The translations under genes and the position numbers were made by a program. The notes beneath the pieces were generated by a model. The model saw nothing but the letters and a program-made list of their open reading frames with translations, ran no database searches and had not been told where the DNA came from. 64,000 bases of DNA from Caulifigura coniformis (GTDB taxonomy: Bacteria; Planctomycetota; Planctomycetia; Planctomycetales; Planctomycetaceae), in assembly GCF_007745175.1 (NCBI RefSeq), contig NZ_CP036271.1, forward strand, positions 310,001 through 374,000, written 5' to 3'. Shown piece by piece: positions 1 through 64,000 of the stretch; position 1 is the first letter of the stretch, and every line of letters begins with the position of its first letter.

Positions 1-114
1 GGGATCGAGCTCGATCGCCTGCTCGAAGAGACTCCGGGCCTCCGAGACCTTCTTCTGCTTCATCAGCGCCCGCGCCTGTTCACAGAGCGGCCCCACATCG
101 GACACAGTCGGCAT
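1..114 (-). CDS. TPR-repeat protein, N-terminal fragment (runs off left edge)
   Basis: Only the first 38 codons are present; the gene continues beyond the left edge. The frame opens with ATG at 114 and reads MPTVSDVGPLCEQARALMKQ, followed by a helix pair with the spacing of a tetratricopeptide repeat (small residues at the A..A..L and A..LFEQAIELDP positions). The motif ending in AIELDP is the classic TPR end. TPR units form protein-binding scaffolds; the partner cannot be told from this fragment. A good sigma-70-type promoter lies about 70 bases upstream of the start, which supports the start and the strand. Whether the full protein has other domains is unknown. Confidence 0.6.
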   Translation of the reverse strand, partial: MPTVSDVGPLCEQARALMKQKKVSEARSLFEQAIELDP

Positions 115-184
115 CGCAAAGCCCCTTCGAGCAGAAGAGCGCCTGTCGGACCCGTGTTCACGCGGTATGCGTGTGACGACCCGC

Positions 185-215
185 AGTATACCGGGCCGTC
201 CAAGGCGACTGTAAA
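185..215 (-). promoter_or_regulatory. Candidate sigma-70 promoter of the TPR gene
   Basis: On the minus strand TTTACA (210-215) and TATACT (185-190) are separated by 19 bases. Each hexamer matches the bacterial consensus at five of six positions, though the spacer is slightly long. A start near 178 would give a leader of about 60 bases before the ATG at 114. Confidence 0.4.
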
Positions 216-614
216 GAGCAGCCTCCGTTCCCGGCCTCCCCGAACAGGCCCCCGCCGCCACATCCCCGATCGATCTCCTCCCCTCATGGGGCGCGCAACC
301 GCACCCGGAGTCATGGAGGGTCTATGCACGCCATCACCGCCAGTCCGTCACGACCGCCCGCTCGGCACGCCGGGTTTCCCGAGCCACGTGTCCGGTTGCG
401 CTCGCACCGTCCTCCTGAGCGGGGGAGGGGGGAGAACAGGCAAGAAAAACTCCCGGCACCCCGGCGCCGGATGTCTTGCTCGAGTGGCCCGGATCCCGGG
501 GAACCCGGATGTCCATGAGCCCGCTGCAGACGCCGGATACCACTGCGCTGCTTGCAGCCAGTGCGAACGTTGCCGGGCCCGCCTTCCAACGTCCAGCCGA
601 ACGACAGACGCAAA
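216..614. other. Gene-free stretch
   Basis: About 400 bases between the TPR gene promoter and the purF terminator. Several open frames exist on both strands, but they are Arg/Pro/Gly-rich, lack ribosome binding sites and resemble no family. No RNA gene or repeat was recognised. Confidence 0.5.
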
Positions 615-646
615 GCACCCCGGCCGCTCGGGTGCGGCCGGGGTGC
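615..646 (-). terminator. Terminator downstream of purF
   Basis: A perfect 13-bp stem, GCACCCCGGCCGC with its exact complement, closes a 6-base loop 30 bases past the purF stop. On the purF strand the stem is followed by TTTG, so the U tract is short but present. Confidence 0.6.
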
Positions 647-676
647 GGAGGTGTTCGTTCTCGGACGGGCGTTCGC

Positions 677-2272
677 TTACAGCCGGGTGCTGAGAACCGG
701 TTCGTTGAGCTCGACGATTCTCGACGGAGCCCCCGCCCGGTCGCTCGAGCACTGCTCCAGCGAAATCTGGTACAGCTTCTCGCCGGCGGCCGTCGGATAT
801 TCGCCGTTGAGACACGCCTGGCAGAGGGCTTCCGGCGGCTTCGCCACCGCCCGGGCCACCGATTCCAGCGGCAGGTAGCGGAGCGAATCGGCCCCCAGGT
901 CAGCCGCCATGCGGGCTTCGATCTCGGCCGTAATTCGCGGCTCGTTCATGTACTTGGGGGCGAACAGCTCCGCCACGCTCGACATGTCGATGCCATAGAA
1001 GCACGGAGCGTAAATCGGCGGGCACGCGACCCGGACATGCACTTCCCGCGCGCCGCCGCGGTTCCGGATCTGCGAGATGAGCGTCTTCATCGTCGTCGAA
1101 CGGACGATCGTGTCTTCCACCACGAACACCCGCCGACCTTCCATCACTTCCCGCAGCGGCGTGTACTTCGTCTTCGCCTTGTCGGCCCGATTGGTCCCTT
1201 CGATGAAGGTTCGTCCGACATAGCGGTTGCGGATCAACCCTTCGAGGCAGGGAATGCCGAGGGCATACGCCATCGAGTCGGCCGCCGCCTTCGCCGTGTC
1301 CGGAACCGGAACGACGATCGTCGTCTCGTCGATCGGAACCTGCTCCTGGGAGGCCAGTTCTTCGCCCAGCGCCTTCCGCGTCAGGTACACGCTGCGGTCA
1401 TCCAGCGTGCTGCAGACGTTGGCGAAGTAGATCCATTCGAAAAAGCAGTGAGCCTGCTTCTTCGACTCGGCGAACTGCACCACCGACAGCTTGCCGTTCT
1501 GGATGATGACGGCCTGGCCCGGCAGCAGGCTGATGATCGACTCGGGCGAGAAGCCGAGGTTCGAGAGGGCCACGCTTTCGCTGGCGGCGGCAAACAGGTT
1601 GTCTTCGATCGCGTAGCACAGCGGGCGGATGCCCAGCGGGTCGCGGGCGACCACCATGTCGCCGAGAGAATTGAGGAACACGATGTTCCACGCCCCGTCC
1701 AGCTTCTTCGCCAGGTTCTCAAGCATCAGCTTGAGGTTCACCCCTTCCGGCTGGTTCGAGATTTCCTGGCTGATGAGGTGCATCAGCGTTTCAGTGTCGG
1801 TCTCGCGGGCGAGGTGGAAGTTCCCCTGCGAGAGGATTTCCTGCCGCAGCTCGCGGTAGTTGGCGAGCTGGCCGTTGAACCCGAAGGCGAACCACTTCCG
1901 CTTCTCGATATGGTGCCGTTCGAACGGCTGGGCGTAGCTGCGGTCGTCCTTTCCGCACGTCGCGTAACGGACGTGGCCGATCGCCGCGACCCCTTCGTAC
2001 TCCGCCATCAGCTCGTCGGCGAGAGCCGGGTGGTTCAGCTTGAAGACTTCGGTGACGGAGCCGACGTCTTTATGGGTGTCGATCAGCTGGTTGCGATCGG
2101 GATGGAACGACGTCATCCCCGCCGCGAGCTGGCCGCGGTTCTGGATGTCGAGCAGCAGCCTCGGAATCAGCCGCGAGACGGCGTTGCGCCCATGCAACGG
2201 CGCGAGCGAACTCGTTTCACCAGGAAGGTGATAGATCGCGGCAACGCCGCACTCATGAAAGAGGTCTGCCAT
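677..2272 (-). CDS. purF: Amidophosphoribosyltransferase (glutamine PRPP amidotransferase)
   Basis: 531 residues. It would catalyse the first step of purine synthesis: transfer of ammonia from glutamine to PRPP, giving phosphoribosylamine, in the cytoplasm. The start at 2272 is chosen because it gives [13 protein letters not shown]: the cysteine after a seven-residue propeptide would be the N-terminal nucleophile of the Ntn glutaminase domain (about 8-245). The phosphoribosyltransferase half follows, with a PRPP loop [11 protein letters not shown] near residue 386. Cysteines 276, 424, 484 and 487 match the pattern and spacing of the 4Fe-4S ligands of the Bacillus-type enzyme, including the CxxC(L/F)xGxYPT tail. 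One oddity is that the loop starts Glu-Asp where the family usually has Asp-Asp. The same frame stays open 66 codons further upstream, but that part does not resemble the family. A PurF-like paralogue with another role cannot be excluded. Confidence 0.85.
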
Positions 2273-2604
2273 GGTTCCGTTCGCGTAAGCGACCGTTTTG
2301 ACAGGATCGCGACCTGAGACGCCGTCCGTGGGCTGCCTGAAGCGCGGAAACCTGAATGCTGAAAGAGGGAGAGCTCGTCCGCCGACGATGCGGAGAATCA
2401 TATCGCCCACGTGAGCGATTGCCACCGCTGGTTTTTCGAATCTCGACCTTCGCGCGACGCAAAACGTCACATCAGGGTAATCACTGAAAACTGCTGTAGC
2501 GGACTTGCGCAGGACGCGGTGAAATCGACCTGCACGCGGCCGCCGCTTGAGCAGATTCGCCGAGTTGACTCCGCGACAGATCCATCGTGCAAAGGAGCGA
2601 CAAC
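2273..2604. other. Divergent intergenic region, purF / acetyltransferase
   Basis: About 330 bases between two divergently transcribed genes, so promoters for both should lie here. No convincing -35/-10 pair, riboswitch or purine-type operator was recognised by eye. The right end holds the AAAGGAG ribosome binding site of the acetyltransferase (2591-2597). Confidence 0.4.
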
Positions 2605-3189
2605 ATGCGCAGTGAACGCGACAAAATGCTCGCCGGCGAACTCTACGATCCGCTCGATCCCGAGCTGTGCACGCTCCGCGACCGGGCCCGCGACCTCTGC
2701 CAGGACCTCAACGCCACCCGCGAGGCCCAGCACGCCGAACGCCGCAGAATCCTCTTGGATCTGTTCGGAGCCGGAGGCGACTCCGTCTGGCTGCAGCCTC
2801 CTTTCTTCTGCGACTACGGCGGAAACATCCGGCTCGGAAAAAAATGCTTCTTCAACTTCAACTGCATCGTCCTCGACGTCTGCCAGGTGACCGTCGGCGA
2901 CTTCACCCTGTTCGGACCGGCCGTGCAGATCTACACCGCCACCCACCCCCTCGACGCCACGCTCCGGCGCACCCAGGAGTCGGGCCGGCCGATCACGATC
3001 GGGAGCGACGTCTGGGTCGGCGGCGGCGCCATCATTAACCCCGGAGTGACAATCGGCTCACGGACGGTCATCGGGGCCGGAAGCATCGTTACCAGGGACA
3101 TCCCGGACGACGTCTTCGCGGCCGGGAATCCCTGCCGGGTGATCCGCTCCCTCGAACCGGGAGAAACCACCTCCGGACTCAGAAGTTGA
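2605..3189 (+). CDS. Maltose O-acetyltransferase-like hexapeptide-repeat enzyme
   Basis: 194 residues, the usual length for the Maa/NodL/LacA acetyltransferases, which move acetyl from acetyl-CoA to a sugar hydroxyl. The N-terminal helical cap ([20 protein letters not shown]) is the typical maltose-acetyltransferase leader. The left-handed beta-helix follows from about residue 70, with hexapeptide turns ([56 protein letters not shown]). The catalytic histidine lies in YTATHPLDA. The C-terminal [12 protein letters not shown] is the family signature for the CoA site. The ATG at 2605 is preferred over an in-frame one at 2587 because AAAGGAG sits 7 bases upstream. The substrate could be maltose, glucose or another cell-surface sugar; neighbours do not say. 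Confidence 0.85.
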
Positions 3190-3202
3190 CCATCAGTTCT
3201 GG

Positions 3203-3472
3203 CTAGGTCGGAAGCTTCTTGTTCTTCATGAAACCGGCGATCAACGGGAGCACCGCCCCCAGCAATGCCGAGAGCCCCGCATTCCCGGCCTGCCCGCCGG
3301 GAATGCCGTCCTTGAAGATCTGCGTCAGGATCTGCCCGCCGCCGGCCCCGCCTGCGGCTCCCAGAATCGTATTCAGAAGCGGCCCCAGGTTTTTGGCCTT
3401 GGCGATCAGCCCGGCCAGGTTGCCCCCCACCGCGCCAGAGATCAGCTGAATAATCAGCGTCATCGGATCCAT
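3203..3472 (-). CDS. Small glycine-rich membrane protein, unknown function
   Basis: 89 residues. It opens [21 protein letters not shown] and continues with further hydrophobic, glycine-rich stretches ([15 protein letters not shown] and [14 protein letters not shown]), ending in a lysine-rich tail. The glycine spacing suggests helices that pack tightly in a membrane, as in glycine-zipper proteins. The start at 3472 has GGAGG 9 bases upstream. The gene is convergent with the acetyltransferase (13 bases between stops) and divergent from the aldolase. I recall similar short SGAVGGN-type proteins in planctomycetes, but no function is known to me. Confidence 0.6.
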
Positions 3473-3629
3473 CGCCGCGCCCTCCAAACGTGTTGGTGAC
3501 AGAAAACGCTGGCTCGCAGGCCAGAATCGTATCACCAAACCCATGAGTTCGCACTGTGGAACATCCGCGTGGAAATCGGTCGACGCATTCGGGCGCGGGG
3601 CCGCTGGCGATCCGCTATTCTCTGACCCC

Positions 3630-4427
3630 ATGAAGACGAATCCCGTAAAGGCCGCGCTGAAAGCCGGCAAACCCCAGGTCGGAACGTGGCTGTCGCTGGG
3701 CAATCTGACGGCGACGCGGATGCTCGCGCGGACAGGCTTTCCATGGCTGACGGTCGACATGGAACACGCGCCGATCAGCTGGAACGACGCCGCGGCGATG
3801 TTCGGAGCGATCGCCGACGCCGGCTGCGTGCCGTTGTGCCGCGTGCCGGAAGGGCGGCATGAGAACATCAAGCGCGCCCTCGACGCCGGTGCGTGGGGGA
3901 TCATCGCGCCGATGGTGGATACCGTCGAGCAGGCCAAGTCGATCATCGCCGCCTGCAAGTATCCGCCGACCGGCACGCGGTCGATCGGTGGTTCGCTGCA
4001 CGCCCTCAACTGGGGGGCGAGCGCAGGCGACTACTTCAAGCGGGCCAATGACGAGATCCTCGTCATCCTGCAGACGGAATCGCCGCGCGGCGTCGAAAAC
4101 GCCGAAGCGATCTACAGCCTGCCAGGCGTCGACGCGATTTTCGTGGGCCCAAACGACCTGACGGCACAGATGCGCGGCCCGGACGGACTCGACCCGACTC
4201 CCGAAGCGTTCGAGGCGATGCTCCAGCGGATCCTCGCGGCCGGCAAGAAAACCGGCACTCCCGTCGGACTGCATACGCAGTCAGTGGAAGCGGTCCAGAA
4301 GCGGATTGCCGAAGGCTGGCAGTTCCTGGCGCTCGGCAGCGACATCCGCATGATGGTCGGTTCAGCGACCGCCTGGACCGGGGCCCTCAGCCTGAAGCCG
4401 GCCTCGGGAGACCTGGCCCGGTACTAG
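3630..4427 (+). CDS. HpcH/HpaI-family aldolase
   Basis: 265 residues, the normal size of class II pyruvate aldolases of the HpaI/GarL family, which cleave 2-keto-3-deoxy acids to pyruvate or a related keto acid and an aldehyde. Visible family marks are GTWLSLGN at the N-terminus, the histidine-containing DMEHAP, the Arg in CRVPEG, the metal Glu in [15 protein letters not shown], the metal Asp and neighbours in VGPNDLT, and a glycine-rich phosphate/carboxylate loop near PVGLHT. Substrate choice (4-hydroxy-2-oxoheptanedioate or 2-dehydro-3-deoxyglucarate) cannot be read from the sequence. There is no Shine-Dalgarno; TATTCT at 3616-3621 ends 8 bases before the ATG, so the message may be leaderless. 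The gene stands alone. Confidence 0.85.
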
Positions 4428-4456
4428 GGGGTGGTCCAACCTGAAAAATGACTTGG

Positions 4457-4528
4457 GTGGCACTGGCTCTGCCAGTGCATCTGAGATGGACATCACCACT
4501 TCGATTGCACTGGCGGAGCCAGTGCCAC
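4457..4528. repeat. REPIN-like inverted repeat
   Basis: Two 23-base arms (4457-4479 and 4506-4528) are inverted copies with a single mismatch, separated by 26 bases. Each arm is itself a palindrome (CACTGGC-TCT-GCCAGTG). That is two REP-type palindromes facing each other, the layout of a REPIN. It lies in the short space between the aldolase and the epimerase. I believe this motif recurs in planctomycete genomes, but only this copy is in the window. Confidence 0.65.
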
Positions 4529-4618
4529 GCCTGAGTTTTGAGGCATGACATTGCACCCGGCGACTTCGGACCGCGTGCTCAGTAGACCAGCCGGACCGCG
4601 GCACTAACGACGTTGCGA

Positions 4619-5626
4619 ATGGATTCCTCGATGACCCTGTCGTCCGATTCGCTGATTCTCGTGACGGGGGCGACGGGTCTCGTGGGCAGCCACGTCGTCG
4701 CGCGGGCCCAGGCGGAAGGCCTGCGCGTCCGCGCGCTGGTCCGCGATCAGGTCCGGGCCGAATCGCTGCGGTCCCGCGGGGTCGACGTCGTTGAAGGGGA
4801 GCTGACCGATCGCAACGCCCTCGCACGCTGCGCGCCCGGCGTCACGCATGTCGTCCACTGCGCTGCCAAAGTCGGAGACTGGGGGCCCACGGAAGAATAT
4901 GTGGCTGTCAACGTCGGCGGACTCGAATCGCTGATCGAGGTCGTCACGAAGAACGGGGCGATCAAGCGGTTTGTCCACATCAGCTCGCTGGGGGTCTATC
5001 CCGCCCGCGACCACTATGGCAGCGACGAGTCGATGCCAATCAGCGCGGCGGGGATCGACGGCTACACGCGATCGAAAGTCGAGGCCGAGCAACTGGTACG
5101 CGACCGCGCACGGAACGGGCGGCTTCCGGCGATCATCCTGCGCCCCGGGTTCATCTACGGGCCGGGCGATCGCTCAGTGCTGCCGCGGCTCCTGGAACGA
5201 CTGCGGGCGGGACAGTTCCGCTACCTCGGCGAGAAAACCCAGTTGATGAACAACACCTTCGTCGACAACCTCGTCGACGCCATCTTCCTCGCCCTGAACC
5301 GCGATGACCTGGTGGGCGACGTGTTCAACATCACCGATGGCCGGCTGGTGACGAAGGAAGAATTCGTCGGCACGATCTGCGACCTCGCGGGCATTCCCCG
5401 GCCGCAGAGGGGGGTGCGAATCCGCGTGGCGAAGGCGATCGCGAAGGTCCTGGAAACGGTCTGGCGGTGGCGGGGGAAGACGGAAGCGCCGATCCTGTCG
5501 CAGGCCCGGATCAAGTTTCTGGGGCTCAATCTCGACTTCTGCATCGACAAGGCGAAGCGCGAACTGGCCTACAATCCAAGGACGGATTTTCAGGAGGCTA
5601 TCGCGGCCACGATGAAGGCATCGTGA
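4619..5626 (+). CDS. NAD(P)-dependent epimerase/dehydratase (extended SDR, 3-beta-HSD-like)
   Basis: 335 residues. The Rossmann motif TGATGLVG sits near the N-terminus, followed by SSLGVY and YTRSK, the Ser and Tyr-x3-Lys catalytic set of extended short-chain dehydrogenases. The substrate could be a nucleotide sugar, sterol or hopanoid-like molecule; the overall pattern (VNVGGLESLIEVV, FVHISSLGVYP, LRPGFIYGPGD) is closest to the 3-beta-hydroxysteroid dehydrogenase/isomerase type. Start choice is uncertain: TTG at 4613, ATG at 4619 and ATG at 4631 are in frame and none has a clear ribosome binding site; 4631 sits closest to the Rossmann strand. The next gene starts at or just after its stop, so the two are probably co-transcribed. 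Confidence 0.8.
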   Translation: MDSSMTLSSDSLILVTGATGLVGSHVVARAQAEGLRVRALVRDQVRAESLRSRGVDVVEGELTDRNALARCAPGVTHVVHCAAKVGDWGPTEEYVAVNVGGLESLIEVVTKNGAIKRFVHISSLGVYPARDHYGSDESMPISAAGIDGYTRSKVEAEQLVRDRARNGRLPAIILRPGFIYGPGDRSVLPRLLERLRAGQFRYLGEKTQLMNNTFVDNLVDAIFLALNRDDLVGDVFNITDGRLVTKEEFVGTICDLAGIPRPQRGVRIRVAKAIAKVLETVWRWRGKTEAPILSQARIKFLGLNLDFCIDKAKRELAYNPRTDFQEAIAATMKAS

Positions 5627-5640
5627 GCCACGACCGAATC

Positions 5641-5973
5641 ATGCACGTCCACCGTTCCAGCCCCGATCGACTTCCCGCCTCGACGGAACCGATGCGCGCC
5701 GAGGATGCTCAACGGATGCTGTCGGCTCGCGACGACCAGAATGCGACGCAAAGCCGTCGCCGGCCGCTTTGGCGGCAATTGCTCGCGCTGGCGATCTTCC
5801 TGTCTGTGTACGTCCTGTCGATCGGGCCGCTGTACTGGAAGTGGTACGCCGCGAAAGTCGGCGTCGGCTCACCGATCTACCTGATCCTGTACCGTCCCCT
5901 GGAGCAGCTGGCCGGCTGGTTTCCGCCGCTGGGCCACTTCCTGAACTGGTACATCACGCTCTGGATCTACTGA
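5641..5973 (+). CDS. Small membrane protein downstream of the epimerase
   Basis: 110 residues with a charged N-terminal half and one clear membrane helix (about LLALAIFLSVYVLSIGPLYW), followed by an aromatic-rich C-terminus rich in Tyr, Trp and Pro. No family is recognised with confidence. An alternative GTG start at 5623 overlaps the epimerase stop as GTGA and has AAGG just upstream, the pattern of translational coupling; it would add six residues. Either way the gene belongs to the same transcript as the epimerase. Confidence 0.6.
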   Translation: MHVHRSSPDRLPASTEPMRAEDAQRMLSARDDQNATQSRRRPLWRQLLALAIFLSVYVLSIGPLYWKWYAAKVGVGSPIYLILYRPLEQLAGWFPPLGHFLNWYITLWIY

Positions 5974-6020
5974 TCCAGCCGGGCTTCTGACAGCGCCCGC
6001 TCCCGGAATATGATTCTGTC

Positions 6021-6857
6021 TTAAGGCGTGATGAGTTCGGATTCGGCTCCGCTCAGCAGTTCGAACGCCGACATCTCTTCGACGATCTCATTCGTCACCG
6101 TGAATTCGCTGCGGGGAGCGGTGCCCGGCTTCTCCTCCGTGGTCGTCTTGGCGGTCCACTTCGCAATGCCGAAGGGGATGTTCTCGCTGCGGTAGATCTC
6201 CGCCGAATTCGTCGACCGCCGGGTCGGCGATTCAGTGGTCAGCGACCCTTTGAACAGGTTCGCCGGCGTGTTCCCGATGGGCAGCTGCAGATCAGCCGGT
6301 TCGCCGCCAGCGGCGAGGTTTCGGTAAAACTGGATCTGGGCAATTGCCGGGAAGATCGAAAGGACGGGCGGGTCGATCGGCTGCGCCGTTTCATCTCCGA
6401 ACTTCCGGAAACCTTTCACGATCGGAAGGAACGAGGTGTAGATCTCGCGGCCTTCAGCGATTGGCTCGTTGACCGTATCACGGATCACGCTTTCAGCGAC
6501 GAGTACCTTGTAAATGCGGACGGAGCCGGGGCCGGCGTCGATATCGCCTTCCTTCGCATGGCCGGTCTGCACCTTGAATTCGAGCCAGCGGCAGGGCTGT
6601 GTCTTTCCCTGGAACTCCGCTTCCTCCTTGCCGACGGAGCTGATCTTCAGCTGCCGCCGCCACTCGATGGTGCTGTCCCCCTGCACGGAGTTCGGTCGCT
6701 TCACAAGCTGCTTGTACGTCCCTTCATAGCGGACGCCGACGCCATCTTCGGCCGGCAGCTTGACGAGCAGACCCTGCGCGCTGGCCGTCGCCGAAAAAAT
6801 CGAGAGGGCGACAACGGCGGCGATCGCGAGGGATGGGAAGCGGAGGAGAGCAGTCAT
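6021..6857 (-). CDS. Secreted protein of unknown function
   Basis: 278 residues. The start at 6857 gives a textbook Sec signal peptide (hydrophobic LAIAAVVALSIFSATASA, cleavage after ASA). The mature part is beta-rich and soluble, with no recognised motif. The presence of RYEGTYKQLVKRPNS and repeated short acidic/Thr-rich segments suggests a beta-sandwich or barrel protein of the envelope. An upstream in-frame extension was not used because it would bury the signal peptide. The gene is convergent with the small membrane protein, with no terminator hairpin seen in the gap. Confidence 0.6.
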   Translation of the reverse strand: MTALLRFPSLAIAAVVALSIFSATASAQGLLVKLPAEDGVGVRYEGTYKQLVKRPNSVQGDSTIEWRRQLKISSVGKEEAEFQGKTQPCRWLEFKVQTGHAKEGDIDAGPGSVRIYKVLVAESVIRDTVNEPIAEGREIYTSFLPIVKGFRKFGDETAQPIDPPVLSIFPAIAQIQFYRNLAAGGEPADLQLPIGNTPANLFKGSLTTESPTRRSTNSAEIYRSENIPFGIAKWTAKTTTEEKPGTAPRSEFTVTNEIVEEMSAFELLSGAESELITP

Positions 6858-7116
6858 GGAGCTCACGCCAGACGCATGTGAGGCGACGGTTTCGGGCCGA
6901 AACAACGAGCCGGCCCACCGACAGCAGGAGACAAGCGAGTCTCGCACACGATTCGAGGGGGGGCAAGCAGCGGGTCGTCACCTCAGGTCGTTTCCCGGGG
7001 CCCGGGGTCCGGTGCGGTAAGTGTGTGAAGCAATGCGGTTTGTATCTGGTTTGATGTTTTTCGGAGCAGGGAGCCGGATGACGCCAGTGGTGATGGCTGC
7101 GACGCCTGCGAGTCTT

Positions 7117-9024
7117 CTACGGCGGCGGCCAGTCGCGGATGGAGTCGGCGACGTCGTTCAGGAGCTTGACGATCCCTTCGTCCCCTTTGACGGCCGGATC
7201 GGTCCGCTGGTTGAAATTGCAGACGATGTTCACGCCGTCCTGCCTCTGGATCATCACCGAGAAGTTCCCGGGGAGCGATCCGAGATGCCGGTATTCGCGG
7301 CGTTCACCCGGCCGGCGAGGGGGCCCGTCGATCCAGTACGCATCCAGCACTTTCAGGAGATGGGGCGCGCTGGCGATGAGACCTCCATGCGAATCCAGCG
7401 CTTCGGCGATGTAAGAACCGTCGGCCGCCCGGACGGACTCGCCGGCGGCCGTGAGGGCATTTGGTGACTCCCCCGGATCGCGGTAGACCGGTTCGCGCGG
7501 ATTGCGGTCGTCAGGACGTGAACGGGCAAGCTCGATGTCGGTCGCGCCCAGCGGCTTGAGGATCTCCTTCTGCAGGGCGTCGACATAGGTCTGGCCGGTC
7601 ACTTGTTCTGCAACGCGGCCCAGCAGGCAGTAGCCAAAGTTGGAATAGGCGTACTTCTCGCCCGGCTGGAACTGCAACGGCTGGCCGGCCATGAAGTCGA
7701 TGAAGTCCCGGGGCTTCAGAGGGGGAGATCGATGCAGTTCTTTGGCGATCAGGACGTGTTCGAACATCGGGTCGAGCCCGTCGGGATGGCCGTCGATCGC
7801 CACCTTGCGGTCCCATCCACCGCGATGCTTGAGAAGCATCTCGACGGTGACGTCGTTCCAGCGGTCATCGAGCTTGCGGCCAGTTGGTGGCCTGATGTCG
7901 AGAAACTCGCGGACGCGGGTGTTGAGCGGCAGCTTGCCATCGCGGGCCAGCTTCTGGATGAGCATCGCCGTGAGCGGCTTCGCATTGCTGGCGAGCCGCA
8001 TCATGGCGTCCGGCGGCATCGCAGTCCGTTCTTCAGCGTCGACGTATCCGTAGCCGCGTGAGAGAAGCAGCCGGCCGTTGCGGCTGACGGCGAGCGTCGC
8101 GCCGCGCAGGCGTTTTTCCCCCATGTAGCCCTGCAGGGCGGCGTCGAAGACGGTCAGCTCCGGCTCGGAGTCGCCCGTGACCGGGAGTTCCAGCGGCGGG
8201 GCCTCGAAGACGGCGGCGACGCGCATCTGGCCGTCGACCTGATAAGGGACGACGGTGCGAACGCCGAGCGTGCCGCCGCGACGCCGTTCGAGTTCGCGGG
8301 CCAGTTCTGCCCGCGACAGCCCGAAGACAACGTCGCCATCGGCGCCGTCGGCCGCGGTGACCAAGGCAAAACGGGTCCGCTTGCCCGCGGGATAGGCTGT
8401 GAGCGCGATGACGCGCTGGCGGTTGTCGGCCCAGGCTTTGTCAGAGAAGGCCTTGGCGTCGAGTTCGGTCAGGTCGAATTTGGTTTCGTGCGCCTGGCCG
8501 GCAGCTTCAACAAACAGAGCCGCCAATCGGACACCGGACTGCCCCGGATAAGCGGCCACCGCTTCCGGGCGAAAGCCGCGTTTGGCCATGGCCGCGGATT
8601 CCGTTCTGAACCCTGCAGGCGTCAACCGCAGTTTGACCTCCCAGGGGCGACGACCGCCGTCGCGGACGAACACGATCCCCAGCGACGGCTTCCCCCCTTC
8701 CAGGCAGGCCCCGAGGGTGATCGGCCGAAACCCCTTCTTCGGTTCCGAGGCGAGGAGCCTGTCGCATTCCTCGAGACCGATGCCGGAGCGCATGTGCCAC
8801 GCGAACGGCCCGAAGTCCTGCACGAAGAGCGCGTTGTAGAGCGGGGCCGAATCGAACGTTGAAAACTGCAGGGTGACAGGTCGGTAGTCGTCGCCAGTGA
8901 GGCGATTGAAGTCCTGCTGGAATTGTGCGGGAGAGCGGTCCTGCAGGTACTCCCACTTGTCCCCCGCGGAGGCCGTGACCGTGAGACACGTCAGAACCGC
9001 TCCGGTCAATAGCCCGCTTCGCAT
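7117..9024 (-). CDS. Secreted serine hydrolase (class C beta-lactamase fold) with N-terminal tandem repeats
   Basis: 635 residues. A signal peptide (GAVLTCLTVTASA) is followed by about five repeats of 50 residues (20-280), each with a pattern like G(F/Y)RP-x-LxxY...(A)LFV. These resemble the bacterial tandem repeat domain found in polyglycine hydrolases. The C-terminal half is a beta-lactamase/penicillin-binding-protein-type serine hydrolase: SNAK with Ser346 and Lys349 as the SxxK motif, Tyr460-Ser-Asn462 as YxN, and HLGSLPGN where the third motif lies. It is therefore probably an active secreted peptidase, esterase or D-aminopeptidase-like enzyme; the substrate is not predictable. It is divergent from dgkA with only 65 bases between starts. 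Confidence 0.8.
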   Translation of the reverse strand: MRSGLLTGAVLTCLTVTASAGDKWEYLQDRSPAQFQQDFNRLTGDDYRPVTLQFSTFDSAPLYNALFVQDFGPFAWHMRSGIGLEECDRLLASEPKKGFRPITLGACLEGGKPSLGIVFVRDGGRRPWEVKLRLTPAGFRTESAAMAKRGFRPEAVAAYPGQSGVRLAALFVEAAGQAHETKFDLTELDAKAFSDKAWADNRQRVIALTAYPAGKRTRFALVTAADGADGDVVFGLSRAELARELERRRGGTLGVRTVVPYQVDGQMRVAAVFEAPPLELPVTGDSEPELTVFDAALQGYMGEKRLRGATLAVSRNGRLLLSRGYGYVDAEERTAMPPDAMMRLASNAKPLTAMLIQKLARDGKLPLNTRVREFLDIRPPTGRKLDDRWNDVTVEMLLKHRGGWDRKVAIDGHPDGLDPMFEHVLIAKELHRSPPLKPRDFIDFMAGQPLQFQPGEKYAYSNFGYCLLGRVAEQVTGQTYVDALQKEILKPLGATDIELARSRPDDRNPREPVYRDPGESPNALTAAGESVRAADGSYIAEALDSHGGLIASAPHLLKVLDAYWIDGPPRRPGERREYRHLGSLPGNFSVMIQRQDGVNIVCNFNQRTDPAVKGDEGIVKLLNDVADSIRDWPPP

Positions 9025-9073
9025 GGTTCCCGAGCCTCGTGAGGTGGGGGACGTTGGATCTGCCCGCGGCTGC

Positions 9074-9079
9074 TATTCT
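9074..9079 (+). promoter_or_regulatory. Possible extended -10 element of dgkA
   Basis: TGC-TATTCT (9071-9079) has the TGn extension of an extended -10 box and ends 10 bases before the dgkA ATG, so the transcript would be leaderless or nearly so. No good -35 at normal spacing. Confidence 0.3.
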
Positions 9080-9089
9080 GGCACGCGGC

Positions 9090-9485
9090 ATGACTGAAGT
9101 GCGACCCATTCCTGATGAAAGTCGACCGCTCGGCCGAACGACTCTTCTCAATGCGTTCCGCGTGGCGTTCTCCGGCTTCGCTTACGCGCTGAGAACGCAG
9201 CGGAACCTGCAGATCCACGTGGCGATTGCGGGGATCGTCGTGACGGCCGGGTTGTTCTTCGGCTTGAACCGGCTCGAGTGGTGTCTGATCATCGTGTGCA
9301 TCGGCCTGACGGGGACGGCCGAACTGCTGAACACGTCGGTCGAGGTGCTCGTCGACCTGCTGTCGCCCGAGTACCACGAACGGGCCCGCGTCGCGAAAGA
9401 CGTCGCCGCCGCCGCGGTGCTCTGTTCGGCCCTCGCGTCGGCGGTGGTTGGAGTGCTGGTTTTCGGCCCGCGGCTGGCGGGGTGA
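9090..9485 (+). CDS. dgkA: Diacylglycerol / undecaprenol kinase
   Basis: 131 residues. This small integral membrane enzyme phosphorylates diacylglycerol or, more often outside proteobacteria, undecaprenol for lipid-carrier recycling in wall and surface polysaccharide synthesis. The family marks are clear: AFRVAFSGFAYALRTQRNLQIH at the amphipathic start, three membrane helices, the catalytic TAELLNTSVE with its Glu, and AKDVAAAAVL near the C-terminus. The start at 9090 matches the usual length. There is no ribosome binding site. It is transcribed away from the serine hydrolase and towards dnaG. Confidence 0.9.
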   Translation: MTEVRPIPDESRPLGRTTLLNAFRVAFSGFAYALRTQRNLQIHVAIAGIVVTAGLFFGLNRLEWCLIIVCIGLTGTAELLNTSVEVLVDLLSPEYHERARVAKDVAAAAVLCSALASAVVGVLVFGPRLAG

Positions 9486-9830
9486 GCGACGCCCCTCAGG
9501 GGCGGCCAGGGAATGTCAAACCCTGCGGGCGGCGCAAAGTGCGGGCTTGCGGGAAGTGGTTTTTTCTCTGTGGATTCCCCGCGCGAGGGGCCTCGAAGGT
9601 GCTCTAAGTCGCGAGGGCCGATTTGCTTCCGCCCGGACTGCCGGTAGAATTCCTGTGTAACGAGGGACGCGTCTGGCGGGGTCTCGACTCTGCTGTTCTG
9701 CTTCCTCCCTGGTTACCGGCGTCTGTGTGGGACAGACGCATGAAACCGCCCTTGGCGAGCCTGTGCGCGCACTCCCCTCCCCGTGGAGGATGAAGTCGCC
9801 GGCAGATGCAGCCATGCCGCGAGGTGACCA
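9486..9830. other. Upstream region of dnaG
   Basis: A 345-base gene-free region. It opens with a short palindrome GCCCC-TCA-GGGGC (9491-9503) of the same type as those at 23371-23451, then the dnaG promoter candidate, and ends with GAGGTG (9821-9826) before the TTG start. No small gene is convincing here. Confidence 0.5.
9623..9650 (+). promoter_or_regulatory. Candidate dnaG promoter
   Basis: TTGCTT (9623-9628), 16 bases, TAGAAT (9645-9650). The -10 matches five of six consensus bases. It would give a leader of roughly 170 bases. Confidence 0.35.
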
Positions 9831-11807
9831 TTGGCCACTGACCTGTCGAACGATCTTCGCGAGCAGGTCCGGGCCCAGACCGATATTGTCGGCCTGATCT
9901 CCGAGGCGATGTCTCTTCAGCCCCGGATGGGTGGCCGCGAATACGCCGGCCTCTGTCCCTTCCACGAGGACCATGATCCGTCGCTGCGGGTTTATCCCGA
10001 CCGGCAGACGTACAAGTGCTGGGTGTGTAACGAAGGGGGCGACGTCTTCTCCTGGATCCAGAAGCGCGAGGCGGTCGGCTTCCGCGAGGCGCTCGAGATC
10101 CTGGCCCGGCGGGCCAGCATCGAAATTCCGAAACACAGCGGGCGGAGTGACGGATCGTCCGAAAACAAGGCCGCCCTGTTTGAAGTTCTGGTCTGGGCCG
10201 AGGGAATCTTTCACCAGGAGTTTGTTTCCGGTCCGTCCGGGTCCAAAGCGCGCGATTACATCCGTTCGCGCGGCTTCACGGCCGAGACCGTCCGCAGGTT
10301 TCGTGTCGGTTATCACCCGAATGACTGGGAGTGGCTGCAGCGCCAGGCACGCGGCAAATTCTCGAACGATCAGCTGGAAGCGGTGAAGTTGATCGGCAAA
10401 CGCGACGGTGATCGCGGCTATTACGACAATTTCGTCGACCGGGTCGTGTTTCCGATTCGCAACGAACGGGCCCAGGTTGTTGGATTTGGAGGACGTGTCC
10501 TCCCAGGCGCTGACGACAGTCACGGCAAGTACTGGAACAGCCCCGAAAGCCCGGTGTTTTTCAAGAGCCGCCTCGTTTACGGGTTAGATTTTGCCCGCGA
10601 GGGTCTGAAGCAATCAGGCACGGCCGTCGTCACCGAAGGCTATACCGACTGCATCATGTGTCATCAGCATGGACTGAACAACGTCGTGGGAACGCTGGGA
10701 ACGGCCCTGACCGACCAGCATGTCACGACGCTGAAGCGATTCGTGAAAAAAGTCGTGCTGGTGTACGACGGAGACAACGCCGGACAGAGGGCGGCGGAAA
10801 AAGCCGTGGAGCGCTTCGTGGCGCAGGACGTCGACCTGCGGATCATGACCCTTCCTGAAAACAAAGACCCGGATGAGTACCTTTCCGCATACGGAGCTGA
10901 CGCCTGGCGCGAGCTTGCCGACGCCGCTCCCGAAGCCTGGGAGTACAAGTTTCAAACCCTGCGTAAACGTTACACGCTCGACACTGTGAGCAGTCGGCAG
11001 CAAGTGCTGGACGAGATGCTAACCGTACTGAGTGTCGCGCCGAAAAACGCCGCAAACATCCGAGAAGGGATGTACCTTTCCAATCTCGCTCAGAGGCTGG
11101 GAGCTTCGGAACAGCAGGTCCGCGACCGTTATCGCGATCTTCGCGGTCGTACGGTCAGGCGGACGGCGGTCATGGACGAACCGCCGATGGCTGACGAAGA
11201 GCTGACTCGCCTCCTTTCCGGGAAACTCACCCGGGACGATCGGATGGAATGCGAGTTGCTTCAAATCCTGTTTACCGCGCCCGAACTGGGCCCGACGATT
11301 CAGGAACATGTCGCGCCTGACACGATCCGGCATCCGCACCTGCGGAAACTCCTGTCGGTCTGTTACGCGCAACTCGATGTGAGCACCACCCCCTCACGCG
11401 ATGGCCTGTTTGCGGCCATCGAAGACGGGGGTCTGAAGCGCCTCGCCGTATGGCTGGACGCAGAGTCGCAGGCGAAACGCCTGGGACAAAAACTGACGGA
11501 TAAGGATGGTCTCGGCGGACTGCCGGCCGCGGGTTCCCCCGCGGGCGCCGGCCACGAGACAACGCGAGGTGCTTCGACGGCCCAGGCCGGCGACGCGCCT
11601 CGACTGGACGACGGCTGTCCTCTTCTCCTTCGGCGGTCGATTGAAAACCTCCAATGGCGCCGGGAAGAGCAGTCGCATCAGCGGATCGCAGTCCAGCTTT
11701 CCGCAGACGGCGACGGAACGCGCCGACTTGACGAATCAGCCGCCGAGCTGCTTCGGAAAGCCGCTGAGTTTCACCAGAGACGAGCAAACAAAAAAGCCCC
11801 GGTTTGA
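9831..11807 (+). CDS. dnaG: DNA primase
   Basis: 658 residues. Makes RNA primers at the replication fork with the replicative helicase. The zinc-binding domain shows CPFH...CWVC (about residues 43-69). The TOPRIM core shows TEGYTDCIMCHQHG, GTLGTALT and the acidic VYDGDNAGQRAA. No ATG is available near the start; TTG at 9831 follows GAGGTG after 4 bases and gives the usual family N-terminus. The C-terminal region contains a Gly/Ala/Pro-rich stretch (about 560-595) just before the conserved-looking LLRRSIENLQWRREEQSHQR helix, so the helicase-binding part may carry a linker insertion. It lies 158 bases upstream of rpoD, as in the macromolecular-synthesis operon, but rpsU is not present. Confidence 0.92.
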   Translation: MATDLSNDLREQVRAQTDIVGLISEAMSLQPRMGGREYAGLCPFHEDHDPSLRVYPDRQTYKCWVCNEGGDVFSWIQKREAVGFREALEILARRASIEIPKHSGRSDGSSENKAALFEVLVWAEGIFHQEFVSGPSGSKARDYIRSRGFTAETVRRFRVGYHPNDWEWLQRQARGKFSNDQLEAVKLIGKRDGDRGYYDNFVDRVVFPIRNERAQVVGFGGRVLPGADDSHGKYWNSPESPVFFKSRLVYGLDFAREGLKQSGTAVVTEGYTDCIMCHQHGLNNVVGTLGTALTDQHVTTLKRFVKKVVLVYDGDNAGQRAAEKAVERFVAQDVDLRIMTLPENKDPDEYLSAYGADAWRELADAAPEAWEYKFQTLRKRYTLDTVSSRQQVLDEMLTVLSVAPKNAANIREGMYLSNLAQRLGASEQQVRDRYRDLRGRTVRRTAVMDEPPMADEELTRLLSGKLTRDDRMECELLQILFTAPELGPTIQEHVAPDTIRHPHLRKLLSVCYAQLDVSTTPSRDGLFAAIEDGGLKRLAVWLDAESQAKRLGQKLTDKDGLGGLPAAGSPAGAGHETTRGASTAQAGDAPRLDDGCPLLLRRSIENLQWRREEQSHQRIAVQLSADGDGTRRLDESAAELLRKAAEFHQRRANKKAPV

Positions 11808-11965
11808 ACGGGAACGGAATCGAGTGCGAAGGCTCTGTGAGCCGTCGCACTCACAAGGAACGCAGAACGTCATTCGCCCTGGCCGGACTGGTTGCGGAGA
11901 TGACCCACTGCCTTTCGACAACCGATCAACCGGCGACAGCCTGAGATACCCTTGGAGGTTTATTC

Positions 11966-13633
<1,668 letters not shown>

Positions 13634-13663
13634 ACGCTGCCTGCCTGCCGATTGCAGATTCGA

Positions 13664-13690
13664 GCCCCGGGGCAACCCGGGGCTTTTCTT
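13664..13690 (+). terminator. Intrinsic terminator of dnaG-rpoD
   Basis: Stem GCCCCGGG, GNRA-type tetraloop GCAA, stem CCCGGGGC, then TTTTCTT. A classic Rho-independent terminator 30 bases past the rpoD stop. Confidence 0.85.
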
Positions 13691-13740
13691 GTTGAACGGG
13701 GCGGCTTGTCGAGAGGGAACTTTCCGGCCAGACGCACGTC

Positions 13741-14529
13741 CTACGTCGACTGTGGCAGTTCGCCGTCGGGCATGATCGGGTCCTGCTTCTTCACTTCCCG
13801 TGGGCCGCAGACAGTTTCGACGACGTCGCGAACACCGATGAGCGAGGGGGCGATGAGGAGTTCACCGGCGAGGAATCCGGCCGGGCTGCCGTAGAAGTGG
13901 GCGTGGGCCTGCACCATGCGGAAGATCCGTTCCTTGGTGACGGGGAACTGGGTCTTGTAGGCCCGCAGGGCCTCCATCTTGATCTCGAGCGTGTCGGAGA
14001 TGTCCGACACGAAGGCGCCGTCTTCGAGCTTGGCCGGCGTATTGAGGCTGAGGGCGTACCACAGCTGGCGTTCGACCGTATGGACGGGATGTCCGTCGAA
14101 CTCGGAATCCCATTTCGACAGCCGCGCATAGAACACGGCGGCGTCGGTGATCTGCGACGCCTGCCAGTGATCGGGGGAGGCCATCGGAGTCTTCCCGAAG
14201 ATGCCGATCACGAGCCTCGGCCGATAGCGGCGCAGGACGCTGGCCAGCTTGATGCGGGCTTCGTAGGTGTCGAACAGCTTTCGATTGGGAAGGTCGAGCA
14301 CCATCCGGAACTGGACGCCGAGGATCTCGGCGGCGGCCTGCGCTTCGGCGAGACGGACTTCCGGAGACGGGCAGCGGGGGGTCGGTTCGCCGTCGGTAAG
14401 GTCGACGATTCCGACGCGATAGCCCTGCCGGCACATCTTCGCGATTGTGCCGCCGAGGCCGACCTCGACATCGTCGGGATGAGCGCCGACGGCAATGACG
14501 TCCAGGGGCTCGGTCGAATCGGCGGACAT
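13741..14529 (-). CDS. PIG-L family N-deacetylase (BshB-like)
   Basis: 262 residues. The family removes N-acetyl groups from GlcNAc-type sugars with a zinc ion, as in bacillithiol, mycothiol or glycolipid synthesis. The zinc motif AHPDD is at 16-20, followed by the DLTDGEPT segment, [13 protein letters not shown], and the HxxH-like region around SPDHWQASQ. Length and the [15 protein letters not shown]-type helix after strand two fit the bacillithiol deacetylase branch best. The next gene upstream is a sugar isomerase-like protein on the same strand, 91 bases away. Whether this organism makes bacillithiol cannot be judged here. Confidence 0.8.
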
Positions 14530-14620
14530 GGCGCTGGGGGCTGGAGTTCAGACTGGACGGCGAATGTCAGCGCCGCGACAGGCGCCGTCCATCTCACCTT
14601 GCAAACAGGGGACGCCCGCC

Positions 14621-15538
14621 TCAGCCGATGAGGCCGCGGAGCGTCTTAAGGAGGCCGGGGATCGTTTCCCAGGGGTCTTCGGGCTCTTCGTATTCGAGCG
14701 CGAGGTAACCGCGGTACTTCGCGGCCTTGAGGATCTCGACAATGCGTCCGAAGTCGGCCGGCTGTTTCTTCTCTTTTTCGCCGTGGCTGACGGAGACCTT
14801 GACCTGGGCGTTGATCGCGTAGGGGGCGATCTGTTCGAGGTCGCTGTAGGGATCGGGTGTGCGGAAGTTTCCACTGTCGAAATTGATTCCGAACCAGGGG
14901 GAAGGCTTCACGGCCTTCACGATGCCCAGGAGCTGCGCCGGCGTCGCCGTGATGCCGCCATGGTTTTCGAGCGCGAGGGCCACGCCTTTTTCCGCCGCGT
15001 ATTCCAGCGACTGCTCGATGCCGGCGACGCACCGCTCCACGGCTTTCGCTTCGGTGTCACCCTTGGCGATCTTGCCCGCGAAGATGCGGATCACGGGCGC
15101 GCCGAGGGCGGCGGAGTGATCGATCCAGTCGCGGCAGAGCTTGAGCTGGGCGTCTCGCTCGGGGCCGTCCACGAGGCAGAAATCGTTGCCGATCGAAGTG
15201 CCGGAGATGTCGAGGCCGAGGCGGTGGGTCTGGGCCTTGAGGGCGTTGAGGGAGGCGGGCGTGACGTCTTTCGGGAAGTAGTAGCTGGTCAGCTCGGTCC
15301 CTTCGAGGTCGAGGGAGGCGCAGTAGTCGACGAACTGCTCCAGCGTCATCCTGGGAGGGGTTTTCGAGGGCGCCCGGTTGCTGGGGAGATACTTGTTGAA
15401 CGAGTAGGCCGCGAGCGACAGCTTCATGTAGGGCTTGCCGTTCCGGACAATCGGATCGGCCGCCTGCAGGAGAGAGCGGGCAGGGAGTGCGGCGGCCACG
15501 GCGGCCGAGGCCAGGAACTGGCGTCGTGAAACAGACAT
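14621..15538 (-). CDS. Tat-exported sugar phosphate isomerase/epimerase-like TIM-barrel protein
   Basis: 305 residues. The start at 15538 gives a Tat signal, SRRQFLASAAVAAALPA, then an AP endonuclease 2/xylose isomerase-like TIM barrel. Family marks are LSLAAYSFNKYLP, LDLEGTELTSYYFP, the metal-ligand region LALENHGG, GINFDSGNF, and the C-terminal Glu in YLALEYEEPEDP. Such exported isomerase-like proteins are abundant in planctomycetes; reactions are mostly unknown, though ketose 3-epimerases belong to the fold. The open frame extends upstream, but the Tat motif fixes the start. Confidence 0.8.
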   Translation of the reverse strand: MSVSRRQFLASAAVAAALPARSLLQAADPIVRNGKPYMKLSLAAYSFNKYLPSNRAPSKTPPRMTLEQFVDYCASLDLEGTELTSYYFPKDVTPASLNALKAQTHRLGLDISGTSIGNDFCLVDGPERDAQLKLCRDWIDHSAALGAPVIRIFAGKIAKGDTEAKAVERCVAGIEQSLEYAAEKGVALALENHGGITATPAQLLGIVKAVKPSPWFGINFDSGNFRTPDPYSDLEQIAPYAINAQVKVSVSHGEKEKKQPADFGRIVEILKAAKYRGYLALEYEEPEDPWETIPGLLKTLRGLIG

Positions 15539-15656
15539 CGTCGAAATCCCGGAAGTGATTTGAGGTTCAGCCCTCAGGCTCCCGATTCCACCCTGCGACC
15601 GCAAGCGAAGCAGGAGCGGAACGGAGGAAGCCGGCGGAGTGCGTCGCGTGAGGGTG

Positions 15657-16757
15657 TCATTCCGGCCGACGCTGCGGCTCGCCGGGCCCTGGACGTTCCC
15701 CCCGTCCGGGAGCTTCGCTGCGGCCAGGTCCGCGATCCTCCCGGCCGCCATCTCCGCGGCCCATTGGCCCGTCGCCACGGCCGCGGCCTTCACCGGGGCG
15801 ACCGCCGATCTGGAAGAACTCCCACGCCGGAATGAACGCTTCGCGCATGTCCCGGCGGAGCTGCGAGCGTGCATCTTCGCCGGTCGAGGAATAGAGCTCG
15901 TCCTTGTCTTCCTTGCTCAGGCCGTCGATTCGCTTGCGGAGAACGTCCTCACCGTAGTTCTGCTGCAGCCCTTCGCGGTAGAGCTCCTTCGCCAGCGACA
16001 TGACGAGCACCGACCGGGCCTGGTAGCCCCGATTGAAGCCGAACCAGCGCTCGCCGATCATGCGCCGGAACATCTCTTTGGCGGCGGGATCAGAGATGGC
16101 TTCCACGATGCGGTTTTCATCCGCAGGAGTGGAGACGAGCGTGGACCACGACTGCTGGTGCTGCTGAAGGGCCGTGACCAGCTTCAAATAGCGCTCCGGA
16201 CTGCGGGTGTCGATCTTCCTGATCTCCGGCAGTTCCTTGTCGATGGAGTACGACTGGGACGCCAGCCCCTCGAGCGACTCCATGATCTGGTAGAAGCTTT
16301 CACGGGGGAGGATCGATTCGGGGCGAGGCCAGTCGCGGCCCCAGCGCCGGCCGACGAGTCGTCCCGACCGGTCGCTGTCGATGACTTCCTGAATCTGGCT
16401 GACGCGCTCGATGCGAATCTTGACGTCAGAGGTCCGGAACAGGGCCGCCTGGTCCTGCGGGGAGACCGTCGGCCACCAGCGGGAGAAGACGGCGAGGGCT
16501 TCGGCGACAGCCGGATTGGCGGCGATCCTCGAATGGATGTCGCGGTACGTCGTCTGCTCGGCAGGGGTGAGCTTCTCGAACCGTTTGAAGTTCTCTTCGA
16601 GTTGATGCCGCTCGGCGGGGCTGAGGCGTTCGATCTGCTGTGCAGCGGCGGTGCGGTGGGCGGTTGTCTGGGCGTCGCCGTGCACGAGAAGGGGCGCGGC
16701 CGCGATAGCCGCGATGGTCGAACCGAGCAGCCACCAGACGTCTCTATGGAGTCGCAC
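15657..16757 (-). CDS. Exported protein of the sigma/anti-sigma operon, unknown function
   Basis: 366 residues. One N-terminal hydrophobic segment (WWLLGSTIAAIAAAPLLV) acts as an anchor or signal. Next comes a helical, charged region with a repeated LSPAERHQLEENFKRFEKLTPAEQ pattern, reminiscent of DUF3106-like proteins whose helices repeat (L)(S/T)PxE(R/Q). The C-terminus (about 320-366) is Gly/Arg/Pro-rich and disordered. Its start overlaps the anti-sigma gene by 14 bases, so the two are translationally coupled. It may sense or transmit the envelope signal for the sigma factor; that is inference from position only. Confidence 0.7.
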   Translation of the reverse strand: MRLHRDVWWLLGSTIAAIAAAPLLVHGDAQTTAHRTAAAQQIERLSPAERHQLEENFKRFEKLTPAEQTTYRDIHSRIAANPAVAEALAVFSRWWPTVSPQDQAALFRTSDVKIRIERVSQIQEVIDSDRSGRLVGRRWGRDWPRPESILPRESFYQIMESLEGLASQSYSIDKELPEIRKIDTRSPERYLKLVTALQQHQQSWSTLVSTPADENRIVEAISDPAAKEMFRRMIGERWFGFNRGYQARSVLVMSLAKELYREGLQQNYGEDVLRKRIDGLSKEDKDELYSSTGEDARSQLRRDMREAFIPAWEFFQIGGRPGEGRGRGDGPMGRGDGGREDRGPGRSEAPGRGERPGPGEPQRRPE

Positions 16758-17256
16758 GGCCGCCTCCCATCCGCTTGAGGAGCCCCGAGTCGTGGCTCAG
16801 GGCATCCAGGAACTCGAAGCTGCCGGCCTTTTCATAGTCGTCGAGCTTCTGGATGACTTCGAAGTTGTCGAGGAGGACATCCTGCTGTCGGGGGATCTGG
16901 TAGCGGGCGACGGCGAAGCCGACGCAGGAGGCGACGAACAGGAGGAGGGCCCAGCTGGCCCAGCGGAGGATGCGCTGTCCGTGGCGATACCAGACCGTCT
17001 GGCGGGGATCGAGGCGGACCTCGCCGAGCTTGGCCGTCTGCACGGTTTTCTCGGTGAACTCGCCGGAGGCCTTCGGGCGCGGGAGGAGGTCGAGCAGCTC
17101 GTAGGTCTTCGCGAGGACTTCGACGTCGTTCCGCGCGACGGTGCTGTGGGCGAGCACGGTCTCGATCTGGCGCGTTCCGTCATCGTCCAGCTCGCCGTCG
17201 AGATAGGCGGTGAGGTTGTCGCGTTGCTCAGTGGTGAGGCGAGTCAGTTTTTCCAT
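16744..17256 (-). CDS. Membrane anti-sigma factor (non-zinc type)
   Basis: 170 residues. An N-terminal cytoplasmic helical domain (LTAYLDGELDDDGTRQIETVL) has the shape of anti-sigma domains, then a membrane helix at about 97-117 (LRWASWALLLFVASCVGFAV) and a 50-residue outer tail. The HxxxCxxC zinc signature of ZAS anti-sigma factors is absent. It starts 3 bases after the sigma stop and overlaps the next gene, so the trio forms one operon. It likely holds the sigma factor at the membrane until a signal arrives. Confidence 0.75.
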   Translation of the reverse strand: MEKLTRLTTEQRDNLTAYLDGELDDDGTRQIETVLAHSTVARNDVEVLAKTYELLDLLPRPKASGEFTEKTVQTAKLGEVRLDPRQTVWYRHGQRILRWASWALLLFVASCVGFAVARYQIPRQQDVLLDNFEVIQKLDDYEKAGSFEFLDALSHDSGLLKRMGGGRATP

Positions 17257-17259
17257 GGC

Positions 17260-17877
17260 TCATCTCACAAAGGCTTCGAGCTGTTCTCGGAGGTTGTCGC
17301 GGGCCCGTGAGAGGAGCGACTTGACCGCCTGCGGAGTCATTTCCAGCGCCGCTCCGATATCGGCGTAGCTCATGCCTTCGAACTTATGGAGGAGGACGGC
17401 CATACGCTGCCGTTCGTTCAGGTTGGCCATGGCGGCCTGGACGCGATCCTGGAGTTCCTTCCTGGCGATGAGCCGGGTCGGCATCAGGGCCGATTTTTCG
17501 GGGACCGCCTCTTCCGGCATGGCCGTGGGGGCGGCTCCGGAGTCGGCCGGCTGCATCTGCACTTCTTTGCGACGGACCTTGGACCGTTTGGAGTTGCAGG
17601 CGACGTTGTGTGCGATCGCGAACAGCCAGGTGGAGAACTTGGCGTTCGGCTCGTAGCCGTTGCGGGCCTTGTAGATGCGAAGGAACACGTCCTGGGCGAG
17701 GTCTTCGGCGTTCTCGGCGTTCCCGACCATGTTGGTCAACAGGGCGACCAGGCGATCCTGGAACCGGGAGACGAGTTCTGAAAATGCGTCATCGTCGCCA
17801 TCTCGGGCGCGCATCATCAGTTGCACGTCCGGATCGCGGAGGTAGGGGGAGGAGATCGGGACCGCCGTGCTTGGCAC
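17260..17877 (-). CDS. ECF-type RNA polymerase sigma factor
   Basis: 205 residues. Region 2 is clear (GDDDAFSELVSRFQDRLVALLTNMVGN, DLAQDVFLRIYKAR, FSTWLFAIAHNVACN) and region 4 carries the helix-turn-helix (LNERQRMAVLLHKFEGMSYADIGAALEMTPQAVKSLLSRARDNLRE). The loop between them is long. GTG at 17877 is chosen because GGAG lies 5 bases upstream and because it gives the leader YLRDPDVQLMMRARDGD usual for this group; ATG codons at 17817 and 17814 would cut it off. It heads the operon with the anti-sigma and the exported protein. Confidence 0.88.
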   Translation of the reverse strand: MPSTAVPISSPYLRDPDVQLMMRARDGDDDAFSELVSRFQDRLVALLTNMVGNAENAEDLAQDVFLRIYKARNGYEPNAKFSTWLFAIAHNVACNSKRSKVRRKEVQMQPADSGAAPTAMPEEAVPEKSALMPTRLIARKELQDRVQAAMANLNERQRMAVLLHKFEGMSYADIGAALEMTPQAVKSLLSRARDNLREQLEAFVR

Positions 17878-18121
17878 GTGGGCTCCGCGGTTTTTCAGGC
17901 AGGACACGCGGACGCGGCAGGTGGCAACCGGCCCCGGCTCCGCAGAACGTAAACACCGCTGGCAGTACGAAAGTTTCGCTCTGTCATGATAAGGAGCCTC
18001 TTGCAAAAGGCAAAAGGGGACCCCTCGGCTCCCTTGGCTAAGGTCGTTGCCGGATCCGGTTGACCTTGTCGCTTCGCGGAACCGCGGCGTACGCTTCACC
18101 TGGTCATTCGAGGGCTTCAAC

Positions 18122-18523
18122 ATGCACCGACGGCTCAAAGTCGCGGCCATTTCTGCGCTGGGCGGATCGATCGTCGCAGGCGTTGCCATCGCGGCCGAAC
18201 CCCTCCTGCCGCCGTCGCCTGGACCACAGAAACCACTCCCCGGACCGAGCCACGCACTGTTTCTGGATCAAGGGCGAAATCCCTCCATGCTGATTCCGCC
18301 GGCCACGGGGAATCACGAAGTGCTCCATCCGTTGCTCATCGGGCCACCGCCTCCAGTGGCTTACGCAGGCCGGCCCGCCGCTGTCCCCTCGAACAATTTC
18401 AATCTCGGTTCTCAGCGTTCCGCAGGCGAAAGCGGGACGTTCGCGAATCGAAGGGCTTCTCATCGCCTGCACACGAACCAGGCGAATGGTCTCGTCGCGA
18501 CTGCCGGCGATCCGCTTCCGTAA
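18122..18523 (+). CDS. Small secreted proline-rich protein (tentative)
   Basis: 133 residues. The ATG at 18122 gives a plausible signal peptide (LKVAAISALGGSIVAGVAIAA) ahead of a Pro/Gly-rich stretch (PLLPPSPGPQKPLPGP) with no recognised motif. There is no ribosome binding site, and composition could also allow a chance frame. The gene is divergent from the ECF sigma operon. TTGTCG and TACGCT, 18 bases apart just upstream, could form a promoter. Confidence 0.45.
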   Translation: MHRRLKVAAISALGGSIVAGVAIAAEPLLPPSPGPQKPLPGPSHALFLDQGRNPSMLIPPATGNHEVLHPLLIGPPPPVAYAGRPAAVPSNNFNLGSQRSAGESGTFANRRASHRLHTNQANGLVATAGDPLP

Positions 18524-18606
18524 GCCGGCTGCCGCCGTCGCCGACGTTCCCGGCGGACGGGTCGCGGGCCGATCACATGCCAACCCATCTCCCGTCCGAA
18601 CCGGAC

Positions 18607-18635
18607 TTTCCCCAGTTTGGCGCTGGCGTTACATT
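18607..18635 (+). promoter_or_regulatory. Candidate promoter of the nuclease-like/ATPase pair
   Basis: TTTCCC (18607-18612), 17 bases, TACATT (18630-18635), about 50 bases ahead of the SbcD-like start. A modest match to consensus. Confidence 0.3.
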
Positions 18636-18686
18636 CAATCGGCAAAAACTGCGCCTTGGCGCAGCGACCCCGGAAAGGACTCCGAG

Positions 18687-19988
18687 ATGTCGGACGTGTT
18701 TCGCTTCGTTCACGCCACCAACCTGCGCCTCGACCAGCCATTGACGGGTGCCGGTGCGCTCACGGCCGATGAACGGGCTCTTGTTGAAGACGCCACGCTC
18801 ACCGCATTCGCGCGGATCATCGATGCGTGCATCCAGCATCAGGTCGATTGCCTGCTGCTCACCGGCGATTGCTTTGAGTTCCAGTCGGGGACGCTCCGCG
18901 GCCGCCTGCAGATGCAGCGGGGGCTGGAACGCCTGAGCGACAAAGGGATTTCGGCGTTCATCCTCTGCGGGGCACTCGACCCGCCATCGTCGTGGAAGCG
19001 AGGGATGGCGCTCCCCCCGAATACGACGCTGTTCACGGCGGACGACGACGAGCCGGTCGACCTGATGACCGAAGGGCGAACGATCGCCTCGATCGCGCCG
19101 ATCGCGATGGCGACTTCGGACGATTCAAGCTGGCGCGAGGGACCTTTGAACTGGCGGACGCCGGCGGGGGCGTTCCGGATCGGTCTCGTGGGGGCGGGCA
19201 CGCCGATTCGCTGGGAGGGCAGCACTCCGTTGCCGATGGCCGGCCCCGGGGTTTCGCCGGCAGCCGCCCGGCTGGTGCAACGGGCGATCGAACACGGCGT
19301 CAACTACCTGGGGCTCGGTGAAGGGGCCGAGCGGTCGACGCTGAATCTCCCCAGCGGCATTGCGCACGATCCGGGCAGTCCACAGGGTCTGAACGCGGGC
19401 GAATCGGGCCCGAAAGGGTGCAGTCTGATCGAGGTGAACTCCCGGGGGCAGGCGGAGATCAAGTTCCTGCCGTCGGGGGGCGTCCGCTGGATGTCGCTGT
19501 CGGTCGACGCGCCGGCCGCGGTCGATATCAACCAGCTGGCCGAGCGGATGGCGCTCGTCGCCATGGAATCGGAGCCGCACGCCACGGACGACCTGTGGCT
19601 TGTCCGCTGGACCGTTCGGGGCACCACGGGCCAATGGGCTTCGGCCCTTGCCGATGGACGGAATCAGTCGGACCTGTGGGACCGGCTGGAGCGGGAACTG
19701 GGCGCGATCGGTGGACCGCGTCGGCGGCATACGCTGGACGTCGTCGCCCGCCCGTCGGTGGAACGTCGGATCGATCGCGAACCGGGCCAGCGCGATCTGT
19801 TCGAGGACTTCTGCGAGAACATTGATGAGGACGCCCTGGAAGCCCTCGAGGCGTTCAAGGCGGAAATGAACAGCCCGGAATGGTCGAGCCGGGGCTGGGT
19901 GCGGCACGTGCGTCAGGCCCTGTCGCGAACGTCGGCGGGAGATGTCTCCCGCCGCGCGCGTGACCTGGGGGAAAGCTGGCTGGGGTAA
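18687..19988 (+). CDS. SbcD/YhaO-like protein with degenerate metallophosphoesterase site
   Basis: 433 residues. Overall layout and neighbour (a SbcC/YhaN-like ATPase, 159 bases downstream) point to the SbcD/YhaO nuclease family, which normally holds two metal ions in a calcineurin-like fold. Here the ligands are mostly gone. The first motif, usually D-x-H, reads VHATNLRLD with Asn12 and Arg14. The GD motif keeps Asp61 (LLLTGDCFE). GNH(D/E) has become CGALD (94-98). The histidine motif before the last helix is IGLVGAG. The final GHxH is GLGEGA (209-214). A nuclease seems unlikely, and a structural or regulatory role in the complex is more probable. The start has AAAGGA upstream. The C-terminal 70 residues are acidic and helical, perhaps for ATPase contact. 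Confidence 0.7.
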   Translation: MSDVFRFVHATNLRLDQPLTGAGALTADERALVEDATLTAFARIIDACIQHQVDCLLLTGDCFEFQSGTLRGRLQMQRGLERLSDKGISAFILCGALDPPSSWKRGMALPPNTTLFTADDDEPVDLMTEGRTIASIAPIAMATSDDSSWREGPLNWRTPAGAFRIGLVGAGTPIRWEGSTPLPMAGPGVSPAAARLVQRAIEHGVNYLGLGEGAERSTLNLPSGIAHDPGSPQGLNAGESGPKGCSLIEVNSRGQAEIKFLPSGGVRWMSLSVDAPAAVDINQLAERMALVAMESEPHATDDLWLVRWTVRGTTGQWASALADGRNQSDLWDRLERELGAIGGPRRRHTLDVVARPSVERRIDREPGQRDLFEDFCENIDEDALEALEAFKAEMNSPEWSSRGWVRHVRQALSRTSAGDVSRRARDLGESWLG

Positions 19989-20147
19989 ATCGGGGGTGCA
20001 GCCTTCAGGCTGAATTGCGTGCGGGGGAAGCGCGGCGAAGCAGACTGCTTTCGCCGGCCACCAGGGGATGGCGGACGTCGGGGAGCATGCGGAGCACCGC
20101 GAGGATCAGGCGAGAGCCTGTCCTCCGACGACCCAGGGAGGGGAACA

Positions 20148-23100
20148 ATGAGAATCCAGGAACTGCAGATCGATCGATTCGGCGTCTGGCGCGGGTTGAA
20201 CCTCCCGCTCACGACCTCGAACGTCACCGTTTTCTACGGGCCGAACGAGGCCGGCAAATCCACCCTGCGGCGCTTCATCCGCGGGGTGCTGTACGGTTTC
20301 CAGCCGCAGGATGAACGGACGCCGGGGCCCAACCCGAGCAAAGTCTCCTGCCGCGGCATCCTGCGGCTCGAGCACGAAGGCCGCGAGTTCGAGGTGATGC
20401 GTGAGTCGCAGGCCGGCTCGCGCGGCCGGCTCAGCGTCGAAGGCGACACCGACCCCGCCCGCAGCCAGGCGCTGCTCTCCCGCGTTCTCGGAAGCGCCGG
20501 GGAAGGGCTGTTCGAAAACGTCTTCGCGATCGGCCTCAACGAACTCCAGGAACTCGCCACCCTCGATGGGGCTGACGTCGCCCGCCATATCTACGGCCTG
20601 TCGCTCGGCCTCGACGGCGAGAAGATCCTCACGACGCAGCTCACCATCGAGCACGATCGCAAACGGCTGTTCAGCGACGACCGGCTGACGGGCGTCATCG
20701 TCGATCTCGCGAAGCAGCTCGACGGCGTCGATTCCCAGATCGGCAAGACGGTCGACGTCTCGCAGAAATATGTCGATCTCCTGTCCCAGCGCGAGAAGCT
20801 GGAAGCGGAAGTCGGCAAAACGAAGCGCCGCCAGCACGATGTCCAGCAGAACCTCCGCGGCTGGCAGTTCCTGGAGCGTGTCTGGGGGCCTTGGAACAAG
20901 GAGCGGACGCTCCGCGCCGAATACAACGCGCTGCCGTCGCTGGTCGGCGTCAGCGAACAGGCCCTCGATGAGCTCGACAAGCTCGATCGGGAGATCGACT
21001 CGCAGGACACGCGTCGCCGTAAGCTGATCGAAGAAGCCCGGCGGCTGTATGAGCAGGCCGAGGCGCTGCAGCTCGAGCCGCAGTTCGAGGAACATGTCTG
21101 CACGATCCGCAAGCTCGTCGAACAGCAGGACCACGTTCGCTCGACGGAGCGGACACTTCCGGAGAAACGGGCCCGCCTCGAAGCGCTGCGGAAGGAATGC
21201 GAAGAACGGGTTCCCGGCGGGGCCGTGGGCCTGATGAACAATCCGGCCGACCGGCTGGAACTCGGCTCCTCGATGACGCACCTGCTGCTGGACCGCTCGC
21301 GGCGGTACCGGGGGACCGTCACGAGCCGCGGCAGATTGCTGAAGCGTTACAAGAAGGCGGCGGCCGCCCTGGCCCGCAAGCAGGCGGCGTTCGAAGAAGA
21401 GATGCGGCAATTCGGCGGCCTGACGGTCGCGCAGGCCAAGTCCAACGCCACGCGCCGTCTCGATGAACTCGAGAACCTGATGCGGCTCCGGTCGCGTCAG
21501 GCGGCACTGGCCGACGCCCATGCCGCCGCCAGCGAATACCTCAGCACCGCCACGCGCCGCCGCGAACTGCCGCCGTTCTTCTATCTCTGCCTGTGGTTCT
21601 TCGGCGTCGCCGGAGCGATCCTGTTCCTGGGCGGACTGTACGGCGCGATCTTCGGACTGCTGCGTGACGGTGTCGGTCCGAACGTGTGGCTCATCGGGTT
21701 GTGCTACGCCTTCCTGGGGACCTGCTCGGCCGGCGTGACGTGGACGATGAAGGAATACTTCGAGCCGCAGCAGATGGATTTCGGCGGCTTGAAACAGCGC
21801 CATCGCGACCTGGAATCGGAGCTGAACCAGGTCAACCGCTCGATGGAGAAGATTCTCCAGTCGGAGAGCACCCGGCCGGGTGTGACGCTCGATATCGCCA
21901 ATCGCCCCGATCCGAACGCGGAGATCTCGGAGACGGACGTGATGACGGCGATTCGCCGCCGTCTCGTCGACCTGGATGCGCTCGAGAACCGCGAGGGGGC
22001 GCTCGACGCCACGCGCCGCCGCCTGAGCCTGTGGCGGCAGGCCATCCAGCACAAGCAGAAGGAAGTCAGCACGGCGCGCCGCGACTGGTGCGACCTGTTG
22101 CGCAAGCTGGGCCTGAACGAGACGATCAAGATCAGCGAAGCGTTCCAGTCGTGGGAGAAAATCGCGGAATCGCGGTCGGTGTTCAGCGACTGGCAGCAGG
22201 CACAGAAGGAACACGAGCGCGATCGCCAGACGGTCGACTCGTTCCGCAAGACGGTCGAAGACCTTTCGAAGGACCTGAATCCGGGCAAGCCGGTCGGGGA
22301 CATGTACCTGCTCGTGGCGGAGTGGGATCGCCGCCTGCGGAACCTCGAGGAACGCCGCCGCGAACGTGCGGCCCTGAAGGTGGCGTCGAAGCAGAAGCGC
22401 CGCGATGCCGAGCAGTTCGACGGGCCGCTGACCGATCTGCGCGGTCGCCGCGAAGCACTCCTCGTCCGCTGCCACTGCACGAACCGCGACGAGCTGGTCG
22501 CGAAGATCAAGCTGCTCAAGCGGGCGGCCGAACTGGCGACGCTCCTGTCGATGGCGAAAGGGGAACTGGAAACAGTCTCCCGCGCCGAGCCTGAACTGGC
22601 GCTCGTCGAAGACGACCTGCTGGCCTACGACCAGGCACGCAACAAGCGCTCCATCGAAGCGGCCACCGATGAAATCACGCAGCTGGATCGTTCGCTGCAG
22701 CAGACGTATGAAGTTCTCGGCCGGGTGAAGGCCGAACTTCGCGATCTGGAGAACGACCGCCGGGCGTCGTCGCTGCGTTATGACCGGGCGCAGATTCAGG
22801 CCGACCTGCATTCGGCCATCGCCCAGCTGGTCACCGGAGACGCGGCGGCGCGGGCGCTCGAACGCCAGCGCAAGACGCTCGAGAACGAAGGCCAGACCGG
22901 CACGCTCAAGCTCGCCTCGGGCTACCTCAGCCAGCTCACCTGCGGAAAGTACCGCCGCATCTGGGCCCCCATCGGCGAGAAGCACCTCGTCGTGGACGAT
23001 GAGCAGGGCCAGTCGCTCCGCGTCGAACACCTCAGCAGCGGAACCCGCGAGCAGGTCTTCCTCGCCGCACGCCTCGCGATGTCCCGCGAATTCGCCGATC

Positions 23101-23321
23101 GCGGAGCCGGCCTGCCGCTCGTCCTTGATGACGTCACCGTGAACTTCGACCAGGTCCGCACCGAGGCCGCCGTGAAGACTCTGCTCGACATCGCCGACCG
23201 CGGCCAGCAGGTCCTCCTCTTTACCTGCCACCAGCACGTCGCGAACCTGTTCCAGCAGCAGGGAATCGAACCGGTCTGGCTGCCGGCCAACTCGGCCTCG
23301 GAGTTTCGCTACGCCAGCTGA
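20148..23321 (+). CDS. SbcC/YhaN-like AAA ATPase with internal membrane helices
   Basis: 1057 residues. An SMC-like ATPase: Walker A GPNEAGKST at 31-39, long coiled coils from about 180 to 900, ABC signature LSSGTREQ near 962 and Walker B LPLVLDDVTVNFD near 989, then a His switch in LLFTCHQH. Between about 474 and 535 lie two hydrophobic segments (PPFFYLCLWFFGVAGAILFL and VWLIGLCYAFLGTCSAGVTW) with no zinc-hook CxxC; the hinge of the rod thus seems to sit in the membrane. The start follows GGGAGGGG. YhaN-type proteins are proposed to act in DNA repair or recombination with YhaO. Here the partner is a degenerate nuclease, so the pair may do something else. Confidence 0.8.
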   Translation: MRIQELQIDRFGVWRGLNLPLTTSNVTVFYGPNEAGKSTLRRFIRGVLYGFQPQDERTPGPNPSKVSCRGILRLEHEGREFEVMRESQAGSRGRLSVEGDTDPARSQALLSRVLGSAGEGLFENVFAIGLNELQELATLDGADVARHIYGLSLGLDGEKILTTQLTIEHDRKRLFSDDRLTGVIVDLAKQLDGVDSQIGKTVDVSQKYVDLLSQREKLEAEVGKTKRRQHDVQQNLRGWQFLERVWGPWNKERTLRAEYNALPSLVGVSEQALDELDKLDREIDSQDTRRRKLIEEARRLYEQAEALQLEPQFEEHVCTIRKLVEQQDHVRSTERTLPEKRARLEALRKECEERVPGGAVGLMNNPADRLELGSSMTHLLLDRSRRYRGTVTSRGRLLKRYKKAAAALARKQAAFEEEMRQFGGLTVAQAKSNATRRLDELENLMRLRSRQAALADAHAAASEYLSTATRRRELPPFFYLCLWFFGVAGAILFLGGLYGAIFGLLRDGVGPNVWLIGLCYAFLGTCSAGVTWTMKEYFEPQQMDFGGLKQRHRDLESELNQVNRSMEKILQSESTRPGVTLDIANRPDPNAEISETDVMTAIRRRLVDLDALENREGALDATRRRLSLWRQAIQHKQKEVSTARRDWCDLLRKLGLNETIKISEAFQSWEKIAESRSVFSDWQQAQKEHERDRQTVDSFRKTVEDLSKDLNPGKPVGDMYLLVAEWDRRLRNLEERRRERAALKVASKQKRRDAEQFDGPLTDLRGRREALLVRCHCTNRDELVAKIKLLKRAAELATLLSMAKGELETVSRAEPELALVEDDLLAYDQARNKRSIEAATDEITQLDRSLQQTYEVLGRVKAELRDLENDRRASSLRYDRAQIQADLHSAIAQLVTGDAAARALERQRKTLENEGQTGTLKLASGYLSQLTCGKYRRIWAPIGEKHLVVDDEQGQSLRVEHLSSGTREQVFLAARLAMSREFADRGAGLPLVLDDVTVNFDQVRTEAAVKTLLDIADRGQQVLLFTCHQHVANLFQQQGIEPVWLPANSASEFRYAS

Positions 23322-23739
23322 GACGGCGCCTCGGTAAAATGGCTTTGTTGATGGTGGCGCCTGAACCTGAGCCCCGACAGGGGCGGCACGTCTTAGCCAC
23401 GGGCGTCAGCCCGTGGGACACCCCATGAGATGAGAAAGCCCCGCAAGGGGCGACACAGCCCGCCCATCCACCGGCCCCGCTCCGACGAAAGCCCTGTCTC
23501 CTTTTCTCTTTTCCTCCTGTTCAATTTTCCCCCCAGGAAAGAAGGAACGTCGCACGAGCCGGCCAAACCTGTGTCGCCAATGCGCGACGAACTCCATATC
23601 GCGTGACAGAGTCTCGCCCTCCCAGCTTGAAGACACGTCCCGGGAGTGCATGCCGTCAATCCGTAGCGTTCAGAGTCCATGAAGCCGACCTTGCGGGCCG
23701 CTCAGATGCCGTGCCGCGACGCATGGATGCGATGTAACC
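23322..23739. other. Gene-free stretch with repeats
   Basis: About 420 bases between convergent genes. The left third holds three palindromes (see 23371-23451). The rest has open frames on the minus strand that end before any recognisable domain and have no ribosome binding site. Nothing else was identified. Confidence 0.5.
23371..23451. repeat. Cluster of three short palindromes
   Basis: Three hairpins in 80 bases: GCCCC-GACA-GGGGC (23371-23384), CCACGGGC-GTCA-GCCCGTGG (23397-23416) and GCCCC-GCAA-GGGGC (23438-23451). None is followed by a T tract, so they look like dispersed intergenic repeats rather than a simple terminator, although they follow the ATPase stop by only 50 bases. Confidence 0.6.
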
Positions 23740-25302
23740 TCAACCCACCGCCAGCTCCTCCCGCTGCTGCTGCCCGACCAGAAACAGCAGCCAGCCGAAA
23801 CTGATCGCGGCGATCGCCAGCGCTCCGAACTCGTGGTCGAACTTGAGCAGCACGTCGTACAGGCCGTGCAGCACCATCGCGATGCTCAGGTACTTCACGA
23901 TGAACATCAGGATGTCGTCCCATTCGATGTCGTGAAGATGCGACTGGTCGCGGTACATCAGCAGGCCGACGCTGCCGGCCCAGATTGTGTGCAGGGCGAC
24001 GCACGACAGAAACCGGATGGCGTAGGTCATCGGCGCCGCGAGGCCGTTGTACATCTCGGCCGAGTAGGTGATGCCTTCCGAGACGCCGAATCCGACGCCG
24101 CTGGCAAAGCCGACGACGGTCGCCCCGCGCCACGTCGCGTTCGGGACGCCCCACAGATACAGCAGAATCGGGACCGCCTTGCACAGCTCTTCGCAGAACC
24201 CGACGCCGAAGGTGTACCCCATGAAGCTCAGCCCGAAACCGATCGACGGGTCGATCGCGCAGCGATACGAGAACCCGATGAACTTCACGATGTAGAACAG
24301 CAGGACGATGATGCTGCGTCCGCGGAGGTAGAAGCTCTGTGTCCAGTCTGCGATGAACTGGAAGCCGAGCAGCAGCGCGATGCCGATCGTGCCTGTCAGC
24401 AGTCCCATGCCGACAAGGTAGCCGGGACTGACTTCTTCATCCGGCCAGGCGGCCAGAATGAGACCGAGAAAGCCGATGGCGCTGATCGCAGCCAGACCGT
24501 AGTGCCATGAAGTGTCCCGCGCGAGGAATGCGCCTGGCAGCTTCCTGTCCGGAAACGCGGCGAGGAGCGTCCCGATCGGATCTTCGGCAGTCTCCGGAAG
24601 CGCCTCCAGGCGTTCCGCGAGCGCCGGATCGTTGTCGGCCGCAGCGCGAATCTGCTCCAGGATGGACTGGCCCGGAGCAACGACGCTGATGGCCAGCGGC
24701 AACAGGCACGCGGCCAGCGCCCACAGCAGCCACGGACGCCCGGATGGTGTTCCGCCAGCGCGCGACTTCGACCGCCGGGAAGGTTTTTCGTCGATGTCCG
24801 AGTCGCTCGCCGGCTTCTTCTTTTTCTTCTTGCTGACCTTTGGCGGGAGATTATCCGAGAACTCTTCCTTCTCGACAGGACTGCTCACCAGGTCGTAGGT
24901 TTCCGAGACGCCGTCCCAGTTGGGAGACGGCGATGGAATCTCGTCGCCCGATTCACGCTTTCGCCGTGGCGCTTCGACTTCGCCGTCGGTCAGCCAGTCG
25001 CCGATGTCTTCATCGTCGACGGCGGGCTTTGGCGGCGGGCCGGGTGGCGGCGCACCGTCGGCTGCGGGGAGCGGCCGTTTGACCCTGGGTTTCGGTGGAA
25101 CGACGGCTTTGGGACGGGAGGGAGCCGGCGCGGCGTCTCCGGCGAACGGGTCCATCGGCGAGGGCGATTCGTCGACGGCGGGAGCGGGCTGTGGAATGGC
25201 GACGGGTTCGCGGCAGGCGGGACAGCGGACGGTTCGGCCCGCGTGGCGATCTTCCGCCTTCAGCGTCTGTTGACACGACGGACATTTGACCCGAATCGTC
25301 AT
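23740..25302 (-). CDS. PrsW-family membrane protease with N-terminal zinc ribbon
   Basis: 520 residues. Residues 1-35 form a zinc ribbon (CPSCQQT...CPACREP). A Pro/Lys/Asp-rich linker of about 150 residues follows, then a C-terminal membrane domain with around eight helices. The PrsW motifs are intact: E371-E372-xx-K375 in FCEELCKAVP, His438 in LHTIWAG, and His479 in VLHGLYD. PrsW cleaves an anti-sigma factor (RsiW) inside or near the membrane to release a sigma factor; a similar role for one of this organism's ECF anti-sigma proteins is possible but not shown. The start is the ATG at 25302. Confidence 0.8.
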   Translation of the reverse strand: MTIRVKCPSCQQTLKAEDRHAGRTVRCPACREPVAIPQPAPAVDESPSPMDPFAGDAAPAPSRPKAVVPPKPRVKRPLPAADGAPPPGPPPKPAVDDEDIGDWLTDGEVEAPRRKRESGDEIPSPSPNWDGVSETYDLVSSPVEKEEFSDNLPPKVSKKKKKKPASDSDIDEKPSRRSKSRAGGTPSGRPWLLWALAACLLPLAISVVAPGQSILEQIRAAADNDPALAERLEALPETAEDPIGTLLAAFPDRKLPGAFLARDTSWHYGLAAISAIGFLGLILAAWPDEEVSPGYLVGMGLLTGTIGIALLLGFQFIADWTQSFYLRGRSIIVLLFYIVKFIGFSYRCAIDPSIGFGLSFMGYTFGVGFCEELCKAVPILLYLWGVPNATWRGATVVGFASGVGFGVSEGITYSAEMYNGLAAPMTYAIRFLSCVALHTIWAGSVGLLMYRDQSHLHDIEWDDILMFIVKYLSIAMVLHGLYDVLLKFDHEFGALAIAAISFGWLLFLVGQQQREELAVG

Positions 25303-25389
25303 CCCGCATGCCCCCTTAAGAACGCCTTGCCCGGGCGTGAACGCATCGCTGCCCCGATTCTGATGAAGGTCGACAGAGTCAGGAAGCGA

Positions 25390-25677
25390 TCAGCGGCTGA
25401 CAACCGCCAGCATCAGCAGAATCGCCATGGCTTCCTGGAACTCGACCGGGCGAATGCGAAACATCGGGCTGACCAGCCGGAACCAGAATTCCCGGAGAAA
25501 CCAGGTCGAGATCACAAGCACCACGAGGTACCGCACCAGATCGAGCAGCGTCGTCAGGATCAATCCTTCGAAGGGTACGGTTCTGATGCTCCCTGAGAAC
25601 GCGAATTTGAAGAACCCGAGAGCCGACAGATAGGCAATCATCAGAACGTTGAAACCCAGCGTGATCCGGTCAGACAT
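25390..25677 (-). CDS. Small membrane protein, unknown function
   Basis: 95 residues with two to three hydrophobic segments (LGFNVLMIAYLSALGFFKF, LVRYLVVLVISTWFL, FQEAMAILLMLAVV). No family recognised. It lies 27 bases downstream of the CDF transporter on the same strand and 87 bases ahead of the PrsW gene, so the three may be one transcript. Confidence 0.55.
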   Translation of the reverse strand: MSDRITLGFNVLMIAYLSALGFFKFAFSGSIRTVPFEGLILTTLLDLVRYLVVLVISTWFLREFWFRLVSPMFRIRPVEFQEAMAILLMLAVVSR

Positions 25678-25704
25678 TGTCCTCGGCCCTCGACATGAAC
25701 AGCG

Positions 25705-26682
25705 TCAAGTAGGGTCGTGCCCCTGGGGTTCAAAGGGCTCCAGATGCACGAGCACGTCGCGGATGGAGGCGAAGCAGCCTGTCAGCCGGTCTTTCACAAC
25801 ATGGCCGATCCGGTGTCCTTCGGCCACGGTCAGGTTGGAATCGACTTCGATGTGGATGTCGACGAAGTACTCGAGTCCCGACTTGCGGACCCACAGTTTC
25901 TCGACACCGCGCACTCCGGGGATTGTCGAGGCCATCGTCCGCACCTGGTCTACGAGCGTGCCATCCGCCTGGAGATCCATCAACTCGCTGGCGCTGTCGC
26001 GGTAGAGTCGACTCGCGGAGACGAGGATCGCCGCCACGACGACCATCGCGGCCAGTTCATCGGCCCACATCCAGCGGCCGTTGCCCCAGCGGACGGTCGC
26101 CAGCCCGATGAGCACGGCGAGGGCGCAGAAGGCGTCGGAGCGGTGGTCCCAGGCGTTGGCGATCATCGCCCGAGACCCGGTGCGCTGGCCCACGCGCAGC
26201 TTGTAGCGATACAGCCATTCCTTGATGACGACGTTGACGCCCGCGATCCACAGGGTCCACGCTTCCGGAAGGGAATGCTCGAGCGTGAGCCGCTGGACGG
26301 CCTCCCATCCGATCCCGAGCGCAGAAACCATGATCAGCACGGCCACCGTGGAGCCGGCGATCGCTTCGGCCCGCGTATGGCCATAGGGATGTTCGTCGTC
26401 TGCGGGCTGCTGGGCAATCCGGACGGCGATGAGGACGACGACCGTCGCGACGACGTCTCCGAGCGAGTTGATGGAATCGGAGATCAGCGCGAACGAATCG
26501 CCCAAGATTCCGCCGACCAGCTTCGCGAGGCCGAGGCCCAGGTTGATCAACAGGCCCAGCCAGGCCGCCTGCCAGACCTGTTGATAGAGACCGTCGGCCG
26601 ACGCGGGAAGGGGGCGGGAAGGTCTGGACAGATCGCCAGAGGAATCGAGCGGAAGCGAGGGATGGGAAGGGTCGACGGTCAT
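25705..26682 (-). CDS. Cation diffusion facilitator metal exporter
   Basis: 325 residues with six membrane helices and a cytoplasmic C-terminal domain. CDF proteins export divalent metals (Zn, Fe, Mn, Co) in exchange for protons. Visible marks are the second-helix site LISDSINSLGDVVAT, HPYGHTRAEAIAG after it, the fifth-helix site NAWDHRSDAFCALAVLIG with its H-x3-D pattern, and the C-terminal VRKSGLEYFVDIHIEVDSNLTVAEGH dimer domain. The first site has Asn where many family members have His or Asp, so metal choice is uncertain. Its start codon lies inside a heptamer repeat tract (26678-26774). Confidence 0.88.
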   Translation of the reverse strand: MTVDPSHPSLPLDSSGDLSRPSRPLPASADGLYQQVWQAAWLGLLINLGLGLAKLVGGILGDSFALISDSINSLGDVVATVVVLIAVRIAQQPADDEHPYGHTRAEAIAGSTVAVLIMVSALGIGWEAVQRLTLEHSLPEAWTLWIAGVNVVIKEWLYRYKLRVGQRTGSRAMIANAWDHRSDAFCALAVLIGLATVRWGNGRWMWADELAAMVVVAAILVSASRLYRDSASELMDLQADGTLVDQVRTMASTIPGVRGVEKLWVRKSGLEYFVDIHIEVDSNLTVAEGHRIGHVVKDRLTGCFASIRDVLVHLEPFEPQGHDPT

Positions 26683-26774
26683 CGGTCACAGGGAAATGGT
26701 CATCAGTCCTCGCCGTGCGTTGAGGGCGAGGGGCTTGATCGTAAACGACTCATGACCAATGACTAACGACTAAT
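26678..26774. repeat. Heptamer tandem repeats and inverted repeat between CDF and ECF genes
   Basis: Four head-to-tail 7-base units of consensus GACYMAY fill 26747-26774. On the other strand, units of the type GACYGAT occur at 26678-26708, overlapping the CDF start codon. GGGCTTGAT (26731-26739) and its exact complement (26773-26781) enclose the plus-strand units. The layout resembles short tandemly repeated repetitive (STRR) sequences. Confidence 0.5.
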
Positions 26775-26896
26775 CAAGCCCGACGGCGGCTGTTGGCGCG
26801 GACTCCGCGTTGCCCGCTGGCGGAGGGGGGGCGTAAACTGAATCACAACTTCCGGGAACTCTGCCCCGGCGGGCGGCGTCCCACTGTTGGACACAC

Positions 26897-27469
26897 GTGC
26901 ACTCCGATCAAACCCTCATCGACCGAACCCTGGCCGGCGAGTCCGAAGCCTTCGGTGAACTGGTGCGTCGCCACCAGGACCGACTCTTCGGCTCGCTGTC
27001 GCACCTTTTGGGTTCGGTGCACGATGCGGCGGACGTGGCGCAGGATGCTTTTGTGCTCGCCTACCGCAACCTCAACCGGTTTCGGGGTCAGTCGGCCTTT
27101 TACTCGTGGCTGTTTCGGATTGCCTACAACGCCGCGGTGAACCACCAGCGTCGCCATCGCCGGAAATCGCAGTCACTCGACGGACGCCGCGAGGACCTGG
27201 GGGATGAGCCGGTGGATGGACGGAGTTCCTCGGACCCTGCCTCGGGAATCCACACCGACGAACGGACCCGAATTGTTCGCGAAGCCCTGGAAGAGCTTGG
27301 CGACGACTACCGCAATGCCCTCATCCTGAAAGAGATCGAAGGTCTGCCGTACGAAGAGATCGCCAGCGTGATGAACTGCCCGGTCGGGACGGTCCGCAGC
27401 CGCATCCACCGCGCCCGACACGAACTCCGCGACAAACTGACCCGCGTCCTCAAACCCTCCGACCTTTAG
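26897..27469 (+). CDS. ECF-type RNA polymerase sigma factor
   Basis: 190 residues, standard ECF length. Region 2: ESEAFGELVRRHQDRLFGSLSHLLGS, DVAQDAFVLAYRNLNRFRGQSAF, YSWLFRIAYNAAVNHQRR. Region 4: LEELGDDYRNALILKEIEGLPYEEIASVMNCPVGTVRSRIHRARHELRD, a normal helix-turn-helix. The only workable start is GTG at 26897, without a clear ribosome binding site. Its stop is 23 bases before the next gene, an anti-sigma protein, so both are surely one operon. Confidence 0.88.
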   Translation: MHSDQTLIDRTLAGESEAFGELVRRHQDRLFGSLSHLLGSVHDAADVAQDAFVLAYRNLNRFRGQSAFYSWLFRIAYNAAVNHQRRHRRKSQSLDGRREDLGDEPVDGRSSSDPASGIHTDERTRIVREALEELGDDYRNALILKEIEGLPYEEIASVMNCPVGTVRSRIHRARHELRDKLTRVLKPSDL

Positions 27470-27492
27470 TCTGATTCCCGATCGTTCCGTCC

Positions 27493-29205
27493 ATGTCCCG
27501 CGATTTTGACGAACTGCTCTCCGCTTACCTCGATGGCGAGGTGTCGCCCGAGGAGCGCGCGGCCGTCGAACGTCGGCTCGAACAATCTCCGGGCCTCCGG
27601 GAGACGCTCGATGAACTGTCCGAGGTCGGAGACCTGATCCGCGGTCTGCCCCGCGCCCGGGCTCCGGTCGACCTGCCGGAACGCGTCGTGGCAGCGATCG
27701 CTCCGAAGCCGCTTGTCCGGAACGTGGAAACGAAGCGGCGGCGACTGTTTGGAATGTGGCCCGTGATGGCGGCGGGATCGGTTCTCGCCGCCGGGGTGGC
27801 GATTGTCGTGCTGCTGCCCGGCGAGGTGGCGAAGGGGCGTCGCGTGGTGACGGGCGACGAACTGGTCAACTCCGGCGGGGTGCCGGAGGGTTTCGCCATC
27901 ACCCCGGCTCCGGTCGTACCGCCCGTGGAACTGGGGTTCACAACGCCCAACGGCCGGGGCGTCAACAGCGCGCACGTGCAATCGCTGACGGATTACGTCC
28001 AGAAGCTGGGGCGGGATCCTCTTCCGGGTGAAGTGCTCAGCACGCTGTACGGCAATGCCGGGCAGACCCAGGTGCTCAAATACACGGTCGTCGATACCCG
28101 CAAGATGGCGGGGACAATGAAGACGATCCTGACAGACAACAGTTTCGACATCGTCGTGACCGAAACACCTGCCTTGGCCGGTGGAACATCGGCGGCGACG
28201 AGCGGAGGCCGCCAGTTGGTTTATTACGTCGAAGGGACTCCCGAACAGATCGGGCAGACTCTCGATGCGATCGAAACACTCCCCGACTTCCGGGAGTTCC
28301 AGGACCTGGGGACGCTCGCGGTCGATTCTGAAGCAGAGTCCGCCAACTCCTTCGGAGCGCAGGCGGGGCTCGCTGCCTCGAAGCCCGCTGATGAGTCCGG
28401 CCTGCAGGAATCGTTCGGACGTCCTGTCGCGGCCCCGAAAAGCGAGGCGGCTGGTGCTGCTGCCGCTGGTCAGCTCTTCGCCGCGCCCGAGGACTTGTCA
28501 TCTGCGGCTGCAAAGAGCAGGTGGGCGGACAGGCAGGCTACGAACGAGTCCGAGAAGGACTTCAGCAAGCTTGCGGAATCGAAGCCCGCCTCGGATCCGA
28601 AGGAATTGCCGTCCGCGCCGCCAGCCCCGGCCGCGCCGTCCGAGCCCATGGTCACGACGTCCGAGCCAGTCGCCACGACTCCGGCCCTCACGACGCCGGA
28701 ATCCGCCCCGGCCCAGGTCTCGAACGGACGTGGTGTTTCGGCCCAGATCGATTCGCAGGCCGCGATGCCGATCGTCGAGACCATGCTCCGCAATCGGTCG
28801 CAGGGCAATGGTGTTCAGGGAAACAGTTTGAAGGGCAACGGCCTGCAGCGCGGGTTGGCCGGCCAGAACCAGACCTGGAACGTCCGCCGTTCGCGGAGCA
28901 ATGGGGTGGTTCAGGAAAACGCGGCGGGCAATGTGGCTGCCTCACCGCGAAACGAGGTCGAGCGATCGAACGAAGCCAAAAGCTCACTCGGAATCAGCTT
29001 GAAACAGCAGCAATCCGCGGCCGAGCCGGTGTCCCAGAATTTCGATGTCACCGATCAGGCGGCGATCGTCAATGCGCGAAACGGCGCCTCCCAGGAACAA
29101 CGGGTCCACGCCCTGATCATCCTGGAGCTCGCACCGGCTCAACCTGCCGTGGCGGTGCCTGCCGTTCCAGCCGCGCCGGCCGATAAGAAGAAGGCGAGCA
29201 ATTGA
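27493..29205 (+). CDS. Anti-sigma factor with long extracytoplasmic domain
   Basis: 570 residues. An N-terminal anti-sigma domain, FDELLSAYLDGEVSPEERAAVERRLEQSP (1-55), resembles RseA-type domains but lacks the HxxxCxxC zinc site. A membrane helix lies at about 88-109 (MWPVMAAGSVLAAGVAIVVLL). The outer part of 450 residues starts with a compact region (about 150-270, ending in LVYYVEGTPEQIGQTLDAIETLP) that looks folded. It then becomes Ala/Ser/Pro-rich and Gln/Asn/Gly-rich (NGVQGNSLKGNGLQ). A short conserved-looking end (VHALIILELAPAQ) follows. It probably binds the sigma factor encoded upstream and senses an envelope signal. Confidence 0.8.
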   Translation: MSRDFDELLSAYLDGEVSPEERAAVERRLEQSPGLRETLDELSEVGDLIRGLPRARAPVDLPERVVAAIAPKPLVRNVETKRRRLFGMWPVMAAGSVLAAGVAIVVLLPGEVAKGRRVVTGDELVNSGGVPEGFAITPAPVVPPVELGFTTPNGRGVNSAHVQSLTDYVQKLGRDPLPGEVLSTLYGNAGQTQVLKYTVVDTRKMAGTMKTILTDNSFDIVVTETPALAGGTSAATSGGRQLVYYVEGTPEQIGQTLDAIETLPDFREFQDLGTLAVDSEAESANSFGAQAGLAASKPADESGLQESFGRPVAAPKSEAAGAAAAGQLFAAPEDLSSAAAKSRWADRQATNESEKDFSKLAESKPASDPKELPSAPPAPAAPSEPMVTTSEPVATTPALTTPESAPAQVSNGRGVSAQIDSQAAMPIVETMLRNRSQGNGVQGNSLKGNGLQRGLAGQNQTWNVRRSRSNGVVQENAAGNVAASPRNEVERSNEAKSSLGISLKQQQSAAEPVSQNFDVTDQAAIVNARNGASQEQRVHALIILELAPAQPAVAVPAVPAAPADKKKASN

Positions 29206-29248
29206 AACCTCGCGGGAATCCGGGCAATCTGTCGATGCACAGCGCCGC

Positions 29249-30217
29249 ATGATGTCGACAGCCAGCAGCGCGGGCGACCCGACGAAGCCTGTGAGAAGCG
29301 GGCGCCGGCGGGTGATTCTGCTCTTAGTCCTCTGTTTGCAGCCGATCCTCTTGTTCGTCGCGTTCCAGCGAAGGCTGATTTACCACCCACTCCGCGAAAC
29401 TCCCGATCCGCAGCGCGCGATGGTCGCCCTGCGTGCACGGATCTTTTCCGTGCACGCCACCACCGACGACGGCCTGACGCTCAACGGCTGGGCAATTCCC
29501 GCCCCGGGCGACGGCGAGTCGGATCTGACGGCCCTCGTGTCCGATGTCCGGCCGGTCTGCCTGTGGTTCAATGGCAACGCCGGGCACCGTGCGCATCGTC
29601 TGCCACAGATCTCGCTCATTCACAAGCGGAACGCCCACGCGATCATTTTCGACTACCGGGGATACGCCGAGAACCCGGGCAGGCCCTCGGAAGAGGGGCT
29701 GGCCCGCGATGCCCGGGCCGCCTGGCGTTTCGTCCGGGAGGAACTCAAGGTTCCCGCCGGGCGGATCGTTGTCTGCGGGGAGTCTCTCGGCGGCGGAGTG
29801 GCCACGCGACTGGCGGCCGATCTGTGTGCCGAAGGAACGCCGCCTGCGGGCCTGTTCCTGCAGGCGACCTTCTCATCGCTCGTCGACGCGGGGGCTTACC
29901 ACTATCCCTACCTGCCGGTGCGGTGGGTGCTTCGCGACCGCTTCGACTCGCTCTCGCGCATCCCGGATGTGACCTGTCCGATCGCCGCCGTTCATGGCCG
30001 TCAGGACAGGATCGTCCCCTTCCAGCAGGGGAAGACGCTGTTCGCCGCCGCACCTGCGGCATCCAAATCGGGTGTCCCCAGGTCATTCACGGAACTCCCC
30101 GAGGCGGGACACAACGACATCATGGATCCTGCCGCGGGCGCGATCGGTTTGTGGACCGAGTCCCTGAGCGGACTTCTCGACCGGGTCGCTGTCCCGGTTG
30201 AGCCGGCTGCCCGGTGA
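29249..30217 (+). CDS. Membrane-anchored alpha/beta hydrolase (Bem46/ABHD-like)
   Basis: 322 residues. One N-terminal membrane helix (VILLLVLCLQPILLFVAF), then an alpha/beta hydrolase. The oxyanion strand is CLWFNGNAGHR, the second marker IIFDYRGYAENPGRPSEEGL, the nucleophile Ser in GESLGGGVA, the acid in HGRQDRIVP and the His in EAGHNDI. All three catalytic residues are present, so an active esterase, lipase or acyltransferase is likely; the substrate is open. The start may be either of two adjacent ATGs (29249, 29252). It is 44 bases after the anti-sigma gene. Confidence 0.82.
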   Translation: MMSTASSAGDPTKPVRSGRRRVILLLVLCLQPILLFVAFQRRLIYHPLRETPDPQRAMVALRARIFSVHATTDDGLTLNGWAIPAPGDGESDLTALVSDVRPVCLWFNGNAGHRAHRLPQISLIHKRNAHAIIFDYRGYAENPGRPSEEGLARDARAAWRFVREELKVPAGRIVVCGESLGGGVATRLAADLCAEGTPPAGLFLQATFSSLVDAGAYHYPYLPVRWVLRDRFDSLSRIPDVTCPIAAVHGRQDRIVPFQQGKTLFAAAPAASKSGVPRSFTELPEAGHNDIMDPAAGAIGLWTESLSGLLDRVAVPVEPAAR

Positions 30218-30233
30218 TGCGACCATCCGCCGC

Positions 30234-31190
30234 ATGCGCTGTCTGCTCCTGACTTTTGACTGCCTCCCCCGCCGCTGGATCGGCTGCTACGGCAGCCTCG
30301 ATTCGACCACCCGCGGCTTCGACCGGCTCGCCGCCGTCGGAACGATCTTCGACAATGCGATCTCGCCCGATGTCCGGCCCGCCGCCGCGGCCATCGCCGG
30401 ATTCCATCTCGCCGGGCCGGGGCAGATTCTCGCTGGCGTTCAATCCGTTCCGTTCTCTTCGCAGTTCTTTCCTGCTTCTGAAGAGTCCTCCGGCAGATCG
30501 AAGGCCCACAAGCGGAGCCGGAGCCGGCTGACACAGACCCTCCACCAGGCGTCCAGCTGGATGCGCGAACAGAACGGCCCGTGCCTCGCGTGGGTGAGGC
30601 ATCCAGGACTCCGTCTTGCGCCGGAACCGCTGTCGGCCGCGGCTGACGTCGAGACCGTGCTCGAGCAACAGGCGGTCATCGATGAAGAACTCGATGCGTT
30701 CCTGGATGAATGGCTCGACTGCGCCGACGAGCGCTGGACGTTTCTTCTGACGTCAGGTCGAGGCGTCCTCCGGACACGGCCGACGATCCGCCGCCGGGCC
30801 GAACAGACTCCTTCCATCTCGGACGACCTCGCCCGCGTTCCGCTTCTTGCGCTCGAAGGTCGCGGGGTCGGATTTGGCCGCAGGCGACTCGACCTCCTGC
30901 CGACGACGGCTGTCGCCGCATCAATCGTTTCCGGAGAAGCGGGTGACTCAACCGGCCTTGTCGCGCGACTCGAGACGCTGCCCGGCGTCGAGTCGGTCTG
31001 CATCCAGGCGGACGAACGCGCCGTCGCGATCCGATCAGCAGACTGGCTGTTTGTTCGCTCGATCGCGCCCGACCGCGAGGCCGGCGATGGCCAGCTCTAT
31101 CGCAAGCCGGAAGACGCCTGCGACGTGTTCGACGTGCGGTCGACCCAGGCCGATGAGGCTGTCAGGCTGGACTCGCTGATCGAAGCGTGA
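30234..31190 (+). CDS. Degenerate sulfatase/alkaline-phosphatase-superfamily protein
   Basis: 318 residues. The N-terminus CLLLTFDCLPRRWIGCYG, followed by TRGFDRLAAVGTIFDNAISP, reads like the opening strand of sulfatases, in which the first Asp binds the metal. But the place where sulfatases carry the modified Cys/Ser (CxPSR) reads SPDVRPAAAAIAG, with no Cys, Ser or Thr nucleophile. Later metal ligands are not visible and the protein is shorter than family members. It is probably a non-catalytic member. It starts 17 bases after the alpha/beta hydrolase stop and its last 29 bases overlap the metallophosphoesterase gene on the other strand. Confidence 0.6.
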   Translation: MRCLLLTFDCLPRRWIGCYGSLDSTTRGFDRLAAVGTIFDNAISPDVRPAAAAIAGFHLAGPGQILAGVQSVPFSSQFFPASEESSGRSKAHKRSRSRLTQTLHQASSWMREQNGPCLAWVRHPGLRLAPEPLSAAADVETVLEQQAVIDEELDAFLDEWLDCADERWTFLLTSGRGVLRTRPTIRRRAEQTPSISDDLARVPLLALEGRGVGFGRRRLDLLPTTAVAASIVSGEAGDSTGLVARLETLPGVESVCIQADERAVAIRSADWLFVRSIAPDREAGDGQLYRKPEDACDVFDVRSTQADEAVRLDSLIEA

Positions 31191-32091
31191 AGAGGGTGAT
31201 CTCGGGCCGGACATTGAAGCGGACGCGGCGCAGGTAACCTAGGGCTCGGTTGATATACAGCCGCCGCTCCCCGCCGACATAGAACTCCCCGGACGTATAC
31301 CGCTTGTTGATGACGGGGAGAATCGGGGGACCGTAGAAGGGAAGACTCACCTGCCCGCCGTGCGTGTGTCCGGACAGAATCCAGCCACCGTAGTCCTCCT
31401 CGGGCCGGCGTCCGCGCCAGATGCTCCGGTCGCAGGCATCCGGGTTATGGCAGAGAATGACATGGGGCCTGTCGTCGCGGACCACCCCGGCCGCCAGTCC
31501 GTCCCGCCAGAACGGACCGAGTAGCTCCTCGAGCCCGGCGATCCTGAGACCGTCGACGTCGACGCTGCTGTTCCGCAGCACGGTCAGTCCCGCCTCCCGC
31601 TGCACAGCCGCGGTCGACTCACCCACCCCCATGTGAGACCAGCCGGGCCCGTAATCATGGTTGCCGAGGATCGAGAGCGTCGCCCGTTTGCCTCTGGGAA
31701 AGTGCTCGAGGATTCGGGCGGCCTTCGGCAGTCCGGAAGGAGCGTCCTGAATCAGGTCGCCCGTCTGCACCACGATGTCCGGCTCGAGCGCCGCCGCTTT
31801 CTGCAATGCTCCGATCAGGTAACCGTCGTCCACGATCGAACCGATGTGGAGGTCGCTCAGCTGGAGCAGGGTCTTGCCTTCCAGACCGGCAGGAAGTCCG
31901 GCAATCGGCATTTCGCGTCGGACGATCTCGACCCAGTGAGGCTCGAAGCGGAACACGTAGCCGCCAAACCCGGCGGCGCCCGCGGCCACACTGCCGGCGG
32001 CGGCCGCCAGCCACTGCCGCCGCGACCAGGGACGCCGCGCACGCCCGCGAATAACGTCCGTTTCGTCGCGAGTTTCCGGTCCATCGTTCAT
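31162..32091 (-). CDS. Tat-exported metallophosphoesterase (YkuE-like)
   Basis: 309 residues. A twin-arginine signal (SRRQWLAAAAGSVAAGAAGFGGYVF) leads into a complete calcineurin-like fold. Motifs: LQLSDLHIG, QTGDLIQD, ILGNHDYG, ILCHNPD and SGHTHGGQ. All metal ligands are intact. YkuE of Bacillus subtilis is a Tat-exported phosphodiesterase active on wall components or UDP-sugar lipids; a similar phosphohydrolase role in the periplasm is likely. It starts 13 bases after the dehydrogenase stop, so the two form an operon. The 3' end overlaps the convergent sulfatase-like gene. Confidence 0.87.
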   Translation of the reverse strand: MNDGPETRDETDVIRGRARRPWSRRQWLAAAAGSVAAGAAGFGGYVFRFEPHWVEIVRREMPIAGLPAGLEGKTLLQLSDLHIGSIVDDGYLIGALQKAAALEPDIVVQTGDLIQDAPSGLPKAARILEHFPRGKRATLSILGNHDYGPGWSHMGVGESTAAVQREAGLTVLRNSSVDVDGLRIAGLEELLGPFWRDGLAAGVVRDDRPHVILCHNPDACDRSIWRGRRPEEDYGGWILSGHTHGGQVSLPFYGPPILPVINKRYTSGEFYVGGERRLYINRALGYLRRVRFNVRPEITLFTLRSASPA

Positions 32092-32104
32092 GGCGCCGCG
32101 CTCC

Positions 32105-33121
32105 TTATCGCGTGCGGTCGTAGATTGCTTTGTCGACAACATTCAGCGGCGGTTCGCCCCGGCTGAACCGGCGGACGTTCTCCAGCAGCGTCGCCAGGTG
32201 CCGCTCCGGAATCTTCACCGAACAGGCAGCGACGTGCGGCGTGAGGATGACGTTCGGCATCCGCCAGAGGGGATGATCCTTGGGAAGCGGTTCGACCTCG
32301 AACACATCGAGCGCGGCGCCCGCGATCAACTTGTTGTCGAGGGCGGCGACCAGGTCGTCGAGGGAGACGATCGCCCCCCGCCCGATGTTGATGAGCACCG
32401 CGTCCGGCCGCATCTGCTCGAACTGGGGCATCCGGAACATCTGCTCGGTCGCGGGAGTCTGCGGAGCGGCGATCACGACGAAGTCGCTGTGCGCGAGGAG
32501 GTCGGGCAGTCGGTCGACGGGCCAGACTTCCTCCAGCACACCGGGAATCCGCCGTGACTCCGAATCGACGCCGCAGATCCGCATCTCGAAAGCAGACGCC
32601 CTCCGGCAGATCTCCGCTCCGATCGCACCGACGCCGACAACGCCCAGCGTGCAATCGGCCAGCCGCTTGTGGAGCCGGTCCATTCCGCTGACATAGGCGG
32701 GCCCCATCGCGAACGGCTGCCGCTCATCCTCGCCGCCCACCGGCGCCCACAGTCCGTGCGGCTGCTGACGGATGTAGGTGTGCAGATGCCGGACGAAGCA
32801 GAGCATCATTCCGAGGACATGGTCGGCAATGACGTCCGAGAACAGCCCCCGCATGTTCGACAGCGTCGCCGGATGCTCGATCAGCTCCGGGAACATGTAG
32901 TGTTCGAGACTCGCCGTCGGCGACTGGATCCACGTCAGGTTCTTCGCCGCGGCCAGCAGCCCGGGAGTGATCTTCCCGAAGAAGGCCTCGGCGTCCGCGA
33001 TTTCCACGAACGCTTCTTCGATGCTCGCGGCGTTGATCACCTCAACAGGCGCTGCGGCCTCGCGAAGCGGTTCCAGACGGGCTTCTTCGATCGGCGGATA
33101 GCAGACAAGTTTTCGCGACAT
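32105..33121 (-). CDS. D-2-hydroxyacid dehydrogenase
   Basis: 338 residues. NAD-dependent oxidoreductase of the phosphoglycerate/glyoxylate reductase family. The Rossmann motif is LGVVGVGAIGAEI, followed by an Asp at the end of strand two. The catalytic Arg lies in NIGRGAIV, the Glu in DVFEVEPLP, and the His in LTPHVAAC. The substrate domain begins at the ATG at 33121; an in-frame upstream part without family similarity was left out. The reaction may be reduction of glyoxylate, hydroxypyruvate or a similar keto acid. It is followed at once by the metallophosphoesterase gene. Confidence 0.87.
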   Translation of the reverse strand: MSRKLVCYPPIEEARLEPLREAAAPVEVINAASIEEAFVEIADAEAFFGKITPGLLAAAKNLTWIQSPTASLEHYMFPELIEHPATLSNMRGLFSDVIADHVLGMMLCFVRHLHTYIRQQPHGLWAPVGGEDERQPFAMGPAYVSGMDRLHKRLADCTLGVVGVGAIGAEICRRASAFEMRICGVDSESRRIPGVLEEVWPVDRLPDLLAHSDFVVIAAPQTPATEQMFRMPQFEQMRPDAVLINIGRGAIVSLDDLVAALDNKLIAGAALDVFEVEPLPKDHPLWRMPNVILTPHVAACSVKIPERHLATLLENVRRFSRGEPPLNVVDKAIYDRTR

Positions 33122-33246
33122 ACCCGCACTGTGCGCCCCCCTGCGGCTCACTGCAACCGAAGGGGATTGGTCCGTGAAGAAAAGGTTCACCACGGAGACA
33201 TCCATGAGGAAATCTCCGTGGACTGAACCTTTTCATCTTCACGAAC

Positions 33247-35730
33247 TCAGTGGTTGAACAGAAACTCCCGGCTGCTGAGGATCGCCCAGAAGAGATCTTC
33301 CACCACCTCGCGGCGATCCGCCTCGCTGGCGGCGTCGAGCGTTTCCAAGAGTGGCGTTTTCTCCGCCTCGGTCGGCTTGCGGGAGAAGGCCAGCAGGTAG
33401 GCCCGCTCGATCAACTCGGCGTTGGAGAGCTTCGCGTCCAGCAGTTCGCTGACCCGCCCCTTCGCGTCTTTCAGCTTGGCGTTCACGGTGTCGCCGTTCG
33501 CGATGTGCAGCACCTGCACCATCGTCGGCTCGTCCGATCGCTCGCATTCGCACGTCACACGCCGCTGGTTCCGGCCGAACGTCTGCAGGAAGTACGAATC
33601 GACGGCCGAGTCGTACAGCTGGATCGCCCGCGTCCCCGCGGGATAGAAGTCGGTCTTCTGCTTGTCGGCTCCCAGGAACGCGACGTTGGTGAATTCGGAC
33701 GGCTTCTCCGTCACCTGGCAGATCGCGTCATGCAGCACTTCCGCCGACAGCCGCTTCGGGTAATAGCGTGAGTAAAACCGCTGTTCGGCGCTGTTCCCCG
33801 GCAGCGGCACGGCCGAACGCTGGTAGGCGTTCGAGAGCAGAATCGCCCGCATCAGCGTCTTCAGATTGAAGTGGTTGTCGACGACCGACTGCGCGGCCGC
33901 GGAGAGCAGCTCTTCGTTGCTGGCGGGATTGGAGACCCGCATGTCGTCGATCGGCATCACGAGCCCCACACCGAAGAAGTTGGCCCACACCCGGTTCGTC
34001 ACCGACCGCGCGAAGTAGGGGTTCTCGGCCGACGTCATCCATTCCGCCAGCTTGATCCGGCGATCCGCCTCGTCTTCGAAGGGAATCGACGCGCTGTCGA
34101 GCGGAGTCGGCGGCTGAGGCTTGCCGGTCCGCGGCTGGACCAGTTCTCCCGAAGTGGAGACATACAGCGTGCGCAGCCCGTCGCCGCTTCGCGCCTCGCC
34201 TCCCCAGCCCTTGGCCTTCACGCGCGAGAACAGGCTCGCCATGCCGTAGTACTGGTCGTTGGTCCATTTCTCGAGCGGATGGTTGTGGCACTTCGCGCAG
34301 CCGATCGACAGTCCGAGGAACGCCTGGCAGGCGTTCTCGGTCATGTCTTCCGGGCTTTGCTGCAGCGCATAGAAGTTGGTTGCCCCGTTCTCCAGGCTGT
34401 CCCCCGTCGCCGTCAGCACCTGGCGAACCGTTTCATCCCACGGGGTGTTCTTCTCGACCCGTTCGCGAAGCCACATGTAGTACGCCTTCACGGCCGCCGG
34501 CCGCAGGCGCGTCCCGTTGATCGTCAGAACGTCCGACCATTTGTAAGTCCAGTAGTCGACGTACTCCTTCCGGGCCAGCAGCGAGTCGACGAGCTTCTCG
34601 CGCTTGTCGGGCGACGTGTCCGCGAGAAAGGCGTTGGTCTCCTCCAGCGTCGGCAGCGTGCCGATGGTGTCGAGGCTGGCCCGGCGAAGGAACGTCCCGT
34701 CGTCGCACAGCGGAGACCCCGGAAGATTCAGCCGGACAAGCTGCCGGTCGACCAGTTCATCGATGAAATTCTTCGGGGCGACCTGAGAACCGGCCACGAA
34801 GTCCCCGGCCGGGTAGGGTACGGTGATGTTTCCAATAGCAATCTTCTGCGAGTACCAGGCGCTGATCGCCCCTTCCCCCGACCCCATCACGCTCGCCAGG
34901 CCGTGATCGTCGACGCGGGCAACCGCGTCGTTGGTCGAAGTCCACTTCACCCACGGCGTGACGTCACGGACTTCTCCATTCGTGAAATGCGCCCGCACCA
35001 GCATCTGCTGCGTGGCGCCCACCTTCTGCCGCGACCGCTCCGGCAGAATCTCCAGGTGATCGACCTGCGGATCGTCTTCGGACGGCGCGGCTGCACCATG
35101 TGCGACCCATTCCGACATGATCCGGTATTCCGGAGAGTCGACTTCAAACCGCACGCCCCCTTTGTGCGCCAATGCCCCGGTCGGCTTGGCCAGGATCAGG
35201 CTCCGCCCCGGATCGGCCAGTTCGATCCGCCGGCCGCGATCCTGCTGCGTCATCGTGAAATAATCGCTGGCCGGGTCGTACCCCCGCAGCGACAGCCGGA
35301 ACCCGCCCTTGCCGGCCAGCGCCCCGTGGCAGGCCCCCATGTTGCAGCTCGACTTGGCAAGAATCGGCAGCACGTCGTTGCGGAACGTCCACTCGTGAGG
35401 CGTGTCGAATCCGGTGACCACCACTTCGGCCGTGACCTTCTGACCGCCATGCTCGGCCGTGATCACGGCCCGGCCGTTCCCCTTCGGAGTCACGACGCCC
35501 TCTTGGCACTCGGCCACGGCCACATCGCTGGTCGACCACGTGACGTTCTCGATGACCTGGCCCGCCGTTTCATGGCCGGAGACCGTCTGAACGAGCAGCC
35601 GGCCGGGATGAACCGGCCCACGCAGTTCCAGTCGCGCCGGAACGACGGCCAGTGCACTTTCAGCGGCCGACACGCGGCAAACCGGCGCGAGCAGGAGGAG
35701 GACAATCAGGAGCGCAAAGCGAGGCTGCAT
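33247..35730 (-). CDS. DUF1549/DUF1553 protein with two haem c motifs
   Basis: 827 residues. A signal peptide is followed by an Ig-like BIG2 domain (about 30-105). Next comes a haem-type segment CNMGACH (Cys129, Cys134-His135), which has four residues between cysteines. A second BIG-like region precedes DUF1549 (about 320-520, with CAKCH at 478-482), and DUF1553 fills the C-terminus (about 560-815). This architecture is a planctomycete trademark; such genes sit by the dozen in their genomes, often with DUF1501 partners, but no DUF1501 gene is near. The family has been linked to breakdown of complex carbohydrates, with electron transfer inferred; the reaction is unknown. The last residues FWAILSSREFLFNH are conserved in the second copy at 49360. 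Confidence 0.88.
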   Translation of the reverse strand: MQPRFALLIVLLLLAPVCRVSAAESALAVVPARLELRGPVHPGRLLVQTVSGHETAGQVIENVTWSTSDVAVAECQEGVVTPKGNGRAVITAEHGGQKVTAEVVVTGFDTPHEWTFRNDVLPILAKSSCNMGACHGALAGKGGFRLSLRGYDPASDYFTMTQQDRGRRIELADPGRSLILAKPTGALAHKGGVRFEVDSPEYRIMSEWVAHGAAAPSEDDPQVDHLEILPERSRQKVGATQQMLVRAHFTNGEVRDVTPWVKWTSTNDAVARVDDHGLASVMGSGEGAISAWYSQKIAIGNITVPYPAGDFVAGSQVAPKNFIDELVDRQLVRLNLPGSPLCDDGTFLRRASLDTIGTLPTLEETNAFLADTSPDKREKLVDSLLARKEYVDYWTYKWSDVLTINGTRLRPAAVKAYYMWLRERVEKNTPWDETVRQVLTATGDSLENGATNFYALQQSPEDMTENACQAFLGLSIGCAKCHNHPLEKWTNDQYYGMASLFSRVKAKGWGGEARSGDGLRTLYVSTSGELVQPRTGKPQPPTPLDSASIPFEDEADRRIKLAEWMTSAENPYFARSVTNRVWANFFGVGLVMPIDDMRVSNPASNEELLSAAAQSVVDNHFNLKTLMRAILLSNAYQRSAVPLPGNSAEQRFYSRYYPKRLSAEVLHDAICQVTEKPSEFTNVAFLGADKQKTDFYPAGTRAIQLYDSAVDSYFLQTFGRNQRRVTCECERSDEPTMVQVLHIANGDTVNAKLKDAKGRVSELLDAKLSNAELIERAYLLAFSRKPTEAEKTPLLETLDAASEADRREVVEDLFWAILSSREFLFNH

Positions 35731-36147
35731 GACGGAAACCTGAAGCAGTCACGAAGCGGCACGCCCCCCAAAAAGGGATGCGGCCGGGCGGCAATGAGCG
35801 GACGACAGCAGAAACTCGCCCGGGTGTCCTCACACCGCACTCCAGCCCCGTCAGTATCCGGCCAAACCCAAGGAGGAGCAATAGCCACGCCCCAATCCCC
35901 AACCTGCCAATCGACTCCCGAGCCCACCCGCGCAACCACCCCCGTCATGATGGAGGACCGCATGAACACAACCGCCGTCAACCTGTCGTCACACACCCCG
36001 GCCCGGTCGGCTCCAACGACCCCATGTCCGCACCACCCACGCTCTCCCGATCCCTCCGCTAAACTTCAGCGGGAAAGAGGGCGAGAAGTACAGGACCACC
36101 CACACACGCGCCCTCCTCGCTCCCCGGCGTCAAATACCTCCGCAAAT
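35731..36147. other. Gene-free stretch upstream of the cupin
   Basis: About 420 bases. AAGGAGGAG (35869-35877) and TGGAGG (35951-35956) look like ribosome binding sites. The latter stands before an ATG at 35962 that is in frame with the cupin at 36184, but the Pro/Arg-rich reading between does not look like protein. No other feature seen. Confidence 0.4.
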
Positions 36148-36172
36148 CCCCCCGCCCCCCGCCCCCCGCCCC
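36148..36172 (-). promoter_or_regulatory. G-quadruplex-prone C-tract
   Basis: On the plus strand three runs of six C and one of four C are separated by single G bases. The minus strand therefore carries four G-runs able to form a quadruplex, 11 bases before the cupin ATG. Confidence 0.4.
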
Positions 36173-36183
36173 AGACAGCCTCC

Positions 36184-36549
36184 ATGTCCCACAGTCCCGC
36201 GCAGGCCGGCTTCGAGTTCGCCGACTTCAACACCATCCCCGGTGTGCCGTGCCCCTGTGGAACCGCCCGCCGAGCGTTCGCGGACGTCGCCGATTTTCCC
36301 GGCACGATCCATCTCACGACGATCTCGACCGAGGCGCAGACCCACTACCACAAGCGGCTGACCGAGACCTACGTCATCCTCGAATGCGGCCCGGAGGCGG
36401 CCCTGGAACTGGATGGAAAACGGGTCGCCGTCCAACCGGGCGTTTCCGTGATGATCCGTCCGGGGACGAGGCATCGGGCCGTCGGCGAAATGCAGGTGCT
36501 CATCGTCTGCCTGCCGAAGTTCGATCCGGCAGACGAATGGTTCGACTGA
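36184..36549 (+). CDS. Cupin domain protein
   Basis: 121 residues, a single small beta-barrel. The metal site is the first cupin motif, THYHKRLTETYVIL (His-x-His-x4-Glu), with the later His in GTRHRAVGE. The N-terminus contains CPCG, unusual for cupins. The function could be a small dioxygenase, isomerase or sugar/acid binding protein. The ATG at 36184 starts at the family boundary; no ribosome binding site is near it. An upstream ATG at 35962 with TGGAGG would add 74 low-complexity residues. Confidence 0.75.
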   Translation: MSHSPAQAGFEFADFNTIPGVPCPCGTARRAFADVADFPGTIHLTTISTEAQTHYHKRLTETYVILECGPEAALELDGKRVAVQPGVSVMIRPGTRHRAVGEMQVLIVCLPKFDPADEWFD

Positions 36550-36740
36550 TCGCAGCGCCGACCCGGCCTGCCCAGTCCTCCTGGATTCCGCCTGAAATGG
36601 CAGGATCTGCCGAACGGGGGGCCCGCGTCGGCACGCCGGCCCCGTCGCCTTGAGGCTGTTTTTGGCGATGGGGTAGGTTCCGGCTCCTTTCCCCAGGCGG
36701 CGTTCGCCGCTGCGTTCAGTTCTTGTCCGGAGGCGCGAGC

Positions 36741-38405
36741 ATGGTGATGCGGCTGATCCTCGCCGCGCTCGCGCTGGGGATCGCGTCCGGCTGCACGTCG
36801 GTGTCCGAGACGCCGATCTCACTCGTCGCCCAGAAACCGGCTCTCAATCGCTGGCCATTCAAGCGGACGCCGCCAGCCGCGAAATACCTCGACGACAGGT
36901 CGGATAAACACCCGGCTGGCGCCGTCATCCAGCTTCCCCAGAAGCGGGATGAGTTCCTGCAGTCGCTCCCCGCCGACCTGAGAGAGCAGGTCGAGGCGGA
37001 ACTGGTGGGCGCAAGCGACGAAGAGCGACAACGACTTCTGGCGTACTTCGCGACGGTCGAACCGGCCAAGCTCCCCGCTCTGCTGGAAACCCTCCGTCAG
37101 CAACGTTCGGCCTCTCAGGCTGTTGAGGCTCCCAAAGTGGTGACGGCCGCGGCCGAAGGAAAGCCGGTCTTCGAGCGCGATGACGACGCCATCCCCGATC
37201 GCCAGGTGGAGCCGGCAACCGCCGAAACCACCGCGACCGGCATCGTCGCACCGCCGATCGCGCGGCCGCGACGCAACCCGCTGATCGAAATTCAGGGAGT
37301 CGAGTTCGACGACGCCCCCGAGGAGAAGCTGCCCGAAGTGACCCCAGCGACGAGTTCGTCGCTCGAAGGACAGACAGAGCCCGCACTGGAACCATCCTTC
37401 CCGGCGCCGCCGGTGGCTCCGCAACCGACCACCCCGGAACCCGTCATTTCCTCGCCGACGGCTCCCGGTCCGCTGACCAGGCTGAAGGAGTGGACGTCGA
37501 TCCGCAAGCCGGACCCGGCCACGGCGAATGGCGAGCCCCCCGTGCAGACAGCCCAGGCGCCAACCGATCCGTCCGCACTCTCGCTGCAGGGGCTGAGCCG
37601 GCGACTTCGCGGCGCCCCCCCTCCCAGGACGGAAACCGCCAGCCTGCCCGTGGACCCTCTGTTGACGGTCGGGGGATCGCCCCACCTGCAGGAGGGGCTC
37701 GAGCGGTTGATCGCCCTCATGGAAGCCGAAACCGCCCGCCTCAAGCCGGGAACGTCGTTCACGGATCGTGAAGAATACGTCCGCCGCCACGCCGAACTCC
37801 GGATGCTGTACCTCATGTCGAGGCAGCCCACACTGGCGCTGCAGGCGATCCCGGAGGTCGACCCCGAGACGCAGGAGTTCTGGACCTCGCTGACGTGGTC
37901 CTTGTCCAACTACTTCGACAACCAGTCGATCGTCGATCCGGCCGATCGGGCTGCGGCCACGCTTGAGCGGCTTCGCGCGGCGGAGCACTACCTGCAGACC
38001 ATGGCCCGCCTCGAAATCCGCAGCCTGGAGTTCTGCGACAAGATCGACGGATTCGGCGCGTACCACCCGTTCGAGCAGGATGTGTTCCGGCCGGGGCAGC
38101 CCGTCCTTCTGTACGCGGAAGTCCGCAACTTCAAGACCGACGTGACGTCCGCCGGCCGATACCGCACCGCCCTGAAGTCGACGATCGAAATCATCAAGGC
38201 CGGCCCCGAGAGCGAACTGATCGAGCGGCGGCAGTTCGAATCGACCGAGGATCAGTCGCGGTCTCCCCGGTCGGATTACTTCCACAGCTACAAGCTCGAC
38301 CTGCCGCTCCACCTCACGCCCGGCAACTTCACGCTGCGGCTGACGCTGGAGGACGAACTCAGCGGGAAGATCGGCGTCTCGAGCATCGAGTTCGTCGTCC
38401 GCTGA
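36741..38405 (+). CDS. Large lipoprotein, unknown function
   Basis: 554 residues. Signal peptide with lipobox ALGIASGC, so the protein is lipid-anchored. GGAGG lies 7 bases before the ATG at 36741. The middle (about 110-310) is Pro/Ala/Glu-rich linker. The C-terminal 250 residues (HLQEGLERLIALMEAETARL, then FEQDVFRPGQPVLLYAEVRNF, ending LSGKIGVSSIEFVVR) look folded, with helices then a beta sandwich. I do not know the family. The next gene is convergent, only 13 bases away. Confidence 0.7.
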   Translation: MVMRLILAALALGIASGCTSVSETPISLVAQKPALNRWPFKRTPPAAKYLDDRSDKHPAGAVIQLPQKRDEFLQSLPADLREQVEAELVGASDEERQRLLAYFATVEPAKLPALLETLRQQRSASQAVEAPKVVTAAAEGKPVFERDDDAIPDRQVEPATAETTATGIVAPPIARPRRNPLIEIQGVEFDDAPEEKLPEVTPATSSSLEGQTEPALEPSFPAPPVAPQPTTPEPVISSPTAPGPLTRLKEWTSIRKPDPATANGEPPVQTAQAPTDPSALSLQGLSRRLRGAPPPRTETASLPVDPLLTVGGSPHLQEGLERLIALMEAETARLKPGTSFTDREEYVRRHAELRMLYLMSRQPTLALQAIPEVDPETQEFWTSLTWSLSNYFDNQSIVDPADRAAATLERLRAAEHYLQTMARLEIRSLEFCDKIDGFGAYHPFEQDVFRPGQPVLLYAEVRNFKTDVTSAGRYRTALKSTIEIIKAGPESELIERRQFESTEDQSRSPRSDYFHSYKLDLPLHLTPGNFTLRLTLEDELSGKIGVSSIEFVVR

Positions 38406-38418
38406 CGGGCGTTCGTCC

Positions 38419-39930
38419 TCAGTGCGCCGGCGGAACCTGCTCGATCACAGTCATGTTCTTCCACTTGCCGCTCCGGAACCGCAGCCCGAGTCCGATGCCA
38501 AGGGCCGCAATGTTCGCCGTAACGGCCCACCAGCACGCCCACAGCGGCTGTTCGACGTAGCGGACGGCGAGCATCGACGGGATCACCATCAGGAACCACC
38601 CGCAGAGGAACGTGTACACCAGCGAGAAGCGGGTATCGCCGGCGCCGCGGATGGCGTTGCCGAAGATCACCGCGAGGGCATCGAACACCGAGTACATGGC
38701 GACGAAATAGAGCAGCTTGATGACCACCGGCCGGACTTCCTCGAACGGAGGATGCTCCGCGTGATAGGCCGTCAGTTCCTCCGGACTCATGGCGGCGATC
38801 ATCTGGGGATCTTCCTGAGTGGCGTAGGGGCCAAGCAGCACGTCGGGCCAGACCATGTAAATCATGGCGAACACGCTGACGTAGGACACCGCCAGGAACA
38901 GCGCTCTCCAGGCGCTCTTTTCAGCCAGGTCCTGCCGCTTCTCGCCGATGCGCCGTCCGACGAGGGTGAGAACCGCGGTTCCCAGGCCGAGCATCGGAAT
39001 GAACGCCAGGGCGTTCAGGTTGAAGGCGAGATTCGTCGCCGCGAGTTCGACGGTCCCGAGCTTCCCGATGAACAGCACGAGCATCAGGTACCCGGCGATA
39101 TCGACAAGCATCTGGATGCCGTTGGGAAGCCCGAACCGGAGCATGCGCCGGATCAGTTCGCCGTCGAACCGCCTCTGTTCGCGGAAGGGATACTGTTCCG
39201 CCTGGTTCACCCGCCGAATCATCCAGGCGAAGGCGATGCAGGCGACGACGTTGGCGGTGACCGTCGCCGCCGCGGCCCCGCGGATGCCCATCTGCGGAAT
39301 CGGTCCGAATCCGAAAATGAAGATGGCCGCGAGCACCGCGTTCAGGATGCTGACAGCGACGTCCACATACATCACAACGCGGTTCTGTCCGCGGCCACTG
39401 AAAAATGTCGAGAGCGTGACGGCCAGCAGCATCGGGGCCGAGCCCCAGCAGAGAACGGAGAAATACTCGATCTCAAGCCGCGTCACTTCAGCGCTGTGGC
39501 CCAGGGTGACGAACAGGCGGCTGAGGAACGGGGCGCTCGAGAGGAGGATGATGCCGAAGCCGAGCGCCAGCCAGACCCCCTGCCAGACGGAGGCGGCGAC
39601 ACGTGCCTTCTGCCCGGCGCCGTGGTACTGCGCGATGAACGTGTTGGTGTAGACGGCGACGCCGAGGGGGAAGCCGAGTGCCGTCCAGTGGAACATGCCG
39701 GCAGGCATCGCGGCCGCGAGGGCGTTCACGTCGAGCCGAGTCAGCATGATGCGGTCGACCACGTGCATCAGCGAGAGCGACCCGGAACTGACGATCAGCG
39801 GGAGCGCGACGCGCAGGAGTTCGCGGATCGATCCCGCATCCGGAGTCTCGGAGGCCGGAGGGGGGATGTCGGGCGTCTGCGGAGGCTCAAAAGCATCCGG
39901 CAGATCAACCGGGGTCACCGTCGTCGACAT
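38419..39930 (-). CDS. MATE-family multidrug/Na+ antiporter
   Basis: 503 residues with about 12 membrane helices in two halves. The N-terminal half starts LLRVALPLIVSSGSLSLMHVVDRIMLTRLDVNALAAAMPAG. The second half begins MLRFGLPNGIQMLVDIAGYLMLVLFIGKLGTVELAATNLAFNLNALAFIPMLGLGTAVLTLVGRRIGE, where the GxGTAVxTLVGRxIG segment is typical of MATE/NorM transporters. They export cationic drugs or metabolites with Na+ or H+. The start at 39930 places a short soluble tail before helix one; an in-frame Arg-rich extension upstream was rejected. Confidence 0.88.
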   Translation of the reverse strand: MSTTVTPVDLPDAFEPPQTPDIPPPASETPDAGSIRELLRVALPLIVSSGSLSLMHVVDRIMLTRLDVNALAAAMPAGMFHWTALGFPLGVAVYTNTFIAQYHGAGQKARVAASVWQGVWLALGFGIILLSSAPFLSRLFVTLGHSAEVTRLEIEYFSVLCWGSAPMLLAVTLSTFFSGRGQNRVVMYVDVAVSILNAVLAAIFIFGFGPIPQMGIRGAAAATVTANVVACIAFAWMIRRVNQAEQYPFREQRRFDGELIRRMLRFGLPNGIQMLVDIAGYLMLVLFIGKLGTVELAATNLAFNLNALAFIPMLGLGTAVLTLVGRRIGEKRQDLAEKSAWRALFLAVSYVSVFAMIYMVWPDVLLGPYATQEDPQMIAAMSPEELTAYHAEHPPFEEVRPVVIKLLYFVAMYSVFDALAVIFGNAIRGAGDTRFSLVYTFLCGWFLMVIPSMLAVRYVEQPLWACWWAVTANIAALGIGLGLRFRSGKWKNMTVIEQVPPAH

Positions 39931-40307
39931 TCGTTCGTCCGTGATGGGCTCACTGGGAAGGGTGGTTCGCGTCCTGCGGAGGGTCGGCGTTCCGTTGTCG
40001 CGGGGGTTCAGAGAGCGTCCGGCGCCCCGTTTCGTCGTGCCCAGGCGGCCGTCTGCAACGGGTCTCCGGGTCATTCCGGAGAAGCGGCGTTCCTTTTCAT
40101 GCTGCCGAAAGGCAACGCCTCCGTAGAATTCCCCGCGGCCATCTTAGGCGCAGCCGGACGACACTGCGACTCCCCGGCAGGTTCGCCAGAAGTCTGGACC
40201 GTGAGTTAAGATGTCCAGTATGCGTAATTGAGGAAGTCTGCAGCCGCGGTTTCCATCGGACGATGCAGGTCCGTCATTCTCGCTCATTGTGTTGGAGGTT
40301 TCCCTCG
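39931..40307. other. Divergent intergenic region, MATE / metalloprotease
   Basis: About 375 bases. TAAGAT near 40207 may be a -10 for the metalloprotease; a matching -35 is not clear. The right end holds the GGAGG of the metalloprotease. No RNA structure or repeat seen. Confidence 0.4.
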
Positions 40308-42959
40308 ATGCGTTGCTCTCTGCCGAGCCTGCTGGCGTCGGCTGCGATCGCGTTGATTGCAGTCCCGGCGTCGGCACAAGAAACATCCAAGACGCCGATG
40401 GCCGGCGCCTCGGAGTCGAAGCCCGCCAAGTCGAAATACGAAACCCTCATTGAGGGAAAAACCAAAGTCACCGGCCTGTGGACGCTCTATCACAAAGAGC
40501 AGCAGCTCCTGGCCGAGCTGAAGTCCTCGGATCTGAGCAAGGATTACATCGTCCTGCCGTCGATCTCGAAGGGGGTCTCCAGCGGGATGGTCATCGGCGG
40601 CATGTCGTGGCAGCCCGATGATGACGACCTCGTCTGGGCCTTCAAGAAGATGGACGAGAAGCTGTTCGTCCTGCGCCGCAACTTCCGGTACAAGGCCGCA
40701 CCGGGAAGCCCGGAAGCAAAGGCCGTGGAGTTCGCCTATTCCGATTCCGTGATCTACGCGCTGCCGATCCTGACGACCGCGCCCAACGGCTCGATCGTCG
40801 TCGATATGACCTCGGTCTTCATGAGCGACGACCTGGGAATCGGCCGCCAGTTGGGACTCGGCTTCCGCCTGGCGAACGACCGCTCGACGTGGGGGAAGGT
40901 GAAGTCGTTCCCGAATAACGTCGAACTGGAAGTGGCGGCGGTCTACACCGGAATCGGCATCGGTGGGCCGGAAACGGTTCCGGATTCCCGCGGCGTCCAG
41001 GTGGGAGTGCACTACAGCATCAGCCCGCTGCCGGCAGTGGGATCGAGCTATAAGCCGCGCGCGGCGGATGATCGCATCGGTTACTTCCTCACCGCGGTGA
41101 AGGACTTCTCCAACCGCACTGATGACGAGCACTTCACGCGGTACATCAACCGGTGGGACCTCAAGAAGAAGGATGCTTCGCTGGACGTTTCGACGCCCGA
41201 GAAGTCGATCGAGTTCTACATCGAGAAGACCTGTCCGGTGTTCCTGCGGCCGACCGTGGAAGCAGGCATCCTGGAATGGAACAAGGCCTTCGCGAAGCTC
41301 GGATTCTCGAACGCGATCCGCGTTCAGCACGAAGAAGAGTTCGAGAACAGCGCGGGCGTCGAAATCGATCCGGAGGACGTGCGGTACAACTTCTTCCGCT
41401 GGATCACGGCCGACGCCGGATTCGCGATGGGGCCGTCGCGCGTCGACCCCCGCACCGGCCAGATCCTGGACGCCGACATCATCTTCGACAACGGCTTCCT
41501 CGATTCGTGGAAGTCGCAGTTCGAGACGTTCAACGCCCAGACAGCCGAAGCCTTGCAGCCGAACTGGTCCCCGTTCGACCTCACGGCCCCGACGGGACAT
41601 CGCCACACCGCGGCGTGCACCTACTGCAAGGATATGCAGCACCAGATGGGCTTCGCCGCGGCGACGTTCCTCGGGCATGGCATCACTCTCGACGGCAAGC
41701 TGCCTGAGGAATTCGTTCACCAGGGGCTGAAGGAAGTGGTGATGCACGAGGTCGGGCATACGCTCGGCCTGCGTCATAACTTCAAGGCCAGCTCGTGGAA
41801 GTCGCTTGAGGAAATCAACGACCCGGCGAAGAGCAAGTCCGAGCCGACATTCGCCTCGGTGATGGATTACGCTCCGCCGAACATCGTGCCGAAGGGAACT
41901 CCGCAGGGGGCGTACTACACGACGACTCTCGGGCCTTATGACATGTGGGCCATCGAGTATGGCTACAAGATCATCAAGGGAGACGAGAAAGCCGAGCTCG
42001 CCAAGATCGCTGCGCGGGCCGGTGAGCCGGGACTCGCGTACCTGACCGATGAAGACACGCGCGGGACGATCGACCCCGATCCGCTGTCGAACCGGTTCGA
42101 CATGGGCAAGGACTCGCTGGCATACCTGCGCCGGCAGCTGAACAACAGCAACGAGCTCCTGCCGCAGGTCGTCGATAAGGCCGTGAAGGACGGCGAAGGG
42201 TATCAGCGGGCCACGCAGATGTACGGCCTGTTGTTCCGTGAATACTGGCGGGCGGCCGGTTTCGCCGCACGGTTCCCGGGCGGCGTCTATGTGAGCCGCG
42301 AACACAAGGGAGACGCCGGCAAGAACCCTCCGTTCCAGCCGGTCGACCCCCAGGAACAGCGGGACGCGATGGCGCTGATCTCTGAGTTTGCCTTCGCCTC
42401 TCCAAAGATCGACGGCCCGAAGCTGAATTACCTCTCCGTCTCGCGGTGGTATCACTGGGGAATGAACCAGGCGACGCGTCTCGACAAGCCGGTGCATGAC
42501 GAAGTGCTGTCGGCCCAGTCGGCGATCCTGCGCCAGCTCATGAACTCCACCACGCTGCGGCGGATTCTCGACAACGAGTTCAAAGCGCCGTCGGACCAGG
42601 ATCCTTACACGCTGGCCGAGCACCTGAAGCTGACGGTCGACGGAATCTTCTCCGAGTTCAAGCCGGCCGAGATGGCGGGCGAGTTCACGGCCAAGAAACC
42701 GATGATCTCGAGCTTCCGCCGCAACCTGCAGCGGGAAGCGATCCGCACGCTGGCGTCGCTGGTGACGCAGTCCGGCGCCCCCGAGGACGCCCGGACGCTG
42801 GCGCGGATGCACCTGCAGTCGCTGAACGACCAGATCAAGTCGCTTCTTGAAGCGAAGGATCTGAAGTTCGACGACTACACCCGCGCGCATCTGCTCGACA
42901 GCCGGTCGAAGATCACCCAGGCGCTGGAAGCCAAGGTATCGCTGCCCACGGTGCAGTAA
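40308..42959 (+). CDS. Secreted zinc metalloprotease (DUF5117/DUF5118 type)
   Basis: 883 residues. Sec signal peptide (SLLASAAIALIAVPASA) and an extended zinc site HEVGHTLGLRH: His480, Glu481, His484 and His490, the metzincin HExxHxxGxxH pattern, followed by MDYAPPN as the Met-turn. The large N-terminal half (about 40-300) carries the repeated beta domains of this family. Such proteins are exported and probably degrade protein outside or in the envelope. GGAGG precedes the ATG at 40308. An excellent terminator follows. Confidence 0.85.
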   Translation: MRCSLPSLLASAAIALIAVPASAQETSKTPMAGASESKPAKSKYETLIEGKTKVTGLWTLYHKEQQLLAELKSSDLSKDYIVLPSISKGVSSGMVIGGMSWQPDDDDLVWAFKKMDEKLFVLRRNFRYKAAPGSPEAKAVEFAYSDSVIYALPILTTAPNGSIVVDMTSVFMSDDLGIGRQLGLGFRLANDRSTWGKVKSFPNNVELEVAAVYTGIGIGGPETVPDSRGVQVGVHYSISPLPAVGSSYKPRAADDRIGYFLTAVKDFSNRTDDEHFTRYINRWDLKKKDASLDVSTPEKSIEFYIEKTCPVFLRPTVEAGILEWNKAFAKLGFSNAIRVQHEEEFENSAGVEIDPEDVRYNFFRWITADAGFAMGPSRVDPRTGQILDADIIFDNGFLDSWKSQFETFNAQTAEALQPNWSPFDLTAPTGHRHTAACTYCKDMQHQMGFAAATFLGHGITLDGKLPEEFVHQGLKEVVMHEVGHTLGLRHNFKASSWKSLEEINDPAKSKSEPTFASVMDYAPPNIVPKGTPQGAYYTTTLGPYDMWAIEYGYKIIKGDEKAELAKIAARAGEPGLAYLTDEDTRGTIDPDPLSNRFDMGKDSLAYLRRQLNNSNELLPQVVDKAVKDGEGYQRATQMYGLLFREYWRAAGFAARFPGGVYVSREHKGDAGKNPPFQPVDPQEQRDAMALISEFAFASPKIDGPKLNYLSVSRWYHWGMNQATRLDKPVHDEVLSAQSAILRQLMNSTTLRRILDNEFKAPSDQDPYTLAEHLKLTVDGIFSEFKPAEMAGEFTAKKPMISSFRRNLQREAIRTLASLVTQSGAPEDARTLARMHLQSLNDQIKSLLEAKDLKFDDYTRAHLLDSRSKITQALEAKVSLPTVQ

Positions 42960-42977
42960 CCGATTCGCGGAAAACAG

Positions 42978-43015
42978 AACGGGTGACCCGCACGGTGTGG
43001 GTCACCCGTTTTTTT
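42978..43015 (+). terminator. Intrinsic terminator of the metalloprotease gene
   Basis: A perfect 12-bp stem (AACGGGTGACCC and complement), a 9-base loop and a run of seven T. It begins 19 bases past the stop. The A-rich left flank may let it serve the convergent gene at 43098 too. Confidence 0.88.
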
Positions 43016-43097
43016 ATCGCGCTGAGAGGAGTGCTCCGGTGGCGTATGCCACGGCCGTCTCGGACCGTGCGATCGCAAGCGGCGGTGTGTTTTGCGT

Positions 43098-43715
43098 TCA
43101 ATGCCGGCGGCGACCGCCGCCGTGGAACTCAAAGAATACGCCCGGGGGCGGGGGTGGAGGCCCGACGAACACCGGCGCGGGGTGCACGATCACCGGCGGG
43201 CCCGGGACGACGACCGGAGCGGGGCCCACCACCGCAGGGGGCTGTCCGACGCCCGACACCGCCTGCTGCATGGCGACGATCACCCGATCGGAAACGCCGT
43301 TGGCCTTGAGGTTGATCAGCGCTTCGGTGCCGAGGTCGAATCGGCCGCCGCGGGTCTGGATCGACGAAATGATGACGTCGTCCCCCATTCCTCCCTGGAC
43401 CATGCGGACGAGGTCGAAGTTGGTGAGTGCGGCCCGCGCCTGTTGTTCGTAGGCGGCCTGCATGATCGCGTGGTCGCGCTCGTCCCGCAGGTCTTCCGAG
43501 TTGCCGATGGTTCCGCCGGCGAGGGCGCCGACAGCCGCGCCGATGAGAGCGCCGCCCGGGGCATGCCCTGAGTTGCTGCCGATCACGGCCCCGGTCAATG
43601 CTCCGAGCCCGCCGCCAACCATCGCACCGGACTGGGTGTGGTTCATCGACGGGCAGCCGCTGGCGAGCAGCATCAGCACGGCGGCGGTTGGAAAGTGGTG
43701 GCGAGAAGTCTTCAC
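43098..43715 (-). CDS. Glycine-zipper lipoprotein
   Basis: 205 residues. Lipobox LLASGC near residue 21. Residues about 30-75 form a double glycine zipper (GAMVGGGLGALTGAVIGS and GGALIGAAVGALAGGTIG), as in outer-membrane lipoproteins of the SlyB/YMGG type. A helical, conserved-looking central part (FDLVRMVQGGMGDDVIISSIQTRGGRF, LINLKANGVSDRVIVAMQQ) is followed by a Pro/Val-rich tail and a terminal RRRH. It begins at GTG 43715. It is divergent from blaI. Confidence 0.75.
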   Translation of the reverse strand: MKTSRHHFPTAAVLMLLASGCPSMNHTQSGAMVGGGLGALTGAVIGSNSGHAPGGALIGAAVGALAGGTIGNSEDLRDERDHAIMQAAYEQQARAALTNFDLVRMVQGGMGDDVIISSIQTRGGRFDLGTEALINLKANGVSDRVIVAMQQAVSGVGQPPAVVGPAPVVVPGPPVIVHPAPVFVGPPPPPPGVFFEFHGGGRRRH

Positions 43716-43893
43716 GTCGAAATCCGTTCGCGAGTCATCGCGTCAAGACGCGAGTGTGCGCAGCGCCCTCCAGGCGCGCGGGCGGGAATCTAGCGAAGAA
43801 GGTTTCGGGCGCGAACGGCAATTTCTGCCGGAAGGCCCCCAGCGGGATCCGCGTTCGTTCGCCGCTTTCGCACGTTGACTCGCGATTACGTTT

Positions 43894-43914
43894 GTAGTTG
43901 TTTACAGTTGTAAT
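43894..43914. promoter_or_regulatory. BlaI/MecI-type operator
   Basis: Two overlapping TACA/TGTA dyads: TGTA-n6-TACA (43894-43907) and TTACA-GT-TGTAA (43903-43914). TACA/TGTA dyads are the known sites of BlaI/MecI repressors. They lie 23 bases before the repressor start, with TTGACT (43876-43881) as a possible -35 just upstream. This suggests autoregulation. Confidence 0.6.
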
Positions 43915-43936
43915 CGGTTGTTTTCGGAGAACAGGG

Positions 43937-44311
43937 ATGGCGGTCGTTTCCATTTCCGATGCCGAGTGGCAGGTGATGAACGTCATCTGGGACCGCCAGC
44001 CTCTGGCGGCTCAGGACGTAGTCGCGGCACTCGACGGGTACGCCGAATGGGCCCCGGCCACGATCAAAACCATGCTGCATCGGCTCGTGCGGAAGGAAGT
44101 CCTTACATATGAGCCGCAGGGGAACAGGTATGTCTACCGTTCGCGCGTGAAGCGGTCCGACTGCGTCAAGCAGGCTAGCAGGTCGTTTCTTGAACGGGTC
44201 TTTGACGGGCAGTCGAGTTCGCTGGTGGCACACTTTCTCCGCAACACGAAGCTGTCTCCCGAAGAGATCGCGAAGTTGCGAACAATCCTCGATGAGCAGG
44301 AGGCTCAGTGA
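43937..44311 (+). CDS. BlaI/MecI/CopY-family repressor
   Basis: 124 residues, the family length. Winged-helix DNA-binding domain: ISDAEWQVMNVIWDRQPLAAQDVVAAL, then APATIKTMLHRLVRKEVLTYEPQGNRYVYRSRV, and a C-terminal dimerisation helix pair. In beta-lactam systems the repressor is cut by the M56 protease BlaR1; here the M56 gene follows with a 1-base stop/start overlap. The start at 43937 follows GGAG. The target is probably its own operon; no beta-lactamase gene is adjacent. Confidence 0.88.
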   Translation: MAVVSISDAEWQVMNVIWDRQPLAAQDVVAALDGYAEWAPATIKTMLHRLVRKEVLTYEPQGNRYVYRSRVKRSDCVKQASRSFLERVFDGQSSSLVAHFLRNTKLSPEEIAKLRTILDEQEAQ

Positions 44312-46479
44312 TGGAACGGCTGGAATCACTTGTGAACTGGTGGATCGATCTCCAGTCTCCGCTGCTGGAACCTCTCGTTTTTGCGGCCGGCTATGCCGCA
44401 CTGCTCGCCGCGATTGTGCTGGTGATCAACGTCGCCGGCCGGCGATGGCTGACTGTCGGCCAGATGGCCGTTCTCTGGGGGCTCGTTCTGGTTCGACTGG
44501 CGCTGCCTGTAGCGCCGGCGCTGTCCTTCAGCCTCGCGTCGCTGTGGAACCGAACAGCGATGGCCGTCGAGCAGCTGACTCACAAAGAGGAGCCGGTCAT
44601 TCTGCCGGTCACCCGCAACCTCGAGGCCGCGCCCGCTCATGCTCAGGCGGCCCCGGACGTCGAACTGAAGCCTGTCGAGAATGCTTCTCAATCCCGTTCC
44701 GCCTCGGCCGAAACGGGCGATCCGTTGTGGATGGCTGTGTTCAGCGGAGCAGTCACTTCGATCCTTGTCGTGTATCCGTTCGTGGCAGTCGCCATCCTGG
44801 CGTGGACGGCCTTTGTGCATTGGCGCTTCTGCCGCGTCTTTGCCCGGCAGGCGCCGACACAGGATGAACGGCTCCTGAGGCTGCTCGACGACGCGAAGTC
44901 GAAGGCCGGCGTCACCCGCTCAATTCCGTTGTACGTCGTGGCAGATCAGCCCCAGCCATCGATTTGCGGTCTGTGGACTCCGGCGATTCTGCTGCCGACG
45001 GCGGCGGCGGAATTGCCCGGTGATCGACTGCAGATGCTGCTCCTCCACGAACTGGCGCACGTCCGTCGCGGCGACGTGGCGATCAACTGGATGCTGGCAG
45101 TCCTCAAGGCGGCTCACTGGTGGAACCCAGTGTTCTGGCTGGCGGCCGCGAGGTTTGGCGCGCTCCGCGAACAGGCCTGCGACGCCTTCGCCATCGCGCG
45201 GAGCGGAGAGGGTTCGTCACGCGATTATGGCGAGATGCTCCTGCACTTCGCAGCTGCGGTCGCGGATGCTCCGCCCTCGCGGTGGCAGGTGTCGATTCCA
45301 GCTTCTCTCATGGGAATCTCGCTCAAGCCGGGACACAGGGGCGTGCAGCGTCGGCTGAATGCGCTTCGCGAGGCGACGCGCAGCCGGAGCCGGCTGCAGC
45401 GGCCCGCAGCAGCCGTTCTTGCGGTCGCGCTCGCGGTCGCCGGGTGGTCGGAAGCAAAGGACATCTCCACAAGACCGCAGTTGAATCCCTGGATGCCGCC
45501 GTTGACGGTGATGCCAGACTGGAGCACGCTGCCCCATGAACAGGGAAACATCGTCTCCGTCGACCTCGACGTCGCCGATGCACTCCGACGGCATCGGGAA
45601 ACAGGGCTGACCGCGGAGCAGTCGGAGACGGCGCTGACCTCCATGCTGAATCCTGTCTCGGGACTGGAGGAGTGCCGAATCGAAGGCAGCACCCTGAAGC
45701 TGACGGCCCGTCAAAGTGTCGTCGACGACATCGTCCGACAGCTCGAAGTTTGGAAAGAGGCGGGCTTTCGCCAGATCGTCATGGAGTGCCGCATCATCAC
45801 TGCGGAACAGGACCTCGCGACTCCGATCGGCGTCGGCTGGCAGACGATGGGGCAGGTTCGTCCCTCAAATCCGCTGGTACGGCTGGGGGATCCCGTGCAG
45901 CCGTTGTTCGTCGGCGGCTCCGCAGCTACCGAGCATTCCTTCCCTGTCTGTGTCGCAGCGATCAATGACTCGCAATCGCTCCAGTTCGTTCGCGCGGCCC
46001 AGAGTGACCGTCTGTCCAACGTCATGTTTGCGCCGAAGGTGACCGTCTTCAACGGTGGGACGGCGCGGACAGAGAATCACATGCGGCAGCCGTTCGTCGT
46101 TGGCGTGGAAGAGGAGGGCGACGGCACGCTCAAGCCGACCATTCAAAGCTTTGATGAGGGTCTGACTCTGTTGCTGTGTCCCACAGAGAGCCGCGATCAC
46201 TCGGAGATGAGGGTGACAGGGCGAATTGAAGCGGCTCACATCGTGGACGTGATGACCGTCGCGGCCCGGACGAAGCGTGGACGTGAAGTCAACGTTCAGG
46301 TCCCCCGTGTCAACCGCGTCTGCATCGACGTCGATTCCACTTTGAAAATGAACGAGACGCTGCTGATCGGTTGCCTCCCCTCCTATGAGCGCAAGGGGTT
46401 CCAGTACCTGATGGTCACGCCACGCCCGCTGGAGGAAACTGAAGCCCGGCCGCGGACGGTGAGGAAGAAGAAGTCGTGA
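44311..46479 (+). CDS. M56 (BlaR1-like) membrane protease fused to a secretin-like domain
   Basis: 722 residues. Four membrane helices in the N-terminal half surround the cytoplasmic M56 protease domain with HELAH (His246, Glu247, His250) and a distal Glu287 in REQACDAFA. After a helix at about 365-390, BlaR1 would carry a penicillin-binding sensor. Instead there is a region (about 410-720) with features of secretin modules: a repeat with FRQIVMECRIITAEQD near 487, then SNVMFAPKVTVFNGGTA, GLTLLLCPTE and LKMNETLLIGCLP, which mirror the strands of the type II/III secretin domain. The outer part may therefore be a sensor or docking domain, not a pore. GGAGG precedes the ATG. Confidence 0.8.
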   Translation: MERLESLVNWWIDLQSPLLEPLVFAAGYAALLAAIVLVINVAGRRWLTVGQMAVLWGLVLVRLALPVAPALSFSLASLWNRTAMAVEQLTHKEEPVILPVTRNLEAAPAHAQAAPDVELKPVENASQSRSASAETGDPLWMAVFSGAVTSILVVYPFVAVAILAWTAFVHWRFCRVFARQAPTQDERLLRLLDDAKSKAGVTRSIPLYVVADQPQPSICGLWTPAILLPTAAAELPGDRLQMLLLHELAHVRRGDVAINWMLAVLKAAHWWNPVFWLAAARFGALREQACDAFAIARSGEGSSRDYGEMLLHFAAAVADAPPSRWQVSIPASLMGISLKPGHRGVQRRLNALREATRSRSRLQRPAAAVLAVALAVAGWSEAKDISTRPQLNPWMPPLTVMPDWSTLPHEQGNIVSVDLDVADALRRHRETGLTAEQSETALTSMLNPVSGLEECRIEGSTLKLTARQSVVDDIVRQLEVWKEAGFRQIVMECRIITAEQDLATPIGVGWQTMGQVRPSNPLVRLGDPVQPLFVGGSAATEHSFPVCVAAINDSQSLQFVRAAQSDRLSNVMFAPKVTVFNGGTARTENHMRQPFVVGVEEEGDGTLKPTIQSFDEGLTLLLCPTESRDHSEMRVTGRIEAAHIVDVMTVAARTKRGREVNVQVPRVNRVCIDVDSTLKMNETLLIGCLPSYERKGFQYLMVTPRPLEETEARPRTVRKKKS

Positions 46480-46506
46480 TGCGACAAGGGCCATCGCCAC
46501 CACGCA

Positions 46507-46540
46507 AGAAGCCCGGCTTCTCCAAGGAAGCCGGGCTTCT
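46507..46540. terminator. Bidirectional terminator hairpin (AAGCCCGGC family)
   Basis: A perfect 14-bp stem AGAAGCCCGGCTTC with 6-base loop between the converging M56 and WD40-cytochrome genes. U tracts are weak on both sides. The core recurs at 48682 and 60328. Confidence 0.6.
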
Positions 46541-46564
46541 GAGATCGCTCATTCTCCGCGAGTC

Positions 46565-48523
46565 TTAATTCGCCGCCTGTTGGCCTTCAGCCGGCTTCTG
46601 CAGGCCTTCGATCACTTTCTTCAGCCGCTCGGTCTGAGACTTCAGGCCGGTCGCGAGGTCGGCGGCCGACTTAGCCGCGGCCTGGGCAGCGGTGAGTGCC
46701 TTCTGCTCGGCTTCATTGGGTTTGGCGGCAGCGGCGAGGGCGTCGGCTTCCGACTTCACCTTGGCGGCGGCCTCGGCGGCGGCCTTCTCGACCTCTCCCG
46801 CCTGGGCGACGGCGGTCTGGGCTGGAGCCGTGTTCCGGCTCGCGAGGTCCTTGTCGAGAATCGCCTTCTCGTAGGCCGCACGGGCCGCGATGAGGGCCTG
46901 CTCAGCGGCCGCGACGGCCGCCGTCTTCTCCGCAAGGACCTTCTCAGCGGCGGCCTTCGCAGCGGTCGCTTCCTGGGCCTTGGCGGCGACGGCGTTTGCT
47001 TCGTCGAGCTTCACCTTGGCGACCGCTTCACGATCGGTGATCGGCTTCGTCACGACTGCGAGCGCGGCGGCCGTTTCAGCAGCGGCCTTCTCGGCCGCGG
47101 GGATCAGTTCCTGCACCTTCGCGAGCCGTTCGGCGGCAGGACGCGGGCCCGTCGAGAGCTGCCCCAGTTCCTTGCCGTCGGCCGCACTCCAGACGCGGAC
47201 GAGCCCGGTCCAGTCGCCGCCGAGCACCCGCTCGGTTTCCGCATCGAAGGCGACCTCGAGACCCAGGTCCGTCATGCCGGCGAACTCGCGAACCTGCTTC
47301 CCTTCGGCGTCCCACAGGCGAACCTTGGAATCGCGTCCGGTGGTCACCATCCGGCCATCGCGGATGTAGTCCATCGCGGCGACGCCGCCGTGCGAGCTGG
47401 TCGACTTCACCTGCGTGCCATTGTTCATTTCCCACAACCGGATCGTGCCGTCTTCGCTGGCGGTCGCGACGACGTTGCTGTCGGGCCGCCAGGAAATATC
47501 GGTGATCGCACCCTGGTGGCCGTTCAGCGGATAGAACTCCTGTCCGCTATGGCTTTCCCAGACGACGACGCCGTTGGAGCGGTCGCCCGAGGCGAGCAGC
47601 ACGCCATCGGGGCTGAACTCGATGGCGGTGATCCAGTCGGTGTGCTTCTTCTTTTCGTGAACGAGTTCGCCGGTGGCCGTCGAGTAGACGCGGAGCATCT
47701 TCTTGGGCCCGCCGAGCGCAATCAGAGTCTGGTCCGGGCTGAGGTCGGCCGCGAGGACGACATCGTATTCATCGCCGACTTCGACTTGCCGCTCGCCCGT
47801 CGCGACATCGAACAGGACCACTTTTCCGGACGCTCCGCCGCGTCCGCCACCCGCGAGGAGAACCGAGCCGTTGCGGCTGAACTTCAGGATCTGCGGCTGC
47901 CCCTCCGGGAACGGAAGGACGCCCAGCAGTTCGAGAGTGGCCGTGTTCCAGATCGAGATCTGCTGGTGACCCGAAACGGCGGCCAGGGGAGCCCACGGGC
48001 TCGTGGTGAGTGCGGTGACGGCGTTGGTCGTCGGGGAGACGTGCAGGGGCTCGCCGAAGAACGTCTGCGGCATGGCGACGGTGGCCGGGCGGGCGTTCGA
48101 CACCTCGATCTTCGCCATCGCCTTCTGCACTTTGATCTTCGCGACGCTATCTCCCTTTTCGAGAACGCCGCCGAGGATCCACTTCTTGATGACGTCCAGC
48201 TCGGCCTGCGGAATCTTGTCCGCATTGGGGGGCATCTTCGGCTCGGACTCGTGCGTAATCACGTTCCAGAGCGTGCTCGCGGAGAGATCGCCGCCGGTCA
48301 CGATTTCGCCACCCGAGCCACCGGCCATGACGCCGGCGTAATTGTCGAGAGCGATGTCCCCCTTCTTGTCGGTGCTGTTGTGGCAGGTGCCGCAGCGCTG
48401 ACGGAAGATGATGGCGACGTGGTCGTTGTAGGTGGTCTTTTCCGCAGGTGCCGGCGCATCGGCGGCGAAGGAAGTCTGCGAAAAGGCGGCCGCAGTGAGA
48501 GCGGTGAGGAAGAGGCGGGTCAC
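46565..48523 (-). CDS. Cytochrome c-type domain + WD40 propeller + Ala-rich coiled coil
   Basis: 652 residues. GTG at 48523, six bases after GAGGA, opens a signal peptide (LFLTALTAAAFSQTSFA). A planctomycete cytochrome c domain follows with CGTCH (Cys44, Cys47, His48) and the distal Met in PKMPPNADKIP. WD40 repeats (about 145-465) show GH-x-n-WD-type blades such as LNGHQGAITDISWRPDSNVVATASEDGTIRLWE. The C-terminal 170 residues are an Ala/Lys/Glu coiled coil. A haem-dependent redox or scaffolding role in the periplasm is likely. The terminator at 48682 separates it from the DUF2314 gene. Confidence 0.85.
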   Translation of the reverse strand: MTRLFLTALTAAAFSQTSFAADAPAPAEKTTYNDHVAIIFRQRCGTCHNSTDKKGDIALDNYAGVMAGGSGGEIVTGGDLSASTLWNVITHESEPKMPPNADKIPQAELDVIKKWILGGVLEKGDSVAKIKVQKAMAKIEVSNARPATVAMPQTFFGEPLHVSPTTNAVTALTTSPWAPLAAVSGHQQISIWNTATLELLGVLPFPEGQPQILKFSRNGSVLLAGGGRGGASGKVVLFDVATGERQVEVGDEYDVVLAADLSPDQTLIALGGPKKMLRVYSTATGELVHEKKKHTDWITAIEFSPDGVLLASGDRSNGVVVWESHSGQEFYPLNGHQGAITDISWRPDSNVVATASEDGTIRLWEMNNGTQVKSTSSHGGVAAMDYIRDGRMVTTGRDSKVRLWDAEGKQVREFAGMTDLGLEVAFDAETERVLGGDWTGLVRVWSAADGKELGQLSTGPRPAAERLAKVQELIPAAEKAAAETAAALAVVTKPITDREAVAKVKLDEANAVAAKAQEATAAKAAAEKVLAEKTAAVAAAEQALIAARAAYEKAILDKDLASRNTAPAQTAVAQAGEVEKAAAEAAAKVKSEADALAAAAKPNEAEQKALTAAQAAAKSAADLATGLKSQTERLKKVIEGLQKPAEGQQAAN

Positions 48524-48681
48524 GGACAGTCCTCGGGCGGGAAGAAGCTCGGCTTCTGGAACTGGTGAGTGTTCTCGGGCCGGCGTCCGTGCCGTGGGGA
48601 CTCTCTTCAGAAGCACAGGCGGGGACCTGCCCGCGGGCAGGCGATCGCCAGTGCTTCAATCAGCGAGGCGGGACATCTTCA

Positions 48682-48713
48682 GAAGCCCGGCCTCTTCAAT
48701 GAGGCCGGGCTTC
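48682..48713 (-). terminator. Terminator hairpin of the DUF2314 gene (AAGCCCGGC family)
   Basis: A 13-bp perfect stem GAAGCCCGGCCTC with 6-base loop, directly after the stop at 48724. No U tract. Confidence 0.6.
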
Positions 48714-48723
48714 CGGGATTCGA

Positions 48724-49278
48724 CTATTCAAACTTGAACTTGAACTGGTCGTCGAACTTCTTGCGTTCGGCGGCCTGCACGTACTTCCGCTGCACGCGGA
48801 TGGTATATCCGCCCTGCAGTTTGCCGTCTTCGACATACATCCAGTCGACCACGTCGTCTTCCTTCACCTTGAGGGTTTCACCCATCTTGAGGTGCTTGGC
48901 GAGAGCCGGCTGGTTGGCCAGCTTGCCGGTGAAGACGCCTTTCTCGAACTTCAGCTCGTTGAGCCACAGCAGTTCCGCGTCGTCTTTGAGTTCGACGAAG
49001 AACTTGATGGCGAACTGTTCCTGGTTCTTCTTCGGGGTCTTCAGGACGGCGAGGAAGTTGTCGAGCTTGTCGACTGCTTCATCCATCGCCTTTTCCATCT
49101 CCTCTTCCTGAGGACTCGCTGAAGTTTGCCGGATTTCCGGCTTATGACGCTTGCGGGCATTCTCCGCCTGCAGAGCGTCATCGAGAGTCAGCAGACCGGC
49201 GGAACCGGCGACAAACAGCATCATGCCGCCGAGGAAGCCGCGGCGTTCCCCCTTCGTCCAATGTTGCATCAAGACCAT
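48724..49278 (-). CDS. DUF2314 domain protein, membrane-anchored
   Basis: 184 residues. A hydrophobic N-terminal segment (GFLGGMMLFVAGSAGLLTL) anchors or exports it. The C-terminal 100 residues match the DUF2314 pattern: FFVELKDDAELLWLNELKFEKGVFTGKLANQP, KMGETLKVKEDDVVDWMYVEDGKLQGGYTIRV. The function of DUF2314 is unknown. It starts 81 bases after the DUF1549/1553 gene on the same strand, so they are probably co-transcribed. An alternative ATG at 49269 exists. Confidence 0.75.
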   Translation of the reverse strand: MVLMQHWTKGERRGFLGGMMLFVAGSAGLLTLDDALQAENARKRHKPEIRQTSASPQEEEMEKAMDEAVDKLDNFLAVLKTPKKNQEQFAIKFFVELKDDAELLWLNELKFEKGVFTGKLANQPALAKHLKMGETLKVKEDDVVDWMYVEDGKLQGGYTIRVQRKYVQAAERKKFDDQFKFKFE

Positions 49279-49359
49279 CTCCCAAAACCTCCCTGTTCAA
49301 GGCGCGTGTGCGTGAGTCCGGTGCTGGAATACCCGGCGGGCCGGATTATCGGCAAAAAG

Positions 49360-51777
<2,418 letters not shown>

Positions 51778-52180
51778 GCGGCGATCCAAAAAGGCGGGGA
51801 TGTCGAGTGGTGAGACGCCGTGTTGGGGTGGGGGCCCGGCAAGCGCGGGGCTTGACGGGTCGACGCGGCGGGCCGAATCTCAGTACTTATCGGAGTTCAA
51901 AGCGTCAGTCGGTTTGTGCAAATGCCGGAGCTTGCGGCCGCTGAAGTCTGGTCTCCATGATCGAGCGCCGGGGAGGCGCCGATGTCGGATACTGTATCAA
52001 CCACAAAACAGGCCTGACAATGTGTTGGATTCTCCGGAATTCCCCAGAGTGACGCGGGGCCGGAAGCGCGATTGACACGGACGGCGAGGCTGATCCCCGA
52101 AATCTGCCTGATTTTCCGCCGGAAAGGCTGTCCGGCGCGGCGGGGCGACGGCAAAACAAACTCCATCCGAAGAGGTCGAC
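51778..52180. other. Divergent intergenic region
   Basis: About 400 bases between the DUF1549/1553 gene and the secreted protein at 52181. TTGACA at 52072-52077 is a perfect -35 but no -10 follows at proper spacing. No gene or RNA recognised. Confidence 0.4.
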
Positions 52181-53734
52181 ATGTTCCGCGGAGTGATCGC
52201 TACCCTTGTCACCACCGTCATGGTCGGCGCTGCCAGTGCCCAGGACCTGACCCCGCTCCGTCCCTGGATTCCCGAAGACATCAACGCCCTGGCCGTCGTC
52301 CGCGCCGGGGAACTCCTGAAAACCCCCATGGCTGCCCGGGAAAGCTGGCAGCACAGCGGGAGCGAGAACTTCCTCGGAGGCGCGGTCCATCTTCCGCCCG
52401 ACTGCGAACTGTTCGTCCGCGGAACCCGCTTCCGCGCCGCCTCGGGCGATACCTGGTCGGTGGCGCTCCTGTCGTTCTCCCGGCCCGTCGATATGCAGCG
52501 TGTGGCCGAGCAGGAACAATCTTCACTCCAGACCGTCGCCTCAAAGCCGGCCGTCCTCTCCCGTCGCAACAGCTTCTTTGCGGAATTGGGCCCCCAGTTG
52601 CTCGGTGTCATCAGCCCGGCCCACCGTCAGGACCTGTCCCGCTGGATCGAACGCAGCGAGAGGAAACACGACACCACGCTCACCCGCTATCTCGATGAGG
52701 TGCTGCTCGGGCAGTCAGCCGGAGTCACACTCGCCATCGACCTGACCGACATGTTCGAGCCGGGCCGGCTGCGGGAACGCCTTCCCACGATGGCCGCGAT
52801 GATCGGTCGCCAGCAGCACGTCGATCAGACCGCCGCCCAGATCATGACGGTCCGTGGCCTGCGCCTGGACATCTACGTCACTGATGAACTCCGCGCCGCC
52901 CTGACGCTCGATTTCAAGGAGCCGGTCGGGAACGACCCCAACCTCATGAAGGGCATCCTGCTCGAAGCGATGGATGACATGGGCGTGGGCCTCGACAGCT
53001 TCCACGACAGCCAGGCCGTCGCGGACGGCAATGCCGTGCGGATCGCCGCGGCTTTCTCGGCCGAAGACCTCCGGCGGGTGATGACGCTCGTCCTCACTCC
53101 GCATCCGGTCCAGGCCCCGCCGTCGACTCCCGTCGCACCGCCCCCGGCGACGGTCAAGACGCCGCCTCCGGCGAGCTCGCCCCCGAGCCCGAACGTCGTT
53201 GCCCCCCGCCCGGCGCCGCGCGTGACCACCGACAACAACGCGAAGTACTTCCGCGCGATCGACCAGATCCTCAAGGACCTGACACGGGCCAATCGAAATG
53301 CGAATGACTACGCCCGCACCGCCACCTGGCACGACCGGTTTGCCGACAAGATTGCGAACCTCTCGACGATGGCCGTCGATCCGGACCTCATCTCCTATGG
53401 AAGCTCGGTCGCCTCAAAGCTGCGATCGCTGGGAGCTTCGCTCCGTGGCGTCGCCGTCGACGTGAATACACTCAACAACGCCGTTGTCTACAACACTAAG
53501 GTCAATCCGGGATGGGAGCAGGTCGGCTGGTGGACCTACGGCTATCAGCCCGCCACCTGGGAAACCACGTCCAACCTCGCCACGATCCGCGAACAGCAGG
53601 CCGCCGCGATCTCGGCCGGAGCCAAGGACCGCGATTCGATCTGGCAGATGATTAATGACGAGCGCCAGCGAACGATGGACCTGATGACGCGGAAATACGG
53701 GTCAACATTCGCGGAGGGGATCCGCGGGAAGTAA
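52181..53734 (+). CDS. Secreted protein of unknown function
   Basis: 517 residues. Signal peptide (VIATLVTTVMVGAASA) directly followed by PLRPWIPEDINALAVVRAGELLKTPMAARE. Two folded parts (about 20-300 and 345-515) are joined by a Pro-rich linker (SPPSPNVVAPRPAP type). The C-terminal part is mostly helical. The first half shows a fold repeated in planctomycete proteins that I cannot name. GAGG precedes the ATG. The next gene is 13 bases downstream on the same strand. Confidence 0.65.
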   Translation: MFRGVIATLVTTVMVGAASAQDLTPLRPWIPEDINALAVVRAGELLKTPMAARESWQHSGSENFLGGAVHLPPDCELFVRGTRFRAASGDTWSVALLSFSRPVDMQRVAEQEQSSLQTVASKPAVLSRRNSFFAELGPQLLGVISPAHRQDLSRWIERSERKHDTTLTRYLDEVLLGQSAGVTLAIDLTDMFEPGRLRERLPTMAAMIGRQQHVDQTAAQIMTVRGLRLDIYVTDELRAALTLDFKEPVGNDPNLMKGILLEAMDDMGVGLDSFHDSQAVADGNAVRIAAAFSAEDLRRVMTLVLTPHPVQAPPSTPVAPPPATVKTPPPASSPPSPNVVAPRPAPRVTTDNNAKYFRAIDQILKDLTRANRNANDYARTATWHDRFADKIANLSTMAVDPDLISYGSSVASKLRSLGASLRGVAVDVNTLNNAVVYNTKVNPGWEQVGWWTYGYQPATWETTSNLATIREQQAAAISAGAKDRDSIWQMINDERQRTMDLMTRKYGSTFAEGIRGK

Positions 53735-53747
53735 CCGGGAATGCGCA

Positions 53748-54572
53748 ATGCGAATCTGCCTTGCCTCAGCTTTGTTTCATATACTGGCCGGTTGCAGTTC
53801 GCAGACAACGGCGCCTGCATCGTCGCAAACAGCGACTCCCAAACCTCCAGCCGAGTACGAGATCAGCTATGGCGATGGGCTGCTCGCTACAGGCATCGTC
53901 GTCGAGGATGACGTCTCAGAGATCGAGGAATACACCTCGGGCAAGCTGACGTTTCTAACGTCGACGTTTCACGTGACTGGCCCTCGAAATGCTCAGAATA
54001 TCGCGTACGTCACCTCACATGAGACTCCATCGCCAGGCATTGATGTCGCGTTGATCGAACAGTCGACACCGCGCGCAGCGGCCGTCGTCTTCAATTCTCC
54101 GGTCATCTACAAGCTCGCAATCGTCGACTGGACCGCCGAGCGGTTTAAAGAAATGCCCGCAGATGCGTGTCAGGGCGTTCGATTCCTCAAGCTCAAGAAC
54201 TGCGAGCTAGACGAGTCGACGCTTCAGAAAAGTGCGACACTCCCTCGCCTTGAAGGTCTCTGGCTGACGCTCTGCAAAGTGCCGGGCGGAAAGCTCGGCC
54301 CCATCGTCAAGGGTCTCCAGAACCGGCTGACGATCCTGTCGCTGTTTCATTCTGGCTTTGAGGACGACGCTTCCGCTTCAGTGAATGAACTTCAGAAGCT
54401 GCAAGTCCTAGGCGTTTCGGAATCCGGGATTACCGATCGATTTTTTGAACGGCTCCAGATACCCGTTTTGAAGTACCTGGAAGTGGGTTACGGGGGGCCG
54501 CCAAGCCCATCCGTGGAGAGGGAATTGCGTCGTCGCATTCCCACGATCGAGGAAGTGGCTCACGCACAGTAG
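53748..54572 (+). CDS. Lipoprotein with leucine-rich-repeat-like segment
   Basis: 274 residues. Lipobox HILAGC near residue 16, then a Thr/Pro spacer. The C-terminal half has LRR-like spacing (FLKLKNCELDESTLQ, LEGLWLTLCKVPGG, LTILSLFHSGFEDDA, LQVLGVSESGITD, LKYLEVGYGG). The coding sequence looks lower in GC and less codon-biased than its neighbours, which may reflect recent arrival or weak constraint. Function unknown. Confidence 0.7.
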   Translation: MRICLASALFHILAGCSSQTTAPASSQTATPKPPAEYEISYGDGLLATGIVVEDDVSEIEEYTSGKLTFLTSTFHVTGPRNAQNIAYVTSHETPSPGIDVALIEQSTPRAAAVVFNSPVIYKLAIVDWTAERFKEMPADACQGVRFLKLKNCELDESTLQKSATLPRLEGLWLTLCKVPGGKLGPIVKGLQNRLTILSLFHSGFEDDASASVNELQKLQVLGVSESGITDRFFERLQIPVLKYLEVGYGGPPSPSVERELRRRIPTIEEVAHAQ

Positions 54573-54622
54573 TTCGTCATTCCTTACTTGATTCGCATCA
54601 CTGCTGCTCAGCTCATCAATCA

Positions 54623-55999
54623 ATGAACGTTGACTCTGATCTCGCTCCTCAATCAGTCCTTCCCGCTATCCGGCGCATGTGGGCGCGCTCGGCCGAAGTG
54701 CTGACGGCTCTTGAGAACTCCTGGAAGCCTGGCGACGGCTCGCCCGTCTTTACCGTCGACGGCCAATACACCTCGCGCGGCTGGACGGAGTGGACCCAGG
54801 GGTTCCAGTTCGGATCGCTGCTCCTGCAGTTCGACGCGACGGGCGAACGATCGTTCTTCGATCTCGGCCTGAAACGCACCATCGACTTCATGGCGCCGCA
54901 TGTCTCCCACATCGGCGTCCACGACCACGGGTTCAACAACGTCAGCACGTACGGCAACATCCGTCGGCTCATGCTCGAAGGCCGAGTCGATCGCGATGCG
55001 CACCTGCTCGATTTCTGTGAGCTGGCGCTCAAGACGAGCGGCGCGGTGCAGGCGGCTCGTTGGTCGCGCACTGTCGACGGCCACGGCTATCTCTACTCGT
55101 TCAATGGTCCGCACTCGCTGTTCTGCGACACGATCCGTTCGCTGCGGGCCCTCGCCATGGGGCACAAGCTCGGCCATCGCCTCATGGGCGAAAACGACGA
55201 GCCGATCTCGCTGCTCAGGCGACTCGTGCTGCACGGCCGCGCGACGGCGATCTATTCCGTTTTCTATGGCGACGGACGCGACATCTACGACGTCCGCGGC
55301 CGCGTCGCCCATGAGAGCCTGTTCAATACCAACGACGGCCACTACCGCTGCCCGTCGACCCAGCAGGGCTACAGCCCGTTCAGCACGTGGACCCGCGGGC
55401 TGGCGTGGATCATGCTCGGCTATGCCGAGCAGCTGGAGTTCCTGGAAACGGTGAACGACGTCGAACTGGAGCCGCTGGGAGGCCGCTCGGAAATCGAAGA
55501 CTTTTTCTTCCGGGCCGGACAGGCCGCGTGCGATTTCTATCTCGAGAACACGGCCCTCGATGGCATTCCCTACTGGGACACCGGCGCCCCGGGCCTCGCG
55601 CAGCTGGGCGACTGGCGGTCGAGGCCGGCCGAGCCGTTCAATCAACACGAACCCGTCGACAGCTCGGCCGCGGCCATCGGATGCCAGGGACTGATCCGGC
55701 TCGGAAACTGGATGGAAGCCCGCGGAGACCTGTCAGGCCGGCGGTACGTCCAGGCCGGCCTCACGACGCTGAAGACGCTGCTCAGCGAATCCTACCTGAG
55801 CAGCGGCGCCCATCAGGGCCTCCTTGTCCATAGCGTGTATCACCGGCCGCGGGGATGGGACTACATTCCCCCCGGCCAGTCCGTCCCCTGCGGCGAATCG
55901 AGCCAGTGGGGCGACTATCACCTGCGTGAAGCCGCATTAACGGTTCAGCGGATTGCGGAAGGAAAAGCGGAGTACAGGTTCGACGGACCGGTCGCCTGA
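54623..55999 (+). CDS. GH88-like unsaturated glucuronyl hydrolase
   Basis: 458 residues, an (alpha/alpha)6-barrel pattern. It resembles glycoside hydrolase family 88/105 enzymes, which remove unsaturated uronic acids left by polysaccharide lyases. Family-like segments are GVHDHGFNN, SLFCDTIRSL, FSTWTRGLAWIMLGYAEQ, GIPYWDTGAPG, DSSAAAIGCQGL and the end LVHSVYHRPRGWDYIPPGQSVPCGESSQWGDYHLREAAL. Catalytic Asp residues are probably in GVHDHGFN and DTGAPG. No lyase or transporter is nearby. No signal peptide is seen, so it would act in the cytoplasm. Confidence 0.78.
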   Translation: MNVDSDLAPQSVLPAIRRMWARSAEVLTALENSWKPGDGSPVFTVDGQYTSRGWTEWTQGFQFGSLLLQFDATGERSFFDLGLKRTIDFMAPHVSHIGVHDHGFNNVSTYGNIRRLMLEGRVDRDAHLLDFCELALKTSGAVQAARWSRTVDGHGYLYSFNGPHSLFCDTIRSLRALAMGHKLGHRLMGENDEPISLLRRLVLHGRATAIYSVFYGDGRDIYDVRGRVAHESLFNTNDGHYRCPSTQQGYSPFSTWTRGLAWIMLGYAEQLEFLETVNDVELEPLGGRSEIEDFFFRAGQAACDFYLENTALDGIPYWDTGAPGLAQLGDWRSRPAEPFNQHEPVDSSAAAIGCQGLIRLGNWMEARGDLSGRRYVQAGLTTLKTLLSESYLSSGAHQGLLVHSVYHRPRGWDYIPPGQSVPCGESSQWGDYHLREAALTVQRIAEGKAEYRFDGPVA

Positions 56000-56024
56000 C
56001 AACGGCCTCAGCGCGAGGGGACAC

Positions 56025-57008
56025 ATGTCGGTCGCGTCAATCGTCCGCCGCGTGTGGAAACACAGGATCCCGATCGGCGCGATTTGCATCGTGCTCGCCT
56101 GCGCCGCTGTCTGCTACTGGCGGATGCCCGTGTCGGGGACGACCGCGGACGGAACGACCACGGTCGTCCTGCTGCATGCCGGAACCGGCGCCTTCAGCTA
56201 CGAGTCCGACAACGTCCTTCTCACGTTCCTTCGGCGAAACCTTCCCTGGCTGGTCGGGCGCTACCTGCCGGACTGGATCTCCCTCAAGCGGTGTCCGCCG
56301 CGGAACCTCGCCGGACGACACAAGCTGCAGTTCCTGTTCTCCGATCATGAAGACCTGGGAACCGGACCGGCCAGGGGACGCGGCCTCAGGCCCCGAATGG
56401 AGTTCATCGACTCGACCGGCTACGTCTTTCGTCCGCCGGCAGATTCGAGATCCCATCGAATGCACGGCTATCTGTACCTGGGCTACGACGCCTGGCCGCG
56501 GCACGATCCCGTTGTCCATTGTCGCCTCGTGAACAACATCAACGGCGAGGTCGTCCTGAAGTTCAACATGAAGAATCCGGACTATCAGCCTGACTCCCCG
56601 GTCTGGTCCCCCGGTCCTCTCCCCGCGACCGCGCGGGACGACGAACTGGCGGTCACACTGCGCGGCATCACGATCGACGATCTCGGGCAGGCGACGCCCG
56701 AACTGACGATTGAACCACTCCTTCCTTCCGACCGCCCGTGGAAGACGACAGCCTGGTTCGAGGATGCCACAGGGAACTCGGGACCGGGGTTGTGTCCGAT
56801 GGAGTCCGCCTGGCGACTTCGCGTCGATGCTCAGCAGGGGACCGCGACGCCGCATGGCTTCGAGTTCTTCGTCGCGCCTCCGCTGGAACTGAGGAAACGG
56901 GCCGAATCCGTACTGGGGCGTTCGACGAAAACACCCCGGCCGCCGGAAAGCAGCCAGGGTGCTGGAAACTCGAAAGTGGGAGTCCGAACGGATCAGTCCG
57001 CGTCGTAG
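56025..57008 (+). CDS. Membrane-anchored protein, unknown function
   Basis: 327 residues. One N-terminal membrane helix (PIGAICIVLACAAVCYW), then an outer domain with no motif I recognise. GAGGGG precedes the ATG at 56025, 25 bases after the GH88 stop. The C-terminus (PRPPESSQG) is disordered. The last 16 bases overlap the convergent DUF1573 gene. Confidence 0.6.
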   Translation: MSVASIVRRVWKHRIPIGAICIVLACAAVCYWRMPVSGTTADGTTTVVLLHAGTGAFSYESDNVLLTFLRRNLPWLVGRYLPDWISLKRCPPRNLAGRHKLQFLFSDHEDLGTGPARGRGLRPRMEFIDSTGYVFRPPADSRSHRMHGYLYLGYDAWPRHDPVVHCRLVNNINGEVVLKFNMKNPDYQPDSPVWSPGPLPATARDDELAVTLRGITIDDLGQATPELTIEPLLPSDRPWKTTAWFEDATGNSGPGLCPMESAWRLRVDAQQGTATPHGFEFFVAPPLELRKRAESVLGRSTKTPRPPESSQGAGNSKVGVRTDQSAS

Positions 57009-58240
57009 GAGACGTTGAAGCTGATCGTCGGAACTTTGGGATGGTTGGTCGTGATCGTGACGGGAATGGCGTTGTCCGTGTTGTGGACGCCAATCGGGCT
57101 GTTGGGAATGAACTTCACCGTCAGGAAGTAGCGTTCATTCGTCTTCACAGGCCATTTCTCGTCCCTCTCCAGCGCGACCTGGATCGGGCCATCAACTTTC
57201 ACGTCGGTGATCTCGAGGGGTTTCTCACCCCGGTCGGTCAGCAGCATCGTGAACTTCTTTTCCGTTCCCTTGGCGGCGCGGAAGTGGCCGAGCTGCACAA
57301 GCTGTTTCTCGGCATACCAGCCCGGCCCGATGATGCTGACCGGGCCGATCCGATTGCCGGTCACCGGCCAGATGATCTGCGTGTTGGTCGCGGAGTTGAC
57401 CGTCACCGTCACGGTTTCCCGGACCAGCGAGATCTCTTCGCTCGGAGGAAGCGTCAGCGTGAAGTTGTACCCCACCTTCGCCTCCTTCTCCTTCAGCTTC
57501 GCCTCGTCGGCCGGCGTGTACTCGATCTTCAGGAGGTTGTTCACCTGATCGACGCGTTCGATTTTCAGGTCGTCACGCGTCCGTGAACCGATGAACCCGG
57601 TGACCGTCCTCGCCTCCCCCTGTTTAAGCTGATCGAGACTGAAGCCGTCGACCGGCTCCCAGAAGTCGTCGCTGACGACATCGCCGAAAATCTGCAGGCT
57701 CAGCCGCGGATTGGCCGGATCGTTCGTCCAGATCGTCGCCTCCTTCTCGAACCCCGCCTGGACGGCCAGCGGCTTCCATTCGAGCACGATCTCCGCCTGC
57801 CCGCCGGGGGGAATCTCCTTGTCCTTGAGGGCGGGCATTGTGCACTTGCACTGCAACGGGCCCTTTTCCAGCTTCAGCGGAGCATCCCCTTCGTTCTTCA
57901 CGACGAACGGATGCGACTTCGTAGCGCCGAGCGCCATCGAGCCAAACTCGAAACGCTCCTGCACCAGCACCGCCTTGGGATACGGGCCCGGCTTCTTCAG
58001 ATCGAACGGATTCGACTGGTAGCTGACGTCTTCGGCAGGCTTCTCCTCGGGCGTTCCTTCAGGCTTCTCCTCGCCCCCTTCCTCGAGTTTCGTCTCGGTC
58101 TCGGTCGGTGTTTCAACGGGAGGCGGGGGGGGCTCGACGGCGACCTCGTTCAGGGCATTCGTCGGCGCGGTGAGCTTCGAGACGACGAACAGCGCCAGGC
58201 CGATGGTGATAATCGCGCCGATCACAGCGATGGGCTTCAT
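56993..58240 (-). CDS. DUF1573 protein, membrane-anchored
   Basis: 415 residues. N-terminal membrane helix, an acidic Pro/Glu-rich linker (about 35-72), then a DUF1573 Ig-like beta sandwich (FGSMALGATKSHPFVVKNEGDAPLKLEKGPLQCKCTMP and PPGGQAEIVLEW), with at least one further similar domain to the C-terminus (SPIGVHNTDNAIPVTITTNHP). The CKC pair is the usual cysteine motif of the family. These domains resemble periplasmic chaperone or adhesion sandwiches; function unknown. Confidence 0.82.
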   Translation of the reverse strand: MKPIAVIGAIITIGLALFVVSKLTAPTNALNEVAVEPPPPPVETPTETETKLEEGGEEKPEGTPEEKPAEDVSYQSNPFDLKKPGPYPKAVLVQERFEFGSMALGATKSHPFVVKNEGDAPLKLEKGPLQCKCTMPALKDKEIPPGGQAEIVLEWKPLAVQAGFEKEATIWTNDPANPRLSLQIFGDVVSDDFWEPVDGFSLDQLKQGEARTVTGFIGSRTRDDLKIERVDQVNNLLKIEYTPADEAKLKEKEAKVGYNFTLTLPPSEEISLVRETVTVTVNSATNTQIIWPVTGNRIGPVSIIGPGWYAEKQLVQLGHFRAAKGTEKKFTMLLTDRGEKPLEITDVKVDGPIQVALERDEKWPVKTNERYFLTVKFIPNSPIGVHNTDNAIPVTITTNHPKVPTISFNVSYDAD

Positions 58241-58348
58241 GGAAAACTCCGAGGTCGCACACTGACAAAGTGGGGCGCGCAGGGCGCAATGAATACCCCC
58301 AATTGTTGTGCCATTCCGAACCCGGCGTCAACACGCGCCCGCGGCGCG

Positions 58349-60265
58349 TCACCCCCCCGGAACCGTCGACTGGCCGGCCGCTGCGAATCTTCGATACAGG
58401 TCGGCGTACCGGCCTCCGGAGGCCAGCAGCTCGGGGTGCGTTCCCCGCTCGATGATCCGGCCATCCTCCAGCACGAGAACAACGTCGGCATCCCGAATCG
58501 TGCTCAGCCGATGGGCGACGATGAAACTCGTTCGCCCCGCAATCAACACCCGCAAAGCCGCCTGCAGCTGGGCCTCCGTGGCGCTGTCGATGCTGCTCGT
58601 CGCTTCATCCAGGATCAGGATGCGCGGATCGGCGATGAGCGCCCGTGCAAAGCAGATGAGCTGACGCTGGCCCAGAGACAGCGAGCCCCCCCGCTCGCCG
58701 ACCGGCGTGTCCAGCCCGAGCGGCAGACTCTTCAGCAGCTCCTCGCACCGCAGTCGCTCGAACACTTCCCTGATCGCGGCTTCGGTCGCTCCCGGACGCC
58801 CCATCCGCACGTTGTCGGCCACCGTCCCCGAAAACAGGAAATTCTGCTGCAGCACGATGCCCAGCTTGTGGTGCAGGCTGGTCGTGTCGATCGACAGAAC
58901 GTCCTGTCCGTCGATCAGCACCCGCCCCTGCGTCGGCAGGTAGAACTTCGACACCAGGTTGATGATGGACGTCTTGCCGCTCCCCGTATGCCCCACGAGC
59001 GCGATCGATTCCCCGGGCCGGACGGAAAACGAAATGTCGTGCAGCACCGGTCGGCCGGGAACGTATTCGAACGTCACGTTCTGAAACTCGACCGCACCCG
59101 CCAGGTGAACGAGCGGCCTGGCGTCGGGCGGATCGCTCCAGGCAGGCTCCTGGTCGAGCAGCGAGAACAATCGCTCCGCGCCGGCCATCGCCGTCATCGC
59201 CTGGTTGTACTGGTTGCCGATGACCGAGATCGGCGAGAAGAACAGGCCCGCCATAAAGAAGAAGCCGATGAGGTCGCCCACGTCCGAAGCGCGGCCCGCC
59301 ACCTTCGGAGGCAGACGTTCCGCAGAGAAGCCTTCCACCACCGAACCGGCCGGAGGAGCCGCCGACGCGCTGTCCGGCGATGACAGGACGCGCAGTCCGC
59401 CGACGAGCAGCAGGATCGCCAGGAACACCTGGCTGTTCAGCTCCAGCAGCGGCAGGAACAGACCATGCGTGCGCAGCACCACGGTATTGTATCGCGAATG
59501 ATCCTCGGCGAGTTCCGCGAACCCTCGCGAGTTCTCTTCCTGCCGCACGAACGCCTGGGTGACGCGAATCCCCACTACCGCCTCCGCCAGCGTGGACGTC
59601 ACCCGGCTGAACGACTCCCGCATGTTCCGCAGCGCCGAGCTGAGACGGCGATGGAACCGGCGGTTGATGAACCAGATGACCGGCGCAAGACCGAGAACGA
59701 TGAGGAAGAGTGTCCAGTCGTAGTAAAGCATTGCCGCGCCGGCCACGAGCATCTGCCCCGCCTGCACCAGCGTGACGAACAGCACTTCCTGCACGCCGCT
59801 CCGCAGGTCTTCCATGTCGGACGTCATCCGGCTGATGACCCGGCCTACCTTCGTGCCGTGGTACCAGCTCATCGGCATCCGCTGCAGCTTCGCAAACAGG
59901 GCGTTCCGCAGGTCGCCGACGACAGACTCGCCCAGCTCCAGCGCCCACCTCTGGCGGAAGTGCATCACGACCTGCGTGAACAATGCCAGCAAGGCAAAGA
60001 GAATCGCCCCGTTGAGCACGCCCTGCATGTCGCGTTCGCGGACAGGCCCGTTGATGACCGCGGCGACCACCCACGTCAGCGCGGGGAGCTGGAAGGAGCG
60101 GAGCAACACGGTCAGCAGGAGACCGTTGCGAAGCCGCGCGTACGGCTTCGTGTGCCGGACAAGCCGGGCGATCAGCCGGAAGTCGAGCGGTCGTTGTCGA
60201 GGCTCGTCCTCACGCTCGACGTGACTCGTCAGCGAGCGGCGGAGAGGAGCAACTGGAGCGGGCAC
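58349..60265 (-). CDS. ABC exporter, fused permease-ATPase (half transporter)
   Basis: 638 residues. The type 1 ABC exporter membrane domain of six helices is at about 45-330 (the insert at 300-335 is longer than usual). The nucleotide-binding domain (about 375-620) is complete: Walker A GHTGSGKTS, Q-loop GIVLQQNFLF, signature LSLGQRQ, Walker B ILILDEATSSID and H-loop VAHRLST. It works as a dimer and exports a lipid, drug or peptide. GTG at 60265 is the start. Monocistronic as far as can be seen. Confidence 0.9.
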   Translation of the reverse strand: MPAPVAPLRRSLTSHVEREDEPRQRPLDFRLIARLVRHTKPYARLRNGLLLTVLLRSFQLPALTWVVAAVINGPVRERDMQGVLNGAILFALLALFTQVVMHFRQRWALELGESVVGDLRNALFAKLQRMPMSWYHGTKVGRVISRMTSDMEDLRSGVQEVLFVTLVQAGQMLVAGAAMLYYDWTLFLIVLGLAPVIWFINRRFHRRLSSALRNMRESFSRVTSTLAEAVVGIRVTQAFVRQEENSRGFAELAEDHSRYNTVVLRTHGLFLPLLELNSQVFLAILLLVGGLRVLSSPDSASAAPPAGSVVEGFSAERLPPKVAGRASDVGDLIGFFFMAGLFFSPISVIGNQYNQAMTAMAGAERLFSLLDQEPAWSDPPDARPLVHLAGAVEFQNVTFEYVPGRPVLHDISFSVRPGESIALVGHTGSGKTSIINLVSKFYLPTQGRVLIDGQDVLSIDTTSLHHKLGIVLQQNFLFSGTVADNVRMGRPGATEAAIREVFERLRCEELLKSLPLGLDTPVGERGGSLSLGQRQLICFARALIADPRILILDEATSSIDSATEAQLQAALRVLIAGRTSFIVAHRLSTIRDADVVLVLEDGRIIERGTHPELLASGGRYADLYRRFAAAGQSTVPGG

Positions 60266-60327
60266 GTGGGAACGGCGACGGGCGCCGCGATGGCAAGAGG
60301 CGGGTGGAAAGCGGCGTCAGGGTAACG

Positions 60328-60361
60328 AAAAGCCCGGCTTCTCAGAAGAAGCCGGGCTTTT
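60328..60361 (-). terminator. Terminator of the DUF1552 gene (AAGCCCGGC family)
   Basis: A 14-bp perfect stem AAAAGCCCGGCTTC with 6-base loop, ending on the minus strand in TTTT. It stands between the DUF1552 stop (60412) and the ABC exporter start. Confidence 0.7.
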
Positions 60362-60411
60362 TGACGTGCACTCGGTCACGCAGGCCGGCGGCCGCCGCCT
60401 GTCCGCTGAGG

Positions 60412-61713
60412 CTATGCTTCTTCCAGCCCCCGCATGGTGCCGGTTGAGCTGGCGAACCGGTCGGCCTCCAGCCCCATCCGCTGCAGCATGCTGACGAACA
60501 AGTTCGGCAGCGGGTAGTTCCGTTCCGTGTCGAACGCGAGGTGCTGACCGTGACGGAATCCGCCGCCGGCGAGAAGGACCGGCATGTTCGTCGTGACGTG
60601 AGTCGACGCGTTCCCGAGGTTCGACCCGTACAGCACCATCGTCCGGTCGAGCAGGGCCAGGCCGTTCTCTTTCGTTTCCTTCAGCCCGTCGAACATGCCC
60701 CCCAGGAGCTTCATGTGCCATTCGTCGATGGCCTTGAGCTGCTTCAGTTTCGCCTCGTTTCGGCCATGGTGCGACAGGTTGTGGTACCCGTCCGTGATCT
60801 CCGCGTCTTCGAGCTCCAGGGCAGGGGAGTTGACGCTGTCGAGCATCAGCGTCACGCAGCGCGTCGAATCGCTTTCAAATGCGAGTCGCGCCATGTCGTA
60901 CATCAGCTTCGTCTTCGCCATGTACTCGGCTGGAGAAACGACATCGACCGGCGCCGGACCGGGAGCGGCAGGCTTCGGCTTCGTTTCCCATTCCTTGCTG
61001 ACGGCCAGCCGGTGCTCGAGATCGCGGACGGAGCCGAAATACTGGTCGAGCCGGTCCCGGTCGCGCTGCGGAAGCGTGCGTTGCAGATCCTTCGCCTGTC
61101 CCGCAACTGCATCCAGGATGCTCTGGCCGCGTTCCAGCTTCTTGACCTGGGCATTCACCTGCTCCGCCGAACCCTGGGTGAACATCGCCTTGTAGATGGC
61201 CGACGGCTTCTCCTCGCACGGGATCAGAACCCCCGAACCGGTCCACGACAGGCTCCTCAGCCCGCCCGAAGTGTTCACGCCGAGCGTCAGCGACGGAAAC
61301 CGCGTCTGAACCCCGATCTGCTCCGCGATGTACTGGTCGAGCGAGATCGTGTTGCGGAACCCGCCGCTGGAAGGATGGGGAGCCGCCGTCAGGAAGCAGA
61401 TGTCGGCCGGATGCCCCCCGTCGACGTCCGGATGCGAAACCCCTGAGAACACCGTGAAATCATTCCGGTGACGCTCGAGCAGCTTCAGGTACGTTGAGAG
61501 CTCGTAGTCCTTCCCCGTCCCCTGCGTCGGGAAGAAATGTTCCGGCAGCACCCCCAGGTTGTTGCAGATCCCCAGGAACCGCCGCGGCGTCGCCGCCTCT
61601 GCCGCTCGTGCGAGCGCCGGCGTCATCGATTCCAGCATCGGCAGCGCCAGGGCGACTCCCGCCGCCTTCAGGAACGTGCGACGCGGCAGGGCAGCTTTCG
61701 TGATCGGATTCAT
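60412..61713 (-). CDS. DUF1552 protein, Tat-exported
   Basis: 433 residues. Tat signal ([18 protein letters not shown]) and the DUF1552 domain: [77 protein letters not shown] and [15 protein letters not shown]. Such proteins pair with DUF1592/1588/1585 cytochrome-like proteins in planctomycetes and myxobacteria; here that partner lies upstream on the same strand with 69 bases between. Role unknown; the domain resembles arylsulfatase-like DUF1501 proteins in size and gene setting. Confidence 0.88.
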
Positions 61714-61782
61714 GGTCGCCTCGGAAAGGTCTCTCGGTCACTCACGAACAGCCGGCATCGCTTCACCAGTCGCCGGTCTCAC

Positions 61783-64000
61783 TCACTTCTCTCGAAACAG
61801 CGAACTCTGCACCAGGGCATGGATGACATCGGCTGTGCGATATCCATTCGCTTGAGTCTGATCGAGGATCGTTTCCACAACCGCCCGATCGCTGAATCGG
61901 ATCGGCGCACCAGTCGCATAAACGGCCAGTTGGTTCACGAGGTTCCTCGCCAGCTGGCGTTCATCCGCCAGCAGCAGCATCTTGAATTCCTGGATATCTC
62001 GAAACGCCTCTCCGCCGGCGAGCTGTCCGCTCGAATCGACCGGCAGGCCCTCCTGAAACTGAAAGGCCTGTCCGCTCTTCGCGAACCCTGCGACCCGGTC
62101 TTCCTTCTTCGCCGCCTGCGCCCGGTACTTCGTACGAAAACCTCCGGCCACGTCGAAGCTCTCCAGGGCAAATCCCGGCGGATCGATGTCCTTGTGACAC
62201 GCCGCGCACGACGCCTGGTCGCGGTGCTTCGCCAGCTGCTCGCGGATCGTCGTCGCTCCGCGCAGATCGGGCTCCACAGCAGGAACCGCCGGCGGCTTCG
62301 CCGGAGGCTTCCCCAGGATTCGCGACATCACCCACGCACCGCGAACGACCGGCGACGTCGAGGTCCCGTTTGCCGTCACGGTCAGGATGCTGGCCTGCGT
62401 CAGCAGTCCGCCGCGCAGGCAACCCTCCGGCAGCGTCACCTTTCGGAACTCGCATCCTTCCATCGGTTCGAGTCCGTAGTGCTTTGCGAGTCGCTCGTTG
62501 ACGAACGTGAAGTCGGATGCCGCGACCGTGCGGGCCGGAAGGTTCGCCTTGAGCATCTCCCCGAAAAACAGCCGTGTCTCTTCGAGCGCCGAATCCGTCA
62601 GCCAGTCGTCGAGGTAATAGTCGCCATACAGCGCGCCGTCCGGGTTGTTGTCGAGGATCTTCCGCAGGTCGAGCCAGTAGTCCAGGTACGACTCGACGAA
62701 CCTCCGGCTGCGGGCGTCACCGATCAGCCTCTTCGTCTGGGCACGCAGCGTCGACGCGTTCCGCAGCTCGCCCCGTTCGGCCAGTTCGCGGAGCTCGTGG
62801 TCCGGCTCCGTGTTCCACAGGAAGTACGACAGCCGCGACGCCAGCGCGAAGTCATCGAGTTTCCCCGGCTCCGCGTGGCACGTCGTGAACTCCGGTGAAC
62901 ACAGGATCGCCGTGTAACCCGCGATCATCGCATCCTTGAACGACGCCCCTTCGCTCAACTGCCGCTCGATCACGGGGAGAAACCGCAGCTTCTCCTCCTC
63001 CGCAACTGGACGCCGATAAGCCCGCTCCGCGAACCGCGCCAGCAGCCGCCGCGAGTCCCCCGCCTCGTCCTTCGAAACAACCGTCACCGACTTGCCCGAC
63101 TTCGACACCGGCAGGTCGCCAAACAGCAGCTGATGACCGCGCGGTGGCCACGTCTCGTTGAGCGGCCCTTCCACTTCCAGCCAGCGATAACAAACGCCCG
63201 GCTGGCCATCCTGCTCCGCCAGCGGGTTCTGCCACCGCCCTTCGCCGGGCCGGGAACGAAACAGCCGCGAGGCGTCCGGACGGATCGTTTCGCCAGCCAG
63301 CAGGTCCACTTCCATCTCGTGAACGGCCGGCTCCGGCGTGATGTCGAAGTCGCCCAGCCGCCGCAGTTGCCGCGGCGGCATCTCGGAGTAGATCGTCACC
63401 GGCTCCGAGCGCCGGCCTTTCTCAACATGGTCGAGGTCCGGGACGAACCACTTCGGATACGTCTTCTTGGGATCCTTCAGGTTGGCGTTCGCGCCGTTCG
63501 GGCCGACCCAGACGGAATGCGCCATGAACCGCAGCTTGTAACGCCCCGAAACCGGGGCATCGAACCGGTTGAACTTCGGCTCGACCGGCTCGTAAGCACC
63601 GTGAACCAGTCCGACTCCCTCCAGTTCCCGAACCGCCGGGTCTTTCTCCCCGACCGTGGCCGGCGCGTCACCACGCCGGACGTCCGGCTGCCCTTCGAAT
63701 CCCAGCACGGGAAACGTCGCCCGTTCCGGGGCCGTATTGAACTGCGTGAAGTTGAACTTCCGGGCAAACGAACTCTGGTCCCGCGCGTAGTAACGCTTCA
63801 CCGTCGGTGCCGGCTTCTCCAGCGAACTGACGACGACCGCGTTCAGCGCGAGGTCGGCCGCTTCCAGGTACCGCGCCATCTGGACGTGCGACACATCCAA
63901 CGCATCTCCGATTCGGTTGTATCCATGAGCGATCGCATCCTCCGGCAGCACGGTCCGGATCTGCAGCCACGGTGCATCCAGCAGGTCGCGCAGCGTGTTC
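61783..64000 (-). CDS. DUF1587/1592/1588/1585 cytochrome-type protein, partial (runs off right edge)
   Basis: 739 complete codons remain; the N-terminus, with signal peptide and cytochrome c domain, lies beyond the right edge. The order seen is DUF1587 (first 40 residues, RDLLDAPW...YNRIGDALDVS), a long middle domain, DUF1592 (LARFAERAYRRPVAEEEKLRF...LCSPEFTTCH, FALASRLSYFLWNTEPDHELRELA), DUF1588 with the haem-like CAACH in ASCAACHKDIDPPGFALESFD, and DUF1585 at the end. It is the standard partner of the DUF1552 protein just downstream. Reaction unknown. Confidence 0.88.
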   Translation of the reverse strand, partial: NTLRDLLDAPWLQIRTVLPEDAIAHGYNRIGDALDVSHVQMARYLEAADLALNAVVVSSLEKPAPTVKRYYARDQSSFARKFNFTQFNTAPERATFPVLGFEGQPDVRRGDAPATVGEKDPAVRELEGVGLVHGAYEPVEPKFNRFDAPVSGRYKLRFMAHSVWVGPNGANANLKDPKKTYPKWFVPDLDHVEKGRRSEPVTIYSEMPPRQLRRLGDFDITPEPAVHEMEVDLLAGETIRPDASRLFRSRPGEGRWQNPLAEQDGQPGVCYRWLEVEGPLNETWPPRGHQLLFGDLPVSKSGKSVTVVSKDEAGDSRRLLARFAERAYRRPVAEEEKLRFLPVIERQLSEGASFKDAMIAGYTAILCSPEFTTCHAEPGKLDDFALASRLSYFLWNTEPDHELRELAERGELRNASTLRAQTKRLIGDARSRRFVESYLDYWLDLRKILDNNPDGALYGDYYLDDWLTDSALEETRLFFGEMLKANLPARTVAASDFTFVNERLAKHYGLEPMEGCEFRKVTLPEGCLRGGLLTQASILTVTANGTSTSPVVRGAWVMSRILGKPPAKPPAVPAVEPDLRGATTIREQLAKHRDQASCAACHKDIDPPGFALESFDVAGGFRTKYRAQAAKKEDRVAGFAKSGQAFQFQEGLPVDSSGQLAGGEAFRDIQEFKMLLLADERQLARNLVNQLAVYATGAPIRFSDRAVVETILDQTQANGYRTADVIHALVQSSLFREK

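Follow-up and report, generated by a model that had tools for sequence, protein, structure and literature searches.

A YhaO-like protein without a metal site in Planctomycetota points to a job for Mre11-Rad50-like complexes without DNA cutting

A gene pair of Caulifigura coniformis is best explained as a membrane-type YhaO-YhaN (SbcE) system that has become nuclease-free, a Rad50-Mre11-like complex in which the dead nuclease subunit would have a structural or regulatory role; the probability of this reading was put at about 0.72. The pair was found in a stretch of 64,000 nucleotides (the window), and its features are collected in Table 1. The gene for the YhaO-like protein, here called pseudo-YhaO, starts with ATG at 18687, has a GGAAAGGA-like ribosome site upstream, and ends at 19988.

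Table 1. Features of the pseudo-YhaO gene and its partner ATPase gene (positions in the window)
Feature	Position	Strand	Basis
Pseudo-YhaO, Mre11/SbcD/YhaO-like protein without metal site, 433 aa	18687..19988 (stop included)	+	sequence, profile, model
N12-L13-R14, where the D-x-H ligand motif is expected	18720..18728	+	alignment
Asp61, sole surviving ligand of the window protein	18867..18869	+	alignment
G95-A96-L97-D98 replacing GNHD; ligand Asn and catalytic His gone	18969..18980	+	alignment
Gly169 (IGLVG-G169 region) at the first C-terminal His ligand position (LHT motif)	19191..19193	+	alignment
E212-G213-A214 replacing H-x-H of the GHxH motif	19320..19328	+	alignment
C-terminal helices, residues 371-432, where SbcD/Mre11 has Rad50-binding helices	19797..19982	+	predicted secondary structure; SbcD 7yzo_B alignment
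YhaN/SbcE-like Rad50-type ATPase, 1057 aa, 159 bp downstream of pseudo-YhaO	20148..23321	+	Pfam, model
Walker A GPNEAGKST, conserved among dead-clade partners	20238..20264	+	alignment
Hydrophobic helical hairpin, residues 477-526, coiled-coil apex, probable membrane anchor	21576..21725	+	hydropathy, model
ABC signature LSSGTREQ	23031..23054	+	alignment
Walker B and D-loop LVLDDVTVNFD	23118..23150	+	alignment

The initial annotation had described an SbcD/YhaO-like protein with Asn12 and Arg14 in place of D-x-H, GALD at 95-98 in place of GNH(D/E), IGLVGAG and GLGEGA at the two histidine motifs, and Asp61 as the only remaining ligand. The ORF translation and the alignment gave the residues as described, with G169 and E212/A214 at the C-terminal His positions. 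Where intact YhaO relatives have D, H, D, N, H, H, H and H, pseudo-YhaO has N12, R14, D61, A96, L97, G169, E212 and A214; one of the eight metal-ligand and catalytic positions (seven di-metal ligands plus the catalytic His) is kept, and the loss is far beyond chance. No domain was recognised in pseudo-YhaO by a Pfam search, and Pfam gave isolated weak matches only on 25 members of its clade, so domain models were unusable for counting this form. NCBIfam left Mre11/SbcD traces below threshold at residues 34-110 without reaching any curated cut-off, the score against the SbcD model TIGR00619 falling far under its own.

Homology to YhaO is established, on profile evidence, without recourse to the lost residues. 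Profile A1, built from 25 relatives that lack intact sites, was compared with profile A2 using hhalign, giving a probability of 100 and an E-value of 6.6e-49 over 358 columns that cover the nuclease and capping domains, and A1 also matched Mre11 and SbcD chains of known structure, the best at 9e-06. An AlphaFold model of pseudo-YhaO made from A1 alone, with no intact sequence in the alignment, had a mean pLDDT of 89.9. Its top PDB match was Mre11/SbcD (4tug; Z 23.8, rmsd 4.5, 299 residues), and SbcD 4m0v and the SbcCD head complex 7yzo_B gave Z 23.0 and Z 21.8, respectively, the latter alignment reaching residue 404. These matches indicate that the modelled fold spans the phosphoesterase core and the capping domain and reaches the beginning of the C-terminal helices. 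Pseudo-YhaO is thus predicted to have the Mre11/SbcD fold (a calcineurin-like core and capping domain), and not a different one, without the di-metal site.

Wherever the flank could be read, the dead D gene adjoins a YhaN-type ATPase gene in the order D then N, which agrees with the SMC-like complex proposed by the initial annotation. The partner in the window matches AAA_27 (PF13514) at 2.4e-20, and the structural matches of its AlphaFold model are SMC and Rad50 proteins, one Lamassu chain among them. This model, less certain than that of pseudo-YhaO (pLDDT 78, pTM 0.38), has terminal head lobes, long helical arms and a mid helix pair (476-502/513-538). In an alignment of 22 partners the motif residues GK, LSxG, DD, NFD and H1028 were invariant or nearly so, and to judge from these sequences the dead-clade ATPase keeps its Walker A, signature, Walker B and H-loop. 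No CXXC zinc hook was found in the partner sequence; the apex is a hydrophobic hairpin, with a hydropathy peak of 2.14 at residue 477, which both sequence and model make a probable membrane anchor. Using a Kyte-Doolittle value above 1.6 as the threshold for a hydrophobic segment, the ATPase partners of dead D subunits were found to carry one near mid-protein, and the partners of soluble-type intact YhaO carried none, bar a weak one (1.63) close to the C-terminal end in the L212 partner.

Conserved neighbours that might hint at the pathway were not found beyond the gene pair, just local synteny among close relatives. Two sigma-factor genes flank the region in the window at short distance (16747-18189, minus strand, and 26897-29205, plus strand), each followed by a gene resembling its anti-sigma partner. 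A PrsW-like intramembrane protease gene (23743-25302, minus strand), whose product has an N-terminal zinc-ribbon-like stretch, is convergent with the ATPase gene.

Pseudo-YhaO belongs to a clade of 40 full-length sequences, all planctomycete (the dead clade), in which the metal-site loss is shared and old and the D gene is under purifying selection. Sixteen members keep none of the eight positions, 20 keep one and four keep two, and all eight are kept in 31 of 31 intact YhaO relatives. The Asp61 column itself holds N in 15/40 members and D in 13/40. Five ligand columns measured in the dead clade lie between the 34th and 93rd percentile of variability, while H9, A10, D16, G60, F63, G95 and D98 are within the 5% most conserved columns; ligand columns drifting beside a near-invariant core argue for a release of constraint specific to catalysis, with the fold kept. 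Conservation of the C-terminal helices does not exceed that of the remainder of the protein, so it does not demonstrate retained Rad50 binding. Values of dN/dS for the D gene were 0.06-0.21 for close pairs within the dead clade and 0.30 for the window gene and its congener; those between intact YhaO pairs were 0.12-0.45, and those of the partner ATPase gene 0.06-0.27. The pseudo-nuclease reading of the initial annotation is therefore supported, with loss across the eight positions in every clade member, an intact predicted fold and dN/dS of 0.06-0.30, and the gene is not a lone decayed copy.

Of the 37 genomes sampled from the window's family, 34 contained the dead form, one of them just as a fragment at a contig end, and 18 the intact form. 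Both occur together in 17 genomes, and 17, including the window's, have the dead form only; the dead form is kept more widely in this family than the active one. A narrower profile search of genome contigs returned 14 loci, from planctomycete MAGs except one titled just 'bacterium'. The suggestion that the loss is a planctomycete specialty holds (40 of 40) within a sampling in which six records were read from outside Planctomycetota and many relatives come from metagenome-assembled genomes. One genome, G031, contains a broken YhaO fragment (G031:C222:10853-11388) in two pieces, one with three TGA stops, besides one dead form and one intact membrane-type form.

The window's genome is a single contig of 6.76 Mb with a completeness of 99.9%. 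No further relative of pseudo-YhaO and no intact YhaO were found in it, and a search with TIGR00619, positive in 13 of 14 control genomes, gave no match at E 0.01. A second, intact SbcD that would make pseudo-YhaO dispensable was therefore rejected, since none was found, just a small and distinct pair comprising a 484-aa AAA_23 protein and then a 371-aa metallophosphatase with intact GNHD and GHIH (L124:5554-7008 and L124:4587-5702, both minus strand; about G000:C1:3833.6-3836.0 kb). This pair is possibly the last Mre11-type nuclease in the genome.

A tree of 50 D subunits, from which five of the ligand columns had been removed and with which a 43-row tree agrees, splits exactly into soluble-type and membrane-type sequences (100/98). 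Pseudo-YhaO falls inside the YhaO tree, the dead clade being nested in the membrane-type (TM) YhaON lineage (100/98). The dead clade (100/99) forms one clade (100/99) with a half-degraded set (100/97) made up of four sequences of family f5 and L158 from the window's family, whose partner has a hydropathy peak of 1.55, just under the threshold. The four f5 members have kept D-x-H and lost GNH and the first His of GH-x-H, and the simplest reading is a stepwise loss, earlier on the GNH and C-terminal His side and afterwards on the D-x-H side. L058, L143, L144 and L145, half-degraded YhaO sequences with this same pattern that belong to a second family of this class, have the look of evolutionary intermediates. 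Within the sampling, metal-site loss is confined to one planctomycete family and the half-degraded set, mostly of the second family of the class.

It was also considered whether membrane anchoring arose jointly with nuclease loss. This was rejected because a hairpin partner accompanies an intact nuclease in Listeria, in a Deinococcus plasmid pair, in G031 (L045) and in several families from other classes of Planctomycetota; anchoring to the membrane would predate the loss of the nuclease. Proteobacterial plasmid YhaON pairs have an intact nuclease and a soluble-type ATPase. Few evolutionary events stand behind the link between hairpin and nuclease state, which is descriptive rather than statistical. 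The Deinococcus actinosclerus plasmid pair (L163:4890-10333) is of membrane type, and its occurrence outside both Planctomycetota and Bacillota hints at lateral transfer of the membrane-type lineage.

The closest likeness to a known system is with YhaO-YhaN (SbcE) of Listeria (L168; Bacillota), which shares with the window pair the D-then-N order, a Mre11-like D subunit and a Rad50-like ATPase with a hydrophobic hairpin in mid coiled coil. Listeria YhaO and the window gene fall together in the TM lineage (100/98), but the metal-site motifs (GNHD, GHIH) of the former are intact whereas those of the window protein are lost. Soluble-type YhaON of Proteobacteria plasmids and Planctomycetota has the same two-gene plan and D-subunit family, and differs in its intact nuclease, its ATPase without a hairpin and its separate tree branch. 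As in SbcCD and Mre11-Rad50, the D subunit is predicted to adopt a Mre11 fold that includes a capping domain and C-terminal helices, and the partner is of Rad50/SMC type; unlike them, the window pair has no di-metal site and no zinc hook, and a hydrophobic hairpin stands at the apex. In PMC4205851 and PMC7031210, B. subtilis SbcE/YhaN is presented as an SMC-like double-strand-break repair protein and SsbA interactor. Fungal Dis3/RNase II pseudonucleases, according to PMC8097288, are likewise inactive paralogues retained for a non-catalytic role, although their RNase fold is unrelated to that of the window protein and the role is in RNA binding. An inactive bacterial Mre11 or YhaO was not found in a literature search that had most subscription journals beyond its reach.

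Four other explanations were weighed. It is conceivable that the dead subunit acts as an inhibitor, competing or forming mixed dimers with intact YhaO in the cell and so restraining its nuclease, because Mre11 works as a dimer and both forms coexist in 17 of the 37 family genomes. This is improbable, however, as another 17 genomes, the window's own included, hold the dead form without intact YhaO, each form has its own cognate ATPase, usually of a differing type (membrane or soluble), and the tree split between the two is deep. Equally improbable is a Lamassu-like anti-phage or anti-plasmid device, with a DNA-sensing Rad50-like ATPase and a non-Mre11 effector. Part of the ATPase does match PADLOC LmuB (1.2e-15), and its structural matches include a Lamassu chain, but LmuB matches are expected from any Rad50-like protein. 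The LmuB-LmuA arrangement was not seen, the partial LmuB score belonging to the ATPase alone; no conserved effector gene linked to the pair was found, and the pair is in nearly all family genomes, unlike patchy defence systems.

A changed enzyme, with a new activity in the cleft that is metal-free or uses another metal, is a shade less probable still. Strong constraint on the D gene and a few conserved polar residues (H9, T37, D98, N112) would fit such an enzyme, yet nearly all strongly conserved polar positions (H9, D16, T37, D98, N112, R267) are structural and common to intact YhaO, near-invariant positions without an intact counterpart are mainly Trp103 and Trp308, and the former ligand columns vary freely with no new invariant D/E/H/K/C cluster. 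The least probable explanation, already largely refuted, is a decaying pseudogene retained by chance beside a useful ATPase gene. The D gene does diverge faster in the dead clade than in the intact one (mean column entropy over the phosphoesterase domain 2.34 vs 1.45), with extreme degradation in the members from G003, G004 and G014; nevertheless, its low dN/dS, frames open throughout, near-invariant core residues and presence in 34 of 37 genomes all speak against decay.

Under the preferred reading of a nuclease-free YhaO-YhaN complex, the dead subunit would still dimerise, its C-terminal helices gripping the base of the ATPase coiled coils, and the dimer would act as a clamp, keeping a pair of YhaN heads over DNA and linking opening and closing to the binding of ATP. 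At the membrane, such a complex would bind or tether DNA rather than cut it, and cutting may have disappeared since the ATP-driven clamp is all that the job, possibly tethering, end protection or signalling, requires. Mre11 also acts as a dimeric clamp at the base of the Rad50 coiled coils. With the nuclease-deficient SbcD H84Q, the ATPase of E. coli SbcCD was down by just about 15% (PMC6265447), a loss small enough for a dead D subunit to coexist with a working motor. From this mild effect and the clamp role of Mre11, we infer that the planctomycete D subunit serves as clamp or coupler of a membrane-bound, nuclease-free YhaN complex.

To the earlier pseudo-nuclease annotation are added the nature of the complex, a membrane-type (Bacillota-like) YhaON, and the greater frequency of the dead form than the active one in the family. 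The dead clade is a protein family, its representative in the window escaping Pfam and every curated NCBIfam cut-off. A broader proposal is tentative, at slightly under even odds: that a whole planctomycete family has a membrane-anchored Rad50-Mre11-like machine in which cutting has been permanently abandoned and whose core role is structural, for example the tethering of the nucleoid or of broken DNA to the membrane. If true, nature would have produced its own separation-of-function form of Mre11-Rad50. Nuclease-requiring and clamp-only functions of Mre11-Rad50 are usually probed with engineered dead mutants; evolution has apparently made a dead version of Mre11 and kept it family-wide beside an intact, probably membrane-bound motor. 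The gene pair points to a job for Mre11-Rad50-like complexes without DNA cutting, and this nuclease-independent role would be directly testable.
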